From positions 4,059,080 to 4,123,079 of the forward strand of contig NZ_NKFP01000006.1 in NCBI RefSeq assembly GCF_002215035.1: a DNA stretch of 64,000 nucleotides. The letters are read 5' to 3'. The notes under the pieces were generated by a model, which was not told the origin of the DNA, made no database searches, and saw only the letters and a program-made list of their open reading frames with translations. The position numbers and the translations under genes are program-made. Source of the DNA: Leptolyngbya ohadii IS1 (GTDB lineage: Bacteria > Cyanobacteriota > Cyanobacteriia > Elainellales > Elainellaceae). The number at the start of each line of letters is the position of its first letter. The stretch's first letter is position 1. Shown piece by piece: positions 1 through 64,000 of this stretch.

Positions 1-108
1 AGTGACTATGCAGAGATGCAGCAGTTGACAGAAAAGTTAGCGCATTTGAGTGAGACGATCGATTCTGCGACGGAACGGTGGTTAGAGTTAGCTGAACGTC
101 AAGGATAA
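1..108 (+). CDS. ABC-F family ATPase, C-terminal end (partial)
   Basis: Frame 1 is open from the window edge to a TAA at 106-108 and encodes the last 35 residues of a protein. The segment is charged and helical (EMQQLTEKLAHLSETIDSAT, then ERWLELAE). This is the usual C-terminal coiled-coil tail of Uup/EttA-type ABC-F proteins, soluble duplicated ATPases that act on ribosomes or DNA branch structures. The nucleotide-binding domains lie outside the window, so the family call rests on this tail only. The end is followed after about 30 bp by the convergent end of the antitoxin-like gene. Confidence 0.5.
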   Translation, partial: SDYAEMQQLTEKLAHLSETIDSATERWLELAERQG

Positions 109-139
109 TCCGCAATATAGTTCTTATTCCCGAAGCCGT

Positions 140-346
140 TTATCGATCCAGCATCGTTGCCACTTCTTCATCAGTTGGGGCGGGTTGGTCTGTTTTTAAT
201 AAACCCCTCATTCGTTGAATTGCGCCAGAGCGGTCAGACTGGGTCACGGGAGCATTTTGCAGGGATTCAATGATGGCAGAGATTAGCGCAAGGCGATCGC
301 TGGGCGGCAACTTCAAGACTTGTGCCTTTAGTTCTTGCGATAACAT
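140..346 (-). CDS. Small antitoxin-like protein, no partner toxin visible
   Basis: A 68-residue protein starting with an amphipathic segment (LKAQVLKLPPSDRLALISAI) typical of small cyanobacterial addiction-module proteins (Unstab_antitox-like), followed by a linker with PAPTDEEVATMLDR. Relatives I recall carry a short basic/acidic tail after this point (roughly ERLxEKY). Here the frame stops right after LDR, while the neighbouring frame would read DKRLRE before a stop, so a 1-nt shift near the end is possible. The place where a toxin gene would follow is occupied by the convergent ABC-F gene end, so this is an orphan. Function is inferred from sequence style only. Confidence 0.5.
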   Translation of the reverse strand: MLSQELKAQVLKLPPSDRLALISAIIESLQNAPVTQSDRSGAIQRMRGLLKTDQPAPTDEEVATMLDR

Positions 347-665
347 AGACGACTCCTATCCTTGAAGGGATCTACCATTCAGTATGGGCACTCTTGCCCT
401 TCATGACCCTATGTTACCCCTGCACACACCAACCCTTCGAGTACGATCGTCCAATTCTCTTTCCAAATCGCCTATGAGCGGAATACGAGTGCTGCGTTCG
501 ATCGCTCAGACAGTCTTTATAAGTGGCTGAATTGATTTGATTATGGTGTTGGGGCGAGCGTCTATCTTACAGCTACGTCATGAACAGCGTAACAGTTTAA
601 ATCAGCGGCGACAGATAACTTCAACTCAGTGTTAGCGGCTCGAAATCGTCCGCTGAAATTTGAGT
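347..665. other. Intergenic region upstream of the antitoxin-like gene
   Basis: About 320 bp between the start of the antitoxin-like gene and the end of the nuclease-HEPN gene, both on the minus strand. It must hold the promoter of the former and the termination region of the latter. I see no hairpin with a T-tract and no convincing small gene. A 30-codon plus-strand ORF starting with ATG at 543 has no ribosome binding site and looks random. Confidence 0.4.
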
Positions 666-1346
666 TTAGTCTGCTTCAGCACTAACCTGTAAAGTTTTTA
701 ACAGGTGCTCTGCACTATCAATTAGCTGATATACAGACTCTTGCGTAATTTGGGTTGCTTTGAAGCCATGAGCAATTGCATTCCGTAATGAAAGTGCATC
801 CATGAGTAACTGGTACTCAGGACGCGAAATCGCACCCTCAATCACTAATTGTTTCACCAAATAAAGCGAATCAAGTCTTTGCAAACTCATTCCCTCACGC
901 TCTGCAACAAGCCTTAAGGTTGCCTCAACGAGAGACCAAGAATAGAGGATAGCTGCCTCTGGATGTTGTGTTGCAAGTTGTCTCGCCACTTGCAATCTTG
1001 TTTCTATTTCAGGTTGTTGAAGAGAGCTTTCAGCTTTTGGAGAATATACAGCATCCTCTGGATTAGTCATTACTAACTCAAATCGCCAACCAGGATGCTG
1101 CTCAACAGATTGGGCTAGGTTCTGCAAATATTGCCTAGAGGAGGAATTAAGTGAGCGACGTGACTTCACTTCAATGATCACAGCTTCATCCCCCCGTCGC
1201 ACAATCATATCAGGGCGATAATTCCTAAGAAAATCAGGCAGGTCTTCAGGGTTTGGATGAAAAGAAACCTCGTATCCCTTATCACGATATTCTTCTGCTA
1301 GTTGCAGTAATCGCTCTCTTTCCAGGTTTGCAGTTGGGGTTGCCAT
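666..1346 (-). CDS. PD-(D/E)XK-like nuclease domain with C-terminal HEPN-like domain
   Basis: A 226-residue soluble protein. Residues about 40-65 contain RPDMIVRRGDEAVIIEVKSR, which matches the restriction-endonuclease-like core D-(x)n-E-x-K (D46, E59, K61), as in the REase AHJR-like family. Residues about 125-215 are helical and contain LSLRNAIAHG, an R-x4-H motif (R188, H193) typical of HEPN ribonuclease domains. The architecture suggests a two-headed nuclease or defence/toxin-type protein. The ATG overlaps the stop of the upstream RusA-like gene by one base (TGATG), so the two are very likely translationally coupled. Catalytic roles are inferred from motifs only. The HEPN half could also be a non-catalytic AbiV/Swt1-like helical domain. 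Confidence 0.7.
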   Translation of the reverse strand: MATPTANLERERLLQLAEEYRDKGYEVSFHPNPEDLPDFLRNYRPDMIVRRGDEAVIIEVKSRRSLNSSSRQYLQNLAQSVEQHPGWRFELVMTNPEDAVYSPKAESSLQQPEIETRLQVARQLATQHPEAAILYSWSLVEATLRLVAEREGMSLQRLDSLYLVKQLVIEGAISRPEYQLLMDALSLRNAIAHGFKATQITQESVYQLIDSAEHLLKTLQVSAEAD

Positions 1347-1750
1347 CAGATAAGTACCTCTTTGTCAGGAGCTTCAATTACAACAATATGTAGGAATTCG
1401 TTTCCACGAGAAAAACCTTCTGCTAAGGTGGAGGTCATGTTTTCCACCTTAAAGTTACCTGACAAATTTCGCTTCCTGACAAGAATGTCAGTGACTTGAT
1501 CATCGTCAATGTAGGCTAATCCAATTATGGCATCCTGAATTGGCTTGACAATATTGTCCACATCCATAGCAACAGAATCATAGAAATAGGTTATTTGCAG
1601 CAGGATTAGACCAGTAGCTGCTTTTTGACCAGGTGACCAATATTTCTCTGCCTCTTGCCTTACCACTATTTTCCAGGCTCTAAGACGCTCACGCCTACGA
1701 GTCTGTTGTGACACGGGTGGTCCATCCACTATGAATTCAAATTTCGTCAA
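1346..1750 (-). CDS. RusA-family Holliday junction resolvase-like protein
   Basis: A 134-residue protein with the RusA signature DVDNIVKPIQDAI at residues 63-75 (acidic residues D63, D65 and D73, with lysine K69), followed by IDDDQV (D82-D84). RusA enzymes are small dimeric nucleases that cut four-way DNA junctions, and the acidic residues bind the metal ion. The length is close to E. coli RusA (120 aa). It is the first gene of a two-gene unit, and its TGA overlaps the ATG of the nuclease-HEPN gene. RusA genes are often phage-derived, but nothing else here looks like phage. Its pairing with a REase/HEPN protein suggests a DNA-processing or defence function, which is inference. Confidence 0.8.
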   Translation of the reverse strand: MTKFEFIVDGPPVSQQTRRRERLRAWKIVVRQEAEKYWSPGQKAATGLILLQITYFYDSVAMDVDNIVKPIQDAIIGLAYIDDDQVTDILVRKRNLSGNFKVENMTSTLAEGFSRGNEFLHIVVIEAPDKEVLI

Positions 1751-2172
1751 CGTGCTTTCAACTAGAAGGCATGAATTATTTTATACATCTGTGAGCGGTG
1801 CAACTACCTTCCCGAAAGGTTGGGCAGGCTGACTGCTATTCAGACGGATAACCTCTGCCTAATCATCCTTGTGGAGACGTCAGATCAAATTCTATCCGTC
1901 TAATCTCCCAACAAGGTGATTTAGGCTGCATCGGGTTAGGATAACATTCCGATCTAGCGCATTAGACCGCCTTTTTCTGCTAATTAATTACAGAAACAGA
2001 ATTAGGGACATTGGGCTGACGGGTATTCTACACATTACCCCTGCACCTCCCAATCCTTCAAGTCCACCCTCTGCGCTACAAATGGGTCAAAACGAGATAC
2101 TCCCTGTGATTTACTGAGTCTCTAAGCCGTTTAGCCCCTTTTCAGGTTGAAGTCCAAACACTCAACTGAAGC
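1751..2172. other. Intergenic region with an inverted repeat
   Basis: About 420 bp upstream of the RusA-like gene. It contains a perfect 9-bp inverted repeat (1842-1850 with 1893-1901, AGACGGATA/TATCCGTCT) enclosing 42 nt, and next to it CCTTCCCGAAAGGTTGGG around 1808-1824, which can also fold. No coding sequence is convincing. It could be an untranslated leader, a small RNA or a relic repeat. Confidence 0.4.
1842..1901. repeat. 9-bp perfect inverted repeat enclosing 42 nt
   Basis: The arms AGACGGATA and TATCCGTCT pair perfectly. The loop holds CCTCTGCC and GGAGACG segments that could extend the structure. It lies about 95 bp upstream of the RusA-like start, within its probable leader or promoter. 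It does not match an RNA family I can name. Confidence 0.4.
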
Positions 2173-2301
2173 TTATTGAATCGCTGAATCGATCGCTACA
2201 AAAATCACGCAATCACCCGATCGGATGGCTTTGGGCAAATCCTCGCCAGATTCAGTAATTCCCACGATATTATCCAAAGGGTAGGGTCGTTCTATTGCCA
2301 T
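2173..2301 (-). CDS. Possible 42-aa small protein divergent from the BMP gene
   Basis: An ATG at 2301 opens a 42-codon frame encoding an acidic protein starting MAIERPYPLDNIVGITESG, with a hydrophobic CVIFVAIDSA end. The composition looks like a real protein and the ATG lies only 13 bp from the divergent ATG of the lipoprotein gene. A longer version reading into the lipoprotein gene (to 2430) is much less plausible. I do not recognise the family and there is no clear ribosome binding site. Confidence 0.3.
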   Translation of the reverse strand: MAIERPYPLDNIVGITESGEDLPKAIRSGDCVIFVAIDSAIQ

Positions 2302-2314
2302 ATCACCGATTTCT

Positions 2315-3388
2315 ATGCACAACCGAATCCTTCGCCGCCAATTTATCCGGTTTCTCGTCTCGCTGACGGCTGTAACGGTCACGGCGACTGCCTGTGGTTC
2401 CCAATCTGGAACGGAAACAGGTTCATCCACATCGGGAGGTCAAGCCACTTCGCAGCAAAAAGTGGGCGTTGTCCTGGGGACGGGCGGCGAAAATGATAAG
2501 TCATTCAACGAATACACGCTGAAGGGAGCCAGAGAAGGGGCACAGGCTGCCGGACTGGAATTTTCCTACGTGAGTCCCAGCAGCAACAGCGATTTTGAAA
2601 AAAATATTGAAACTCAGATTTCCGAGGGGGCAAACCTGATCGTCTCGGTGGGTTTCCAGATGGGCGATGCCACGGCAGCGATGGCGAAGAAATATCCCGA
2701 CGTGAAGTTTGTGATTATCGACTACGCCTACGACGCGAAGGATGGCGTTGACCCCTACCAGGGCGATCTGAAGAACGTTACCAGTCTGCTGTTTGCGGAG
2801 GATCAGGCTGGCTATCTGGCGGGCGTGTTGGCGGCTTGTGTGAGCGAGACGGGCAAGATTGCCACCGTATCCGGCATGGAAATTCCCCCGGTTGTGCGCT
2901 TTGTCACGGGCTTTCAGAGCGGCGCGAAATCCGTGAATCCCAACATCGTCACCTTTAACCAGTACATCCCCGACTTTGGCGATCCGGCGACGGGAAAATC
3001 CGTGGGACAGAATTTCATTAGCCAGGGAGCGGATGTGGTCTTCGGCGTAGGTGGCAACACCGGAAACGGCGGATTGGTCGCGGCAAAAGAGGCAGGCAAA
3101 AAGGCGATCGGCGTAGACGTGGATCAGTACCTTTCCTACCCGGAAGTGAAAGATGCGCTGATCACCAGTGCGGTGAAGAATATCGACGTGGCAACCGCTA
3201 ACGCGGTGAAGGAATTTGCGGCGGGTCAGCTCAAGCCAGGAATCCAGCAAGCCACGATCGCAACGGGTGGAGTGGGCTTGGCTCCCTATCATGAATGGGA
3301 CAGCAAGATTTCCCAGGAGTGCAAGGCACAAGTTACCCAGGCAACGGACGCTCTGAAGGCAAATCCCCAGCTAACCGGAGCAAAGTAG
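2315..3388 (+). CDS. BMP-family ABC transporter substrate-binding lipoprotein
   Basis: A 357-residue periplasmic lipoprotein. The N-terminus has two basic clusters, a hydrophobic stretch and a lipobox ending TATAC (C27). The mature part starts with a Ser/Thr/Gly linker, then KVGVVLGTGGENDKSFNE, the typical beginning of the BMP/Med (PnrA) family, which binds purine nucleosides or related solutes. A second family landmark is the FAEDQAGYLAGVLAA region near residue 160. It begins a four-gene importer unit: the ATPase starts 2 bp after its stop and two permeases follow. The substrate cannot be read from sequence. Nucleosides are the best guess from the family. Confidence 0.9.
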   Translation: MHNRILRRQFIRFLVSLTAVTVTATACGSQSGTETGSSTSGGQATSQQKVGVVLGTGGENDKSFNEYTLKGAREGAQAAGLEFSYVSPSSNSDFEKNIETQISEGANLIVSVGFQMGDATAAMAKKYPDVKFVIIDYAYDAKDGVDPYQGDLKNVTSLLFAEDQAGYLAGVLAACVSETGKIATVSGMEIPPVVRFVTGFQSGAKSVNPNIVTFNQYIPDFGDPATGKSVGQNFISQGADVVFGVGGNTGNGGLVAAKEAGKKAIGVDVDQYLSYPEVKDALITSAVKNIDVATANAVKEFAAGQLKPGIQQATIATGGVGLAPYHEWDSKISQECKAQVTQATDALKANPQLTGAK

Positions 3389-3389
3389 C

Positions 3390-4925
3390 GTGACTGTCGT
3401 TCTAGAAGCGCGGCAACTCAGCAAACGATACGGTCGGGTACAAGCAAATCAGGCGATCGACTTCACGGTGCGATCGGGCGAAATCCATGTGCTGCTGGGC
3501 GAAAACGGCGCAGGCAAAACTACGCTGATGAATCTGCTCTACGGGCTGGAGCGTCCTGACTCTGGAGAAATCCGAGTGGATGGACAACCGATTATCCTCG
3601 CCAGTCCCAGAGACGCAATCCATCACGGCATTGTCATGGTGCATCAGCACTTTATGCTGGTTCCTGTGTTCACGGTGCTGGAAAACGTGGTGCTGGGTGT
3701 AGAGGAAACCCGCAAGCGATCGAACTGGCTGGGCGAATTGGGCAGGCTGGAAACGGTCAAACCGGAACGACGGATTCGGGATCTGGCAGATCAGCTCAGT
3801 CTGAATCTGGATCTCAACGCCAAAGTTGCCGACCTTTCGGTGGGAATTCAGCAAAAGATCGAAATCATCAAAGCCCTATATCGCGGCGCAAGAATTCTGA
3901 TCCTCGATGAACCCACCGCCGTCCTCACTCCCGCCGAGACGGAAGAACTATTCGACCTGCTGCGAAAGCTCACCCGTCAGGGTTTATCGATCGTCATGAT
4001 CACCCACAAGCTGAAGGAAGCTCTGGCGATCGCCGATCGAATTTCCGTGATGCGGCAGGGTCAGATGGTGGGCACCGTCAATCCCGCTACCGCAACCGAA
4101 GCACAGCTCGCGGAACTGATGGTCGGGCGCAAGGTGATCCTGCAAATCGACAAGCCTCCCTTCCAGCCCGGAGAACCGATCGTCTCGGCGCAAAATCTAC
4201 GGGTGTTAGACGATCGTAAGCACGTCGCCGTTAACGATGTCAGTCTCACCATTCGCGCAGGCGAAATCCTGGGCATCGCTGGCGTACAGGGCAACGGACA
4301 AACCGAACTCTCGGAAGCTCTGGCAGGTCTACGATCGGTTGAATCGGGACAAATCACGTTTCTCGGTCAGGATGTCACCCGTGCCACTCCCCGGACGCTG
4401 ATCGATCGCGGCTTGGCGCACGTCCCCGAAGACCGGGGCAAAAACGGCATCGTCAAACCCTACTCCCTCGCAGACAACATCGCCCTCTGCACCTACTACA
4501 AACCTCCATTTGCCAAAGGCTTTCAGCTCCGGGAAGGCGCGATCGTCCGTCAAACCACCCGCCTGATCGAAGAATTCGACATCCGCCCCGCTAACCCAGA
4601 CTATCCCGCAGGCTCCCTTTCCGGCGGCAACCAGCAGAAACTCATCATGGCAAGGGAACTCTCCCGCGATGCAAAATTCCTGATCGCCTGTCAGCCCACC
4701 CGTGGCGTAGACATTGGCGCGATCGAACTCATCCACCGCCGCATCATCGAAGCCCGATCGCAGGGAATGGCAGTGTTGCTAATTTCCTCTGAGCTAGACG
4801 AGGTATTGGCTTTGTCCGATCGGGTTGCCGTCATGTTCCAGGGACGAATGATCGAGACTTTACCGATCGAGCAAGCTTCCCGCGATCGAGTGGGTCAACT
4901 GATGGGAGGAAGTACGGTGTCTTAA
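3390..4925 (+). CDS. Nucleoside/BMP-type ABC importer, double ATP-binding subunit
   Basis: A 511-residue cytoplasmic protein with two ABC domains in tandem. The first has Walker A GENGAGKT (37-44), signature LSVGIQQ and Walker B ILILDEPT. The second has a degenerate Walker A (GVQGNGQTE), a canonical signature LSGGNQQ and LIACQPTRGVD in place of the usual Walker B glutamate. This asymmetry is normal for the carbohydrate/nucleoside importers of this type (YufO/NupA, RbsA-like). The GTG start is 2 bp after the lipoprotein stop, implying coupled expression with the binding protein and the two permeases downstream. Confidence 0.9.
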   Translation: MTVVLEARQLSKRYGRVQANQAIDFTVRSGEIHVLLGENGAGKTTLMNLLYGLERPDSGEIRVDGQPIILASPRDAIHHGIVMVHQHFMLVPVFTVLENVVLGVEETRKRSNWLGELGRLETVKPERRIRDLADQLSLNLDLNAKVADLSVGIQQKIEIIKALYRGARILILDEPTAVLTPAETEELFDLLRKLTRQGLSIVMITHKLKEALAIADRISVMRQGQMVGTVNPATATEAQLAELMVGRKVILQIDKPPFQPGEPIVSAQNLRVLDDRKHVAVNDVSLTIRAGEILGIAGVQGNGQTELSEALAGLRSVESGQITFLGQDVTRATPRTLIDRGLAHVPEDRGKNGIVKPYSLADNIALCTYYKPPFAKGFQLREGAIVRQTTRLIEEFDIRPANPDYPAGSLSGGNQQKLIMARELSRDAKFLIACQPTRGVDIGAIELIHRRIIEARSQGMAVLLISSELDEVLALSDRVAVMFQGRMIETLPIEQASRDRVGQLMGGSTVS

Positions 4926-5104
4926 TCGGAAAGCTTATTTAGCTACCTGATTCCGGGCAGTCCCGAACCGCCCCCCTAACCCCCCAATTATTTCTGCCGC
5001 TCCTCAGGAGCGAGTGGGGGGAACCGAGCCGATGCAGGTAGATTACTTACAAGAAACAGTCTGAACTACTCAAAGTCCCCCAAACTTGGGGGATTTAGGG
5101 GGCA
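4926..5104. repeat. C/G-run inverted repeats between the importer ATPase and permease genes
   Basis: The gap holds several runs of C and G that pair, including the near-perfect palindrome at 5076-5093 (TCCCCCAA-AC-TTGGGGGA) followed by ATTTAGGGGGC, and CGCTCCTCAGGAGCG near 4996-5010. Such CCCCCAAACTTGGGGG elements are dispersed intergenic repeats in many cyanobacteria. This one separates two otherwise tight gene pairs of a single transporter, so it may attenuate or stabilise the transcript. Confidence 0.6.
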
Positions 5105-6298
5105 ATGCAGCACCTCAAACACCGAACAAATATCTCTGCTCCCCGCTCCCCTGCTCCGCTTCTTCTTACCCATCCACTCATCCACCCATCCACCCATCCA
5201 CCCGTGCCCCCTACCCTCAAAACTACCCTCCGCCAACTCACCCTCCCCCTCCTCGCCATCCTGACCGCGATCGTCCTTACTGTCCCTGTGATTGGCTTTG
5301 CCCTGGATTGGAACTGGGCGAAAATTGCGGCGGCGTATGGCGGTTTGCTGGATGGCGCACTGTTTAAGCGATATGCCTTCTCGAATACGTTGGTGGCGGC
5401 GATTCCGCTGATGTTCACCGGATTGGCTCTCGCATTGGGCTTTCGGACGGGCGTGTTTAATATCGGCGCACCGGGACAGTTTCTCATTGGCGCGACCTGT
5501 GCCGTGTTTGTGGGATACGCGATTCCGCTGCCGCCTGTGATTCACCCGATCGCCGCTCTCACTGCCGGAATTCTGGGAGGTGCTTTTTGGGGGGCGATTC
5601 CCGGATATCTGAAGGCGCGATTTGGCTCCCATGAGGTGATCAACACGATCATGCTGAATTATCTCGCGTTCTTCTTGCAGGATTGGCTGGTGAAGAATCC
5701 GATGAAAGACCCCAATCCGGGCGTGATTCGGACACCGGAGATTTTGCAGACGGCAGAGCTGTTTCGCTTTTACGATCGCCTTCACATCGGCTTATTTTTG
5801 GCGTTGCTGGCGGCGTATGGGGTTTGGTATCTGCTGAACAAAACAACGCTGGGCTATGAGCTTCGCACGGTGGGCAGCAATCCAGAGGCGGCGAAGTATG
5901 CGGGGATGAAGCTGGGACGGCTGACGATCCTCAGTATCGCTTTATCGGGCGCACTGGCAGGACTGGGGGGAGCGGTGCAGATTCTCGGCGTGGATCATGC
6001 AATGCCCGTCCTCTATTCCAGCGACTATGGCTTCGATGCGATTCCCGTGGCGTTGCTGGGACAAAACCAACCGATCGGCGTGATTCTCTCGGCGATTCTG
6101 TTTGGCGCATTGCGAAACGGCAGTGACCTGATGCAGTTGCGATCGGGTGGGGCAGTGTCGCGGGAAGTAATTTTTATTGTGCAGGCAGTGATTCTATTAT
6201 TTGTGGCGGCTCCGGCGATCGTGCGCGGACTCTATCGGCTGAAATTGCCGCAAAGCGAAATTGAAAAAGAAGGGAGTCTGACGCGAGGATGGGGTTAA
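5105..6298 (+). CDS. Nucleoside/BMP-type ABC importer permease 1
   Basis: An inner-membrane permease (BPD_transp_2 family, YufP-like) with about 8-9 hydrophobic helices, the first near residues 44-62. The family landmark GHRTGVFNIG-type loop appears as GFRTGVFNIGAPGQFLIGA, and TVGSNPEAAKYAGM is the expected coupling-loop region. The frame is open from ATG 5105, but the first 33 residues are Pro/His-rich and are encoded by repeat DNA including the octamer array at 5170-5201. The GTG at 5204 (residue 34) is therefore a likely true start, giving 364 aa. It pairs with the permease starting at 6314 and the upstream ATPase and binding protein. Confidence 0.88.
   Translation: MQHLKHRTNISAPRSPAPLLLTHPLIHPSTHPPVPPTLKTTLRQLTLPLLAILTAIVLTVPVIGFALDWNWAKIAAAYGGLLDGALFKRYAFSNTLVAAIPLMFTGLALALGFRTGVFNIGAPGQFLIGATCAVFVGYAIPLPPVIHPIAALTAGILGGAFWGAIPGYLKARFGSHEVINTIMLNYLAFFLQDWLVKNPMKDPNPGVIRTPEILQTAELFRFYDRLHIGLFLALLAAYGVWYLLNKTTLGYELRTVGSNPEAAKYAGMKLGRLTILSIALSGALAGLGGAVQILGVDHAMPVLYSSDYGFDAIPVALLGQNQPIGVILSAILFGALRNGSDLMQLRSGGAVSREVIFIVQAVILLFVAAPAIVRGLYRLKLPQSEIEKEGSLTRGWG
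5170..5201. repeat. Octanucleotide tandem repeat, 4 units
   Basis: Units CCATCCAC / TCATCCAC / CCATCCAC / CCATCCAC, followed directly by the GTG candidate start of the permease at 5204. The same 8-mer family occurs at 37187-37242 and, reverse-complemented, at 63633-63680. Confidence 0.8.
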
Positions 6299-6313
6299 CT
6301 TGAAGGATTTGCT

Positions 6314-7294
6314 ATGGATGATTTAACCGGATTTCTGAAGCTGGCGCTAATTACCGCAACCCCGATCGCCCTGGGTGCCTACGCCGGAATTATGTCTGAG
6401 CGGACAGGCGTGGTGAATATCGCAATCGAAGGCATGATGCTCACCGGGGCAATGGTGGCGCAGCTAGCGGCAATGTACCTCTATCAGCCACTTCAGGGAA
6501 TGTTTGGCGATGCTGCCGTTCTGGTAAGTCTGCTGCTGGGGACGATCGCCGGAATTGGGTCGGGGGCACTGCTAGGCGGACTCCATGCGGTCACGTCAAT
6601 TCGCTTCAAAGCAGACCAAATTATTAGCGGCACGGTGATCAACCTGCTGGCATGGGGCGTAACGGGCTGGGTGTTTCAACGTTGGATGACCGCAGGCGCA
6701 CCCACCGCACCGGGAACTTTCCCCCGTCTCCCCATTCCTCTGCTGAGTCAAATTCCGATCGTCGGAGATCTCTTCTTCAACCATCAGCCCCTCGTCTACA
6801 CCATGTTTCTGCTGACGGGCATTCTCTACTACGTGCTGTTCTTCACCCCGTGGGGGCTGCACATGAGAGCTGTGGGAGAACATCCCCGCGCTGCGGATAC
6901 CGTGGGCATCAAAGTGAATCGGGTGCGCTACATCTGCACGATCGTCGGAGGCGCGATCGCCGGACTCGCCGGAGTGTGGTTAACCCTGGAACAGGTGGGA
7001 GCCTTCTCACTGCGAATGAGTGCCGGACGGGGATTTATCGCCCTTGCCGCCATGATTTTCGGTCGCTGGCATCCGATCGGCGCATTAGGAGCTTCCCTGC
7101 TGTTTGGCTTAGGAACCGCCATTCAAATTCGTGCCGCCAGCCTCACTGCCACCGATTCCGCCCTGGCATTAATTCCAACTCAGGTGTATCAGGCTATTCC
7201 CTATCTGCTGACGATCGTGGCTCTCGCAGGATTAGGCGGCAAAGCCACACCTCCCGCTGCCAGTGGACAACCCTATGAAGGGCAAAAATCCTAG
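6314..7294 (+). CDS. Nucleoside/BMP-type ABC importer permease 2
   Basis: A 326-residue inner-membrane protein of the same permease family (YufQ-like), about 9 hydrophobic helices. It contains ERTGVVNIAIEGMMLTGA, the family motif, and HMRAVGEHPRAADTVGI, the coupling-helix region that docks on the ATPase. It starts 15 bp after permease 1, so all four genes from 2315 form one importer unit. The TAG stop overlaps the stop of the convergent kinase gene within a shared CTAG (7291-7294), leaving no room for a classical terminator between them. Confidence 0.9.
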   Translation: MDDLTGFLKLALITATPIALGAYAGIMSERTGVVNIAIEGMMLTGAMVAQLAAMYLYQPLQGMFGDAAVLVSLLLGTIAGIGSGALLGGLHAVTSIRFKADQIISGTVINLLAWGVTGWVFQRWMTAGAPTAPGTFPRLPIPLLSQIPIVGDLFFNHQPLVYTMFLLTGILYYVLFFTPWGLHMRAVGEHPRAADTVGIKVNRVRYICTIVGGAIAGLAGVWLTLEQVGAFSLRMSAGRGFIALAAMIFGRWHPIGALGASLLFGLGTAIQIRAASLTATDSALALIPTQVYQAIPYLLTIVALAGLGGKATPPAASGQPYEGQKS

Positions 7295-8379
7295 TAAATA
7301 ATCATCTCCGAGTTTTTGCGTCGCCGCTCGGCTGCCAGTTTGCGCTTCCGCCATCGTCTGATTGCAATCGCCGTCCGCACGATCGGAGAAAGATAACTGC
7401 GATGCAGCATTTCCTCGTCGTCCAGCTTGCCGAGCGGATGATTGCTCATACAGGACGCCAAACTATCCAGGTAAGGTTCTAGCTCGATCGCCCGCAGCAC
7501 CTCTTCCGCCGACTGGTAGCGATCGGGCAGACTAGTCTTCAGCATTTTGTCCAGCACTTTGCCAAAGTAGTCGCTTACCTGGACGGAATGCTGCCACAGC
7601 ACTTCTCCCGTATCCACGTCATAGTCAAACTCCATCGGCGGCTTGCCCGTCAGCAGATAGAGGCAGGTAACGCCCACAGCAAAGACATCGCTTGCATAGG
7701 TGGCTCGCAGCGCCAGCTGTTCGGGTGGGGCAAAACCCAGAGTGCCAACAAAGTGCGTCGTTGCGCCCTTATGGGTATTCTCATCCACCTGGATAAACTG
7801 CTCTTTTACAGCGCCGAAGTCAATCAGCACCAGCCTGCCGTCATCCTGGCAGCGAATAATATTGGGGGGCTTGATGTCCCGGTGAATCACCTGCTGCTGG
7901 TGGATATAGCTCAGCACGGGCAGCAGTTCCCGCAAAAAGAGTTTGACCTCCGCCTCGGAGAAAACGCCGCGCAGTTTCACTTCCTTTGCCAGGGTGCGTC
8001 CCCGCACGTATTCCTGCACCAGGAAGAATTCGCCTTCTAGCTCAAAATAGTCCAGCAGGCGCGGAATCTGGGCGTGGCTTCCAAGCTGGCTGAGCGTCTT
8101 TGCCTCTCGCTCAAATCGCTGGCGGGCACGCTGAAGCACGATCGCATTGGAAACCTTGGGGCACAGCTTTTTGATCACGCAGAGCGGATTGCTGGGCAAC
8201 TTCATGTCCTTTGCCAGGAATGTCACCCCAAAGCCACCCCGTCCTAGCCCGCGTACAAGCTGATAGCGATTGCGGAACAGATTCTCGGAGCCGCACAGTT
8301 CAATGAGCTGGGTGGGGGACTGATTAGCGGGCTGCGTTTCAGGCGTCAATTTTTCGGTAGGGGGGATTGAAGCATCCAT
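7291..8379 (-). CDS. Serine/threonine protein kinase (Hanks type)
   Basis: A 362-residue protein with a single kinase domain and no transmembrane segment. Visible motifs are the Gly-rich loop GLGRGGFG (44-51), catalytic lysine K70 in CVIKKL, HRDIKPPN (166-173, catalytic D168), DFG (187-189) and a GTLGFAPPEQ activation segment. The N-terminus carries a short leader with LIELCGSENLFRNRYQLVRG, usual for cyanobacterial kinases. The basic C-terminus (WRKRKLAAERRRK) has no recognisable sensory domain. Its substrate is unknown. It converges on the permease gene and is transcribed apart from maf (142 bp gap). Confidence 0.92.
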   Translation of the reverse strand: MDASIPPTEKLTPETQPANQSPTQLIELCGSENLFRNRYQLVRGLGRGGFGVTFLAKDMKLPSNPLCVIKKLCPKVSNAIVLQRARQRFEREAKTLSQLGSHAQIPRLLDYFELEGEFFLVQEYVRGRTLAKEVKLRGVFSEAEVKLFLRELLPVLSYIHQQQVIHRDIKPPNIIRCQDDGRLVLIDFGAVKEQFIQVDENTHKGATTHFVGTLGFAPPEQLALRATYASDVFAVGVTCLYLLTGKPPMEFDYDVDTGEVLWQHSVQVSDYFGKVLDKMLKTSLPDRYQSAEEVLRAIELEPYLDSLASCMSNHPLGKLDDEEMLHRSYLSPIVRTAIAIRRWRKRKLAAERRRKNSEMIIY

Positions 8380-8521
8380 GCACTTATGCTGCTATTCCAG
8401 GCTGCTGTGTTAAACGGCTGTAGCTCTGCTAATCCTGACTGTCTGTATTTACACGGACTATAACATCCGAAGTCGTATCGCCTTTATAAAGACACAGTAA
8501 AGTGATTGACCAGATTTCCTA

Positions 8522-9124
8522 CTACCTTAGCCAGAAATCCGAGACTTCGTACTGCAACTGTGACAGCATTTCGCGCAGCAGGGGCAAACTTAGCCCAATC
8601 ACGTTGCTATGACAGCCTTCCAGCCGTTCTACAAACAGTCCACCCCGTCCTTCTAGCGCAAAGCATCCGGCACAGTTCAGCGGTTCTCCCGTTGCCACAT
8701 AAGCCTCGATTTCCCGATCGCTCACCTTGGCGAAATGGATCTCCGTCACCTGGCATCGCACCAGCGTCTTTTGCTGCGGCTGATCGATCAGGCAATGTCC
8801 GGTATAAAGTTGCCCAACTCGCCCGCGCATTTGCTTCCAGCGATCGATCGCCTCTGCCGGATCTTTAGGTTTCCCGTAGATTTCACCATCCAGTGCCAAT
8901 ACGGAATCACACCCCAAAATCAGCGAATTGGACAGCAATGGTGCCACGGTTTCGGCTTTGCCCTGTGCTAGTAATTGCACCAGGCGATCGGGCTGCGATT
9001 CCTGAATTTGGGATTCGTCGAAATCGCTGGGCTGCACAAAGATAGGAATGCCTGCCCCTTGCAGCAGCTTCTTGCGAGCCGGAGAGGCAGATGCCAGAAC
9101 AAAACGCGGAATCGGGCGAGCCAT
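8522..9124 (-). CDS. maf: Maf-family nucleoside triphosphate pyrophosphatase
   Basis: A 200-residue cytoplasmic protein starting with the Maf signature [14 protein letters not shown] and containing [18 protein letters not shown] around residues 67-84. Maf proteins hydrolyse non-canonical or modified nucleoside triphosphates (house-cleaning) and affect septation in Bacillus. The length is normal for the family. Upstream lie three copies of an AGTACACCGA motif, the last of which overlaps the end of the next gene (PsbP-like), which is on the same strand. Confidence 0.9.
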
Positions 9125-9140
9125 GATTAATTCACTGAGC

Positions 9141-9193
9141 TAGTACACCGAATTCATACATTGAGAATCAAGTACACCGAACTAGTACACCGA
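9141..9193. repeat. Three AGTACACCGA copies
   Basis: The 10-mer AGTACACCGA occurs at 9142-9151, 9171-9180 and 9184-9193. The last copy overlaps the stop codon of the PsbP-like gene (9182-9184). It could be a small operator array for maf or a local duplication. Confidence 0.5.
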
Positions 9194-9721
9194 GAAGGAT
9201 TTTGCTACCTTACGGAGCCGATCCTCGACCTTCTCCCAGCGCCGCTCTGTTGTAGACACATTGAAGGTATAAAGCTGTCCCCGTCGCACTGCCACGCTGG
9301 CAATATTGTGGCGAAGCTGATTGGGCAACGTTACCGCATATTCCAGCAGATAGTAAGTCTTTTCCCCGTCCTCGCGTGCCTCAGCAGAGACCAGTTCCGC
9401 CTGTCGTCCCGATCCCTCTGGGGCGATCGCATTCTTTGAAAGTCGATAGCCCACTTCCGTCGGGGTTCCCAATTCCTCTAGCGTTTTGTCGTCCTTGACG
9501 GGACTGATAATGACGCTGGCGTTTTCCGTCTCCTCGATCAGGTCGTGCAGCACCACATCGGGACCGTTATTCACCTTGACTTCAATCCAGCCGTTGGGGT
9601 AGAGGAACTGGTAGCCCTGATAGGTGTTGACATAGCTTTTTAGCCCCGTCGCCCCCGAAGCGCAACTCTGTAAACTCAGGCTCAGCACAACGAGCAGCAC
9701 TGCTGCAATCCGCTTCAGCAT
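9182..9721 (-). CDS. PsbP-family photosystem II lipoprotein (CyanoP-like)
   Basis: A 179-residue lipoprotein with signal peptide and lipobox LSLQSC (C20). The mature region starts GLKSYVNTYQGYQFLYPNGW and continues with the PsbP fold pattern (VVLHDLIEETENASVIISPV, LEELGTPTEVGYRL). CyanoP is a lumenal thylakoid lipoprotein that assists early photosystem II assembly around D2. The length agrees with cyanobacterial members. The upstream gap of about 80 bp separates it from the small Cys/His-rich gene on the same strand. Confidence 0.92.
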   Translation of the reverse strand: MLKRIAAVLLVVLSLSLQSCASGATGLKSYVNTYQGYQFLYPNGWIEVKVNNGPDVVLHDLIEETENASVIISPVKDDKTLEELGTPTEVGYRLSKNAIAPEGSGRQAELVSAEAREDGEKTYYLLEYAVTLPNQLRHNIASVAVRRGQLYTFNVSTTERRWEKVEDRLRKVAKSFSVY

Positions 9722-9805
9722 TCATTTTCCTCAAAACCCTTCCTGTAGGATCTTACAGCGATCGGTCGTCGGATCTGCCGTTTCCCTTAACCGTTTATTC
9801 GCCGA

Positions 9806-10087
9806 TTACTCATGATCGTTCCAGTCCGGGCAGTGATCGTCCTGCTGCCAACCATAGGGGTGAAAGCCACAGATCAGCAAACTGCGAGTACTGCGACTGT
9901 ATCCGTAGGCAATCCCGTGGTAGTGGGCACAGCCTTCACAAGCTTTTGGGCGGGAAGACCCCACATCCCGAAACCCAAGCTGCGATCGGAGGATATGCTG
10001 CTTGCTCTGCTGCCGATGCCAGTGGGCGTAGTCTGCTTTCCGAAACGAATCGTTCGCACGCTTGAACGGGTTTTGAACGGTACTCAT
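9806..10087 (-). CDS. Conserved small Cys/His-rich protein
   Basis: A 93-residue protein with ACEGCAHYHG (C50, C53, H56, H58), then LICGFHPYGW (C73, H76) and HCPDW (C86). Four cysteines and nearby histidines suggest a metal-binding knuckle, and the ICGFHPYGW/CPDW pattern is one I recall from short uncharacterised cyanobacterial proteins. No signal peptide is visible. The opposite-strand frame over the same DNA is much less protein-like. Function unknown. Confidence 0.7.
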   Translation of the reverse strand: MSTVQNPFKRANDSFRKADYAHWHRQQSKQHILRSQLGFRDVGSSRPKACEGCAHYHGIAYGYSRSTRSLLICGFHPYGWQQDDHCPDWNDHE

Positions 10088-10565
10088 AGGCTTAAAGAGG
10101 GGCTTGAGGAGGGGATAATTTTAGACTACCCGCATGGGAGAAAAATCAGATCGCTGGAAAGCCTATCGAAGAGTTGCGCTTCAAGTTCAGATCGTCTATC
10201 CAAAACGGGCTATTGGAACCTTAGAGCGGAACGGGAATACGCCACGGCAGTCAAGTTTCAGAATCTCTTTATGTGTTTATCCCTGGGTCTCATCTATTCT
10301 TGACAAGGGTTACGTGAAGAGAGGCGACCGCTCGATCGGGCACCGCTGCCCACAGCCCTGCGGAATCGCACACAAACCCTGCGAGCAGAATAAGATCACC
10401 ATTGCCTAAAACAGGATCGATCTGCTTCTGTCATAGGACTGATTCTGCTTCAAGTCGCTGATTCAGCAGGCTTAATCGCTGCTGCACAGAACCCATCGCA
10501 GGAAATTCTTCTAACCGCTTGACACCTTACCGACCTGTGTTGTTAATATATTGAAGGCGCAACGA
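10088..10565. other. Intergenic region before tRNA-Gln
   Basis: About 480 bp between the Cys/His-rich protein start and tRNA-Gln. Frames here are short and have random composition. The segment just before the tRNA (about 10535-10565) would be its promoter region. I see no structured element. Confidence 0.4.
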
Positions 10566-10637
10566 TGGGGTGTCGCCAAGTGGTAAGGCAGCGGGTTTTG
10601 GTCCCGCCATTCCTAGGTTCGAATCCTAGCACCCCAG
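10566..10637 (+). tRNA. trnQ: tRNA-Gln (UUG)
   Basis: A complete 72-nt cloverleaf. The acceptor stem TGGGGTG pairs with CACCCCA, the D-arm carries the AAGTGGTAAGGC region, and the anticodon stem GCGGG/CCCGC encloses loop TTTTGGT with anticodon TTG. The T-arm is CCTAGGTTCGAATCCTAGC and the discriminator base is G. No CCA is encoded. It lies 30 bp upstream of ureA. Confidence 0.95.
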
Positions 10638-10642
10638 TTAAA

Positions 10643-10658
10643 AGACAATGATTTGTCT
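10643..10658 (+). other. Short hairpin between tRNA-Gln and ureA
   Basis: AGACAA-TGAT-TTGTCT forms a 6-bp stem with a 4-nt loop, ending 9 bp before the ureA ATG. There is no T-tract, so it is not a standard terminator. It may be a processing site or may mask the ureA ribosome binding region. Confidence 0.35.
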
Positions 10659-10667
10659 AGGTAATCT

Positions 10668-10970
10668 ATGCAATTGACTCCTCAAGAGAAGGATAAGCTT
10701 CTCATTTTTACAGCCGCCCTGGTTGCCGAGCGACGCAAGGATCGCGGCATCAAGCTCAATTACCCGGAAGCCATTGCCTATCTATCTGCGGCAATTCTGG
10801 AAGGCGCAAGGGAAGGACGCACCGTGGCTGATCTGATGACCTACGGAACGACCCTGCTAACCCGATCGGACGTGATGGAAGGCATCCCCGAAATGATCCA
10901 CGAAGTTCAGGTGGAAGCGACCTTTCCAGATGGCACAAAGCTGGTGACGGTTCACGATCCGATTCGCTGA
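10668..10970 (+). CDS. ureA: Urease subunit gamma
   Basis: A 100-residue protein that matches UreA across its whole length: [20 protein letters not shown] at the start, [20 protein letters not shown] in the middle, and the VHDPIR end. UreA is the small structural subunit of the nickel urease that splits urea into ammonia and carbamate. ureB and ureC are not adjacent: the next gene, pyrR, is convergent after 9 bp. The remaining urease genes must be elsewhere, as in other cyanobacteria with scattered urease genes. Confidence 0.96.
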
Positions 10971-10979
10971 TTAACCGCT

Positions 10980-11525
10980 CTAGCTTCCCCGGCGGGTGGT
11001 TAGCTCTACGGCATCCCGTCCGTCAATCGCCTGAAGATAAACCTTCACCTCTTCTTCCCTGGAGGTTGGCAGCTTTTTGCCCGTGAAATCCGGGTGGATG
11101 GGCAACTCCCGATGCCCGCGATCGACTAGCACTGCCAGCCAGATTGCTTCCGGTCTGCCGTAGTCATGGACTGCGTTCAGGGCGGCTCGAATCGTGCGTC
11201 CCTTAAAAATCACATCATCCACCAGCACCACAATTTTGCCCGACAGATCGAACGGAATTTCCGTCTTTTCCGGTGCCCGTAAATCATTGCGATCGAGGTC
11301 ATCCCGATAAAACGTGATGTCCAGTGCGCCGATCGGCACCTGCACCTGCTCTAGCACTTCAATCTGTCGCGCCAGCAATTCCGCCATTGGAACTCCCCGC
11401 GTATAAATTCCCAGCAGCACCAGCTTCGACAAATCATCCGCCCGCTCGACAATCTGGGACGCCAGACGGGTCAGGGTGCGGCGTAGTTCGTCAGTAGAGA
11501 GAATTTCAATGACTTGTGGGGACAG
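10980..11525 (-). CDS. pyrR: Bifunctional pyr operon regulator / uracil phosphoribosyltransferase
   Basis: The PRPP-binding loop [20 protein letters not shown], the [16 protein letters not shown] region and the [12 protein letters not shown] segment identify PyrR. Downstream of a TTG at 11432 the protein would be only 150 aa and lack the conserved N-terminus. The same frame continues upstream with [20 protein letters not shown], which matches known PyrR N-termini, but has no ATG, GTG or TTG before an in-frame stop. A CTG at 11525-11523 stands where homologues have their initiating Met (LSPQVIE versus MSPQVIE) and gives 181 aa, the family length. I use this CTG as the start. No clear Shine-Dalgarno is visible. 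Confidence 0.85.
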
Positions 11526-11766
11526 ATAAATTTGTTGTAGCTTGGTTTTCAGTCTTCTATGCCATTATGCAATCTACAAGATTCAATATTGCCCCGCTTC
11601 TAGCTTCCATACGCCATCCTTAGTGCACCAGACAAACAGCCTGCACAGAAACAAAACCGCCCTCTATTCCTCTCCCTCTAAAAATCCCATCCCCCTAAAA
11701 ATAATCCGTCCCACTCTCCTGCTCCCTGCTCCCCTGCTCCCCCGCTCCTCCACCTACTCCCCCCTC

Positions 11767-14220
11767 ATGACCGCTCCTCCCGATTCCTCTACCTCGCCTC
11801 AAGGTTTAACGCATCAGGAAGTCCTGGCACGACGGGCTGCTGGACAGAGTAACTATGCTCCGCTCAAGACTACCCGCTCCTATGGGCAGATTTTTCGCGA
11901 GAACCTGTTTACGGTGATTAACTTTGTGTTCTTCGCAATCAGCCTGGTGATGTTTCTGCTGCACCGGATCGGGGATGGAATTCTGGTGGTGGTGGTGATC
12001 TTTGGGGGAGTGCTGGTCAACATTTATCAGGAGATTTGGGCGAAACGGCAGCTCGATCGCATTGCGCTGTTAAACCGCCCAAGGGCAACGGTGATTCGGG
12101 AAGGGCAGGAGGAGGAAATTGATCCGAATGACATTGTACTGGGCGATATTTTGGTGGCGCGTCCGGGGGATCAGCTCGTGGTGGATGGGGCGATCGTGGG
12201 TTCGGGGCGCATTGAGGTCGATGAATCGCTGCTGACCGGAGAATCAGATCTAATTCCTAAACAGTTGGATATGCCCGTCTATTCGGGCAGTTTTTGTGTG
12301 AGCGGCACGGCTTGTTATGAGGCGCAAAAGGTGGGCTGCGAGACGCTGGCTTACAAGCTGATGGCAGAGGCGCGGGCATTCCGAAGAAGGCTGACGCCGC
12401 TCCAGGTAGAAATCAATGTGGTGATCCGCGTGTTTATGCTGATCGCCTGCTTTTTGTGGGTGCTGGTGGGAATTAGCTTTCTCAGCAGCCGCTATTCGCT
12501 GAATGAAATTGTGCAGCGGTTTGCCGTGATTGCCGGACTGGTGCCTGCGGGACTGCTGCTGGCAATTACCCTGGCATATGGCTTAGGGGCGGTACGGATG
12601 CTGGGACAGGATGTGCTGATTCAGCAGGCAAATGCGGTGGAATCCCTCAGCAACGTGGATACCCTGTGCCTGGACAAGACGGGAACGCTCACCACAAATC
12701 AGCTTCAGATGGAGGAAGTTTATCCCATTGCCACCCAGGATAAGTTTGAGATCGTGGCGCAGCTTGCGGACTATGCTGCCACCGTCACTGCCGGAAATCG
12801 CACCAGTGAAGCCATTACCCACGCCTATCCCGGCAAAGTTCGATCGCCTGTTGCCGAAGTTCCTTTCTCCTCTGCCCGCAAGTGGAGCGCGATCGCCCTG
12901 GATGACGACACCTATCGGGGCATCTACGTTCTGGGCGCACCGGAAGTTTTGTCCCGTCATTTAACGCTGACCGCCGATATGCTGGACTTTATTCAGTCCG
13001 GCACCGAACAGGGATTGCGCGTGGTTCTGTTTGCCCATAATCCCAATCCGACCCTGCTGGACAGCGAAACTGCCGAACTGCCCGACTTGCAGCCCTTAGC
13101 CCTGCTGCGGTTTAGCGACCAGCTGCGCCCGGAGGCATACGAAACCCTGGAAGGATTTGCCCAGGCAGGCATTGAAGTCAAAATTATTTCGGGGGACAAT
13201 CCGCAGACAGTCGCGGCCCTGGCAAAGCAGGCAGGCTTACAAGACATTCGATTGGTTTCCGGTGCCCAGCTTGCGGAAATGGACAGAGCGCAGTTTGCCC
13301 AGACCGCCAAAGACTGCACGGTGTTTGGGCGAGTCACGCCAGAACAAAAGGCAATGCTGGTGAAGGCAATGCGGCAGTCGGGACGCTACGTGGCAATGAT
13401 TGGCGATGGGGTGAACGATATCCTGTCCCTCAAGCAGGCAGATCTGGCGATCGCGATGGAAAGCGGCAGTAAAGCCACCCGCGGCGTTGCCGATATTGTG
13501 CTGCTCAAGGATTCCTTTGGGGCACTGCCCCGCACCTTTCAAGAAGGGCAATGCACACGCAACGGCATTCAGGATGTGCTGAAGCTGTTTCTGGTTCGCA
13601 CCTTCTGCGTCACGCTGCTGATCTTTGCCACCGCGATCGTCACCGAAAGCTTTCCGCTGCAAAACAAGCAAAGTGCGATCGTTGCCTTAGTTGGGGTTGG
13701 GTTTCCCACCATGTTTCTCCCCATCTGGGCAAAACCGGGACTCCTGCCGCGCCGGAGCATGGTGCGATCGATGCTGCATTTTGTGATCCCGTCTACGCTG
13801 ACGCTGACCTTTGTTGCCCTGCTGGTGTATCTGTTCTACCTTGTGGTCGCAGTGCTGAATTTGCCGCCCGGCTCGGATTTGACCCAGGTGAACTATGCCA
13901 TTCCCCGCAGCGCCCTTGTCACGATTCTGATTATGGGACAGCTCTTGCTACTGCCGTTTCTGAAGCCGCCGACCCCTGCCTGGGTGGGTGGGGAACCTTT
14001 CAGCGGCGACTGGCGTTATTCGATCGTGGCAGGTGTCCTGCTGGCAGGCTATTTTCTAGTTGTTTCGATTCCCCCCCTCAGCCGTTTTTTTGAGCTGTAC
14101 CCGCTGGGCGTCGTCAACTATTTGTTCATTGGATTAGTGGCGATCGAGTGGTGCTTTATTTTGCGATCGATCTGGCGTAGCCGTTTCTTCGATCGATTTT
14201 TGGGAATTGATCTGAGCTAG
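11767..14220 (+). CDS. P-type cation-transporting ATPase (CtpE-like)
   Basis: An 817-residue membrane ATPase. Motifs: TGES (157-160, actuator domain), DKTGTLTTN with phosphorylated D303, and GDGVND (546-551) followed by AIAMESGSKATRGVAD. About 8-10 hydrophobic helices are visible, two pairs before the P-domain and the rest at the C-terminus. The overall pattern is closest to the CtpE-type ATPases of actinobacteria and cyanobacteria, implicated in Ca2+ handling; the ion is inference. The frame is open back to 11542, but those 75 codons are Ser/Pro-rich and come from a C-rich intergenic stretch. The ATG at 11767 matches a normal N-terminus. Confidence 0.88.
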   Translation: MTAPPDSSTSPQGLTHQEVLARRAAGQSNYAPLKTTRSYGQIFRENLFTVINFVFFAISLVMFLLHRIGDGILVVVVIFGGVLVNIYQEIWAKRQLDRIALLNRPRATVIREGQEEEIDPNDIVLGDILVARPGDQLVVDGAIVGSGRIEVDESLLTGESDLIPKQLDMPVYSGSFCVSGTACYEAQKVGCETLAYKLMAEARAFRRRLTPLQVEINVVIRVFMLIACFLWVLVGISFLSSRYSLNEIVQRFAVIAGLVPAGLLLAITLAYGLGAVRMLGQDVLIQQANAVESLSNVDTLCLDKTGTLTTNQLQMEEVYPIATQDKFEIVAQLADYAATVTAGNRTSEAITHAYPGKVRSPVAEVPFSSARKWSAIALDDDTYRGIYVLGAPEVLSRHLTLTADMLDFIQSGTEQGLRVVLFAHNPNPTLLDSETAELPDLQPLALLRFSDQLRPEAYETLEGFAQAGIEVKIISGDNPQTVAALAKQAGLQDIRLVSGAQLAEMDRAQFAQTAKDCTVFGRVTPEQKAMLVKAMRQSGRYVAMIGDGVNDILSLKQADLAIAMESGSKATRGVADIVLLKDSFGALPRTFQEGQCTRNGIQDVLKLFLVRTFCVTLLIFATAIVTESFPLQNKQSAIVALVGVGFPTMFLPIWAKPGLLPRRSMVRSMLHFVIPSTLTLTFVALLVYLFYLVVAVLNLPPGSDLTQVNYAIPRSALVTILIMGQLLLLPFLKPPTPAWVGGEPFSGDWRYSIVAGVLLAGYFLVVSIPPLSRFFELYPLGVVNYLFIGLVAIEWCFILRSIWRSRFFDRFLGIDLS

Positions 14221-14776
14221 GAAAACTGGGTTTAGGGCAATGCTTGAGCTGGAAGAAAATGCAGAATTCGCACGAATTTCGTGGAAAATTTCGTTAGTTT
14301 AGATACTAGACTTCCTGCAAATCTTAGCTCTCATCCTGCAATCGTCTCCCGCTTGTCATCCCTCCTGGAAGCAGCAACTTTGAGAAACAAGAATTCATTT
14401 AACTTACAGAAGCTTTTTTCCGATTTCAGTTCCCCTGCTCTTAATCGGACAGAAGGGGCTGGGGAATGGGAAAAGCTTGGAATTTCTAAGGAAGTCCATA
14501 GAGAATAGCAAATCCTTTCTGGCTTGAACGAATAACTGTTACAGCAAATCCTCTATTTAACCGATTAAGGATTGATAACGTATTTGTAGAAGGGATATGA
14601 ATTGAGTCAAAACCTTTAGCAAAAATAAAGTTAATTAGAGAGTTTTACCCTGCGTCTCAATTTGTGAGAAAAGTTGAGCGACTAATCCTATCCGGGTAGC
14701 TTAGCCTGTGGGGTAAGAGTCAACTCTATCCATCGTCGGGTATATTTAATAAATATTCGCAGGCATCCTTTTATTT
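14221..14776. other. Intergenic region upstream of metG
   Basis: About 555 bp between the P-type ATPase and metG, lower in GC than the genes. A 75-codon frame at 14281-14508 has random composition and a GTG start without a ribosome binding site, so I do not call it. An AT-rich stretch at 14742-14756 (tatatttaataaata) could hold the metG promoter. No T-box-like or other leader structure is recognised. Confidence 0.4.
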
Positions 14777-16378
14777 ATGACTTTTAACAGTAATCCTCAG
14801 GCTCCCTTTGCCATAACAACACCCCTTTACTACGTCAATGATGTTCCCCATATAGGCAGTGCTTATACAACGATCGCCGCAGACGTGGCTGTTCGGTTTC
14901 AGCGGCTATTAGGCAGATCGGTTCTGTTAGTCACAGGTACGGATGAACACGGGCAAAAAATCCAGCGCACCGCTGAAGCCGCCGGACGATCGCCCCAGGA
15001 ACACTGCGATCTGATCGTGCAAAGCTTTGCCTCCCTCTGGGAACGGCTGAACATCAAAGTCGATCGCTTTATTCGCACCACCTCTCCCAATCATGCGGCG
15101 ATCGTCAAGGAGTTTTTTCAGCGGGTCTGGGATCGGGGCGATATTTACCTGGGGCGGCAGCAGGGCTGGTACTGCGTTTCCTGCGAAGAATTTAAAGAAG
15201 AGCGCGAACTGCTAGAAGGACACCGCTGCGCCATCCACACCAACAAGGAAGCCGAATGGCGGGACGAGCAAAACTACTTTTTCCGTCTGTCCAGCTACCA
15301 GGGCAAGCTAGAGCAGCTTTACCGCGACCACCCGGAATTTATTCAGCCAGAGAGCCGTCGCAATGAGGTTTTTGCCTTTGTGGAGCGGGGTTTGCAGGAC
15401 TTCTCGATCTCGCGGGTCAACTTCGATTGGGGGTTTCCCATTCCCGCCGATCCCAATCACGTCATCTATGTCTGGTTTGATGCGCTGCTGGGCTACGTCA
15501 CTGCCCTGCTGGAACCAGGCGAAGAACCGACCCTGGAAAATGCTCTGGCAAAGTGGTGGCCCATCGATACCCATCTGATCGGGAAGGACATTCTGCGCTT
15601 CCATGCAGTCTACTGGCCTGCAATGCTGATGGCTGCGGGAGTTGAGGTGCCCCGTCGCGTTTTTGGGCACGGCTTCCTGACCAAGGATGGGCAAAAAATG
15701 GGCAAGAGTCTGGGCAATACGATCGATCCGGTGGCGCTGACCGATCGCTACGGCTCCGATGCGGTGCGCTACTACTTCATGAAGGAAATTGAGTTTGGGC
15801 GGGACGGAGACTTTAACGAAACGCGCTTTATCAATATTCTGAATGCAGACCTGGCAAATGACCTGGGCAACCTGCTGAATCGCACTCTGAAGATGGTGCA
15901 AAAATACTGCGGTGGACAGATTCCAGAACTTGATCCCGCCGCTATCCCGGAAGATAACCTGTTGCGATCGAAGGGTGATGGGTTAGGACAACAGGTACGC
16001 TCCGCCTTTGACCAGTTAGCCTTTAGTCAAGGCTGTGAAGCCGTTTTGGCACTGGTTCGCATCGGCAATAAGTTCATTGATGAGCAGGCTCCCTGGACGC
16101 TCTACAAGCAGGGCAAACAAACCGAAGTGGAGCAGGTTCTCTACAGTGTGCTGGAAACGGTTCGACTCGCTGCCTATTTGCTGTCGCCCATCGTGCCAGG
16201 ACTGAGCAACGCCGTCTACGAGCAGCTTGGCTACCAGGCGGATTTCAATCAAAAGGACACCGGATCAGCTTTACCGTTCAATATTCATGCCCAGTGGGGT
16301 ATCCTACCTGCGGGTCAACAACTGGGGGCTGCCCAACCGATTTTCCAGCGGTTAGAGCTGCCTGAAGCGACCGTTTAA
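14777..16378 (+). CDS. metG: Methionyl-tRNA synthetase
   Basis: A 533-residue class I aminoacyl-tRNA synthetase. It starts FAITTPLYYVNDVPHIGSAY with the HIGH-type motif HIGS (25-28) and has KMGKS in KDGQKMGKSLGNTIDP as the KMSKS loop. A CVSCEEF segment with HRCAIHT marks the small zinc-knob region. The C-terminus ends with the anticodon-binding helical domain and no dimerisation extension, as usual for the short cyanobacterial form. A strong hairpin follows the stop at 16393-16427. Confidence 0.96.
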   Translation: MTFNSNPQAPFAITTPLYYVNDVPHIGSAYTTIAADVAVRFQRLLGRSVLLVTGTDEHGQKIQRTAEAAGRSPQEHCDLIVQSFASLWERLNIKVDRFIRTTSPNHAAIVKEFFQRVWDRGDIYLGRQQGWYCVSCEEFKEERELLEGHRCAIHTNKEAEWRDEQNYFFRLSSYQGKLEQLYRDHPEFIQPESRRNEVFAFVERGLQDFSISRVNFDWGFPIPADPNHVIYVWFDALLGYVTALLEPGEEPTLENALAKWWPIDTHLIGKDILRFHAVYWPAMLMAAGVEVPRRVFGHGFLTKDGQKMGKSLGNTIDPVALTDRYGSDAVRYYFMKEIEFGRDGDFNETRFINILNADLANDLGNLLNRTLKMVQKYCGGQIPELDPAAIPEDNLLRSKGDGLGQQVRSAFDQLAFSQGCEAVLALVRIGNKFIDEQAPWTLYKQGKQTEVEQVLYSVLETVRLAAYLLSPIVPGLSNAVYEQLGYQADFNQKDTGSALPFNIHAQWGILPAGQQLGAAQPIFQRLELPEATV

Positions 16379-16392
16379 TTTTTCTGTTTTAG

Positions 16393-16427
16393 GATAGGAA
16401 CGATCGCCCCTTTGGCGGCTTCCTATC
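16393..16427 (+). terminator. Hairpin after metG, possible terminator
   Basis: GATAGGAA (16393-16400) pairs perfectly with TTCCTATC (16420-16427), and CGCC/GGCG pair inside. The following bases are AT-rich but lack a clean T-run, so termination is uncertain. It may instead mark an RNA processing site before the LabA-like gene. Confidence 0.45.
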
Positions 16428-16479
16428 AATCCCTTGATTTAATTTCTCCTTAATAAAATCTTTTGAGGCATAACAACCC

Positions 16480-17106
16480 ATGTTCAATAACAACCATGTA
16501 GAAAATAGCTCTATATTCACGCCAGAACAGGTCTTAGAAAATCGGGGCAGGGTTGCTATTTTTATCGATGGTTCCAATCTGTTCTATGCTGCCCTTCAGC
16601 TAGGGATTGAGATTGACTACACCAAGCTGCTTTGTCGCCTGACGGCAGGATCGCGGCTGCTCCGATCGTTTTTCTACACCGGGGTCGATCGGACGAATGA
16701 GAAACAGCAGGGCTTTCTTCTGTGGATGCGGCGCAACGGCTATCGAGTGATTTCAAAGGATCTGGTGCAGCTGCCGGATGGCTCTAAAAAAGCGAATCTG
16801 GACGTGGAAATTGCCGTAGATATGATGGCGCTGGTGGGTTCCTACGATACGGCAGTTCTCGTTAGCGGCGATGGCGATCTGGCGTATGCAGTGGATGCGG
16901 TGAGCTATCGGGGAGTGCGGGTGGAAGTGGTGAGCCTGCGATCGATGACCAGCGATAGTTTAATTAACGTTGCCGATCGCTATATCGATCTGGATTCGAT
17001 CAAAGAAGACATTCAAAAAACGCCGCGCCAGGGCTATACCTACCGTCCACTGACGGGGATCGGGCTGGTGGAGGAACCGGAGGAGAAGCCCACTTTCGAG
17101 CCGTAA
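16480..17106 (+). CDS. NYN-domain protein, LabA/DUF88 family
   Basis: A 208-residue cytoplasmic protein. VAIFIDGSNLFYAALQ (DGSN 30-33) starts the NYN PIN-like nuclease fold. Further acidic residues follow in KKANLDVEIAVDMM and VLVSGDGDLAYAVDAV, the expected metal site. LabA in Synechococcus acts in the circadian output path that represses KaiC-dependent expression, while other members are RNases. The ATG at 16480 is about 100 bp after metG. The C-terminal 25 residues are Pro/Glu-rich and variable. Confidence 0.9.
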   Translation: MFNNNHVENSSIFTPEQVLENRGRVAIFIDGSNLFYAALQLGIEIDYTKLLCRLTAGSRLLRSFFYTGVDRTNEKQQGFLLWMRRNGYRVISKDLVQLPDGSKKANLDVEIAVDMMALVGSYDTAVLVSGDGDLAYAVDAVSYRGVRVEVVSLRSMTSDSLINVADRYIDLDSIKEDIQKTPRQGYTYRPLTGIGLVEEPEEKPTFEP

Positions 17107-17218
17107 GCCCACGGGAGCTTTTTCCCCTGGTCGATCGTCTGATACATTCAAATAGCCGAGTCAGGATGGCATTCGGCATGGCAATCGTGGCTGGGATCAG
17201 AAACGGGATCAGAAAAGC

Positions 17219-18361
17219 ATGGGCTGGATAAAGACGATCGGACTGCCTTGTGTACTGCTAGTGCTGGTTGGACTGGGTGGCTGTCGGCAGGGAAGTCGCG
17301 GTGCCGATCGACTGGCAGAAGATACCGCAGCGGCGCAGCAGGTTGATCCCAACCTCACCTTTAACAACATCACGCTAGAACAGCCCGACGAGAACGGCAA
17401 AACCCTCTGGAAAGTCCGGGCAAAGCAGGCAGTTTACACTCCGGATAAGCAGCTCGCAAAAGTCCAAAGTCCAAGCGGCGAACTATATCAGGACGGCAAA
17501 ATTGCCTATCGAATTCAGGGTCGAGAAGGAGAAGTGCGGCAGGATGGCGATCGGATTTTCCTGCGGGGTGATGTGGTAGCAACGGATGTCGAAAGTGGCG
17601 CAGTGCTGCGGGGCAATGAGATGGAATGGCGACCCAAACAGGATTTGATGATTGTCCGGGGCAACCTGCGCGGCACCCATCCTAAGCTGACGCTGAGCGC
17701 AAACCAGGCAAGAGTGCAGCGACGACAGCAGCGGATCGAGCTATTGGGCAATATCATTGCGGAAACGCGGGACGAACCGAAGCTCAAACTTCAGGGAGAG
17801 AAAATGGTCTGGCTGATGCAGCAGGATAAGCTGGTCAGCGATCGTCCGGTTCAGGTACAGCGAATCGCCAACAACACGCAGGTTACGGATCAGGCAAACG
17901 GGGAGACGGCAGAAGTCTTGATCGGCAGCCGTATTGCCACCCTGCGCCGAAACGCCCGCGTTGTGACGGTTGATCCCCCCCTGGTAGTTACTGGAAATTC
18001 CCTCGTCTGGAATCTGCGAAAGCAAATGCTGGAAGCCGACCAGCCCGTGACCGTTGTGCATCAGCAGGAACAAGTTACCCTCACTGCCGATCGGGGCAGA
18101 GTCGATCTAGAACCCCGAATCGCGCGATTTACCGGGAATGTGAGGGCAGTCGGACAGCGCAATCCCTCTAACCTGACGTCAGACACGCTGGTCTGGACAA
18201 TTCCGACGCAGCAGCTTGTTGCCGAGGGCAATGTGGTCTACAACCAGGCAGACCCACCCGCCACAGTACGCGGTCCTAGAGCCGTCGGAAAACTGCAAAA
18301 TCAAACCGTCGTAGTTAGCGGTGGCAGGGTCGTTACGGAAATTATTCCGCAAAATCCCTAG
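17219..18361 (+). CDS. lptC: LptC-like lipopolysaccharide transport lipoprotein
   Basis: A 380-residue protein with a hydrophobic N-terminus and lipobox LVGLGGC (C22), so a lipoprotein or single-anchor protein facing the periplasm. The first part (LTFNNITLEQPDENGKTLWK, then VYTPDKQLAKVQSPSGELY) is the LptC beta-taco pattern. Successive similar blocks such as VLRGNEMEWRPKQDLMIVRG and ARFTGNVRAVGQRNPSNLT suggest a longer beta-jellyroll stack. At 380 aa it is twice the length of E. coli LptC, as is usual for cyanobacterial LptC. It would bridge the LptBFG exporter to LptA and LptD; those genes are not in the window. Confidence 0.85.
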   Translation: MGWIKTIGLPCVLLVLVGLGGCRQGSRGADRLAEDTAAAQQVDPNLTFNNITLEQPDENGKTLWKVRAKQAVYTPDKQLAKVQSPSGELYQDGKIAYRIQGREGEVRQDGDRIFLRGDVVATDVESGAVLRGNEMEWRPKQDLMIVRGNLRGTHPKLTLSANQARVQRRQQRIELLGNIIAETRDEPKLKLQGEKMVWLMQQDKLVSDRPVQVQRIANNTQVTDQANGETAEVLIGSRIATLRRNARVVTVDPPLVVTGNSLVWNLRKQMLEADQPVTVVHQQEQVTLTADRGRVDLEPRIARFTGNVRAVGQRNPSNLTSDTLVWTIPTQQLVAEGNVVYNQADPPATVRGPRAVGKLQNQTVVVSGGRVVTEIIPQNP

Positions 18362-18405
18362 CGGTTCAAACGAATCGTAGAACCTGTCAGGCAAAGCCGT
18401 AGCCG

Positions 18406-18957
18406 TCAAATCTCTAGTCGGACATAGCCATTAATCTGCTGATTCAGCGATCGCTCAAAAATCCCCGATCGATTGTAGACGTTCCCCTCTGCGGTTACAA
18501 GTCCGTTCGATCGCACTCCTATGACAATTCCAATGTGATCGAGCGCAACGGGTTCAAGCAGGCGATCGAACAGCACAATATCCCCTGGCTGTGGCTCAAA
18601 TCCAGGACAATGTGCTCGGTAGTAGAACCTGTTTTCAGGAAGACTCGCCCACTCGCGCCATAGCCCTACAAAGCCGATCGTTGGACGATTGGGAATCGGT
18701 TGAACTGGAAAGGCAAACCCAGCCCTGAGACAGCAGTAGTAGACAAAAGCGCAGCACCAGTCAAAGCCGATCGATGGGTCACTCCATTTGGTAGTGCGAT
18801 CGATCTGATTAAACGCTTCTCGAAAGATGCCCAGGTACGGCTCGATTTCTGCACCTGCTTTGTTTGCGTTTCCCAGCCTTTCTAACCGACCTTCCTTTTC
18901 AGCAATTTGGGCAAGCAGCTTTCGCTTTTCTGCTGCGCTCTTGATCACAAGTCTCAA
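18406..18957 (-). CDS. CHAP-like (NlpC/P60 superfamily) amidase domain protein
   Basis: A 183-residue protein without signal peptide. FDWCCAFVYYCC (C68 expected nucleophile), PGDIVLFDR, and LDHIGIVIGV (H141) followed by TAEGN form the CHAP/NlpC-type Cys-His pattern that cleaves peptide amide bonds in peptidoglycan or other substrates. The first 30 residues are a basic/acidic helix (AAEKRKLLAQIAEKEGRLER). The lack of a signal peptide is odd for a wall hydrolase and suggests a cytoplasmic role or another export route. It is 57 bp downstream of the 187-aa gene on the same strand. Confidence 0.75.
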   Translation of the reverse strand: MRLVIKSAAEKRKLLAQIAEKEGRLERLGNANKAGAEIEPYLGIFREAFNQIDRTTKWSDPSIGFDWCCAFVYYCCLRAGFAFPVQPIPNRPTIGFVGLWREWASLPENRFYYRAHCPGFEPQPGDIVLFDRLLEPVALDHIGIVIGVRSNGLVTAEGNVYNRSGIFERSLNQQINGYVRLEI

Positions 18958-19014
18958 TTTTCCCAGTCAACATAGCTCGATCAAAAGAGTTCAATCAAAG
19001 AGTTCGATCAAAGC

Positions 19015-19578
19015 TTATCCCCGACCGTTTTCACCTTTTGCTTTTTCTGCCTTTGCCGACTTGGACGAATTAGCTTTCTCGACCGTCGCAGACTCGCCAT
19101 AAAGCGCCTGATTCAGCAGATCGCGGGCGGTTTCTGCCTGGGGCAGGGAGGATTGCAGCTTAATGTGATTTTGGGCAAAGACTTTTAGTGTTTTGAAGCC
19201 CTGCTTCAGGCTATCGATTTCCTCCTCCTCGACGGGTTCGCTGCCAAATAGCAAGCGATTAATCACGTCATAAACTTCCAGCGCCGCCTGACGGTCCTTC
19301 TCCAGGTCAATTTTTAGCAGTGCCAGGTTGGAAAGGGTTTGCACCGCTTGCAGGACTTCGTTATTCTCGTCGCTCACTTGAGGCTGATTCATTTTGCTGC
19401 TGTCTACTTCGATAAAATCTGACGGATCGACTCCATTAGGAAAGGCATCTGCCGGAATTTCTTCGCTCTCAATCCGGCTGTGAAGCTGTTCCATCGCCTG
19501 CTGGCGAGCTTTCTCGGAATCTTTGCCGCGAACCGTAATAATCAATTCGGGACGTTCGGGAAGGGTATAGGCAACCAT
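19015..19578 (-). CDS. Conserved cyanobacterial hypothetical protein
   Basis: A 187-residue acidic, soluble protein. Residues 1-60 look like a small alpha/beta unit (TLPERPELIITVRGKDSEKA). The middle is predicted helical (VLQAVQTLSNLALLKIDLEK). The C-terminal tail is a low-complexity Lys/Ala/Ser run (KANSSKSAKAEKAKGENG). It has no motif I recognise. It probably shares a transcript with the CHAP-like gene downstream. Function unknown. Confidence 0.65.
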   Translation of the reverse strand: MVAYTLPERPELIITVRGKDSEKARQQAMEQLHSRIESEEIPADAFPNGVDPSDFIEVDSSKMNQPQVSDENNEVLQAVQTLSNLALLKIDLEKDRQAALEVYDVINRLLFGSEPVEEEEIDSLKQGFKTLKVFAQNHIKLQSSLPQAETARDLLNQALYGESATVEKANSSKSAKAEKAKGENGRG

Positions 19579-19906
19579 ATTTTGATTAGAAATGACTTTA
19601 GCTTTAGTTCTATTGTACTAAATTACCCACTTTTCTTTAGGTGACGTAATTATAGGCGGGAACAATCGAAAGTTTAACTATACAGAGGTGTAATTCCTAG
19701 ACGTTTGAACGAGTCCTTAACCCAAATATTGTTTGCAGTTCACCCTTCCCATGTAAGGGCAGATTGCCTCCACACCACGCCAACAGCGATCGAGCCAGAA
19801 AATTTAGACAAAAATTTAGACAAAAAATGAGGAACCGAGTGCGGGGCATTTCACCAAGCAAACTCAAATTCCTCACTTTTACAAGTTGTTCTCTAATCGT
19901 TTCCGC
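19579..19906. other. Intergenic region between the hypothetical gene and ctp
   Basis: About 330 bp. It contains a direct repeat AAAATTTAGACA twice near 19799-19823 and an AT-rich stretch with the likely promoter of the 187-aa gene. No small gene or terminator stands out. Confidence 0.35.
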
Positions 19907-21241
19907 TTAATTCACCCGACTGGTTTCCCGCCTCAGGCTCACAGAGGGTTGATTTTGAGATGCACGGGGCTGAAGCAGCATTTGGGCGATCGCCGGACGC
20001 AGCACGCTAACCGCCTGGGCATACTGGGGATCGGCATCCGTACCCACGAGAGCCAAATTTCCTGCCAGGGTGCGCTGCTGTTGCTCGTTCAGGCTGATCT
20101 CCACATCCGGTGTAATTCCCCGGTGACTGATATCTGTTCCACCCGGCGTGTAGTAGTGAGCCACCGTTACCGCCAGACCAGAACCATCCGAGAGTGAATG
20201 CACCGACTGCACCAGCGCCTTACCAAACGTCCGAGTTCCCACAATCACGGCTCTGCGATTATCCCTCAGGGCACCCGTTAGAATTTCGCTGGAGCTTGCC
20301 GAATTGTTGTCTACCAGCACTGCCAGGGGGAGCTGGGTCAGGGCAGTATGGTTTGCCATGATCTGATCGCTATTGCCACGACGATCGACTGTCCGCACGA
20401 TCGCACCTCCATCCAGCCACATGCGCGAAATTTCGACGCTAGCTTGCAGCAGACCGCCTGGATTGCCGCGCAGATCCAGCACAAAGCCATCCACTTTCTT
20501 CGACAGCAAATCCTGAATTGCCGCCTTCATCTGATCCGGCGCATGGCTGCTGAACTCGGTCAGACGAATATAGCCAATCCGCTGATTGCCTTCCTGCCGC
20601 AGTTCGTGAGCAACGTTGGGCAGCTCAATCCGGGCACGGGTCAGAGGCAGGTCAAAAGCACGGCTGTCTCGCTCAATTCGCAGCGTAATCCGGGTTCCGG
20701 CTTCACCCTTAATTAAGTCAGAGGCAGTCTCTACGCTCATCCCCTGGGTCGATCGTCCATCGATGGCAAGGATGCGATCGCCTGAGCGAATTCCGGCAGT
20801 GCTGGCAGGAGAATTGGCAATGGGTTCTACCACGGTTAGGGCTTTAGTTTGCTCATGTAGCTGAAGCCGTAAGCCCACTCCAGACAGTTCACCCGATGTC
20901 TGGCTCGTGAGCGCCTGATACTGCTTGGGATCAAGAAAACGGGTATATGGATCGTTAAGCCGCTGAAGTGCCTGTCTGAGGGCAGCATACGCAGCTTCCG
21001 GTGAAGCATAGTCGCGGCTGAGCAAATCCTGACGGACTGCCTGCCAATCCACACTGTTAAAAGTACCGTCTACATATTCGCGATCGACAATCTGCCACGC
21101 TTCATCCAGCACGGCTTTAGGACTATTTTGAAAGGCGGCGTGGGCAACGGAATAGAGGGGAGAGAGAACGGAAACTGCGGCGATCGTACCTCCGAAGCAA
21201 GCCGCTTGCAGAAGGCGGGAAAGGCGAGGGAAATGATTCAT
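19907..21241 (-). CDS. Carboxy-terminal processing protease (S41 family)
   Basis: A 444-residue exported protease. A signal peptide ends near SVAHAA. The tail-specific N-terminal helices follow, then a PDZ domain (GVGLRLQLHEQTKALTVVEP to IRSGDRILAIDGRS, about 120-190), then the catalytic core LDLRGNPGGLL, VDNNSASSSEILTGALRD with nucleophile S316, and GTRTFGKALVQS with K341. The Ser-Lys spacing of 25 agrees with the D1 C-terminal protease. Cyanobacteria have three paralogues (CtpA processes the D1 precursor, CtpB and CtpC less defined); which one this is cannot be settled by eye. Confidence 0.92.
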   Translation of the reverse strand: MNHFPRLSRLLQAACFGGTIAAVSVLSPLYSVAHAAFQNSPKAVLDEAWQIVDREYVDGTFNSVDWQAVRQDLLSRDYASPEAAYAALRQALQRLNDPYTRFLDPKQYQALTSQTSGELSGVGLRLQLHEQTKALTVVEPIANSPASTAGIRSGDRILAIDGRSTQGMSVETASDLIKGEAGTRITLRIERDSRAFDLPLTRARIELPNVAHELRQEGNQRIGYIRLTEFSSHAPDQMKAAIQDLLSKKVDGFVLDLRGNPGGLLQASVEISRMWLDGGAIVRTVDRRGNSDQIMANHTALTQLPLAVLVDNNSASSSEILTGALRDNRRAVIVGTRTFGKALVQSVHSLSDGSGLAVTVAHYYTPGGTDISHRGITPDVEISLNEQQQRTLAGNLALVGTDADPQYAQAVSVLRPAIAQMLLQPRASQNQPSVSLRRETSRVN

Positions 21242-21830
21242 AAAGGGTAGACCCAGAAAACTGAAAACGATACCAGGGGCTAACCCACATCACTAACCGC
21301 ACGCCGGCGGGCTGGAGATGGGTCAGATGAGTCTGTTCAACCGTCTGCTAAGAGACAATCAGTGGAAAAGGGAAAGTAGCGTAATGGATAGTATAGAAGC
21401 GTGCCGCCCCAACCATCATGACACGACCGCAGAAGCGTAATGACTTCTATAAATCTTATTAAGTATTAAGTTTGTTCACCCATCCCATCCGGGTCGAGGA
21501 ACCGAAGGATAAACACACCATAACCTCAATGCCCATAAGCATGACGCACCGGAAGCGACTGGCGAAAACTAATGCACCCCATGCCTCAAGCCAAGCCGCT
21601 ATCGAAACAGGGAGAGGCTGAAATCTTCCTAGATAGTGTAGCAAAGGGAAGTCTGGGAGTGGCAAGAGTCTCACAAAATTTGTAGTGCTAGTTGTCCCTT
21701 TTTGATGTATTCAGGATGTATTCAATAGGCTCTTGATTCAGTAGGGTCTGTCCTTAAAATTGCCCTGTCCACCCAAACCAAGTACATCACGAATGCAAAG
21801 ATTTAAGGTACAGCGGCACCCCTGCTGCGG
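21242..21830. other. Intergenic region between ctp and hetR
   Basis: About 590 bp upstream of ctp and downstream of hetR, both on the minus strand. It contains GC-rich hairpin-like stretches (ACGCCGGCGGGCTGG near 21301) and the likely ctp promoter. The 71-codon frame at 21459-21674 has random composition. No structured RNA or regulator site could be supported. Confidence 0.35.
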
Positions 21831-22841
<1,011 letters not shown>

Positions 22842-22848
22842 CTAACAC

Positions 22849-22876
22849 AACTGTATCAACTTAACTGTAGCAACTT
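22849..22876. repeat. 14-bp tandem repeat upstream of hetR
   Basis: AACTGTATCAACTT (22849-22862) is followed directly by AACTGTAGCAACTT (22863-22876), 13 of 14 bases identical. It lies about 120-145 bp upstream of the hetR ATG and could be a regulator binding pair. Confidence 0.7.
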
Positions 22877-23016
22877 GCATTAACAGCGTTAACGACACTG
22901 TGTTCACGACTGAGCTAGCGGTTGAGTCTGTCCGGGGCTGCCCAAGATGTTTGAGCACCCTGCTGAACGTTATGCCTCAACTTTTGTTGACACCATTTGT
23001 CCTGGCACTGATGCGA

Positions 23017-23052
23017 ACATCATTCGCGCTGAGGACATCGTTTGCACTGAGG
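23017..23052. repeat. 18-bp tandem repeat upstream of hetR
   Basis: ACATCATTCGCGCTGAGG (23017-23034) is followed directly by ACATCGTTTGCACTGAGG (23035-23052), 15 of 18 bases identical. It lies about 290-320 bp upstream of hetR. Confidence 0.6.
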
Positions 23053-23337
23053 AGCATTCTGCCATTAATCTCTTTAGAAGAAAATTAATGCACCTGATAT
23101 GGCAGACTAGCTTATTGTAAAAGATACTGGTGCGATAATATCCACCGTGAATATGTGGAAATATCGATATTTCTGCCCAATTGCAGTGTATCTTCTCAGT
23201 AGATTTACTGTACGTCTTGATCCACCCGTCTTTCCAAAAACTTTATAATTCACGCTAATCAGCGTTTGAATTGTATTTTTGATGGGACTGACAATCATTG
23301 GGAATTTTGTTTACCCCAAAGCAATGGATATATAGCG

Positions 23338-23556
23338 CTAACGACCGCTGCCTCGATGATCTTCCGGCGGCACAACTTGTGTCATGAAAGCAGTTGAACG
23401 AGAACTGCGATCGGCGGACTTGCGTTGATTGCAAGAACTGTCAACCCAAATAGCAGAGCAACGCTGCTCCTGGGAAGTCATCGAAAAAGAAGAACCTACG
23501 GCATGGAGCGCCAGAAGGGCTAAGCTGATCGAACACAAAAGCGAGGAGGTCAGCAT
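23338..23556 (-). CDS. patX: PatX-like exported peptide precursor ending in HRGSGR
   Basis: A 72-residue ORF whose last six codons read HRGSGR before TAG (23340-23338). The N-terminus, MLTSSLLCSISLALLALHAV, is a signal-peptide-like hydrophobic helix followed by GSSFS, a plausible cleavage region; the middle is polar with two cysteines. RGSGR is the pentapeptide of PatS that binds HetR. PatX proteins of filamentous cyanobacteria are defined by exactly this layout: signal peptide plus C-terminal RGSGR-type motif. The gene is on the same strand as hetR and about 0.6 kb upstream. The in-frame TAG 9 bp before the ATG fixes the start. I expect it to be exported and processed to a small peptide that limits HetR in neighbouring cells; the processing site is not known. 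Confidence 0.88.
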   Translation of the reverse strand: MLTSSLLCSISLALLALHAVGSSFSMTSQEQRCSAIWVDSSCNQRKSADRSSRSTAFMTQVVPPEDHRGSGR

Positions 23557-23970
23557 GAGAGGCTTCTAGGTAAGCGTTTCTGATTCCAGATACGTCTCCT
23601 AGGTGCATCAATCAGGAAAGTTCGATCGACTTTATATTAAAATTGGTTTTTGCAAAAAAGCGATGAATTTTTAATTATTCCCACAATTAACATCATTATC
23701 TCACCCCCTGTACTACCCCAAAAATTAAGCATTTACCGCTTCTTTATGAATGCTTTATTAAACAGGAAGTCTGGCAGAAATTTTGACGGGAAGTTTGGCA
23801 AGGAGTGTGGAGGTGTTCCCCCTAGATTGTTTTATTCCTGTATCCTGTTTTCATTCCAAAAGAGATTGAACTAGTGCAATTGTTGTTGCAAAAGTGCATC
23901 TTTTAAGGATAATGACGGGGAGACCTTATACTGGGCAATTGCCCCTCAGCTGTCCTAATCACTTCTAGCC
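23557..23970. other. Divergent intergenic region of patX and ictB
   Basis: About 410 bp between the divergent patX and ictB starts, AT-rich in the middle, so promoters for both genes are expected. A near-palindrome AAAGT-TCGATCG-ACTTT (23617-23633) lies about 60 bp upstream of patX, directly next to TTTAATATAAA, a possible -10 region on the minus strand. The frame at 23650-23874 looks random. No terminator is evident. Confidence 0.4.
23617..23633 (-). promoter_or_regulatory. Palindromic element in the patX promoter region
   Basis: AAAGT and ACTTT flank a TCGATCG core, adjacent to an AT-rich TATAAAG stretch on the minus strand and about 60 bp upstream of the patX ATG. It could be an operator. 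CGATCG is common in this genome, so chance is possible. Confidence 0.3.
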
Positions 23971-25410
23971 GTGCAACTTCAAACGACAATTCAGTCCCTC
24001 TGGCAGCAGTTCACCCTGGTTGGATTGCCGTTGGAGCAATGGAGCCGATCCAGTTTTGCCCATTCTCCGATCGGCTGTTTGCAACGCTGGCGCAGTGGAA
24101 GCTGGCTCATGCAGTGGTCAGACTCCATTGGAGGTTTACTGGCAGCCATCATTTATGGTTTGGCTCCCTTTCTATCTACGGGGATCATTGGTGTCCTGCT
24201 GATTGCCTGCGCTGCTTACTGGCTGCTGCTCACCCTCTCCGACGATGGCGAAGCCGGATCAGGATTAACGCCGATCCATTTACTGGTGTTGCTGTACTGG
24301 GGAATTGTAACGATCGCCACTGCCCTGTCTCCGGTACGAACCTTTGCAATCGAAGGTTGGACAAAGTTAACCCTCTATCTGCTGCTGTTTGCGCTGCTGG
24401 CACGGGTTCTGCGATCGGCACGAGTGCGATCGACTCTTATTACGGTCTACTTAATGACTGCTCTGGTAGTTAGTATCGGCGGACTGCGGCAGTGGTTTTT
24501 TGGCGCAAAGGAGTTGGCGACCTGGGTTGATCCCGAATCCTCTCTGGCAGGCACAACGCGGGTGTACAGCTATTTGGGCAATCCAAATTTGCTGGCTGCC
24601 TACCTGCTTCCGGCAGTGATTTTTAGTGCAGTGGCTTTCTTTGCATGGAAGCGATGGACGCCAAAGCTGCTGGCGCTGATCATGTGGGTCGCAAATTCCG
24701 CCTGTCTGGTGTTGACCTTTAGCCGGGGCGGTTGGATTGGCTTTTTGCTTGCCAGCTTTGCCCTGCTGGTTCTGCTGATTCACTGGTTTAGCATTTACCT
24801 GCCGCGATTCTGGCGGGTCTGGCTACTGCCGATCGTCCTGGGTGTCTTTGCGACACTGGTGATCGCTGCTGTGATTGTGGTTGATCCCCTGCGCGATCGG
24901 GTGATGAGTATGTTTGTAGGGCGGGAGGACAGCAGCAACAATTTCCGGATCAACGTCTGGACTGCTGTGATTCGCATGATTCAGGATCATCCAATTCTGG
25001 GAATTGGTCCTGGCAACGATGCCTTCAATCGAGTCTATCCCCGCTATCAGGAGACGGGATTTACTGCTCTCAGCGCCTACTCGGTCTTTCTGGAGCTTGC
25101 CGTCGAGGGCGGAATTTTAGGCTTGGGCGCGTTTCTGTGGCTGCTGCTGGTCACGTTTAGCCAAGGCTGGTCGCAGGTTCAAAAGCTCCGACAGGTTGCC
25201 AATCGAGAAGGCTTCTGGCTAATGGCGGCACTGGCAACAATGGTGGGAATGCTGGGTCACGGACTCGTCGATACGGTCTGGTATCGTCCGCAGGTGAGTA
25301 CGCTGTGGTGGCTGATGGTGGCGATCGTGGCGAGTTACTATCCGTCCTTTCAGAAGTCTACCGATGCAGCAGAGAGTGAAGAAACGGAGGCTGGAAAGGC
25401 GTTGTCCTAG
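23971..25410 (+). CDS. ictB: IctB-family membrane protein (O-antigen ligase superfamily)
   Basis: A 479-residue inner-membrane protein with about 10-11 hydrophobic helices. Landmarks typical of IctB are YSYLGNPNLLAAYLLP, TFSRGGWIGF, and GREDSSNNFRINVW followed by ILGIGPGNDAFNRVYP. IctB was first linked to inorganic carbon accumulation in Synechococcus. The Wzy_C core it shares with O-antigen ligases leaves the biochemical role open. The GTG at 23971 gives the conserved N-terminus (QSLWQQFTLVGLPLEQW). A bidirectional terminator follows at 25499-25520. Confidence 0.9.
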   Translation: MQLQTTIQSLWQQFTLVGLPLEQWSRSSFAHSPIGCLQRWRSGSWLMQWSDSIGGLLAAIIYGLAPFLSTGIIGVLLIACAAYWLLLTLSDDGEAGSGLTPIHLLVLLYWGIVTIATALSPVRTFAIEGWTKLTLYLLLFALLARVLRSARVRSTLITVYLMTALVVSIGGLRQWFFGAKELATWVDPESSLAGTTRVYSYLGNPNLLAAYLLPAVIFSAVAFFAWKRWTPKLLALIMWVANSACLVLTFSRGGWIGFLLASFALLVLLIHWFSIYLPRFWRVWLLPIVLGVFATLVIAAVIVVDPLRDRVMSMFVGREDSSNNFRINVWTAVIRMIQDHPILGIGPGNDAFNRVYPRYQETGFTALSAYSVFLELAVEGGILGLGAFLWLLLVTFSQGWSQVQKLRQVANREGFWLMAALATMVGMLGHGLVDTVWYRPQVSTLWWLMVAIVASYYPSFQKSTDAAESEETEAGKALS

Positions 25411-25425
25411 AACCTATCTGAACCC

Positions 25426-25452
25426 TTCCAACGCAGAACATTGGAGCGAGGA
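25426..25452. repeat. Dispersed repeat, copy 1
   Basis: TTCCAACGCAGAACATTGGA followed by GCGAGG. The reverse complement of 63691-63716 matches it at 24 of 26 positions. TTCCAA/TTGGA can pair. It lies in the 3' region of ictB. Confidence 0.65.
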
Positions 25453-25498
25453 AACGAGGAGGGTTTGACGCAATCCGAAAATGAAAATAAAAAAATTA

Positions 25499-25520
25499 GG
25501 GGGTTAGACGCCCCCTTTTT
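25499..25520. terminator. Bidirectional terminator between ictB and YggT gene
   Basis: GGGGG-TTAGACG-CCCCC followed by TTTTT on the plus strand and by TAATTTTTTT on the minus strand. It can end the convergent ictB and YggT transcripts. Confidence 0.85.
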
Positions 25521-25568
25521 GTCACAATTCAAAATTTCTGAAATTCGTGAACTGAATCATGAACCAAG

Positions 25569-25838
25569 TTAGAACACGGCGGCAGCCACAACCTGCGTAA
25601 ACAGGGAGGAAACTACTTGCAGCAGCAGCAGTGCCAGGATGGGAGAGAAATCCATGCCGCCCAGGGGAGGAATAATCGAGCGAAACAGGTTGAGGTAGGG
25701 ATCGGTTAACTGGCTGATCAGTGCCCAGGGCTGATTGTACCAATCGATGTTAGGGAACCAGCTCAGCAGAATCCGAATGAACAGCAAAGCGGTATAAATG
25801 CCGATAAAGGTCTGTAAGGCTTGCAAAAGGAGGATCAT
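25569..25838 (-). CDS. YggT (Ycf19-like) membrane protein
   Basis: An 89-residue protein with two hydrophobic helices (LLLQALQTFIGIYTALLFIR and ILALLLLQVVSSLFTQVVAA) separated by SWFPNIDWYNQPW and LTDPYLNLFRSIIPP, the YggT signature. Such proteins in cyanobacteria and plastids help in thylakoid/nucleoid distribution and cytochrome b6f maturation (CCB3-like). It converges on ictB across the terminator and has its own upstream region of about 140 bp before the FAD oxidoreductase end. Confidence 0.9.
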   Translation of the reverse strand: MILLLQALQTFIGIYTALLFIRILLSWFPNIDWYNQPWALISQLTDPYLNLFRSIIPPLGGMDFSPILALLLLQVVSSLFTQVVAAAVF

Positions 25839-25974
25839 ACAAACTGCCCTTGGGTTGTCGAAATCCTATACGGACTCAGAATAGCTTTAAACCTTAGTGT
25901 AGCGAATATCTGCAATTCAGTCTGTGAATCGAAAGCAGGAAATTCTCGGTTTGTTGTAGTGGCTCAGATAATTC

Positions 25975-27168
25975 TCAGGCTGAAGCAAGGGGCACCTGAA
26001 ATCGGGCGGGGGAAACCTCAGCAATGAGAGAATCGGGCTGTCCAGCAGCAGAACAGGCAAAGCGACGGGCAAGGGGCGGCAGAATCGCGAACGGGTTGCC
26101 AAAACCCGAAAAGACATGAATTCCACTGCAACCGGGAATTGCCCCTACTAAGGGAAGCCGATCGCCACTGAAGGCTACTGAACAACTGCGCCACCGTCCC
26201 GGCTGCTCCTGAAGGGCTGGAATTAGACGCCCGATCGCCGATCGCATTTCCTGCTCTCCGCCCAGGTTTTCCGTTGGCTTCAGGGGATCGCTGAATACTC
26301 GGCTAATTTGCCCGACTCGGATGCGTCCGTCCCGAAACTGCACCGCTCCAGCATCGAGAATCACCGGGGCAATTTCACGATTGGGTTCATCCCACTGAGA
26401 ATCAACCGCTCCAGCGACGGCTTCCAGCTCAAATCGCTTCAGTTCCGCAGGCATAACAAGGGTTTGCAGATGGATTTCCGAGGGCGGCAGTTCTACAATT
26501 TCGGCGATCGTGGCATAGACCTTTACAGAAATCTCCGCCTGACGCAGGAGCGATCGACTCACGCCTCCGGCACAAACTACGGTATGTGCTGCTGCATAGC
26601 AATCGGTTGCGGTGAGAACTCCCTGATATTGCGTTGGGTCTGCTTCGGACTGCCAGAAACCTGTTACCCGATCGTGAATAATTTCGCCGCCCAGCCGCCG
26701 CATAGCCTGCTGATAGGTCTGTACGACGGCTTCTGGGGAAACATGCCCATGCTTGACGACCAGCGCGCCCGAAACGGCATCGGGATTCAGCAATGGCTCA
26801 AGCTCACAGGCAGTTGCCCGATCGACCAGGGTAGGGGCAATTTTCATACTGCTGTAGGGTGCAGCAACCGATTGGGGATCGCGATCGGCATCGATCGTTA
26901 GCAGCAGGTTAATCTCCCGGAACTCAGTGTCGCCCTCTAATTCAGCGGAAAGGGTGCGGTGTAGTTCAATGCCTTCCTGGCAAAGCTGACGCATCAGGGG
27001 AGTTGTACCTGACCAGTAGGCGATGCCGCCGTAGCTGCAATTCGTACCGCTGTTTGCCGTTGGAGATTGCTCCAGCAGAAGAACGCGAAATCCTGCCTGC
27101 GCGAGTTCGTATCCTACCGCAGACCCTGCCAGTCCTCCGCCGATTACAATCCAGTCGTAAGTTTTCAT
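25975..27168 (-). CDS. FAD-dependent oxidoreductase (DAO family)
   Basis: A 397-residue protein starting with the FAD-binding Rossmann motif WIVIGGGLAGSAVGYELAQA and ending in IHVFSGFGNPFAILPPLARR, the usual second flavin-contact region of D-amino acid/glycine oxidase-like enzymes. I start at ATG 27168 (MKTYDW); the longer frame to 27198 adds 10 residues not typical of the family. The substrate is unknown; candidates are glycine, sarcosine or a D-amino acid. Confidence 0.88.
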   Translation of the reverse strand: MKTYDWIVIGGGLAGSAVGYELAQAGFRVLLLEQSPTANSGTNCSYGGIAYWSGTTPLMRQLCQEGIELHRTLSAELEGDTEFREINLLLTIDADRDPQSVAAPYSSMKIAPTLVDRATACELEPLLNPDAVSGALVVKHGHVSPEAVVQTYQQAMRRLGGEIIHDRVTGFWQSEADPTQYQGVLTATDCYAAAHTVVCAGGVSRSLLRQAEISVKVYATIAEIVELPPSEIHLQTLVMPAELKRFELEAVAGAVDSQWDEPNREIAPVILDAGAVQFRDGRIRVGQISRVFSDPLKPTENLGGEQEMRSAIGRLIPALQEQPGRWRSCSVAFSGDRLPLVGAIPGCSGIHVFSGFGNPFAILPPLARRFACSAAGQPDSLIAEVSPARFQVPLASA

Positions 27169-27307
27169 AGATGGTGATCTTTGAGTCCGTTCCGCCAATT
27201 ATGGAGCGATCGAGCCATCAAAACTGTATCGGAACTTTTGGGAAAAGCCAAAGGGCTTGATTTTACAAAAACACCTCTAGATACCGCAAAATATCCAGGT
27301 TTCCATG

Positions 27308-27330
27308 AAAAAGGGGACATCGCTGCCCCC
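27308..27330 (-). terminator. Intrinsic terminator of ndhD
   Basis: On the minus strand GGGGGCA-GCGA-TGTCCCC makes a 7-bp stem (one G-U pair) with a tetraloop, followed by TTTTT. It lies 50 bp after the ndhD stop. Confidence 0.85.
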
Positions 27331-27379
27331 AGAGTGGATTTATTGAGTTTCGATCACTTGAATTGACCTAGATAAACCT

Positions 27380-28963
27380 TTAATCGATTGCAGGAGCAGC
27401 CATCGGACGGAAGGCGATCGGCTTTGATTTGGTTTGCTGTTCTGCCATTGCGGTCAGAGAATCCTGCATGGTGGCGGTGATCGCCAGGGTCTTCGCGTCG
27501 TAGATCTGGGTGATCAGCTTCGGATAGAAACCAATGCCGATGATCGGGATCAGCAGACTGGCAATGATGAAGACTTCGCGAGGTTCTGCATCGATCAGAA
27601 CTTCGTGGGAGGTCAGCTCTTTGTTTTCGGGACCGAAGAAGATCTCGCGCAGCATCGACAGCAGGTAAATCGGCGTCAGGATCACGCCCACCGCAGCGAG
27701 GGTAATCACAATCACCTTAAACAGCAGGCTGTATGCATCGCTAGTAGCGAATCCAACGAACACCATTACCTCTGCAACGAAGCCGCTCATACCGGGCAAT
27801 GCCAGGGATGCCAGCGAACAGGCAGTAAACATCGCGAAGATCTTGGGCATTCTCTGCCCCACGCCACCCATTTCATCCAGGATCAGGGTATGGGTGCGAT
27901 CGTAGGTGGCTCCCACCAGGAAGAACAGGCTTGCCCCAATCAGACCGTGGGAGATCATTTGCAGCATTGCGCCACTCAAGCCCAGGTCAGTAAAGGAGGA
28001 AATGCCGATTAGCACAAAGCCCATGTGGGAGATTGAGGAGTAGGCGATCTTCCGCTTCAGGTTGCGCTGGGCAAAGGAAGTCAGCGCTGCGTAGATGATG
28101 TTTACAATGCCGAGGATAATCAGAATCGGCGCAAAGTAAACGTGAGCATCAGGCAACATTTCGACGTTCATGCGGACGAGCGCGTACCCGCCCATCTTCA
28201 GCAGAATTCCCGCCAGCAGCATGTGAACCGGGGCAGTTGCCTCACCGTGAGCATCGGGAAGCCAGGTGTGCAGGGGGAAGATCGGCAGCTTAACCGCGTA
28301 GGCAATCAGGAATCCGCCGTAGACCAAAAGCTGGAAATTCAGCGGATAGTCCTTTGCCATTAGCGACTGCATGTCGAACGTCACGTTGTCGCCGTAGAAC
28401 GCCATTGCCAGGGCACAAACCAGGATGAACAGCGAACCGCCTGCGGTATAGAGGATAAACTTGGTCGCTGCGTAGAGGCGCTTTTTACCGCCCCAGATTG
28501 ACAGCAGCAGGTAAACCGGAATCAGTTCCAGTTCCCACATCAGGAAGAACACCAGCATATCCTGCACTGCAAACACGCCAATCTGTCCACCGTACATCGC
28601 CAGCATCAGGAAGTAGAAAAACTTCGGCTTTAGCGTGACGGGCCAGGATGCCAGCATTGCCAGCGTGGTAATAAATCCGGTCAGCAGAATCAGCGGCATC
28701 GAAACACCATCTGCCCCAACCGACCAGCGCAGATCGAGAGCAGGAACCCAGGAATAGCTTTCCACAAGCTGCATTCCCGGATTCGAGGGGTCGTACTGGG
28801 TGTAGAAGGCATACACCAGGATCACAAAGTCGATTAGACCGACGATCAGGGCATACCAGCGGACTGTTTTGCCGTCCTTGTCCGGGATGAGCGGGATAAA
28901 CAGGGAGGCGATTATAGGTAGAAGAATTGAGGTGGTTAACCAGGGGAAGTTCGCAGTATTCAT
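27380..28963 (-). CDS. ndhD: NAD(P)H-quinone oxidoreductase subunit 4 (NdhD)
   Basis: A 527-residue antiporter-like membrane subunit of the thylakoid NDH-1 complex with about 14 helices. Visible landmarks: [16 protein letters not shown], the [18 protein letters not shown] loop with its essential Glu, [17 protein letters not shown] and [20 protein letters not shown]. It pumps protons during cyclic electron flow and respiration. Together with ndhF, 750 bp upstream on the same strand, it matches the NdhD1/NdhF1 pair of the respiratory and cyclic complex. A clear terminator follows. Confidence 0.96.
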
Positions 28964-29187
28964 GGCGTTTTGTTATGAGTGCTTGAGGAATGAGTTCATT
29001 TCTTCCCGTCACAAGCTCATTGTTGTGTGTTTAGAGAGAAATGTCAGTCTGGAAAACGGAAGATTTTACATTTCTTGAGAGTGTGAACCTTTAGGAATAA
29101 ATCGCAGCCGATCGTTCATTTTAAGTCGCAAACTTCCTTAAGGTTTCTCCTAATTCCTTTACATAGAAGGAACTAGAACTGCGCTTT

Positions 29188-29215
29188 AAACCCCTATCGG
29201 GGATAGGTATGGTTT
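29188..29215. other. Hairpin in the ndhD upstream region
   Basis: AAACC-CCTATC-GGG-GATAGG-TAT-GGTTT: a 6-bp stem with a 3-nt loop and a further 5-bp stem across a 3-nt bulge. It lies about 225 bp upstream of ndhD. No T-tract is adjacent. Confidence 0.5.
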
Positions 29216-29305
29216 GAGGGTGATAAAGCCTGTTGCTTCAATCCATTGACGGTTTCTTATCAAATCTGAAGGGCAGGCAAAACTTCGGCGTGAGTTCAGT
29301 CGAAC

Positions 29306-29323
29306 GATGCCCACCCCACAAGA
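29306..29323. repeat. Dispersed 18-bp element, copy 1
   Basis: GATGCCCACCCCACAAGA, identical to 37156-37173. Copies of this sequence are common intergenic elements in cyanobacteria. Confidence 0.65.
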
Positions 29324-29713
29324 GAATTAGTCTTGTACAAATCAGCTTCAACAATCTCTAGTAGAAGAATCTAAGGAGTATCGGGTGTTCCATCCTTTGA
29401 GGACTGAATCGATCGCCCGTTCCAATCGATTGCAAAGGGAACCAGGTAAACTGTTCTCTCCTTCTTTTACTTCGCTTTCTCCAAAAATTGCTGATACTTA
29501 AGGTTGAATTAAGTTAAAAACGAGCGAGTGTGAGCAATTACTCACCCATGTCCTTGATTAGATCCAATATTTTAGAGTCGCATCACGCCTGGTTGAGAGG
29601 AGTTAGTACGCATAAAACGATCGAGCGGATCAGGAACATCGAATGATCCTAACCCGCCCGATATTAATCAACGATTCAGCAAACGCCAGTTAAAGACCGT
29701 TCAATCGATCGAC

Positions 29714-31819
29714 TTAGCCCCATCCGGTCACACCAGAAGCCAGCACCAGTCCGAGAACTGCGCCAAACACGATCAGCGCATAGAACTGAACTCGACCGTT
29801 TTCCAGGTACTTCAGGGCTTCCCCTGTGACCAGTGTGACAAAACCCGTCAGGTTCACCAGACCGTCTACGATACGAACGTCCACTTCCAGGACTTGACGC
29901 GCCAGACGACGACTGCCTTTCACAAACAGCACATCGTAAAAGTCGTCGAAGTACCACTTGTTGAGGGACAGATTGTAGAGCGGCTTGATCTTCTCGGAGA
30001 TCGCAGCCGGATCAATCTTGCCTCTCAGGTACATCAGCGAAGCCAGGGTAATGCCGATTAACGCGATCCCCACCGAGCTACCCGCCATTACCAGGAATTC
30101 CGTCAGGTCGAACTCGGAAGCCATTTCAGCAGTAGCGGTAAGCTGCTCTGCCATGACCCCGTGACCCGGATGGATGAACTCCTCGAAGTAGTTGGCGAAG
30201 GGCGTACCCACCAGACCGATTAGCATCGAGGGGATTGCCAGTGCCATCAGCGGGAAGGTCATCGTCAGCGGCGATTCGTGGGGTTCGCTGTGGTGATGCT
30301 CGTCGCCCGTGTGTGCCTCGTGGTCTTCGCCTTCCGCAGACAGCTCAAGTTCCTGCGAGTTCATTGCGCCAGGACCGATCGACAGGCCGAGCCGCTGCAA
30401 CTGCTCCAGCTTCAGCTTTTGCTTGATGCCCGCATTCGTGCCCCGGAATTCGCCTTCAAAGGTGCTGAAGTACATCCGGAACATATAAAACGCTGTGATC
30501 CCAGCGGTTGCCCAGCCAATACCCCATAGAATCGGGCTGACTTCAAACGTGGAACCCAGGATTTCGTCCTTCGACCAGAAACCTGCAAACGGGGGAATTC
30601 CAGAGATCGCTAGCGTGCCGATCAGGAAGGTAATTGCCGTAATGGGCATATACTTCCGCAGACCGCCCATCAGCCGCATATCCTGCGCGTAGACCGGATC
30701 ATGACCCACCACGCCTTCCATACCGTGAATCACTGAACCCGAACCCAGGAACAGCATCGCCTTGAAGTAAGCGTGAGTCATCAGGTGGAATAGACCTGCG
30801 CCGTAAGCCCCCACACCCATTGCCATCACCATGTAGCCCAACTGGGACATCGTGGAATAGGCGAGACCCTTCTTAATGTCGTTCTGGGTAATGGCGATCG
30901 AGGCTCCCAGGAAGGAGGTAAATGCCCCCGTCCAGGCAATTACGTTCATGGCGCTGGGAATGTTCTCGAACACCGGATACATCCGGGCGATCAGGAAGAC
31001 CCCGGCTGCCACCATCGTTGCGGCATGAATCAGCGCAGAAATGGGAGTCGGACCTTCCATCGCATCCGGGAGCCAAACGTGCAGCGGAAACTGCGCCGAC
31101 TTCGCCACGGGTCCGAGGAACACCAGGATGGCAAACAAAGCCGCCAGCGAAACGCTTACCGCACCGGACTCGACCAACTGGGTCAGCCGTTCGCCCATCA
31201 AATCAAACTCAAACGTATTCGTTGCCCAGTACAAACCGAGCATTCCGAGCAGCAAGCCAAAGTCGCCCACCCGGTTCGTCACAAACGCTTTCTGACAGGC
31301 ATCTGCCGCCGCCTTGCGATCGAACCAGAAGCCAATCAGCAGGTAGGAACACATCCCCACCAGTTCCCAGAAAATATAGACCTGCACCAGGTTCGGACTG
31401 ACGACCAAACCCAGCATAGAAGAACTAAATAGACTCAAATAGGCATAAAAGCGGACATAGCCGGGGTCATGAGCCATGTAACCATCGGTGTAAATCATCA
31501 CGAAGAAAGCAACCGTCGTGACGATCACCAGCATCATCGCCGTAATGTGATCGATGGTGTAGCCCATACTCAGGTGAAAATCACCTGCCGACGCCCATTC
31601 AAACATCTGAGTGTAGGGGGCGTGTCCTTGAATCTGGCTCCACAGCAGCGCAATCGAGAAAAACATCGCGGCTCCCGTCAACGAGACGATAAACGTGGAG
31701 CTTAAACTGCGAAGCTTGCTAACTGTTTCGCCATACGAAATCAAACCCAAACCCAGCACCATCGCCCCTGCCAGCGGCAAAACGGGGATTAGCCAGGAAA
31801 ATTCATACATCGGTTCCAT
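29714..31819 (-). CDS. ndhF: NAD(P)H-quinone oxidoreductase subunit 5 (NdhF)
   Basis: A 701-residue antiporter-like subunit of NDH-1, about 16 helices with the long lateral helix at the C-terminus. Landmarks: FWELVGMCSYLLIGFWFDRK, FPLHVWLPDAMEGPTPISAL and ITQNDIKKGLAYSTMSQLGY. A His/Glu-rich loop (EDHEAHTGDEHHHSEPHESP, about residues 520-540) lies between helices, as in other NdhF1 proteins. It acts in thylakoid proton pumping. Upstream are about 480 bp without a gene. Confidence 0.96.
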   Translation of the reverse strand: MEPMYEFSWLIPVLPLAGAMVLGLGLISYGETVSKLRSLSSTFIVSLTGAAMFFSIALLWSQIQGHAPYTQMFEWASAGDFHLSMGYTIDHITAMMLVIVTTVAFFVMIYTDGYMAHDPGYVRFYAYLSLFSSSMLGLVVSPNLVQVYIFWELVGMCSYLLIGFWFDRKAAADACQKAFVTNRVGDFGLLLGMLGLYWATNTFEFDLMGERLTQLVESGAVSVSLAALFAILVFLGPVAKSAQFPLHVWLPDAMEGPTPISALIHAATMVAAGVFLIARMYPVFENIPSAMNVIAWTGAFTSFLGASIAITQNDIKKGLAYSTMSQLGYMVMAMGVGAYGAGLFHLMTHAYFKAMLFLGSGSVIHGMEGVVGHDPVYAQDMRLMGGLRKYMPITAITFLIGTLAISGIPPFAGFWSKDEILGSTFEVSPILWGIGWATAGITAFYMFRMYFSTFEGEFRGTNAGIKQKLKLEQLQRLGLSIGPGAMNSQELELSAEGEDHEAHTGDEHHHSEPHESPLTMTFPLMALAIPSMLIGLVGTPFANYFEEFIHPGHGVMAEQLTATAEMASEFDLTEFLVMAGSSVGIALIGITLASLMYLRGKIDPAAISEKIKPLYNLSLNKWYFDDFYDVLFVKGSRRLARQVLEVDVRIVDGLVNLTGFVTLVTGEALKYLENGRVQFYALIVFGAVLGLVLASGVTGWG

Positions 31820-32297
31820 GACTCACGCCCACTCCAAAAAGCATCCAAATTGAGTTGGCACAACCGTTTACATTGTGACACAGACTAACCGCCCTGAACC
31901 TCGATCGGAGAAAAACAGTAGGAATTTATGCTTATCCAAAGCCTATCCAACTAGGGGCGCAGCCGCTTTGACATTGATTCTGTCGTTCATTCTCTCAACC
32001 GTCGAGGGAGATTATTCTGTCTTCAAGAAAACAATCACCTACAACCTTAATAGTTCCTCAAGATTACGTCGAACATCACTTGGTAGAAATCCCCCGATCG
32101 TACCTATCCTTCGATCGATTGAGGTTCAAGACTTTCTTTAGACACAGGCTGGGATTTTGCTTCAGAATGCGGTAGTCTCAGATTGAACTCCGGTAATCTG
32201 GTCGGAATTGTTGGGTTTAAGACGATTAGTTGGGTTAGCGTTGCTTCTGCCTCGCCAATCCTAGTCAATTTTTGTGAGTCGTTGAGGGTAGGTCTGC
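31820..32297. other. Divergent region between ndhF and the sulfate gene group
   Basis: About 480 bp separating the divergent ndhF and sulfate-binding protein genes; promoters for both are expected. An 88-codon frame at 31875-32141 has random composition. No known cyanobacterial sulfur-regulator site could be recognised. Confidence 0.35.
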
Positions 32298-33368
32298 ATG
32301 GTTGGGTTGGGTTATGGGTTCCGCACCGTTCGATTGCTAAACCGATCGCTAATCAGGCTAATTGCGGGTTTCCTGGTGGGATTGGGTTTGACCGTTTCGA
32401 TCGCGGCTTGCAGCCCGGTCGGAAATTCCGGTTCGCAGGTGGAGCTGACGCTAGTTTCCTTTGCGGTGACGCGATCGGCTTACGAGAGCATCATGCCTCT
32501 GTTTGCGGCGAAGTGGAAGGCAGAACATCAGCAGGAGGTGGTGTTTAACCAGAGCTATGGCGGATCGGGGGCGCAGGCGAGGGCGGTCGTCGATGGTCTG
32601 GATGCCGATATCGTGAATCTGGCGCTGGCGCTGGACGTGAAGCGAATTGAAAAAGCCGGACTGATTCAGCCAGGCTGGGACAAGGATATTCCGAATGGGG
32701 CGATCGTCACGCACTCGGTCGTGGATCTGGTGACACGGGAGGGTAATCCCAAGAATATTCAGGGCTGGTCGGATCTGGCACGGGAAGACGTGCGCGTAGT
32801 GACGGCAAATCCTAAGACATCGGGTGGGGCACGCTGGAACTTTATGGCACTGTGGGGCGCAGTCACGCAGAAGGGCGGAGCCGATCCCCAGGCACAGGAA
32901 TTTACCGCCCAGGTGTACCAGAATGCTCCCTTGCTGCCCAGGGATGCGCGGGAAGCCAGCGACGCTTTCTTTCAGCAGGAACAGGGCGATGTGCTGCTCA
33001 ACTATGAGAATGAGGTGATCCTGGCTCGCAAGAAAGGAATGGATCTGCCCTCGGTGCTGCCCACAGATGTCAATATTTCGATCGATAACCCGATCGCCGT
33101 AGTCGATAAGAATGTCGATCGCCACGGTAATCGTGAGGTCGCAGAGGCGTTTGTGCAGTTTTTGTTCACGCCGGAGGCACAGCGAGAATTTGCCAAAGCC
33201 GGATTTCGCCCAGTTGATCCACAGATTGTCCAGGAGTTTGCCTCTCAGTACCCCACAGTGAACAAGCTTTTTACTGTGAAGGAGTTAGGAGGCTGGAACG
33301 AGGTACAGGCAAAATTCTTCGATGATGGAGCGGTATTTGACCAGATTCAAGCTAGCCTCCGGGGGTAA
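32298..33368 (+). CDS. sbpA: Sulfate-binding periplasmic protein
   Basis: A 356-residue exported protein; a long hydrophobic leader ends in SIAACSP (C38), a lipobox. The mature part has VELTLVSFAVTRSAYESIMP, NQSYGGSGAQARAVVDGLDA and DLVTREGNPKNIQGWSDLAR, the sulfate/thiosulfate-binding family pattern. It captures sulfate for the CysT-CysW permeases that follow (64 bp and then an 11-bp overlap). The family has no catalytic residues; binding is by backbone amides. Confidence 0.93.
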   Translation: MVGLGYGFRTVRLLNRSLIRLIAGFLVGLGLTVSIAACSPVGNSGSQVELTLVSFAVTRSAYESIMPLFAAKWKAEHQQEVVFNQSYGGSGAQARAVVDGLDADIVNLALALDVKRIEKAGLIQPGWDKDIPNGAIVTHSVVDLVTREGNPKNIQGWSDLAREDVRVVTANPKTSGGARWNFMALWGAVTQKGGADPQAQEFTAQVYQNAPLLPRDAREASDAFFQQEQGDVLLNYENEVILARKKGMDLPSVLPTDVNISIDNPIAVVDKNVDRHGNREVAEAFVQFLFTPEAQREFAKAGFRPVDPQIVQEFASQYPTVNKLFTVKELGGWNEVQAKFFDDGAVFDQIQASLRG

Positions 33369-33432
33369 TCCCTGTCCGTAGCATCTATAGCTTCTATGTT
33401 TGGCAGATTTTAATTTGGAGTTCTTTTAGCCA

Positions 33433-34281
33433 ATGACTTCCACGACCCAATCCCAGCCCAGCCGACGAGAAAGGGGCAAATTCTCCCTGCCGTCGATGCC
33501 TTGGCGCGTTACGATTCTGTATCTGTCGGTAATGCTGCTGCTGCCGATCGTCGCGCTTTTTGCAAAGGCAAGTACCCTCAGTCCCGCGAAAATCTGGCAA
33601 ATTGCTACCGACCCGGTTGCTCTGTCTGCCTACGATGTCACCTTTACAACTTCTTTGGCGGCATCTCTGGTGAATGGGGTTGCGGGTGTAATTATTGCCT
33701 GGGTGATTGTGCGGTACGAGTTTCCCGGCAAAAAAATTCTGGATGCGGCGATCGATCTTCCCTTTGCCCTTCCGACGGCAGTGGCAGGTTTAACGCTGGC
33801 AACGGTTTACAGCGATAACGGCTGGATTGGTGCGCTGCTGGCTCCCTTTGGGATCAAGGTGGCGTTTACGCGGCTCGGCGTGTTTGTGGCGATGCTGTTT
33901 ATCTCGCTGCCCTTTGTGGTGCGGACGGTTCAGCCCGTTTTACAGGAGACGGAAATCGACGTAGAAGAAGCTGCATGGTCGCTGGGAGCCTCCTCCAGTC
34001 AAACTTTCTGGCGGGTGGTGCTGCCGCCGCTGCTGCCTGCGATCCTCACCGGAATTGCGCTGGGGTTTGCCAGAGCCGTAGGCGAGTATGGCTCGATCGT
34101 GATCATCTCCTCGAATATTCCGTTTAAGGATCTGATCGCTCCGGTGCTGATCTTCCAGCGATTAGAACAGTACGACTACACGGGCGCGACGGTGATTGGT
34201 TTGGTGATGCTGCTGGTTTCGCTGGTAATGCTGCTGGGAATTAATCTGCTACAGGCATGGGGACGACGCTATGACGCTTAA
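33433..34281 (+). CDS. cysT: Sulfate ABC transporter permease CysT
   Basis: A 282-residue inner-membrane permease, about 6 helices, with the BPD_transp_1 coupling motif [21 protein letters not shown] and [20 protein letters not shown] in the membrane core. Its end overlaps the start of cysW by 11 bp. A basic, Ser/Gln-rich cytoplasmic N-terminus precedes helix 1. It pairs with CysW. Confidence 0.95.
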
Positions 34282-35152
34282 TACCGGAACGACGATCGAT
34301 CGATCGAATCCCAACCTCAAGAACGCAACGCAAAGCGGTGAAAATTCTCGACTGAAGTGGGTGCTGATCGGCTTTGTAGTCTTCTATATGAGTTTGATCA
34401 TTTTTATTCCGGCACTCAACGTCTTTTACCAGGCGTTTCAAGGCGGCATTGCCGGATTCCTCCATACCCTGACAGAGCGGGAATTCCTGAATGCGGTCAG
34501 GCTGACGATCGTGATTGCGGCGATTGTTGTCCCGGTTAACACCATCTTTGGACTCTGTGCTGCCTGGGTGATTGCGCGGAATCAGTTTCCCGGTCGTGCC
34601 CTGCTGCTAAGTATTATCGATTTACCCTTTTCGATTTCTCCCGTCGTCGCAGGTTTGATGATCGTGCTGCTCTACGGACGGCAGGGCTGGTTTGGTCCGC
34701 TGCTGCAATCCCTGGACATGAAGATTATCTTTGCGCTGCCCGGCATGGTTCTGGCGACGGCTTTTGTGTCGCTGCCCTTCGTGGCGCGGGAGGTCATCCC
34801 AGTCCTGGAGGAGGTGGGACCGGAGCAGGAGGAAGCCGCCAAGACGCTGGGCGCAAAAGATTGGCAGGTGTTCTGGCGCGTGACACTGCCAAATGTTCGC
34901 TGGGGCTTGGTCTATGGCATTATCCTCACCAACGCACGGGCAATGGGCGAATTTGGGGCGGTTGCCGTCGTCTCCGGAAATATTGTGGGCAAAACCCAAA
35001 CCCTGCCGCTGTTTGTGGAGGAGGCATATAAGCAATATCAGACCCAGGCGGCATACACGGCAGCAACGCTGTTAGCCTGTCTGGCGATCGTCACCCTAAT
35101 TGTGAAGGAGGTTGTTGAAAGACGCTCCGGGCTCAAGAGGGGAACTCACTGA
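34271..35152 (+). CDS. cysW: Sulfate ABC transporter permease CysW
   Basis: A 293-residue inner-membrane permease, about 6 helices, with [21 protein letters not shown] as coupling motif and the conserved [20 protein letters not shown] stretch. The ATG at 34271 lies inside the end of cysT, a strong sign of translational coupling. The expected ATPase gene cysA does not follow; the next gene is a TauE-like permease 32 bp downstream. Confidence 0.95.
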
Positions 35153-35184
35153 GGATTCGTTTCGCCTATTCGATTCACAAATTT

Positions 35185-35910
35185 ATGGTTTCGCTGGATA
35201 GCACTGCGATCGTCGTCATATTGAGTCTGGGCGTTTCGGCATTTATTCGATCGCTCGTCGGCTTTGGGGATGGCGTGATTGCGATGGGACTGATTACGGG
35301 CTGGGTAGGGCTACAAACCGCAACGCCGCTAGTTGCCCTGATCGGAACCGTCATTTCTTCGGTGATTTTGGCATCACAGTGGCAAAAGTTGGATCTGCGA
35401 ACTGCCCTACCGCTAACGCTTGCGACGCTGGTGGGAATCCCCTTTGGGCTGGTGCTGCTGAAACTTGCGCCGGAACCGATCGCCAGAACTGCTCTGGGTG
35501 GACTGCTGATTGCCTACGCTCTCTATGGTTTGCTGGGCTTAAAGCTGCCTGTGGTCAGGGACGATCGCGCAACGCATCTCTTTGGTTTCCTGGCGGGAAT
35601 TCTGGGCGGTTCCTACAATATGCACGGCTCCGTTGTTGCCATCCACGGGACGCTGAAGCAACTGGACGCGGAACAGTTTCGGCTGACGCTGCAAGGCTAT
35701 TTCTTTTTCACCAGCTTTCTGATTCTCATCGGACACGCGATCGCAGGACTCTGGACAACACAAGTTTGGAGCCTATTTATCGTTTCCCTACCCGTCGTCG
35801 GACTCTCGATCTGGATAGGCGATCGGATCAGTCGGCGAATTAAGGGCGATCGCTTTAGCAAACTGGTTTTTGCCGTGTTGCTGGGAGTCGGCTTACTGTC
35901 GCTGGTTTAG
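35185..35910 (+). CDS. TauE/SafE-family membrane permease
   Basis: A 241-residue protein with about 7-8 hydrophobic helices. IRSLVGFGDGVIAMGLITG at the start and GFLAGILGGSYNMHGSVVAI in the middle are the two halves of the TauE/SafE (DUF81) signature. Members export sulfite, sulfoacetate or other anions. It follows cysW by 32 bp, so co-transcription and a role in sulfur balance (sulfite or sulfate flux) are likely but inferred. Confidence 0.85.
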   Translation: MVSLDSTAIVVILSLGVSAFIRSLVGFGDGVIAMGLITGWVGLQTATPLVALIGTVISSVILASQWQKLDLRTALPLTLATLVGIPFGLVLLKLAPEPIARTALGGLLIAYALYGLLGLKLPVVRDDRATHLFGFLAGILGGSYNMHGSVVAIHGTLKQLDAEQFRLTLQGYFFFTSFLILIGHAIAGLWTTQVWSLFIVSLPVVGLSIWIGDRISRRIKGDRFSKLVFAVLLGVGLLSLV

Positions 35911-35982
35911 GTCGCTGGTTTAGAGAGAACCCATCCTATGCCAAACTAGCAAGAGCAAGGTTTTCTCGCTCTCTATCTCCTG

Positions 35983-37101
35983 GTGGCTGAATCGATCGTG
36001 ACCTTATTTCAAAGCTCATCGCAAAGTTCCCTTCCCAACAGTTCTTTCCCCAACGGTCAAGCCTCTCCTGCTGAAGCCGATGTGACCCAGGCACGGAAAG
36101 CCGATCACCTGCGGGTCTGTCTGGAAGACGATGTACAGTTTCGCCAGACCACTGGACTGGAACGCTATCGCTTTACCCACTGCTGCCTGCCCGAACTCGA
36201 TCGCCGGGAAATTGACCTCAGCACGACCTTTCTGGGCAAAAAGCTAAGCGCACCGCTGCTGATTTCCTCCATGACCGGGGGAACTGAACTGGCGCAGCGA
36301 ATCAACTATCGCCTCGCAGAAGCCGCACAGGAGTACGGGCTGGCAATGGGTGTGGGGTCACAGCGGGTCTCGATCGAAAAACCAGAAGTGCGATCGAGCT
36401 TTGCCGTCAGAAAAGTCGCGCCGGACATTCTGCTATTCGCCAACCTGGGAGCAGTTCAGCTCAACTACGGCTACGGAATTGAAGAATGCCAGAAGGCGAT
36501 CAACTGGTTGGAGGCAGACGCCCTAATTCTGCACATTAACCCGCTCCAAGAGGCAGTGCAAACCAAAGGAGACACCAACTTTTCTGGACTGCTGCACAAA
36601 ATTACTCAGCTTTGTGCCAAACTCCCTGTCCCCGTGATTGCGAAGGAAGTGGGCAACGGCATTTCTGCTCCGATGGCAAAGCGACTGATCGAGGCAGGCG
36701 TAGGGGCGATCGATGTAGCAGGTGCAGGCGGAACCTCCTGGGCAATGGTTGAGAGTGGGCGGGCAACAGATCCGCTTCAGCGTCGTTTAGGTGAAACCTT
36801 CGCCAACTGGGGCATTCCTACCGCAGACTGTATTACTGCCGTGCGATCGATCTCTCCCACCATTCCCCTGATCGCCTCCGGCGGACTGCGCCACGGACTT
36901 GACGTAGCCAAAACGATCGCCCTGGGAGCTGATCTAGGCGGACTCGCCCTTCCTTTCCTCCAAGCCGCCGCCGACTCCGAAACCGCCCTTCAAGAACTCG
37001 TGACTGCCCTCAAAGCAGAGTTAACAACCGTTCTCTTCTGTACTGGCTCAAGGACGATCGAAGATCTGAAAACGGCAAATGTTCTGGAGCGCATCAGCTA
37101 G
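35983..37101 (+). CDS. fni: Isopentenyl-diphosphate delta-isomerase, type 2
   Basis: A 372-residue FMN/NADPH-dependent isomerase (Idi-2) that interconverts IPP and DMAPP for carotenoids, phytol and other isoprenoids. Landmarks: [46 protein letters not shown] and [20 protein letters not shown]. The frame starts at GTG 35983, giving about 20-25 residues more than the usual length, with a Ser/Gln/Asn-rich N-terminus; GTG 35998 is an alternative. No ATG is available upstream of the conserved part. Confidence 0.92.
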
Positions 37102-37155
37102 GAATTGCAGATGAGATTCTTGTGTGGAGTGGGATAAGTCCTACTGGGCAGGCAA

Positions 37156-37173
37156 GATGCCCACCCCACAAGA
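37156..37173. repeat. Dispersed 18-bp element, copy 2
   Basis: GATGCCCACCCCACAAGA, identical to 29306-29323. The flanks here include GGGCAGGCAA just upstream. It lies between fni and the octamer array. Confidence 0.65.
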
Positions 37174-37186
37174 ACTTTGAACTTAC

Positions 37187-37242
37187 TCATCTACCCATCC
37201 ACCCATCTACTCATCTACTCATCTACTCATCCACCCCTCTAC
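37187..37242. repeat. Octanucleotide tandem repeat, 7 units
   Basis: Seven 8-bp units around TCATCTAC (TCATCTAC, CCATCCAC, CCATCTAC, two TCATCTAC, TCATCCAC, CCCTCTAC). The last unit contains the stop codon of the SPOR-domain gene (37239-37241 on the minus strand). Confidence 0.8.
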
Positions 37243-38606
37243 CGCTCCCTCACCTCTGCCTCAATCCCCTGCTGCTGAAGCTCTTGAACCAGCTCCTGCG
37301 CCTTAGACTGATCGCTAAATGCGCCCATCTGCACCTGAGCGCCATCAGAGAAATTCCGCACGTAGGCATCGGGAACCGCCTGCTGTACCTGGTCTAGTTC
37401 CGAATCGCTGCGGTAGGGCGTGACGACCAGGTAATTCGATCGCGTAGGGGAGGGATTCGCCACAACTTCGGGAGTCCGACTTTCTGCACGTGAAGCGGGT
37501 GAACTGGGTTGGCTCACAGGGGCAGGAACCGATTCGCTCGATCGCTCAGGAATGGGCTGGGGGCGACTTTCCGACGGCGTAGAGGCAGGGGCAGGAGCCG
37601 ATCGCACCGGGCTGGATGCTGCGGGACGCGGATTAGAGGCAGGCGCAGAAGGAACGATCGCGGGTGCAGGCGGAACCACAACGGGCGGTAAATTACCGGG
37701 GTCAGTGGTGGGTGGAACGATCGGCTCTGGAGGTTTGGCTGCCTGGGGAGAAGGGCTGGGGGCGGGTTTGGGAGCGTTCGCAGGGCTGGGCTTTGGCAAA
37801 GTGCTGAGCGTTCGCAGATTCAGATCGACGAATTCCTTTGCTGCCAAATTGGGGGAAGGGGCATCTTCCTGGAGCGTTGGCGAATTAACCGTGGGGGAGG
37901 GAGTCACCGAAGACGAATTATCGTTTGGCTTTTGAGCCGTCAGAAATCCAAGGCTGGTCGGGTTCATGACCAGATAGCCCAGCGTTGCCGTTGAGAGCAG
38001 GAGCAGTATCAGCGAACCAATGCCGAGCGGCGTCAGCAGGGTATCGAGCAGGCGACCGGGCTGGGGTTCAGTCCGTTGTTCTGGCGTTTCCTCAGCGATG
38101 CTGCGAAGCAGTTCTTCCGTAGATGCAAAATAATCGTCGGGGACGGTCGCTTCTAGATCTGGCGAAGGAATTGACTGAAGCGAATCCCCTTCTGATGCCA
38201 CTGGCAGAACGGTCAGTGGTGCATTAGAGGACGATCGCCACTCCTGGGACGTCAAAGCCGCATCATTAGGCGTAACGCGATCGCTCTGAGAATCAATCAT
38301 TGCACCAGAAGATTGAGCCGGGGGTTGAGCTGGGGGTTGAACCGGGAGTGCGTCAGAGGAAGCAACGGTCGCCGATGCAGGGAACTGCGGCAGCTGAACG
38401 GTCTGGTTCTGTGCTGGCTTGGCAGTCGCAATGCCCAATCTTTGCCGCTGAAGGATTGGCTGAAGTCGCTGGTGTCGCCGATAGCGGGTTAACTCCTCCT
38501 CAAGCTGGACGTCGAGGTTTTCCAGAGCAGCCTGCAAGACAGGATGGAGCAAGATAGGAGCAGCAGCGGAAACTGGAGAAATCACTTGGGAGGATGATTG
38601 ACGCAT
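37239..38606 (-). CDS. Single-pass membrane protein with C-terminal SPOR domain
   Basis: A 455-residue protein. Residues 1-185 are cytoplasmic and partly Pro/Gln-rich, one transmembrane helix follows at about 191-213 (LTPLGIGSLILLLLSTATLG), then a very Pro/Ala/Ser-rich periplasmic linker, and a C-terminal SPOR domain (YRSDSELDQVQQAVPDAYVR, GAQVQMGAFSDQSKAQELV, QQGIEAEVRE). SPOR domains bind denuded peptidoglycan at division sites, so a septum or cell-wall role is likely. The octamer array overlaps its stop codon. Confidence 0.85.
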   Translation of the reverse strand: MRQSSSQVISPVSAAAPILLHPVLQAALENLDVQLEEELTRYRRHQRLQPILQRQRLGIATAKPAQNQTVQLPQFPASATVASSDALPVQPPAQPPAQSSGAMIDSQSDRVTPNDAALTSQEWRSSSNAPLTVLPVASEGDSLQSIPSPDLEATVPDDYFASTEELLRSIAEETPEQRTEPQPGRLLDTLLTPLGIGSLILLLLSTATLGYLVMNPTSLGFLTAQKPNDNSSSVTPSPTVNSPTLQEDAPSPNLAAKEFVDLNLRTLSTLPKPSPANAPKPAPSPSPQAAKPPEPIVPPTTDPGNLPPVVVPPAPAIVPSAPASNPRPAASSPVRSAPAPASTPSESRPQPIPERSSESVPAPVSQPSSPASRAESRTPEVVANPSPTRSNYLVVTPYRSDSELDQVQQAVPDAYVRNFSDGAQVQMGAFSDQSKAQELVQELQQQGIEAEVRER

Positions 38607-39121
38607 CGCGGTATGCCTGCCACAACAAAACGAGAATTAACGATAACGGGAAGATAAAGGAGGATCTTTAGTCTGTTAATGTCCCTTTCCGACAATTCAT
38701 CTTCGGCAACAAATTGCCTTAGAATCGTGGAACGATCGTCTGTACTGCTCAAGCATTCCTGGGAAAATGAACTGTTCAGACAGTCTTGGGAAAACGACCT
38801 GCAAACCAAACTCAAACTTACCCTAGGCAGTTAGCTAGACAGCGACCCGTACATTTAGTACGTCATCGAATTGCTTTTGCTCTACCTATCCTGATCTAAC
38901 TATCCAACCTCCTGCCTAGATACAGAGTTGAGATCGAAATAATCTGCTGTTATAACTCTATCTATAGGAGATGTGGTAGCGTTGTACCCGATTCTACTGG
39001 CATATCATAACCAATTTTTTAAAAAAGACTCTTTTTCGTTTCAGATTTTCTCCTGTTGGCTCGCTGGCTTTAATCAGCCCACAATTCACGACCGGATAGG
39101 CAGCAAAAGGATACACCCTGG
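38607..39121. other. Divergent region between the SPOR and DUF721 genes
   Basis: About 515 bp between divergent genes; both promoters are expected here. TGGGAAAATGAACTG near 38760 and TGGGAAAACGACCTG near 38788 are two similar 15-mers. An AT-rich tract near 39012-39022 (ttttttaaaaaa) is also seen. No gene is supported. Confidence 0.4.
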
Positions 39122-39673
39122 ATGTCAAGCTACCGCTTCAACTCACTGAATCATGTCCTGGGAGCGATCGAACACCAGGAACGCTGGCAGGGTCGCCGTC
39201 AGTTTCAACAGCTGCTTGCCTGTTGGACAGAAGTGGTGGGTATGGCAGTAGCAGCGCAAACTCGCCCGACTGAAATTCAGCGCAAAGTCCTACATGTCGC
39301 AACCTCCAGTCCTGCCTGGGCACAAAATCTCGCCTTTGAACGCCATCGAATTCTGGAAAAGCTGAACGATCGCTTTGCGCTGGGGCTAAAAGACATCCGT
39401 TTTTCGGCAGCACAGTGGCAAACCACCGATCGACTCTTCACCACCGATAGCCTGTCCCTCTGGCAGTCCCACCCCAGCCGTTTATCTGATGCAACGCCCT
39501 TTACCTCCGCTGCTGCCGACGACCCCCAAAGTGCCTTCCGGAACTGGGCAAGGCAGATGCGAAGCCGATCGCAGCATTTACCCCTCTGTCCAGTCTGCCA
39601 CTGCCCGACGCCGGAAGGGGAACTGAGCCGCTGGTCTGCCTGTGCCCTCTGTGCCGCGAAACAGTTTCGGTAG
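39122..39673 (+). CDS. DUF721/DciA-like protein with C-terminal zinc ribbon
   Basis: A 183-residue protein. The first 100 residues follow the DUF721/DciA pattern (ACWTEVVGMAVAAQTRPTEI, then RKVLHVATSSPAWAQNLAF and ILEKLNDRF). DciA proteins load or assist the DnaB helicase, probably via a KH-like fold. The C-terminus has CPVC (156-159) and CALC (174-177), a zinc-ribbon pair not present in classical DciA. The role of this fusion in cyanobacteria is not known to me. Confidence 0.8.
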   Translation: MSSYRFNSLNHVLGAIEHQERWQGRRQFQQLLACWTEVVGMAVAAQTRPTEIQRKVLHVATSSPAWAQNLAFERHRILEKLNDRFALGLKDIRFSAAQWQTTDRLFTTDSLSLWQSHPSRLSDATPFTSAAADDPQSAFRNWARQMRSRSQHLPLCPVCHCPTPEGELSRWSACALCAAKQFR

Positions 39674-39909
39674 GAGCATTCTAGACGCACCTGCCGACGA
39701 TGGGATTTTATTGGGATATCCTGCTGACGGCTTCTGCCCGAATGCTGGAGTACGCCCTTCAGACCACCATAGTGACCTCAAAAACGTCCTCTCAAGGTAT
39801 TCTGTCCTCTTAAGATATTCATTAGTTCATCACAATATTCATAATTAAAAGAGGAATTGGTGGAGTTGCTGGATTCCCGCTCTCCATTTGCTGCGGAACG
39901 GCGATCGTC

Positions 39910-40362
39910 ATGCCCATTGGAAGCTTTATGCAAAAACTGCCCTGGATCTCGCTGCTGCTGCTGCTAACTGCCTATACCTCCTTTAGCTGGTTTGTTACCC
40001 ATTCGGCGGCTTCCTGGCTGGCGTGGGCTTTAGTGATTAGCTTTACGCTGCTTCAGGCGCTGCTGTTGACTACCCTGTTTGCGCGGCTGCGAATCTTTGC
40101 GCGGCGATGGCTCCGGTCAGATCTGGGCTATTTTTGTCTGGTGCTGATCAGTGCGATTAGCGTCACGTTTGCGCTGGTGTGGTTTCGGGTGTTTGGCTAC
40201 TGTCTGGTGGTGCTGGCAGCAGAAATTTTGGCAAGGTTAGATCTACAAAATTCAGGCTATACCCGAGCGCAGTCCCTAGCAGTGCTGACGATCGTTTCAT
40301 TCACAGGTCTGGTGCTGGGTTGGGCAACCAGTTTGAATCCCGTCTTTCGCCTGGGGGTGTAG
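39910..40362 (+). CDS. Four-helix membrane protein, conserved hypothetical
   Basis: A 150-residue protein with four hydrophobic helices (ISLLLLLTAYTSFSWFV, WLAWALVISFTLLQALLL, YFCLVLISAISVTFALVWF, and one near the C-terminus). Charged residues cluster in the loop RLRIFARRWLRSDLGYF. I recall similar short proteins in cyanobacteria but cannot give a function. The start at ATG 39910 has an alternative at 39928 (MQKLPW). Confidence 0.65.
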   Translation: MPIGSFMQKLPWISLLLLLTAYTSFSWFVTHSAASWLAWALVISFTLLQALLLTTLFARLRIFARRWLRSDLGYFCLVLISAISVTFALVWFRVFGYCLVVLAAEILARLDLQNSGYTRAQSLAVLTIVSFTGLVLGWATSLNPVFRLGV

Positions 40363-40476
40363 AATCGGGCAGAATGTTTTGATTCCGGTCTGCTCGTGCT
40401 AGATTTCTCTGGTATCAGGGGAAGGCATGATGTTTCACGATTCGGTAGATTGGGTTAGCGTCGTGTGGGGTAGAAA

Positions 40477-42834
40477 ATGACGAGAACTTACGGTATGCCA
40501 GAACCACCAGAGCGATCGAATCGCCGACCCAACCGCCTGCCGCCAAAAGCAATTCCGCCGCTGAAGCTGCCGCCCCTGGCACAAAATTCTGCAACCCCTA
40601 TTGATCCATCTCCCTCTGTTCCACCTGCCGAGGCTCCTCCTGTTCAGAACACCCGATCGCCTCATCGGTCAAGTCAGGATTCAAGCCAAAAATCAAATCA
40701 AAACCTAAATCAAAAACCAAATCAAAGCTCAAGCCAAAATTCTCATCCAGGAAAACTGCCCCAGGCATCCGACCCTTTCTCCCCCCAATTCCACACAGTT
40801 GGCGGTAACGACAATCGACCGGAAAACCGCGATTCAGCAAGCAAAGCAGCCTCCTCAGACCCAGCCGCAGTTTCCGCTGGCACACCCGCCCCACCCAGCC
40901 GCACTTCTTGGCTGAAGTTTCCAACCCGCCATCTGCACTGGTGGGCAATCCTGCTGGTGTTTGGACTGAGCGGTGCGGGAATTCTGGCGGCGATCGCCCT
41001 GCTGCGACTACCCGAACTGCCCAACTGTCCAAGAATGTTTTTGCCGACGGCTTCGGCATCCCTACGGCTTTACTGCGCCCAGGTGGCAGCGGAAAAACGG
41101 ACGCTTGATAACCTGCTGGAAGCGATCGATCTGGTGAATGCCCTGCCTGACGACCACCCCCTGCGTCCAGAAATCGATCGCAGCATTGAGAGCTGGGCAA
41201 GCGAAATCCTCAACCTGGCGGAGGAGTCATTTCAGACCGGCAAGCTAAATCAGGCGGTCAATGCCGCCCGCAAAATTCCGGCAAATACTTCGGCGCATAA
41301 ACTGGTCGAGGATCGGGTGAAACAATGGCAGACTGTCTGGACAGAGGCGGAAGATCTGTATCAGAAAGCAGAAGCCGAACTAAAGCAGCTCAATGTGCGG
41401 CAGGCATTTCTGCTCACCAGTCGTCTATCCGATGTCGATAACCGCTACTGGTCTTCCACCAAGTACCAGGAACTCAGCGGGCTGATTACCTCGACCCGGA
41501 GCGAATTAGGGCAACTCAACCGCGCCAAAGGACTGATCGATCGGGGTGGGGTGGATAACCTGATGGCGGCGATGAAAATCATCACGGAAATCCAGCCTGC
41601 CAGCTTTGCCTACAAGAGGGCACAGCAAATGTTGCCTGACCTGGGACGAGATCTGCTCGATCTGGCAGAAGCCGCCCTCGATCGCCGCGATTACAGTCAG
41701 GCAATGAATATCCTTAGCCTGATTCCCGAATCCGCTGGGCTCCAGCAGGAAACCCAGGACTTTAACCTGCTGGCAACGGCACAGTCACAAGCCTGGAGCG
41801 GCACGGTGGATGACCTGGAAGCCGCGATCGTAGCAGCGCAGCGAATTCGTCCCGATCGCCCGCTCTATAGCAAGGCGCAGCGATGGGTTAACCGCTGGCA
41901 GGTCGAAATTAAGGACGTTACCATTCTGAACCGGGCAGACCAGTTAGCAGCAGGCGGAACGCTCAACGACCTGCGGGTTGCCATTGCCGAAGCGCAGCAG
42001 ATTCCCAGCAGCAATCCACGTGGCGACGAAGCCAGGGACAAAGTGAACCAGTGGCGCACCCAGATCGAAACCACCGAGGATCAGCCCATCCTCGATCGCG
42101 CCGATCAGCTCTCCGTTAGCGGCGACATTGCTGCACTCCAGACCGCTATTAGCGAAGCCAGCCGCATTCAGTCCGGTCGGGCACTCTACGCGGATGCACA
42201 GGATCGGATTCGTTCTTGGCGCGATCGGGTGGAACGGTTCCAGGATCAGCCGCTTCTCGATCGGGCAAGACAACTGGCAGCCGCAGGGGATTTGAGCAGT
42301 GCCATCCAGGTCGCCAATCAGATCGGCAGTGGGCGATCGCTCTACAACGCCGCACAAACCGAAATTGGCAGTTGGCGCAGCCGCACGGAAAGCCTGACCG
42401 ACGAAGCGCTGCTCGACCGGGCAAGGCAGCTGGCAAATGAGGGTAGATACAGCGAAGCCATTGAGGTCGCAAACCAGATTATCGCCGATCGATCGCTCTA
42501 TAGTGAGGCACAATCTGATATTCAGGCGTGGAGCCAGCAGTCCCAGGGACAAAGCCAGATGCAGGAAGCCTATCGTGCCGCCAGTGCAGGCAGTACCCCT
42601 ATGCTGATTTCTGCCATTCGGATTGCCAACCGCATTCCCGGCAGCAGCCCTGCCCGCGAGGAAGCCGATCGTATGATCGATCAGTGGAGTCAGGAAGTAC
42701 TCCAGCGGGCTAATTCCCAAGCCGCCTCTGATCCCGCAAGTGCAATCCGCATTGCGAACAGTATTCCGCCCAACTCGTCGCTTTACGGAATTGCTCAGCA
42801 GCAGATTCAGGTATGGCAGAACAGCCCTCGCTGA
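40477..42834 (+). CDS. Membrane-anchored protein with helical repeats
   Basis: A 785-residue protein. Residues 1-150 are Pro/Ser/Asn/Gln-rich, including an Asn/Gln/Ser tract around 66-90. One helix spans about 156-177 (WWAILLVFGLSGAGILAAIA). The rest is alpha-helical and repeats a unit of about 53-55 residues from 486 on (DRADQLAAGGTLNDLRVAI, DRADQLSVSGDIAALQTAI, DRARQLAAAGDLSSAIQVAN, DRARQLANEGRYSEAIEVAN, each followed by a YxxAQ...W segment), resembling TPR-like solenoids. It would expose a long repeat arm in the periplasm or cytoplasm. No named domain; function unknown. Confidence 0.8.
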   Translation: MTRTYGMPEPPERSNRRPNRLPPKAIPPLKLPPLAQNSATPIDPSPSVPPAEAPPVQNTRSPHRSSQDSSQKSNQNLNQKPNQSSSQNSHPGKLPQASDPFSPQFHTVGGNDNRPENRDSASKAASSDPAAVSAGTPAPPSRTSWLKFPTRHLHWWAILLVFGLSGAGILAAIALLRLPELPNCPRMFLPTASASLRLYCAQVAAEKRTLDNLLEAIDLVNALPDDHPLRPEIDRSIESWASEILNLAEESFQTGKLNQAVNAARKIPANTSAHKLVEDRVKQWQTVWTEAEDLYQKAEAELKQLNVRQAFLLTSRLSDVDNRYWSSTKYQELSGLITSTRSELGQLNRAKGLIDRGGVDNLMAAMKIITEIQPASFAYKRAQQMLPDLGRDLLDLAEAALDRRDYSQAMNILSLIPESAGLQQETQDFNLLATAQSQAWSGTVDDLEAAIVAAQRIRPDRPLYSKAQRWVNRWQVEIKDVTILNRADQLAAGGTLNDLRVAIAEAQQIPSSNPRGDEARDKVNQWRTQIETTEDQPILDRADQLSVSGDIAALQTAISEASRIQSGRALYADAQDRIRSWRDRVERFQDQPLLDRARQLAAAGDLSSAIQVANQIGSGRSLYNAAQTEIGSWRSRTESLTDEALLDRARQLANEGRYSEAIEVANQIIADRSLYSEAQSDIQAWSQQSQGQSQMQEAYRAASAGSTPMLISAIRIANRIPGSSPAREEADRMIDQWSQEVLQRANSQAASDPASAIRIANSIPPNSSLYGIAQQQIQVWQNSPR

Positions 42835-42913
42835 TAGAAGCCTCTCAGTTTTGCTGCCCTCATCCTGCTCATCCTAAATCTCTCTCCCAGGAAGGTAAGG
42901 GGCGTTGAGCTGA

Positions 42914-43846
42914 TTAAACCGATCGCTTGCGGGGCTTCATATTTTCCATCGATTCCGCCGCCGCCCGTTCCAGCAATCGATGAATATCCACCTCAGGCAC
43001 ACCTGTCACGGATGCCGATGTGGTTTCGCCTTCTACGTCTTCTGCTTCACCGTTGAGCGGTCTATTCCAGCCGCAGCCAATACACCGCATTACGCCAGAG
43101 GACTTGAACGGCATCAGCCGCTGCTGACACTGGGGACAAGACTCAGCAGACTGGAGAGTGGAGGGAATAGAAGCCGGAGGACGATCGCTCTGCTGCACCT
43201 GCATCCAGATTGAAGCAACGGCAGACCCAGGATTGCCTTTCTGATCTGCTGCTTTCTGATCCACGGTTAATTTCTGATCGACTGATTGCTGATCGACTAA
43301 TTTCTGATCCACAATTGCTTTCTCACCCGGACTTGCCGGAGACAGTTCTACTGCTGTCAGAGAATCAGGCACCGTAGGCGGCAGAGATGCAGAACGATTT
43401 TGGACAGCCGCAGGATCGGCAGGGCGAGGAGTTGGCGTTTGCGCTGCAAGGTCATCTAACCTGGTCTCCATTGCTGCAAGACGCGGCAGAACAGATTCGA
43501 GCAGTCTGAGCTGCTGTTTAATCTGGTTTAGCTCCTGTTGAAGCAAAGGGTCCGGAGTAGCGGCTTGGTTAAATTGCTGACTCAATTTCGGCTGATTCAC
43601 GGGTAGCGGTCTTTCAATTTCCCCACCTGAAACTTTATCCTGGAGCGCCTGACGCAGCAGTGCCACAATTTGCGACTCGATCGGCTGATTCGGGGATATC
43701 TGGGCAACTCGCCGCAGAGCGGCTACAACATCCAGCGGCAGGGTCAGGGTAATCTGCAAAGCGGATTCATCGGGTTTTGAAGCGGGCGGATTTAAACCGG
43801 GTGCAGGCTGGGAGGGGGGTATGCGTTTATCCCGTGAATCAGTCAT
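42914..43846 (-). CDS. Hypothetical protein with C-terminal zinc ribbon
   Basis: A 310-residue protein from ATG 43846; a TTG 27 bp upstream is less likely. The start is Pro-rich, then LQITLTLPLDVVAALRRVAQ resembles a ribbon-helix-helix-like region. A long acidic, Gln/Asp-rich middle contains several repeats of DQKLVDQQSVDQK type. The C-terminus carries CPQCQQRLMPF and RCIGCGW, a two-CxxC zinc ribbon. It might be a DNA- or RNA-binding regulator; I do not recognise the family. Confidence 0.65.
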   Translation of the reverse strand: MTDSRDKRIPPSQPAPGLNPPASKPDESALQITLTLPLDVVAALRRVAQISPNQPIESQIVALLRQALQDKVSGGEIERPLPVNQPKLSQQFNQAATPDPLLQQELNQIKQQLRLLESVLPRLAAMETRLDDLAAQTPTPRPADPAAVQNRSASLPPTVPDSLTAVELSPASPGEKAIVDQKLVDQQSVDQKLTVDQKAADQKGNPGSAVASIWMQVQQSDRPPASIPSTLQSAESCPQCQQRLMPFKSSGVMRCIGCGWNRPLNGEAEDVEGETTSASVTGVPEVDIHRLLERAAAESMENMKPRKRSV

Positions 43847-44326
43847 AAAATCAGCGTCACTGGCGGTGAACAATCATGATCGGCGATCGGCGTTATTCCA
43901 GGTAGAGACAGCCCCCAACGACTCTCAATAGGCGATCGGTTCTCGGTCAATCCAAGAATAATTATTCCAACGATAATTATTTCAACGATCGCTCCACAGA
44001 GAAAACTGCAACCCATCGCATCAACATGCAGCTGCTCCTAGAATGCCCCAAGTTGGGACAAAGCTGTAGCATCTAGAAAATTTTTTTGAGCAAACGTAAA
44101 ACTTTTTGCGGAGCGAGCCATAGGGAAACTGAGTCACCCTGGTCTCGATCCGGTCTCAATCTAGTCTCAATTTAGTCTCAGTTAGGTCTTAGCCTAATCT
44201 CATTAAGGCTCAACAGTTTAGCAAATTGCATAGTTCAACTGTACGAAAGTCAGATAAAATGCGGTCAGCGAAATGACAAGAACGGTCTTCTGTCGGTGAA
44301 GAAAACTCGGTGAGGAGAACATGGAT
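43847..44326. promoter_or_regulatory. Upstream region of the HAS-barrel-like gene with an 11-bp repeat array
   Basis: About 480 bp between divergent genes. Key elements are six degenerate 11-bp units at 44141-44206 and an AGGAG at 44313-44317 which suits the ATG at 44327 (9-nt spacing) better than the ATG at 44321. No gene is visible. Confidence 0.55.
44141..44206. repeat. Six tandem 11-bp degenerate repeats
   Basis: Units GGTCTCGATCC, GGTCTCAATCT, AGTCTCAATTT, AGTCTCAGTTA, GGTCTTAGCCT and AATCTCATTAA lie end to end, consensus RGTCTCAATYT. A period of 11 bp places every copy on nearly the same DNA face. It sits about 120 bp upstream of the HAS-barrel-like gene. Confidence 0.75.
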
Positions 44327-44950
44327 ATGCCATTTAAAACCGCAACGCGCCTCGGCAAGGTTGTAAAGTCCAACTCCCACTGTGACTATGTGGTGCAGCT
44401 CGACGATCGCCATGAGGTAATCAATCCACCCTTACCCGACGACTATGGCTTTGGCTGTTTTGTCAAACTGGAGGAGCCGGAGGAGCGGCACTGGGCAGTC
44501 GGCTTGGTCTATAACTCCCAGCTTTTTAACCCCATGTTCCTCAGCAATGGTCCGCGTCTCTCCAGCGAACCCGACCCCATGTTCACCCCTGACCTGGTGG
44601 CAGACACAAGAACGCTGCTGGGCGTAGTTCTGGTTGGAACCCTGATTGACGGGGAGCGAGCGATCTATGGCTCTCACGGTATCCCGAAGGTGATCGTACC
44701 GATTAACACCCCTGCCTTCGTGATGACGCAGCAGGAGATCTACCACTTCCACTGCAACGAAAACGGCAACTCGCAGTTTTGTTACTACAGCCATTTGCTG
44801 CGCTGCGGCGGCACCTTTGCCTCCCAGTTAACCCAGCAAGTTCTCAAAGAGCTGGCAGAAGGGGGACTGTTTGTAGGCGCAGAAAAGCGGGCGCTAGAGA
44901 TTTTGTGCAAGGAACTTTCCTGGAAAAACACAATGGCAGCAATGCGCTAA
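44327..44950 (+). CDS. HAS-barrel-like conserved cyanobacterial protein
   Basis: A 207-residue soluble protein. The N-terminus ([20 protein letters not shown], then [11 protein letters not shown]) resembles the HAS-barrel beta domain found in HerA and ATP-synthase subunits. The C-terminal part is helical ([32 protein letters not shown]). I chose ATG 44327 because AGGAG lies 9 nt upstream; ATG 44321 is only 3 nt from it. Its end overlaps the end of uvrB (convergent, 4 bp). Function unknown; HAS barrels serve in DNA translocation or assembly. Confidence 0.75.
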
Positions 44951-47010
44951 GCCCGTTTCCCCAACAGTCGATCGCGCAGGTGCTTAATCCGATCGCGCAG
45001 CTTGGCAGCTTCCTCAAACTCCAGATTCTTGGCGGCGGCTTTCATCTCAGTTTCCAGCTTCGCGATCAGGTTAGGAATGTCCTCCAGTGACAGATCATCC
45101 GACTTCTCGAAGATCTGCTCTAGCTCCTGGGCGTTCACCCGTCGCGACACTTCGAGGAATTGCAGGATCGAGTTATTTTGCCGCTTGATAATTGGCGTGG
45201 GGACGATGCCGTGTTCCTCGTTGTACTTCTGCTGAATCGCGCGACGACGCTCGGTTTCGCTGATGGCTCGTGCCATGCTGTCCGTCAGGTTATCGGCATA
45301 CAGGATTGCCTTGCCCTGCACGTGACGCGCCGCCCGTCCGATCGTCTGAATCAGTGACCTTTCTGCCCGCAGAAAACCTTCCTTGTCCGCATCCAGAATG
45401 GCAACCAGCGACACCTCCGGCAAGTCCAGACCTTCTCGCAGCAGGTTCACCCCGATCAGCACATCAAAATCTCCGGCTCGCAGATCTTGCAGAATCTCAA
45501 TCCGCTCGATCGAATTAATCTCAGAGTGGAGATAGCGGACGCGGATCGATCGCTCTTGCAGATACTCGGTCAGGTCTTCCGCCATGCGCTTCGTCAACGT
45601 CGTGATCAGGGTTCGCTCGTTTTTCAGCACCCGCTCCTGGATCTCACCCAGCAGATCGTCGATCTGTCCATCCGTAGGACGCACAAAGATTTCCGGGTCG
45701 AGGACGCCCGTCGGACGAATTACCTGCTCCACCACCAGACCCGTACCTGAGATGTATCGCTTCGATTCAGCTTTGCCTTCACCCTCCACCTCGAACTTGC
45801 CACCGGACTGCTCCAGTTCCCATTCACCCGGAGTCGCGGACACAAAGATGCACTGGTTTACCTTTTCCCAAAACTCATCGGACTTTAGCGGACGGTTATC
45901 TGCCGCACTGGGCAAACGGAATCCGTGATCAATCAGCGTCATCTTGCGCGATCGATCGCCGTTATACATGCCGCGAATCTGGGGAATCGTGACGTGGGAC
46001 TCGTCGATCACCAATAGCCAATCTTTGGGAAAATAGTCGATCAAGCATTCCGGCGGATCGCCCGCATTCCGTCCTGCCAGGTGCCGCGAGTAGTTCTCGA
46101 CGCCGTTGCAGTAGCCCACTTCTCGCAGTAGCTCTAAATCATATCGGGTGCGCTGTTCAAGCCGCTGCGCTTCCAGCAGCTTATTCTCGCCCTCTAGAAG
46201 CGCCAGCTGCTCCTTTAGCTCCAGCTCGATCGCATCACAGGCAGTATGAAGCCGATCCTCCGGGGTCACAAAGTGGCGTGCCGGATAGACGTTAATCGCA
46301 TCCATGCTTTGCAGCGTCTCGCCCGTAATCGGGTCGATGTAGCGAATCGCGTCCACTTCGTCGCCAAAAAACTCCACGCGAATAATCCGATCCTCGTAAG
46401 CGGGACCAATCTCCAGCACATCTCCCTTAACGCGAAACTTGCCGCGCCCCACCTCCAGGTCGTTTCGCTCGTACTGCACCGATGCCAGGTCCCGCAAAAT
46501 CGCCCGCTGATCCATCTCCGCCCCTACCCGGAACGGAATTGCCGCATTCAGATACTCGTTGGGAATCCCCAGACCGTAGATGCAGCTAATTGACGCCACC
46601 ACGATCACATCCTTGCGCTCAAACAGCGATCGCGTTGCCGAGTGGCGCAGCATATCGATCTCATCGTTGATTGAAGCAGTCTTCGCAATATAGGTGTCCG
46701 TCACCGGAATGTATGCCTCCGGCTGATAGTAGTCGTAATAGCTGATGAAATACTCCACCGCATTGTCGGGGAAAAACTCTCGCAGCTCATTACACAACTG
46801 CGCCGCCAGGGTTTTGTTATGCGCCAGCACCAGCGTCGGTTTGCCCACATTCTGAACCACGCGGGCGATCGTATGGGTCTTTCCGGTTCCGGTCGCACCC
46901 AGGAGCGTCTGAAAACGGTTACCCTGATTCACGGCTTCCGTCAGCTTCTTGATTGCCTTAGGCTGATCACCCTTTGGCTCAAACGGGGCTTGAATATGAA
47001 ACTCTGACAT
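44947..47010 (-). CDS. uvrB: Excinuclease ABC subunit B
   Basis: A 687-residue helicase-like subunit of nucleotide excision repair. Walker A GATGTGKT (38-45), the [18 protein letters not shown] damage-probing beta-hairpin region, [18 protein letters not shown], and a C-terminal UVR domain ([20 protein letters not shown]) that contacts UvrC. The stop overlaps the stop of the HAS-barrel-like gene. Upstream (47100-47180) are direct repeats in the probable promoter region. Confidence 0.97.
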
Positions 47011-47100
47011 AGATACGGGGGCAGAGGGGATAGGGAAGCGTTCTGCATAATGCCTCTCCCTCTATGATGACGAAATCCGCTCATTTTGTTGGCATTCTAG

Positions 47101-47180
47101 AAGACAGGTTGCCGAACGGAAAAGACAGGTTGCCGAACGCAGTCAGTAAACGCAACCAGTAAACATCAGTAAACGCAATC
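47101..47180. repeat. Direct repeats upstream of uvrB
   Basis: AAGACAGGTTGCCGAACG occurs at 47101-47118 and again at 47122-47139, perfect copies. A second motif CAGTAAACGCAA (and a partial CAGTAAACAT) follows up to 47180. They lie between the uvrB start and the terminator of the LysM/M23 gene. Confidence 0.65.
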
Positions 47181-47183
47181 AAC

Positions 47184-47207
47184 AAAAAAGGGAGCCATCA
47201 TGCTCCC
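47184..47207 (-). terminator. Intrinsic terminator of the LysM/M23 gene
   Basis: On the minus strand GGGAGC-ATGATG-GCTCCC is followed by TTTTTT, about 40 bp after the stop codon of the peptidase gene. Confidence 0.85.
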
Positions 47208-47249
47208 CTAATTAATTCTTGCGAATTGGATTGAATCTTGGCGATCGCC

Positions 47250-49520
47250 TTACCGCGACGGCAGATAAGAAACCGGATTCACTGTTCCCTGAGCTGCCAG
47301 GTGCACCTCAAAGTGCAGGTGCGGACCCGTACTAAAGCCCGTGCTGCCCATTTCGCCAATCAGTCCATTCTGCTGAATTCGTTGACCGGATCGAACCAGA
47401 ATGCGATTCAGGTGAGCATAGCGGGTCATACTGCCGTCAGCGTGGCGAATTTCAACCATGTTGCCGTAGCCGCCCGAATTCCAGCCTGCATACTCGACAA
47501 CACCATCGGCAGCAGCGTGAATCGGTGTTCCAACATCATTGGCAATATCAATGCCGCGATGCATTCTTCCCCAGCGCCAGCCGTAGCCGGAGGTCAGCAT
47601 ACCACGAGCAGGCCAGATATAGCCATCAAAGACTTCGCGCTGGTTGGGCAGGAAATTATCGGCTCCAGGGAGGGGCGGCAGATCGGGAGAAACCATCCGT
47701 CCCGTAACGGGTCGCAGCAAGGGTTCATAGTTTTCCGAACCCAGAGGAGCCGCTGCAACGGTTTGGGGCTGGTTAACCGGAGACTGATTGACCGGAGACT
47801 GACTATCTTCCGCCGCCGGAACGTTGATCTCAACCGCACCAGAATTCCGCCGCTGGAACTGGGGATTGATTGCCATTGAACCTGTGGTCGGACTGGATGC
47901 CGCTGCGATCGTCACAGGAGCAGCCGGAGTCGCCGAAACCTCAGCAACCGGAGCTTCAACTGACTGAACTACCTGTTGAGATACGGTTCCAGCAGCTTCA
48001 GGGCTAGCAGCTTGGCGGTCAGCCTGTCGATACTGTTCCCGCAAGACCCGAATCTCAGCGAGCAGATTCTGCACAAAAGGATTTGCTCCCGTCACGCTGT
48101 CCGCAGCATTAACCTCGCTGGACGTTGCCGGAAGCGTCAGGCTTTCCGGGGTTGGAGCCGCCGGACTTCCACTCAGGGGAGCAGCCGCAACCTGCTGGGG
48201 CAAAAGACTGGGTGCGATGGCACTTGCCGCAGGCTCAGCCGAAACGATCGTCGGAACGGTCACTGCCTCGGAAGCCTGAACCGAAGCACTGATGCTCGGA
48301 GTTTGAATAGGCACAATCGGAACTGCCGCTGCGCTCGCAATCACGGTTTCCGAACTGGGGGACGACTTGTTTTCAGCGATCGAGGGTTCACCCGGCTGTC
48401 CACCCGGAACGCGAAGAACCTGCCCCACAAAAATTACGTTTGGATCGCTGATACGGTTCGCTGAAATCAGTAGAGACTGCGAGATATTGTGCGCTCTGGC
48501 AATTTCCGCCACCGTATCGCCCGGACTTACCCGATAGGAAACCAGATCAGGAGCCAGTTGGGGAACCGTAGGCTGAGTCACAGGCTCCGAAACTGAGCGA
48601 AGTGCCACAAGATTATCTGCTGGAGAAGGTTCGGTCGCCGCTTGACCGGAAGGAAGCAGCAAGTTCTGATTAGACCGAATCCAGTCAGGCTCGGATGCAG
48701 GAGCAGAAATCTCAGGCTGAGGAGCCACCTGCGCGACAGAAACCGGAGCTTGAGCAGGAATGCTGGCTGTCTGCTTATCGTTCTGTGAGGAAGCACTCTG
48801 CGCTGCTTCGGTCGATGCGCTGGGCGGCAGTTCCGTAATCAGGGCTTGCCGTTCTTTGGACGCTGACGATTGCGACTTGGGAGATTCCTCAGAGCGGATT
48901 GTCATCAGCTTGCTCTGAAGCTGCTCGCGCTGAAGCCGGAGTCGATTAAGAGCCTGCTGCCGCTTGGCAAGAATATCAGCAGAGGCTTTTTCCGAAGTCG
49001 AGTCCGACACCTTCGCCGGAGCAGCAACCGGATCAGCCTGTGCCGAATCGGTTTGTCCCTGAACTCGTGCTGGAACCTTGAGCACTTGACCAACCTGAAG
49101 GATTGCCCGAGTCGAGAGCTTATTCGCTGCCGCAAGTTCCCCAACCGTCAACTGATACTTTCTAGCAACGTGGTGCAGCGTTTCTCCTGCAACAACCGTA
49201 TGTTCAACCAGTGGGAGCGAGTTAGCCGCAGCAGCACCTTTCGACTCCGATGCTTCCTGGATCACTGGAGCAGTCGCCTGGGACACCGGAGCAACTGATG
49301 CTTCCGTACCCGCCGATTCTGCTGCTGATGCACCGTCGCTTTGACGAGGTAGCACGAGACCCGTTGCACCCATTGAAAGGGCTAATCCGACCATGGCAGC
49401 AGAAGTGCGTGCCCTGCGACGAACTCCTCTAGAGATTTGTTCAGGTTCACCCACTACACCATCGACTGAGCAAGGAGAACTGACACCAGGCTTAACCTTC
49501 CGCAGATATGCTCGCTTCAA
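47250..49520 (-). CDS. LysM-domain M23 family peptidase
   Basis: A 756-residue cell-wall protein. A basic N-terminus precedes one hydrophobic segment (about 40-57). LysM domains lie at about 106-152 (VVAGETLHHVARKYQLTVGE) and 325-372 (YRVSPGDTVAEIARAHNISQ), linked by Ser/Pro/Ala-rich stretches. The C-terminal M23 domain has the metal ligands H654 and D658 in HRGIDIAND and HLHFEVH (H734, H736). It binds peptidoglycan and cleaves cross-bridges or activates amidases. The TTG start is supported by AGGAGG 8 nt upstream and by conservation of KRAYLRKV. Its leader contains a nested stem (49654-49709). Confidence 0.93.
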   Translation of the reverse strand: MKRAYLRKVKPGVSSPCSVDGVVGEPEQISRGVRRRARTSAAMVGLALSMGATGLVLPRQSDGASAAESAGTEASVAPVSQATAPVIQEASESKGAAAANSLPLVEHTVVAGETLHHVARKYQLTVGELAAANKLSTRAILQVGQVLKVPARVQGQTDSAQADPVAAPAKVSDSTSEKASADILAKRQQALNRLRLQREQLQSKLMTIRSEESPKSQSSASKERQALITELPPSASTEAAQSASSQNDKQTASIPAQAPVSVAQVAPQPEISAPASEPDWIRSNQNLLLPSGQAATEPSPADNLVALRSVSEPVTQPTVPQLAPDLVSYRVSPGDTVAEIARAHNISQSLLISANRISDPNVIFVGQVLRVPGGQPGEPSIAENKSSPSSETVIASAAAVPIVPIQTPSISASVQASEAVTVPTIVSAEPAASAIAPSLLPQQVAAAPLSGSPAAPTPESLTLPATSSEVNAADSVTGANPFVQNLLAEIRVLREQYRQADRQAASPEAAGTVSQQVVQSVEAPVAEVSATPAAPVTIAAASSPTTGSMAINPQFQRRNSGAVEINVPAAEDSQSPVNQSPVNQPQTVAAAPLGSENYEPLLRPVTGRMVSPDLPPLPGADNFLPNQREVFDGYIWPARGMLTSGYGWRWGRMHRGIDIANDVGTPIHAAADGVVEYAGWNSGGYGNMVEIRHADGSMTRYAHLNRILVRSGQRIQQNGLIGEMGSTGFSTGPHLHFEVHLAAQGTVNPVSYLPSR

Positions 49521-49653
49521 AAGAATGACCTCCTGTTGAGCAGCGTTTAACTATCCTTAAAGACCTATTGAAGATCTTTCTTCAACCGTTTTGACTGAGT
49601 TCTGGCTGAACCAATTTGACTGAGTGATCTTAAATCGATTGACCCACATCACA

Positions 49654-49709
49654 CAGGGTTGAGACCTAGATCACCGACAAGGGGTATATGACTAGGTAAG
49701 ATTACCCTG
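49654..49709 (-). promoter_or_regulatory. Nested stem in the LysM/M23 leader, candidate regulatory RNA
   Basis: On the minus strand CAGGGT pairs with ACCCTG (outer stem) and ACCTAGTCA pairs with TGA-T-CTAGGT (inner stem, one bulge) around a 15-nt loop TATACCCCTTGTCGG. It lies about 135-190 nt upstream of the TTG start. It does not match the ydaO (c-di-AMP) pattern or another riboswitch I know. Confidence 0.5.
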
Positions 49710-50124
49710 CTTTTTTGACTTAGACAAGCTTACATCAGATAAACAAAATTTCAAGACTCAGCTGATCAGAAATTAAATAGCAATGAAGAACTCTCTCTTA
49801 TCAGTACCCTACATCGAGTAGGACTTTTAATTTCAGCCTTTATAAGGGGCTTATGAGAAGAATCTCACCGGCATAGTCTACCCTACATCCTCAAAAATGA
49901 GATCAAGGAATTCACTCCTATAACGATTTTCACAATTGCCTAAACTTATAGGAATGCAGCCGCTACATTTTTTTGCGCTTAATATTCCTTCCTACAATAC
50001 TGCACTCGCAAGCCTTTCCAGCTTCTAGCAAGAACTTTAGGAGGATTGAGTAAGGGGCTAAAATTCCTGAATTTGGAGTTTAGAAAATATTATTGGTGAA
50101 TATTTTAAGCTGCACTCAAAATCC

Positions 50125-50173
50125 AGCCTATGCAGGGCGAAAGTCCGACGACACCTGCAATCTAAACCAGGCT
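50125..50173. other. Second nested stem in the trmL-LysM region
   Basis: AGCCT (50125-50129) pairs with AGGCT (50169-50173), and TGCAGG (50131-50136) with CCTGCA (50154-50159), around GCGAAAGTCCGACGACA. Possible small RNA or leader element; either strand. No family recognised. Confidence 0.45.
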
Positions 50174-50496
50174 TGACCGCAAAAAATGTAGTGTGTTTAA
50201 CCAAACTTTGTCCCTCTTCCGGAATCATCAGGCATTATATAAATTTCTTATAAATGCCCTACAGATTGCCCCGAAGCTGTGGAATTCATTCCCGATCCGC
50301 CTTATCCCAAACCCGCTTGCCCCCGGCAAACTTGTTTTCCACAGTACAAAGCGATCGCGATTCAGATATTTGTTACAGGCTCAGGGGCGGCAATAATATC
50401 CGGCTTGTATTCAGCTCGACTTCTACGATAGGGCATTCTACGACAGGGCAATTCAGTTGCAGAATACACTTCGTGCGGTTCCAATGAAGCCATCAG

Positions 50497-50547
50497 AGTT
50501 TGACAAGAGTTTGACAAGAGTTTGATTTTGACAAGAGTTTGACAATG
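50497..50547. repeat. GAGTTTGACAA direct repeats
   Basis: GAGTTTGACAA occurs four times within 50497-50547, one copy with an inserted TTTTGA-like segment. A slippage-type local repeat in the intergenic region downstream of trmL. Confidence 0.6.
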
Positions 50548-50884
50548 ACAGGTATGGAATAGCCGCTCTATGCCGTTACTAACAGGAGATCCAATGGCGA
50601 TCGTGCCCCACAACTCCTAGAAAATTTTTAAACCAAAACCAATTAACAGATACAAATTTCAAATACAAACTCGTATTTGTAAATACAAAATCATCCGGTC
50701 TTGCTGTGCAACTGCCCAATGCATCAGGCACTGATTCGCAAAGAGAATTGAGCAATTGAATAAAGGATAACTGACCCCTGAATTTAAGCTTGGCTATTTA
50801 TTTGGCTATTTATAAGGAAAGACCTTTACCCGAACTCACCCCCTGAAGGACGCAGCAGTGTCTTAGCGCTAGAGGCAGTTTATG

Positions 50885-51358
50885 TTAGAGACTCCAATCC
50901 TCTAACTCACCAAGCTGCCTGCGTGCCTCAAACAGTCCGATCGCCACACTGACCGAAAGATTGAGGCTCCGAACTTTGGGATGCGCCATCGGAATTCGCA
51001 CCAGGGAATGGCAAGACTCCAGCACATGGGGCGGCAAGCCCGTCGTCTCACAGCCAAACAGCAGCCAGTCATCCGATCGATATTCAAATTCAGCGTGGCT
51101 ACAGCGTCCGGACGTGCTAAACCCAATCCAGCGACCGCCCTGTTTCTGGCTTTCTGCCACAAAGTCTTCCAGTGAAGCGTGGTAGTGCAAATCAACGTAT
51201 TCCCAGTAGTCCAGTCCGGCTCGCTTCAAATATCGATCGCTAATCTCAAACCCTAGCGGACCTACTAGATGCAGCGGTGTTTTCGTGGCGGCGCAGGTGC
51301 GAGCGATATTGCCCGTATTCGGTGGAATTTGGGGATGAACCAGAACAACCTGCGGCAT
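50885..51358 (-). CDS. trmL: tRNA (cytidine-34 2'-O)-methyltransferase TrmL
   Basis: A 157-residue SPOUT methyltransferase: MPQVVLVHPQIPPNTGNIAR at the start, LLFGCETTGLPPHVL and IPMAHPKVRSLNLSVSVAI at the trefoil knot. TrmL methylates the wobble C/U34 ribose of tRNA-Leu. The length is normal. It is separated from the DUF1830 gene by about 280 bp with that gene's terminator. Confidence 0.94.
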   Translation of the reverse strand: MPQVVLVHPQIPPNTGNIARTCAATKTPLHLVGPLGFEISDRYLKRAGLDYWEYVDLHYHASLEDFVAESQKQGGRWIGFSTSGRCSHAEFEYRSDDWLLFGCETTGLPPHVLESCHSLVRIPMAHPKVRSLNLSVSVAIGLFEARRQLGELEDWSL

Positions 51359-51520
51359 AGCGTCAACCGTTTCCCTTCAGTGCTTCAGTTTCCGTCCTCT
51401 ATTTATACCCGATATGACAACACCCGTCGGAGCCAAATCAGGCTGTGGAATTACTTAGCGTGATCTCTTGCAGCGCTTGAAGTACCGTTTGGGCAAACGA
51501 TCGCAACAAAAACCCTGCAA

Positions 51521-51553
51521 CAAAAAATCCCCCGCACCAGTAAGCCAGGGGAT
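51521..51553 (-). terminator. Intrinsic terminator of the DUF1830 gene
   Basis: On the minus strand ATCCCC-TGGCTTACTGGTGCG-GGGGAT is followed by TTTTTTG. It lies about 90 bp after the DUF1830 stop. Confidence 0.75.
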
Positions 51554-51642
51554 AGGGGCTGAGTAGTTCTAAAAACTACGGAAATCAGGATTTTAAAGGG
51601 TTCTAAATGCGTTTGTATTAACCGTCTAGAAGATGGTCGCTT

Positions 51643-51996
51643 TTAATCTACCGTTGCAGCGGTTGCTAGGGAATTCTGGTCTCTCGGATGGGATTCAATC
51701 GATTCTTCATGGACGCTCATTCCCAACTCTTCTTCCAGAGCTGCCTCAATTCTCAGCCGTTCGCAGGGAATGATATCCGCCAGGATTGCACTTGCCATTG
51801 CGCCGGAATGAATTTCAAGCTGTGCCTGAGGCAATGCTTCAAACACGAGCCGCTGTCCGGGGAAAATGACGCGCTCGAAGTACCAGTTGGCAATGTTCGT
51901 AATTCTGCCAATCTGGATTTTGCTGGTCGCGTTCACATAGCAGCAGAGAATCGGGTCGAATGCATCGACGGGAAGGGGATCAAAGATTTGCGCCAT
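51643..51996 (-). CDS. DUF1830 protein
   Basis: A 117-residue protein with the DUF1830 pattern ILCCYVNATSKIQIGRITNI, NWYFERVIFPGQRLVFEALP and SAILADIIPCERLRIEA. The family is restricted to cyanobacteria and has no known function. The C-terminal 25 residues are a variable, acidic/Ser-rich tail. It has its own terminator. Confidence 0.85.
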   Translation of the reverse strand: MAQIFDPLPVDAFDPILCCYVNATSKIQIGRITNIANWYFERVIFPGQRLVFEALPQAQLEIHSGAMASAILADIIPCERLRIEAALEEELGMSVHEESIESHPRDQNSLATAATVD

Positions 51997-52270
51997 AGGA
52001 TTGAACCGGGTTGGAGCGAAGTTTTCTAGTGTTTAGACCCTAACATTCCCTGATCCCCACTCGCTGTAAACCCGACTACCATCCCTCTATCTCTACCTTT
52101 TGGAGCATTAGGGTAAAGCATTGCGGTAATCAGCCTGACATGGAGCAACGGCTTACCATTCCTCCGTATCACCCGATCGAGAATGAATCTGCGGCAAATC
52201 CCCCCAGCCTCTGAAAGTCAGTGGTATCGTGAAGTTATATAAACATCCTTTTCAGATTCACCGCCCGCTT

Positions 52271-53845
52271 ATGAACGATCGCATCCTCTACGTGCGCCTG
52301 CCCTGCAACCCGATTTTTCCGATCGGCGTGGTGTATCTGGCAGATCACGTTCACAAGCTCTTTCCCGATGTAGCTCAGCGGATTTTCGACCTGGGAACGA
52401 TCCCGCCGCTGGATTTTGGGTCTGCGCTCGATCGCTGCATCGATGAGTTTAAGCCGACGATGATCGTCTACTCCTGGCGCGATATCCAGATTTATGCACC
52501 CGTGGGCGGACGGGGCGGCAATCCGCTACAAAATGCCTTTGAGTTTTACTATGCCCGCAATCCCTTCACCAGACTACGGGGGGCACTCGGCGGACTGCGA
52601 ATGGTGTCCTCCTACCTGACGGAACTCTGGCGCAATCAAAATCTGATCCAGCGGGGATTGAAGCGTGCCCGTCGCTATTCTCCGCAGGTGCGGACGGTGG
52701 TAGGCGGCGGTGCGGTGAGCGTGTTTTATGAGCAGTTGGGCAAGGTGCTGCCCCAGGGCACGATTATTTCCGTGGGCGAGGGTGAGGCGCTGCTGGAAAA
52801 ACTGCTGCGCGGACAGGACTTCTCGAACGAACGCTGTTATGTGGTGGGCGAAACGACCCCTCGCGATCGCCTGATCCACGAACAGCCTGCTCCCCTGGAA
52901 AAAACCGCCTGCAACTACGACTACATCGCGGAAATCTGGTCGGACTTTGACTATTACCTGCAAGAGGGCGACTTTTATATTGGCGTACAAACAAAGCGGG
53001 GCTGTCCCCACAACTGCTGCTACTGCGTCTATACGGTGGTAGAAGGCAAGCAGGTGCGGATCAATCCGGCTGAGGAAGTCGTCGAGGAAATGCGCCAGCT
53101 CTACGATCGGGGTGTTCGCAACTTCTGGTTTACCGATGCCCAGTTTATTCCAGCGCGGCGGTTTATGGGAGATGCGATCGAGCTGCTGCAAAAGATCATG
53201 GATGCGGGCATGACGGATATCCACTGGGCTTCGTACATTCGGGCAGATAATTTGACGCCGGAACTGTGCGACCTGATGGTGAAAACGGGGATGAACTACT
53301 TTGAGATTGGCATTACCAGCGGTTCCCAGGAACTCGTTCGCAAGATGCGGATGGGCTACAACCTGCGGACGGTGCTGCAAAACTGCCGCGATTTGAAAGC
53401 CGCCGGATTTAATGATCTGGTGTCGATCAATTATTCGTTTAACGTGATCGACGAGACGTTCGATACCATTCGCCAGACGATCGCCTACCACCGGGAGATG
53501 GAGCGGATTTTCGGTGCAGATAAGGTGGAGCCTGCCATCTTCTTCATTGGACTCCAGCCCCACACCCATCTGGAAGACTACGCTTTCAAGAACAATATTC
53601 TGAAGCGCGGCTATAACCCTCTCGCGATCTACTTCCCCTGGGTTGCCAAAAAGCTGCTCTGGAATCCGGAACCGCTCGGCTCTTTCTTTGGCGAAGTTTG
53701 CCTGGAGGCATGGCGACGGAATCCCAACGACTTCGGGCGAGAAGTGATGAACATCCTGGAGGAACGGCTGGGGGTTGCCCCGCTGGAGGAAGCGTTGACT
53801 GCGCCAATCGACTCAAAGGCAACGAAGGAACTGACAGCAGTTTGA
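52271..53845 (+). CDS. B12-binding-type radical SAM protein, high-light acclimation-like
   Basis: A 524-residue protein. The start ILYVRLPCNPIFPIGVVYLA, followed by VYSWRDIQIYAPVGGRGGNP, is a B12-binding-like domain; QTKRGCPHNCCYCVYTVVEG is the CxxxCxxC cluster of radical SAM enzymes. I recall this architecture as the cyanobacterial PSII high-light acclimation radical SAM protein; its substrate is not known. ATG 52271 gives the conserved N-terminus; the GTG at 52229 adds 14 extra residues. It converges on the glycosyltransferase gene after 5 bp. Confidence 0.88.
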   Translation: MNDRILYVRLPCNPIFPIGVVYLADHVHKLFPDVAQRIFDLGTIPPLDFGSALDRCIDEFKPTMIVYSWRDIQIYAPVGGRGGNPLQNAFEFYYARNPFTRLRGALGGLRMVSSYLTELWRNQNLIQRGLKRARRYSPQVRTVVGGGAVSVFYEQLGKVLPQGTIISVGEGEALLEKLLRGQDFSNERCYVVGETTPRDRLIHEQPAPLEKTACNYDYIAEIWSDFDYYLQEGDFYIGVQTKRGCPHNCCYCVYTVVEGKQVRINPAEEVVEEMRQLYDRGVRNFWFTDAQFIPARRFMGDAIELLQKIMDAGMTDIHWASYIRADNLTPELCDLMVKTGMNYFEIGITSGSQELVRKMRMGYNLRTVLQNCRDLKAAGFNDLVSINYSFNVIDETFDTIRQTIAYHREMERIFGADKVEPAIFFIGLQPHTHLEDYAFKNNILKRGYNPLAIYFPWVAKKLLWNPEPLGSFFGEVCLEAWRRNPNDFGREVMNILEERLGVAPLEEALTAPIDSKATKELTAV

Positions 53846-53850
53846 TTAGA

Positions 53851-54591
53851 TCAACGCGCATCGGTTAGGGCACGCAGGGCAAATTTTGGCAAAGCCAGCA
53901 TCCTGCGCCAGCGCCAGGGTTCCTGATACAGCCGATAGACCCACTCCAGGTGGTTATTCGCCAGCCAGCCGGGAGCGCGGGTCTTTTTGCCTGACCAAAT
54001 ATCGAAACTGCCGCCCACACCAATCCAGATTGAGTCGGGGCAAAGATACCGATGTTCAGCGATCCAGAGTTCCTGTCGAGGAACCCCCAAGCCTACCAGA
54101 ATCAGCCGGGGCTGAAGCCGTCGCAGGGTCTCGTCAAGCTGCGATCGCTCTTCCTCTGAAAGGTAGCCGTGCTGGACGCCTGCAATTTTCAGTCCGGGAA
54201 TACGGTATTGAAGGCGATCGGCGGCGGACTGTGCCACACCGGGCGCACCTCCGTAGAAAAAGACGGTTCCTTCGGTTCCCAGCAGGGGCATTTGCCGCAG
54301 CAGGGCTTCCGCGAGTTCAATGCCGGGGCATCGCTGCACTTTTTGTCCCCGAAGCCGCAGATATAGCACGACCCCAGCCCCATCGGGAATCACCAGTTCT
54401 GCGCTGCGAATTACGGCTGCCAGGTTAGGCGTTTTCTCTGCCTGCATCGCCATTTCCGCATTGAGCGTCACCACATGGGCACCAGAGGAATGCTTCGCCT
54501 GAGACAGCAGCCAGCCAGGATAGTCAGACAGTAGATGGATTGGCAGTCCCAGAACGGTCGATCGCCTGGGAGCCTGAAGCAAATCGGGCAT
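53851..54591 (-). CDS. WecG/TagA/CpsF-family glycosyltransferase
   Basis: A 246-residue protein with VVTLNAEMAMQAEKTPNLAA, VIPDGAGVVLYLRLRG, FFYGGAPGVAQSAADRL and ILVGLGVPRQELWIAEH, the GT26 signature. Such enzymes add ManNAc-type or related sugars to polyprenol-linked glycans for surface polysaccharide or wall polymers. No other polysaccharide genes flank it. It ends 5 bp from the convergent radical SAM gene. Confidence 0.9.
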   Translation of the reverse strand: MPDLLQAPRRSTVLGLPIHLLSDYPGWLLSQAKHSSGAHVVTLNAEMAMQAEKTPNLAAVIRSAELVIPDGAGVVLYLRLRGQKVQRCPGIELAEALLRQMPLLGTEGTVFFYGGAPGVAQSAADRLQYRIPGLKIAGVQHGYLSEEERSQLDETLRRLQPRLILVGLGVPRQELWIAEHRYLCPDSIWIGVGGSFDIWSGKKTRAPGWLANNHLEWVYRLYQEPWRWRRMLALPKFALRALTDAR

Positions 54592-54984
54592 GGGTCAGGA
54601 CGGCAGAATTTAACGCCTTAATTATAGGGGGGTTTGTCTCCCTGAAGATTCTGCCAGACCACGGATATCTCCTGATCGCCCAGTTCATGCCAGAAATTAA
54701 TGAATTGATGAGGCTGCGACCGACACGGTTTCTCTCACGCAGGGGACGGAGTAGAATCGTTAAGAATTCGTTAACCCAGAATTCGTCCATTGCATTAATG
54801 CACTGCATCAGCCAGCGGGAAATTGAGTCAACGTCTTTCGTTGAAAGGCAACTCGCAGAACGGGAAGCGTTTGTCCATTCGTGTACGGAGTATTCTCCAC
54901 GACCGCTGCCAATGTGATTGGGTCATCTACGCTACTTCTTTGTACTCCCTTCCAGAACTGTTCTCCGGAAACCTGTGAGGATTT
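54592..54984. other. Divergent region between wecG-like and phosphorylase-kinase-like genes
   Basis: About 390 bp with promoters for both divergent genes. It contains a perfect 12-bp palindrome TGCATTAATGCA (54791-54802) and GAATTCG/CGTTAACC segments nearby. No gene is supported. GAGG near 54977 serves the ATG at 54985. Confidence 0.45.
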
Positions 54985-57900
54985 ATGGCTGCTCCTTCGA
55001 CTGCCTCCAATCATCTGCCCAGTAAGCCCTCTGGCGATTTGTCCCGCGATCTCACCCTGCAAAGCCGCCTGGATACCTATTACCAGGAAATCTGCGCCGT
55101 CATTCTCGATCGCCAGCATCCGGTCACGGGTCTTTTGCCTGCCAGCACTGCAATCACGGCACACGGCAACTACACCGATGCCTGGGTGCGAGACAACGTT
55201 TATAGCATTCTGGCGGTTTGGGGACTGGCACTGGCATATCGCAAGCTGAACGACGATCGCGGCAGAGCCTATGAGCTGGAACAGAGCGTCGTTAAACTGA
55301 TGCGCGGCTTGCTGTTTGCCATGATGCGGCAGGCACCCAAAGTCGAGAAGTTCAAAGTCTCCCAGGGGTTGCTGGATGCCCTCCATGCCAAGTACGACAC
55401 CCAGACTGCCGATGTGGTAGTGGGCGATGACGGCTGGGGACACCTGCAACTGGATGCCACGTCGCTGTACTTGCTGATGCTGGCGCAAATGACGGTTTCC
55501 GGGCTGCAAATCATCTTCACGATCGATGAAGTGAACTTTGTGCAAAACCTGGTGTATTACATCGGGCGCACCTACCGCACGCCGGATTATGGCATCTGGG
55601 AGCGGGGCAACAAGATGAACCACGGCAAGCCCGAACTGAACGCCTCTTCGATCGGCATGGCAAAGGCAGCGCTGGAGGCGATCAACGGGCTGGATCTGTT
55701 TGGGGTGAGGGGCAGTCAGGCTTCGGTGATTCACGTTTTGCCGGACGAGATTGCCAGGGCACGGATTACGCTGGATTCGCTGCTGCCCAGAGAGTCTGCT
55801 TCTAAGGAAGTCGATGGGGCACTGCTGAGCGTGATTGGCTTTCCGGCATTTGCAATCGAGGATCAAGCTCTGGTCGATCGCACTCGCGAGAACGTGATTT
55901 CCAAGCTGGAAGGGAACTACGGCTGCAAACGATTCCTGCGGGACGGACACCAGACCGTGATTGAAGACATCACCCGCCTGCACTACGAGCCAAAGGAACT
56001 GAAGCAGTTTGAGCATATCGAGTGCGAGTGGCCCCTCTTCTTTACCTATCTGATGCTGGATGCCCTGTTTCGCGGCGATTCTGCTCAGGCGGAGGCATAC
56101 TACCAGAAACTTCAGCCGCTTCAGGTGGAGCGGGACGGCTTTAAGCTGTTGCCCGAACTCTACTATGTACCTGCCGAAAAAATTGACGCTGAGCGATCGA
56201 ATCCCCGCAGCCAAACTCGCTTGCCGAATGAGAACCTGCCGCTGGTGTGGGCGCAAAGCCTGTATCTGCTGGGGCAGATGATTCGGGATGGGCTGGTGGC
56301 GATCGATGAAATTGATCCGCTGGGGCGGTATCGCAGGGCGGGCAAGCGACAGGCTCCCCTGGTACAGATTGCGCTGCTGGCAGAAGACGAAACGCTTCAG
56401 GCAGAACTCGCGACCTATGGGATCGCCTGCCAAACTCCGGCACAGGTGTCGCCAATCCAGGTGAGACGGGCAGAGGAACTGTCCCACGTTTACTACCAGA
56501 TTGGACGCAACGATAAGCTAAAGCTCACGGGTCGTCCGGTGCGGCGGCTCCGCAGTTTGACCACTTCACGGATTTTCAGGGTTCGAGGCGAAACGATCGT
56601 CTTTCTGCCCTCCTTCCTGGACTCGCAGCAGTTTTACCTGACGCTGGACTATCACTTCCTGGTGGCGCAGATTAAGGGCGAACTGGCATACATTCGGCGG
56701 CACTGGCATCAGCTAGGCAGACCGACGATGACGCTGCTGCTGACCCATGCCATGTTTCAAACGGAGGCGGACAACGGTTCTGGGGATGGGGTGATCGAAT
56801 CTTCGCCGCTGCTGAAGCTACTGAGGGAATTGCAGAACGGAAGCTGCAACGGCGTCCCCGTGAAGGTAGGCGACCTGAAGCAGATGATGCTGACCGCAGG
56901 TACAGAGCGGGTAGACTTTATCCACGACTTTGATTTTGCTGAGGCTTCGGTGCAGAATGCGGCTCCGGCGGAGTATTACCTCACCTTCTATCCCGATCGC
57001 AATGCGCCCTTGAGCAACACCCAGGAATTTTTGCTGGCATACGAGACGAACATTCCGCGCCTGCTGGATCTGCTGCGGCAGTCGGTGAACCTGTACGAGC
57101 AGGTCGATCTGCTGGAAAACCTCAGCAATTTGTGCGCTCAGGACTTCGATACGGGGTTAGGCGGTCCAGGGCAGAAAGTGACGATCGCCATGCTGCTGGA
57201 TGAGATCTACGGCAAGGCAAGCCAGGCAAAGCTTTGGGCAATTATTCGGCGGGTGGCGGGACTGCTGAACAAGGTGGATGTGGCGCTGTCCGATGCGGTA
57301 ACGGATATTCTGGTGCGGGGCAAGCAGATTTCGGTAGGTAAGGCTTACACCGAGGCTTCACTGATTATCAGTCCCCTGCCCGCGTCGGACATTATGGACA
57401 AGATCCAGCATTTTTGCAGCAGCGATGTCCGCGAACGTCCGCTGACGCAGGAAGTCCTGATTTATCTGAGCGTTTTGATTAAGACCGATCCCCAGCTATT
57501 TAAGGGACTGCTGACGCTACGGGTGAGCTACCTGATTCTGCTAATTACCAGCGAACTGGCACGGGAACGACAGATTACCCCAGATGAAGCCTACGAACAG
57601 CTAATGCGCCTCAGTCCGTTTGAGATCAAGTCGCGGCTGATGGAGGTTCTCGCAGGCTACAACACCCTGAATCAATCCCTGTTCCAGCAGGAATCCCTCC
57701 ACGTCCGGCAGATTGGCACGAATACAGGGACGAATCCAGAGGCGATCGAGTGGGTGATCTCCGCCGAGGCAAATTCAGAGGCTCCGGCTCAATCGATCGA
57801 CTGGTGGAAGCAGCGGCAGCGGGATGGGGCACTCAACCGGGTTCCCACCGGATTTTATCCAAAAGTATGGCAGGTGATGCGTCACTGTAAGGGCGTGGTG

Positions 57901-58323
57901 ATTGGGGATAAGCTCGATCGCCGCAACCGTCTGGACAGTGAGGTGCTGCTGGCAGAAATGACCCCCGGCGAGAAAAACTTTGCCCTGCGGGTGGAGCATC
58001 TGCTAAACAACATTCAGGCTCCGGAATACCGTCAGGTCAACATCGAGGCACTGATGGAACTAGCTGCCATTGCCGATCGCAACCCGGATTTGCAGATCGA
58101 AGAATACGTTGTGCTGGATGTGCTGATTGGTCACGCGGTGCGACTGGCATGGCTGGATCACCATCCGGAGGCAGCGGATTCCTACGATCAGCAGAAAGGG
58201 ACGGCATGGCGATCGTTCTACGAGACTTCGCCCTATGTCTGCGCCAAGTACGTCGCGAAGGCACTGCGCTTCCTGATGGAACTGGGGCAAAGTCCAGCGA
58301 CTCGGACAGCAATTTCCGCGTAG
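54985..58323 (+). CDS. GH15-type protein related to phosphorylase kinase alpha/beta
   Basis: A 1112-residue protein. The N-terminal half follows the glucoamylase-like GH15 fold as in the eukaryotic phosphorylase kinase alpha/beta subunits: DAWVRDNVYSILAVWGLAL, GDDGWGHLQLDATSLYLLML and IIFTIDEVNFVQNLVYYIGR. The C-terminal half is helical (SPFEIKSRLMEVLAGYNTLN, DLQIEEYVVLDVLIGHAVRL). The family is seen in cyanobacteria but its role, perhaps glycogen regulation, is open. ATG 54985 follows GAGGATTT. It is a single-gene unit; obgE follows by 147 bp. Confidence 0.85.
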   Translation: MAAPSTASNHLPSKPSGDLSRDLTLQSRLDTYYQEICAVILDRQHPVTGLLPASTAITAHGNYTDAWVRDNVYSILAVWGLALAYRKLNDDRGRAYELEQSVVKLMRGLLFAMMRQAPKVEKFKVSQGLLDALHAKYDTQTADVVVGDDGWGHLQLDATSLYLLMLAQMTVSGLQIIFTIDEVNFVQNLVYYIGRTYRTPDYGIWERGNKMNHGKPELNASSIGMAKAALEAINGLDLFGVRGSQASVIHVLPDEIARARITLDSLLPRESASKEVDGALLSVIGFPAFAIEDQALVDRTRENVISKLEGNYGCKRFLRDGHQTVIEDITRLHYEPKELKQFEHIECEWPLFFTYLMLDALFRGDSAQAEAYYQKLQPLQVERDGFKLLPELYYVPAEKIDAERSNPRSQTRLPNENLPLVWAQSLYLLGQMIRDGLVAIDEIDPLGRYRRAGKRQAPLVQIALLAEDETLQAELATYGIACQTPAQVSPIQVRRAEELSHVYYQIGRNDKLKLTGRPVRRLRSLTTSRIFRVRGETIVFLPSFLDSQQFYLTLDYHFLVAQIKGELAYIRRHWHQLGRPTMTLLLTHAMFQTEADNGSGDGVIESSPLLKLLRELQNGSCNGVPVKVGDLKQMMLTAGTERVDFIHDFDFAEASVQNAAPAEYYLTFYPDRNAPLSNTQEFLLAYETNIPRLLDLLRQSVNLYEQVDLLENLSNLCAQDFDTGLGGPGQKVTIAMLLDEIYGKASQAKLWAIIRRVAGLLNKVDVALSDAVTDILVRGKQISVGKAYTEASLIISPLPASDIMDKIQHFCSSDVRERPLTQEVLIYLSVLIKTDPQLFKGLLTLRVSYLILLITSELARERQITPDEAYEQLMRLSPFEIKSRLMEVLAGYNTLNQSLFQQESLHVRQIGTNTGTNPEAIEWVISAEANSEAPAQSIDWWKQRQRDGALNRVPTGFYPKVWQVMRHCKGVVIGDKLDRRNRLDSEVLLAEMTPGEKNFALRVEHLLNNIQAPEYRQVNIEALMELAAIADRNPDLQIEEYVVLDVLIGHAVRLAWLDHHPEAADSYDQQKGTAWRSFYETSPYVCAKYVAKALRFLMELGQSPATRTAISA

Positions 58324-58470
58324 GGCGATCGCTTCATTAGCCAGTAACCGGACACTCTCCATAGGAAGTTAGCGAAATACTCCCCGACTGTAAGCCGATC
58401 GCCTACGATCAAAGTAGAAGCGAAATTGGCGATTGCAGATCGTATCGCAGCAAGACAAGCGGGGAAGGCT

Positions 58471-59535
58471 ATGCAGTTTATCGATCAGGCAGAAATTGAA
58501 GTTCAGGCGGGTTCCGGCGGAGACGGCATGGTTGCCTTCCGGCGGGAGAAATATGTGCCTGCGGGCGGTCCTGCGGGCGGCAATGGCGGGGCAGGTGGAT
58601 CGATTTACCTGAAGGCAGTGGAAAATCTACAAACCCTGCTGGACTTCCGGTACGCCCGCATTTTCAAGGCAAAAGATGGTCAACGGGGCGGTCCCAAGAA
58701 TATGACGGGAGCCTCGGCGGACGATCTGTACATCGAAGTGCCCTGCGGTACGGTGGTCTACGAGATCGAAACGGATGAGATCATTGGCGATCTGGTGACA
58801 CCGGGACAAACCCTGCTCGTCGCGCAAGGCGGCAAAGGGGGACTGGGCAACCGCCACTTCCTCAGCAACCGCAACCGTGCCCCGGAAAACGCCCTACCCG
58901 GACTCCCCGGAGAGGAACGCGCCATCCGGCTGGAATTGAAGCTGCTGGCAGAAGTGGGAATTATTGGACTTCCGAATGCAGGCAAATCGACGCTGATTTC
59001 TGCCCTCTCTGCTGCCCGTCCTAAAATTGCCGACTATCCCTTTACCACGCTGATTCCCAATCTGGGTGTGGTTCGCAAGCCCACCGGAGACGGCACAGTA
59101 TTCGCCGACATCCCCGGACTGATCGAAGGGGCACACCTGGGGTCCGGACTGGGACACGATTTTCTGCGCCACATTGAGCGAACCCGCCTGCTGCTGCACC
59201 TGATCGACGTCACCGCCGAAGACCCAATCGCCGCCTACGAAACCATCCAGGGAGAACTGGAAGCATACGATCGCGGCTTACCCGATCGCCCTCAAATTAT
59301 CGGCATTAACAAAATTGATGCCCTGCCGCCCGATAGCACCCTGCCCCACGAACTCGCGGAAGAACTGCATCAGCGCAGCGGTTGTCCGGTGTTTATTGTT
59401 TCTGCTGTGTCGGGGAGCGGCTTAGAGGATATGCTGCAAACCGTCTGGGACATGCTGGACGAGATCAAGGCAGCGGAGGCGATCGAGGTTGAGGAACCAA
59501 GAATTGAAACGGAGTTTGTGTGTCAGGAGTTATAG
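58471..59535 (+). CDS. obgE: GTPase ObgE
   Basis: A 354-residue GTPase that acts in late 50S ribosome assembly and stress. [20 protein letters not shown] begins the glycine-rich Obg domain, then G1 GLPNAGKST (166-174), G3 DIPG (213-216) and G4 NKID (280-283). The frame is open back to 58426, but ATG 58471 is the standard start. The short C-terminal tail is acidic ([14 protein letters not shown]). Confidence 0.96.
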
Positions 59536-59614
59536 ACGGTTAACCCACCCTCTGTAGGAGGTCGATCGCCCGATAAACTTTCTAGGCTGAAAGGGTCGTG
59601 TTGCGAGCTTCCCT

Positions 59615-59782
59615 ATGAATCCGATCGTCACAGTCATTCTGCTTGCTTTGATCTTGGTTGCGATCATCTCTCCACTGGCAGCGCTGGCTCCCCTGATGCT
59701 GATTGCGGCGTTTAGCGTGCTTGCCTGGATGGGTTGGACGATTATTCGTGCATTTTTTACGGGGGAGACGGAGGATATTTAG
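59615..59782 (+). CDS. 55-aa small membrane protein between obgE and mutS
   Basis: An ATG at 59615 opens a 55-codon frame with two hydrophobic segments: IVTVILLALILVAIISPLAA and LMLIAAFSVLAWMGWTII, and a short polar tail ending GETEDI before TAG at 59780-59782. Composition and a two-helix layout suggest a real small membrane protein; the opposite-strand frame is Lys/Asn-rich and unlikely. I cannot name it. Confidence 0.6.
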   Translation: MNPIVTVILLALILVAIISPLAALAPLMLIAAFSVLAWMGWTIIRAFFTGETEDI

Positions 59783-59993
59783 CGAGAAGGGGTTAGGGGA
59801 TGAGAGCAAACACAGCAATTTCTCACCCCAAAACAATCCATGCAGTTTCCCGCCGTTCCCTCTATCCTAGAAAGGGACTCATTAGATCACCTGTTCTAGT
59901 CTTCGATCGCGCCAAAAAACGGCATTCCCCAGACTAAACTTCTATGATCTAATGATCGTGAAATGATCTTTGACAAATCGTTCTCTCCCTTCC

Positions 59994-62747
59994 ATGACGG
60001 ACTCTGCATCTCCTGACCGCCAATCCGATCAGCCCGAAAAAATAGACCTCACAGAACTCACCAAAGACATCCCCGATCGACTGATCAAGTATGCCGTCCG
60101 CTATGCCAACCACCGGGACGTGAAGCGGGAAGATCTAACTCCGATGATCCGGCACTACGTGGAGATGAAGGATCAGTATCCCCATGCGCTGCTGCTGTAT
60201 CGGGTGGGCGATTTCTTTGAGACGTTTTTTCAGGATGCGATCGCCGTTGCCCGTGAACTGGAGCTATTGCTGACGGCGAAGGATGCGGGGCAGAAAATCG
60301 GCAAGGTTCCCCTGGCTGGCATTCCCCACCATGCGCTAGAGCGTTACTGTGCGCTGCTAGTGGAAAAGGGCTATGCGGTGGCAGTATGCGACCAGACCGA
60401 AGATGCGGACGAGGCACAGGGTCGGCTGGTACAGCGGGAAGTGACCCGTGTGATTACGCCCGGAACCGTCCTGGAAGAGGGAATGCTGAACGCGCGACGC
60501 AATAACTTTCTGGCAGCGGTGGTGATTGCCGGAAATTACTGGGGACTGGCGATCGCCGATATCTCCACAGGCGAATTCCTCACGACCCAGGCAAGCGAAC
60601 TGGAGCAGTTGACCCAGGAACTCATGCGGCTTCAGCCTTCCGAGGTGCTGTTTCCCACGAATGCGCCGGACTTGGGGGAACTGCTGCGACCGGGGGAGAA
60701 ATCCTCCCATCTGCCGGACTGTCTGCCGCCCCAATTTTGCTACACCCTGCGTCCCCAAACGCCGTTTTTGCTCACGGAAGCCCGTCAGCGGATCTTAGAG
60801 CGGTTCCGGGTACGATCGCTGGAAGGCATGGGCTGCGAGCATTTATCCCTGGCGGTGAGGGCAGCGGGGGGACTGCTGGAATACCTGGAAGATACTTCGG
60901 AGCGCAAGGTGGGGGACGTTCCCGCCCATCAAATTCTGCTTCAGCCCCTCTGCACTTATACGATCACGGAATTTTTGACGATCGATCACCAGACTCGTCG
61001 GAATCTCGAAATTACTCAGACAGTACGGGACGGTACGTTTCACGGTTCTCTGCTGTGGGCGATCGACAAAACGGTAACGGCAATGGGAAGTCGGGCGTTG
61101 CGGCGCTGGCTGCTTCAGCCGTTGCTGGACATTCGATCGATCGAGGAACGGCAGGAAACGATTCAGGAACTCATTGAGAATACTTCGCTGCGGCAAACCC
61201 TTCAGCAGCTACTCAAGCAGATTTACGACTTAGAGCGATTAACCGGACGCGCCGGATCGGGAACCGCCAACGCCAGGGATCTGGTGGCACTTGCTGAGTC
61301 GATCGATCGCCTACCAGACTTAGCGGACCTGGTGAAGTCTGCCCAATCGCCCTATCTGGTTGCTGTGCAGGATGTCCCCGATGTGTTGCTGGAACTCGGC
61401 ACGAAGCTCAAGGCACACCTGAAGGAGAATCCGCCGATCCATTTGCAGGAAGGGCACTTAATCAAAGATGGTGTAAACGAAGAACTCGATCGCCTGCGTC
61501 AGCAAATCGACACCGATCAAAAATGGATTGCCGAACTGGAAACGATCGAGCGGGAGCGGACGGGCATTCCCAATCTAAAGGTCAGCTTTAACAAAACCTT
61601 CGGCTACTACATCAGCATTTCGCGGGCGAAGGCAGGGGAGAAAGTGCCGGACGGCTACACCCGCAAGCAGACCCTTACGAACGAAGAACGCTACATCACC
61701 GTCGAGCTGAAGGACAAGGAAACTGCCCTGCAAATTGCCAAAGAGCAGTCCAACAAGCTGGAATACGACCTGTTTGTGAATTTGCGATCGTTCGTCAGCG
61801 ATCAGGCGGCTCCGATTCGGCAGGTGGCACAGGCAATTGCGGCGATCGATGCCCTCTGTTCCCTGGCAGAAGTGGCGGCATTTCGCGGCTACTGTCGTCC
61901 CCAAATTACGCCGACGCGGGAGCTATCGATTACGGACGGACGGCATCCGGTGGTCGAACAGTCTTTGCCTGCCGGATTCTTTGTGCCCAATTCTACCGAG
62001 ATGGGCGGCGAACTCACCCACGACGAACCTTCCCCCGATTTGATTGTCTTAACTGGACCCAACGCCAGCGGCAAAAGCTGCTATCTGCGGCAGGTCGGAC
62101 TGATCCAGCTTCTCGCCCAGGTCGGCAGTTTCGTTCCCGCCAGCGACGCAACGTTAGGCGTGTGCGATCGCATCTTTACCCGCGTGGGAGCCGTAGACGA
62201 TCTGGCAACGGGACAGTCTACCTTCATGGTGGAAATGAACGAAACTGCCAACATTCTCAACCACGCCACGGAACGATCGCTCGTGCTGCTAGACGAAATT
62301 GGACGAGGCACAGCCACCTTTGATGGACTGTCGATCGCCTGGGCAGTAGCGGAACATCTGGCAATGGCAATCCGCGCCCGCACCATTTTTGCCACCCACT
62401 ACCACGAACTGAACGAGCTAGCCTCCATCCTGTCGAACGTGGCGAACTATCAGGTGACAGTCAAGGAACTTCCCGATCAGATTATCTTCCTGCACCAGGT
62501 GCGCCCCGGTGGAGCCGATCGCTCCTATGGCATCGAAGCCGGACGACTGGCGGGATTACCTGCCTCCGTAATCGATCGAGCCCGTCAGGTAATGACCCAG
62601 ATCGAAAAGCATTCCCGCATTGCGGTGGGTCTGCGGCAGGGAACATTACCCAAAGCCGAGCGCAAGGTACAGGAGCGCAACGGAAAATATAGTCGCGTCG
62701 GAGTCGATCCGAACGAGCAGCTAGATATTTTCGGTCAGGCAAATTAG
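59994..62747 (+). CDS. mutS: DNA mismatch repair protein MutS
   Basis: A 917-residue mismatch-binding ATPase. The mismatch-recognition domain starts [20 protein letters not shown], with the Phe-x-Glu mismatch-binding motif just inside. The C-terminal ATPase has GPNASGKS (around residue 687), [26 protein letters not shown] and a FATHYHEL motif. A short C-terminal tail ends LDIFGQAN. I use ATG 59994; the TTG at 59970 adds eight residues. The cyanobacterial pathway uses MutS with MutL and no MutH. Confidence 0.96.
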
Positions 62748-62863
62748 GGTCAGGTAAATTAATCCGTCTCCCTGAAAATTCCTGTCGCTGCCCTTCAATG
62801 CAGATCGCGAAGAAGATGGCAAAATGGGCATTGATTCTGCTTGCAGCGAAACTCTAAACCAGC

Positions 62864-63184
62864 GTGAAATATTTTTTTCTATCTGAGGGATGGATGGTCG
62901 GACGGGTGTGGGAATTTGGCGGACTGTGGAATGAAACCGTCTGGCGACGCAAACCCGACATCCAGCAAACCAGCCTGTGCATGATCGAAAACGGCGAAAA
63001 GCTGTGGCTCTATCGGGTTGAAGACGAAGTGATTATGGTCGAAGTTAGACCGATCGACGATCAAAGCAGCAAACCCGGAGCCAGGGCGATCGGTCAGGTG
63101 GTTTTGAAGCGACTCATCAATGCGGATCAGGCGATCGAAATTCTGGGCAAGGCAGAGTCATTCTTTAAGGCAGAAGCATCTTAA
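62864..63184 (+). CDS. Conserved cyanobacterial hypothetical protein
   Basis: A 106-residue protein with a GTG start. It reads FFLSEGWMVGRVWEFGGLWN, QTSLCMIENGEKLWLYRVED and RAIGQVVLKRLINADQAIEI. It looks globular with a beta-rich first half and helical end, no signal peptide or motif. I recall similar short proteins in cyanobacteria. It is 17 bp upstream of the DUF309 gene and probably in one unit with it. Confidence 0.7.
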   Translation: MKYFFLSEGWMVGRVWEFGGLWNETVWRRKPDIQQTSLCMIENGEKLWLYRVEDEVIMVEVRPIDDQSSKPGARAIGQVVLKRLINADQAIEILGKAESFFKAEAS

Positions 63185-63200
63185 TCATGAGCAACATTCT

Positions 63201-63629
63201 ATGAGCGACATCGCAGGCGAAACCATTCCGCCGGAATTCTGGCAGGGCGTTCAGGAATTCAACCAGGGACAGTTCTACGACTGCCACGATACCCTCGAAG
63301 CCATCTGGATGCAGTCCGGCGAACCGGAAAAGACTTTCTACCAGGGCGTCCTGCAAATCGCCGTTGCCCTCTATCACCTCAGCAATCAAAACTCACGCGG
63401 TGCAATGATCCTGCTGGGCGAGGGAATGAACCGCCTGCGCCGATACGAACCCGTTTATTCCGGAATCAACGTCTCTTCCCTGATAGAAGAAAGTGAAGAC
63501 CTGCTTGCCACCCTCTACGATGCCTCGATCGATCGGATTGCGGAGATGGCGACTCAGGTTCGGAGTTTGGCGGAAGGGGGTGGGGGATGTGATTTTCCGG
63601 TGCCGAGGATTGAGGGGAGTGGGGAGTAG
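63201..63629 (+). CDS. DUF309 protein
   Basis: A 142-residue helical protein with FNQGQFYDCHDTLEAIWMQS, the DUF309 signature, and FYQGVLQIAVALYHLSNQN. The family has a conserved helical bundle and no firm function. ATG 63201 fits the family N-terminus; the frame open to 63120 overlaps the previous gene. The octamer array starts 4 bp after the stop. Confidence 0.85.
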   Translation: MSDIAGETIPPEFWQGVQEFNQGQFYDCHDTLEAIWMQSGEPEKTFYQGVLQIAVALYHLSNQNSRGAMILLGEGMNRLRRYEPVYSGINVSSLIEESEDLLATLYDASIDRIAEMATQVRSLAEGGGGCDFPVPRIEGSGE

Positions 63630-63632
63630 GGA

Positions 63633-63680
63633 GTGGATGGGTGGATGAGTAGATGAGTAGATGAGTAGATGAGTGGATGG
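63633..63680. repeat. Octanucleotide tandem repeat, 6 units
   Basis: GTGGATGG, GTGGATGA, three GTAGATGA and GTGGATGG. This is the reverse-complement version of the 8-mer family at 5170-5201 and 37187-37242. It begins 4 bp after the DUF309 stop. Confidence 0.8.
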
Positions 63681-63690
63681 GTAAGATTCC

Positions 63691-63739
63691 CCTCGTTCCA
63701 ATGCTCTGCGTTGGAATACTCTTTGGAGGCTCTGCCTCC
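63691..63739. repeat. Dispersed repeat, copy 2, with two hairpins
   Basis: The reverse complement of 63691-63716 matches 25426-25451 at 24 of 26 positions. GGAGGC-TCT-GCCTCC (63725-63739) is a second stem. It could act as a weak terminator of the DUF309 unit. Confidence 0.6.
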
Positions 63740-63963
63740 GCTACGTCCTTCAATTTAGAATCGCAGGTGCAATCCCCCGATCGAATAGGAAACAGAAACA
63801 TTTTGGGATTCTCTCCGTCCTAGTCCAGTAGACGATCGCTCCCTGTTTACAGTACGGTTGGCAATATTTGTTTCGCGGCACTTATTCTGCCCCTTATTCT
63901 TCGGTTATTCTGGAGTCGTCCGGTATTGTCGTTCACTTTGCATTCACTAGCAGCGGTACAGCT

Positions 63964-64000
63964 ATGAAGTCCCTTCGATTGCCTCACTTCATACCCCCAT
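63964..64000 (+). CDS. Possible gene start at window edge (partial)
   Basis: An ATG at 63964 opens a frame to the window end (MKSLRLPHFIPP). The segment is too short to judge, and no clear ribosome binding site is seen. Confidence 0.2.
   Translation, partial: MKSLRLPHFIPP

What the first reader, a model, noticed from the sequence alone, without database searches (positions are those of the whole stretch)
23338..23556. patX-like signal gene beside hetR
A 72-aa ORF with a signal-peptide-like N-terminus ends exactly in HRGSGR and lies on the same strand, about 0.6 kb upstream of hetR. RGSGR is the PatS pentapeptide that inhibits HetR. PatX proteins combine signal peptide and terminal RGSGR-type motif. 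Regulator plus peptide signal in one small locus is a complete lateral-inhibition module. The gene is short and easily missed by annotation.
Basis: partly seen in the sequence, partly recalled or inferred. Interest (0 to 1): 0.85.

Follow-up and report, generated by a model that had tools for sequence, protein, structure and literature searches.

The report
patX inhibitor-peptide gene beside hetR
A very short gene beside the regulator gene hetR of a filamentous cyanobacterium encodes a small protein ending in the peptide known to switch HetR off; such pairs are already known, but in close relatives the gene is often much shorter, and the same genome has an even smaller candidate beside a second hetR.

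Summary
Minus-strand ORF 23338-23556 (72 aa) ends exactly in DHRGSGR and lies 607 nt upstream of hetR (21831-22730, minus strand). It is best read as patX. In the window's family, 33 main hetR genes could be checked (at least 800 nt of upstream sequence); 32 have an RG[S/T]GR ORF at the same place, and all 32 carry TCCTGA 57-67 nt before its ATG, the place of a DIF1-type promoter. The six HetR residues that grip the inhibitor peptide are intact. patX-hetR pairs are in print, also for non-heterocystous Leptolyngbya, so this is a new member of a known kind, although it scores below NCBI's curated PatX cut-off (14.9 of 30 bits). Three additions: PatX is only 26-40 aa in 9 of the 32, mostly without a strongly hydrophobic N-terminus; the same genome has two further hetR genes, one preceded by a 13-aa ORF ending in RGSGR and by five GGGN5CCC HetR-type sites; and ctpB, a C-terminal processing protease gene, follows hetR in 15 of 34 family loci. 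Export is plausible but unproven, and nothing here shows expression or function.

The parts
23338..23556 (-). patX: 72-aa ORF (stop codon included in the coordinates)
23341..23358 (-). codons of the terminal HRGSGR, the presumed HetR-inhibiting hexapeptide
   Evidence: translation; activity of HRGTGR/ERGSGR peptides from PMC12756182 and PMC4649674
23494..23556 (-). hydrophobic N-terminus (residues 1-21), candidate export signal without basic residues
   Evidence: hydropathy 2.65 over 12 residues; no signal-peptide predictor available
23612..23617 (-). TCCTGA, DIF1-type hexamer 61 nt before the patX ATG
   Evidence: same place in 32 of 32 family patX genes
23586..23593 (-). GTATCTGG, second conserved block between the hexamer and the ATG
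   Evidence: alignment A1; position
22731..23337 (-). 607-nt gap between patX and hetR; no TCCTGA, TCCGGA or GTAN8TAC on this strand
21831..22730 (-). hetR (299 aa), presumed target of the peptide; six peptide-contact residues intact
19907..21241 (-). ctpB, C-terminal processing protease; neighbour gene, link to PatX only a lead
   Evidence: NF045589 664.3 bits against 633

Best explanation
The ORF is patX. A small precursor is made from a DIF1-type promoter (TCCTGA near -35), is exported through its hydrophobic N-terminus and trimmed to the terminal hexapeptide HRGSGR. The peptide, in the same or neighbouring cells, binds the hood cleft of the HetR encoded just downstream and takes HetR off DNA. 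Shown here: the gene, its synteny, the promoter element, the terminal motif, the intact HetR pocket. Inferred from work in Nostoc: export, trimming and inhibition. What the pair controls in this lineage, which does not group with heterocyst formers on the HetR tree (quick tree), is unknown; necridia formation has been proposed for such species (PMC12756182).
For: Terminal DHRGSGR, shared with the same-genus genome and the next genus. 32 of 33 family hetR loci have an RG[S/T]GR ORF on the same strand upstream, 32 of 32 with TCCTGA 57-67 nt before the ATG; over all families 71 of 76 distinct ORFs; 41 of 42 where only one start is possible, so not an effect of start choice; control stretch 0 of 73. 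In the own genome the spaced promoter pattern occurs three times, and only this copy precedes an RG[S/T]GR ORF. HetR has R223, E253, E254, D256, D270 and D278, the contacts given in PMC4649674 (passages).
Against: Below the curated PatX cut-off (14.9 of 30 bits). The hexamer is TCCTGA, not the TCCGGA of Anabaena. No basic residue before the hydrophobic stretch. G013 keeps hetR without the peptide. In Leptolyngbya BL0902 patX effects were called basically independent of hetR (PMC11298460). The middle of the protein is not conserved (38% and 31% identity to its two nearest relatives). Of 79 named hetR loci with enough upstream sequence, 45 have no RG[S/T]GR ORF within 1.5 kb upstream; many of these are heterocyst formers and some are not.
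Confidence: 0.85

Rival explanations
1. The gene is patX, but the product stays in the cell or membrane: the N-terminus is not an efficient export signal, and RGSGR acts in the producing cell, like a cytosolic PatS.
For: No Lys or Arg before the hydrophobic stretch, several after it. Near relatives have 26-40 aa forms, most with weak hydrophobicity, under the same promoter.
Against: The hydrophobic stretch is kept in the two nearest relatives while the middle of the protein is not. In Nostoc, PatX without its signal sequence no longer blocked differentiation (PMC12756182).
Confidence: 0.12
2. Chance ORF: an RGSGR ending that happens to lie upstream of hetR.
For: Such endings do occur by chance: 11 RG[S/T]GR-stop sites in the genome. 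Of the 8 read besides the window's, 1 has a TCCTGA in the stretch searched.
Against: Position, promoter and motif recur in 32 of 33 family members; about 0.0007 expected at one hetR by chance.
Confidence: 0.01
3. A patX gene that acts on something other than HetR in this lineage, or has become inert.
For: PMC11298460 reports patX effects in Leptolyngbya basically independent of hetR.
Against: Over 172 hetR rows (with duplicates) R223, E253 and D270 never vary, and the RGSGR end is kept while the rest of PatX changes.
Confidence: 0.1

Closest known systems
PatX of Nostoc/Anabaena PCC 7120
   Same: Small protein, hydrophobic N-terminus, [H]RG(S/T)GR motif, DIF1-type promoter position (PMC12756182, PMC7761841, PMC7377430).
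   Different: HRGTGR there, HRGSGR here; TCCGGA there, TCCTGA here; here the gene lies directly upstream of hetR. 14.9 bits against a cut-off of 30 in the NCBI model.
patX-hetR of Leptolyngbya sp. BL0902
   Same: patX directly upstream of hetR in a non-heterocystous filament, with a predicted DIF1 promoter; BL0902 also has three hetR-like ORFs (PMC11298460, passages).
   Different: BL0902 has no nif cluster; the window's genome has nifH (469.1 bits, cut-off 394.35). The BL0902 sequence itself was not compared.
PatS of heterocyst formers
   Same: C-terminal RGSGR that inhibits HetR; the 13-aa ORF beside the second hetR of this genome resembles PatS in size and lacks a hydrophobic N-terminus.
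   Different: The window gene is 72 aa with a hydrophobic N-terminus; PatS is given as 17 aa (PMC12756182).

Membership tests
PatX | RG(S/T)GR motif at or near the C-terminus | tested here: met
   ends in DHRGSGR
PatX | hydrophobic N-terminus / Sec signal | tested here: inconclusive
   hydropathy 2.65 over 12 residues, no basic residue before it; no SignalP
PatX | occurs with hetR | tested here: met
   607 nt upstream of hetR; 32 of 33 family loci alike
PatX | DIF1 motif at -35, just upstream of the gene | tested here: inconclusive
   TCCTGA at -61 from the ATG, as in 71 of 76 distinct ORFs; literal TCCGGA absent. Whether the founding paper counts TCCTGA as DIF1 could not be read
PatX | NCBIfam NF047413 curated cut-off (a detection threshold, not a biological feature) | tested here: not met
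   14.9 of 30 bits; of 10 other hetR-linked PatX chosen from 76, 9 are also below and 1 (Arthrospira) above
PatX | peptide binds and inhibits HetR | not testable with these tools
   pocket residues intact in the window's HetR; needs a binding assay
PatX | maturation by PatP | not tested
   no family accession or reference sequence for PatP at hand
PatS | very short peptide (17 aa) without export signal | tested here: not met
   72 aa with a hydrophobic N-terminus
HetR (neighbouring gene) | full-length HetR with Peptidase_S48 and hood domains | tested here: met
   NF009718 571.3 bits; PF03574 and PF18460

The most novel reading that the evidence does not exclude
In the window's family the exported PatX inhibitor has been cut down in stages to a PatS-sized peptide, outside the heterocyst formers. 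hetR-linked PatX is 61-72 aa with a hydrophobic end in 17 of 32 genomes; others keep promoter and place but only 26-51 aa. In the window's genome and in one other genus (G006), an extra hetR that groups next to a short-PatX branch has upstream of it only a 13-aa ORF, or one of 10 aa from its nearest ATG, ending in RGSGR, with GGGN5CCC sites upstream; in the window's genome the extra HetRs also have two changed pocket residues (N256, N278; the one of G006 keeps D). The genome would then hold two inhibitor-HetR pairs, one exported and one cytosolic, as Nostoc does with PatX and PatS: a worked example of how a PatS-type gene can arise from PatX.
Probability: 0.4. Interest if true: 0.65.

Novelty: new member of a known kind. 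Interest (0 to 1): 0.42.

Why it matters
What HetR and PatX do in filaments without heterocysts is described as unknown (PMC11298460), and how the tiny PatS peptide arose is, to my knowledge, open too. A family in which the hetR-linked inhibitor runs from 72 aa down to 26 aa under one recognisable promoter, with one genome that also has a 13-aa candidate beside a second hetR, makes both testable. The promoter-plus-motif signature also finds patX genes that the curated profile misses: 10 of 11 hetR-linked genes tested, the window's included, score below its cut-off. Surveys that rely on profile cut-offs and a signal-peptide filter may therefore score 'hetR without patX' where patX is present.

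Tried and rejected
A protein search with the window PatX over 60 genomes gave matches at E <= 10 in 47, but apart from the gene itself the best was E 0.017, and the same-genus match was on another contig than hetR: no ortholog found this way. I anchored on hetR instead. The NCBIfam PatX model over the own genome gave 3 sub-threshold places, the window gene best (E 0.806); 12 of 14 control genomes also rang at E <= 10, none over the cut-off.

TCCGGA upstream of patX: absent. GTAN8TAC (NtcA-like, motif from recall) on the minus strand of 22731-23960: none. GGGN5CCC in the window: 21 against 20.2 expected, nearest at 21276 and 24524, so by this test patX-hetR has no HetR site of its own. Rfam on 21500-24500: no match at E <= 1. 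Promoter-like sites were no more frequent than in shuffles (1 against 2.3) and terminator-like sites hardly so (2 against 1.1).

Inverted repeat between TCCTGA and the ATG (consensus CCGTATCAG...CTGATACGG): best stem 5.42 pairs against 4.42 in mononucleotide shuffles over 71 sequences, but 4 against 4.23 in the window gene. On 49 of the 71 sequences 69.5% of cells pair against 66.7% in shuffles (4 of 500 reach it) and the covariation score is 0.205 against 0.174 (13 of 500). Suggestive in relatives, broken in the window gene; I claim no structure.

One origin of all short PatX on the HetR tree: not rejected (p-AU 0.235), so one reduction or several cannot be told apart. Fewest changes on the tree: 3 with two length classes, 5 with three.

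ctpB as the PatX-trimming protease: directly downstream of hetR in 15 of 34 family loci (two of the 34 have under 1.2 kb downstream, so the absence there is untested); inside the window's subclade it is missing in G003, G010 and G018. Over 159 loci with at least 1.2 kb downstream, 23 have a hit, two of them only distant (25% and 28% identity) and some duplicates of one genome. A lead only. The promoter pattern was too strict (it did not match the window itself) and says nothing.

Elhai and Khudyakov 2018, the founding PatX paper, is not held; what I say of it is recalled or quoted through later papers. Whether the short PatX forms or the 13-aa ORF are in print was looked for only (listings, plus the sections and passages named in the report); none that I saw mentions them, but the 2018 paper may.

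Full report
What is there. The finding's coordinates hold a 72-aa ORF on the minus strand, ending in DHRGSGR. hetR follows 607 nt downstream on the same strand (21831-22730, 299 aa; NCBIfam HetR 571.3 bits; ungapped alignment of residues 1-297 to the solved HetR 4hri). The next gene is ctpB (19907-21241, NCBIfam CtpB 664.3 bits). No other ORF of the window ends in RG[S/T]GR; one more frame holds the motif six residues before its stop.

Is it more than chance? RG[S/T]GR followed by a stop occurs 11 times in the 7.9-Mb genome (translated), so about 0.0007 are expected within 1 kb upstream of a given gene on its strand. The stronger evidence is comparative. I read the DNA around hetR in 80 named contigs (the best 80 of 320) and around hetR genes of unnamed relatives (76 of 117 genomes have one; not every match was fetched). 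In the window's family 36 genomes are held. Two have a broken main hetR in the assembly (G028, G033); of the other 34, 33 have at least 800 nt upstream. Of these 33, 32 have an RG[S/T]GR ORF upstream on the same strand, and all 32 have TCCTGA 57-67 nt before an in-frame ATG. The exception, G013, has a TCCTGA 270 nt before hetR but no peptide; two RG[S/T]GR-stop frames elsewhere in G013 have no TCCTGA upstream in the stretch searched. Among the named loci 34 of 79 with enough upstream sequence have such an ORF; the 45 without include the heterocyst formers, where patX is not next to hetR within the stretch read, and several Oscillatoriales-type records. Over all families 71 of 76 distinct hetR-linked ORFs have the hexamer, at 55-69 nt. 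The start was chosen partly with the hexamer in view; where only one in-frame ATG exists it is 41 of 42. In a control stretch 100 nt further up it is 0 of 73.

Promoter. The alignment of 49 sequences gives TTTTCCTGAT, a loosely conserved spacer, CCGTATCAGGnAnTAGAAAC, and the ATG some 20 nt on. In Anabaena the DIF1 hexamer TCCGGA, proposed to sit at -35 of patS and patX, needs HetZ for full activity (PMC7377430, passages). Here the hexamer is TCCTGA, and TCCGGA is found at this place in 0 of 73. That it is the same promoter type is inference from its position. In the window it lies at 23612-23617, with GTATCTGG at 23586-23593. The spaced pattern occurs three times in the genome; only this copy precedes an RG[S/T]GR ORF.

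Receptor. PatS6 is held by E253, E254, D256, D270 and D278 of HetR, and R223 lies near its C-terminus (PMC4649674, passages). The window's HetR has all six. Over 172 hetR rows, which include duplicates of one genome from two collections, R223, E253 and D270 never vary.

How it likely works. In Nostoc, PatX is exported, processed by the peptidase PatP, and its hexapeptide HRGTGR binds HetR (88 nM) and takes it off DNA (PMC12756182: introduction, part 1 of 3 of Results, phylogenomics, discussion and bioinformatic methods read). The window gene has the corresponding parts. Export is the least sure step: the hydrophobic stretch is good, but no basic residue precedes it. Against the simple picture, patX effects on transcription in Leptolyngbya BL0902 were called basically independent of hetR (PMC11298460, passages).

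Known or new. The pairing of patX with hetR outside heterocyst formers is in print (PMC7761841, abstract and introduction; PMC11298460), so the gene is a new member of a known kind. The curated profile does not reach its cut-off for this gene (14.9 of 30 bits) nor for 9 of 10 other hetR-linked genes that I chose from the 76. A 2025 survey that used profile cut-offs plus a signal-peptide filter scored 12.0% of genomes as patP and hetR without patX (PMC12756182). Part of that may be missed genes; I tested none of its genomes and could not see which profile it used.

Beyond the finding: short forms. PatX lengths in the family fall into 26-51 aa (15 genomes) and 61-72 aa (17). Nine are 40 aa or less, with best 12-residue hydropathy 0.72-2.02 (one above 2.0), against 1.72-3.29 in the long ones (15 of 17 above 2.0). 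Promoter and place are the same. On the HetR tree eight of the nine short forms fall in two groups near the window's: one of five (97/88), one of three (96/76, or 96/81 with the extra HetRs); the ninth, G015, is elsewhere. One common origin is not rejected.

Beyond the finding: a second locus. The genome has two more hetR genes 3 kb apart (C6:387340-388233 minus and 391253-392137 plus), 69% and 68% identical to the window's HetR and 91% to each other. Upstream of the first is a 13-aa ORF, MKPQSTDGRGSGR, its motif 217 nt before the hetR start; the second has no such ORF within 1.5 kb. Five GGGN5CCC sites, the core that HetR binding needs (PMC4649674), lie within 312 bp upstream of the 13-aa ORF, four of them 37-39 bp apart; the whole 16-kb stretch has 11 against 4.96 expected, reached by 4 of 200 shuffles. 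The extra hetR of G006 has an ORF ending MNSDQRGSGR, 10 aa from the nearest ATG, at a similar place; an upstream in-frame ATG would make it 38 aa. These extra HetRs group together beside the three-member short-PatX group (96/81). The two of this genome have N256 and N278 instead of D; that of G006 keeps D. No TCCTGA precedes either ORF at the usual distance. The 13-aa ORF may still be chance; that two of the genome's three hetR genes have an RGSGR ending just upstream speaks against it.

Verdict. Ordinary as a gene, useful as the way into a family in which the inhibitor differs strongly in size.

Noticed in passing
L174:5341-10138 (G000 contig C6, 387-392 kb): Two extra hetR genes in opposite orientation, 91% alike; a 13-aa ORF MKPQSTDGRGSGR and five GGGN5CCC sites upstream of one.
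   Followed up: partly
window 19907-21241: ctpB, a C-terminal processing protease gene, lies directly downstream of hetR; kept in 15 of 34 family loci, in the window's subclade. A possible but untested link to trimming of PatX or of its C-terminal tails.
   Followed up: partly
L066, L077, L185, L186, L187, L218, L219 (upstream of hetR): hetR-linked PatX with three or four RG[S/T]GR copies in one protein, like a polyprotein precursor.
   Followed up: no
window 23560-23620 and the same place in relatives (alignment A1): An inverted repeat (consensus CCGTATCAG...CTGATACGG) lies between TCCTGA and the patX ATG in many relatives but is broken in the window gene.
   Followed up: partly
L194 (G055), upstream of hetR: Two RGSGR-bearing frames upstream of one hetR, one with DERGSGR followed by 14 residues, one ending in ARGSGR.
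   Followed up: no
L139 (G013): hetR kept while patX is gone; a TTCCTGATTCACC stretch resembling the promoter is left upstream.
   Followed up: partly
G000 contig C6:251465-252277: nifH above its curated cut-off (469.1 against 394.35 bits), so the genome probably can fix nitrogen although its HetR does not group with heterocyst formers.
   Followed up: no
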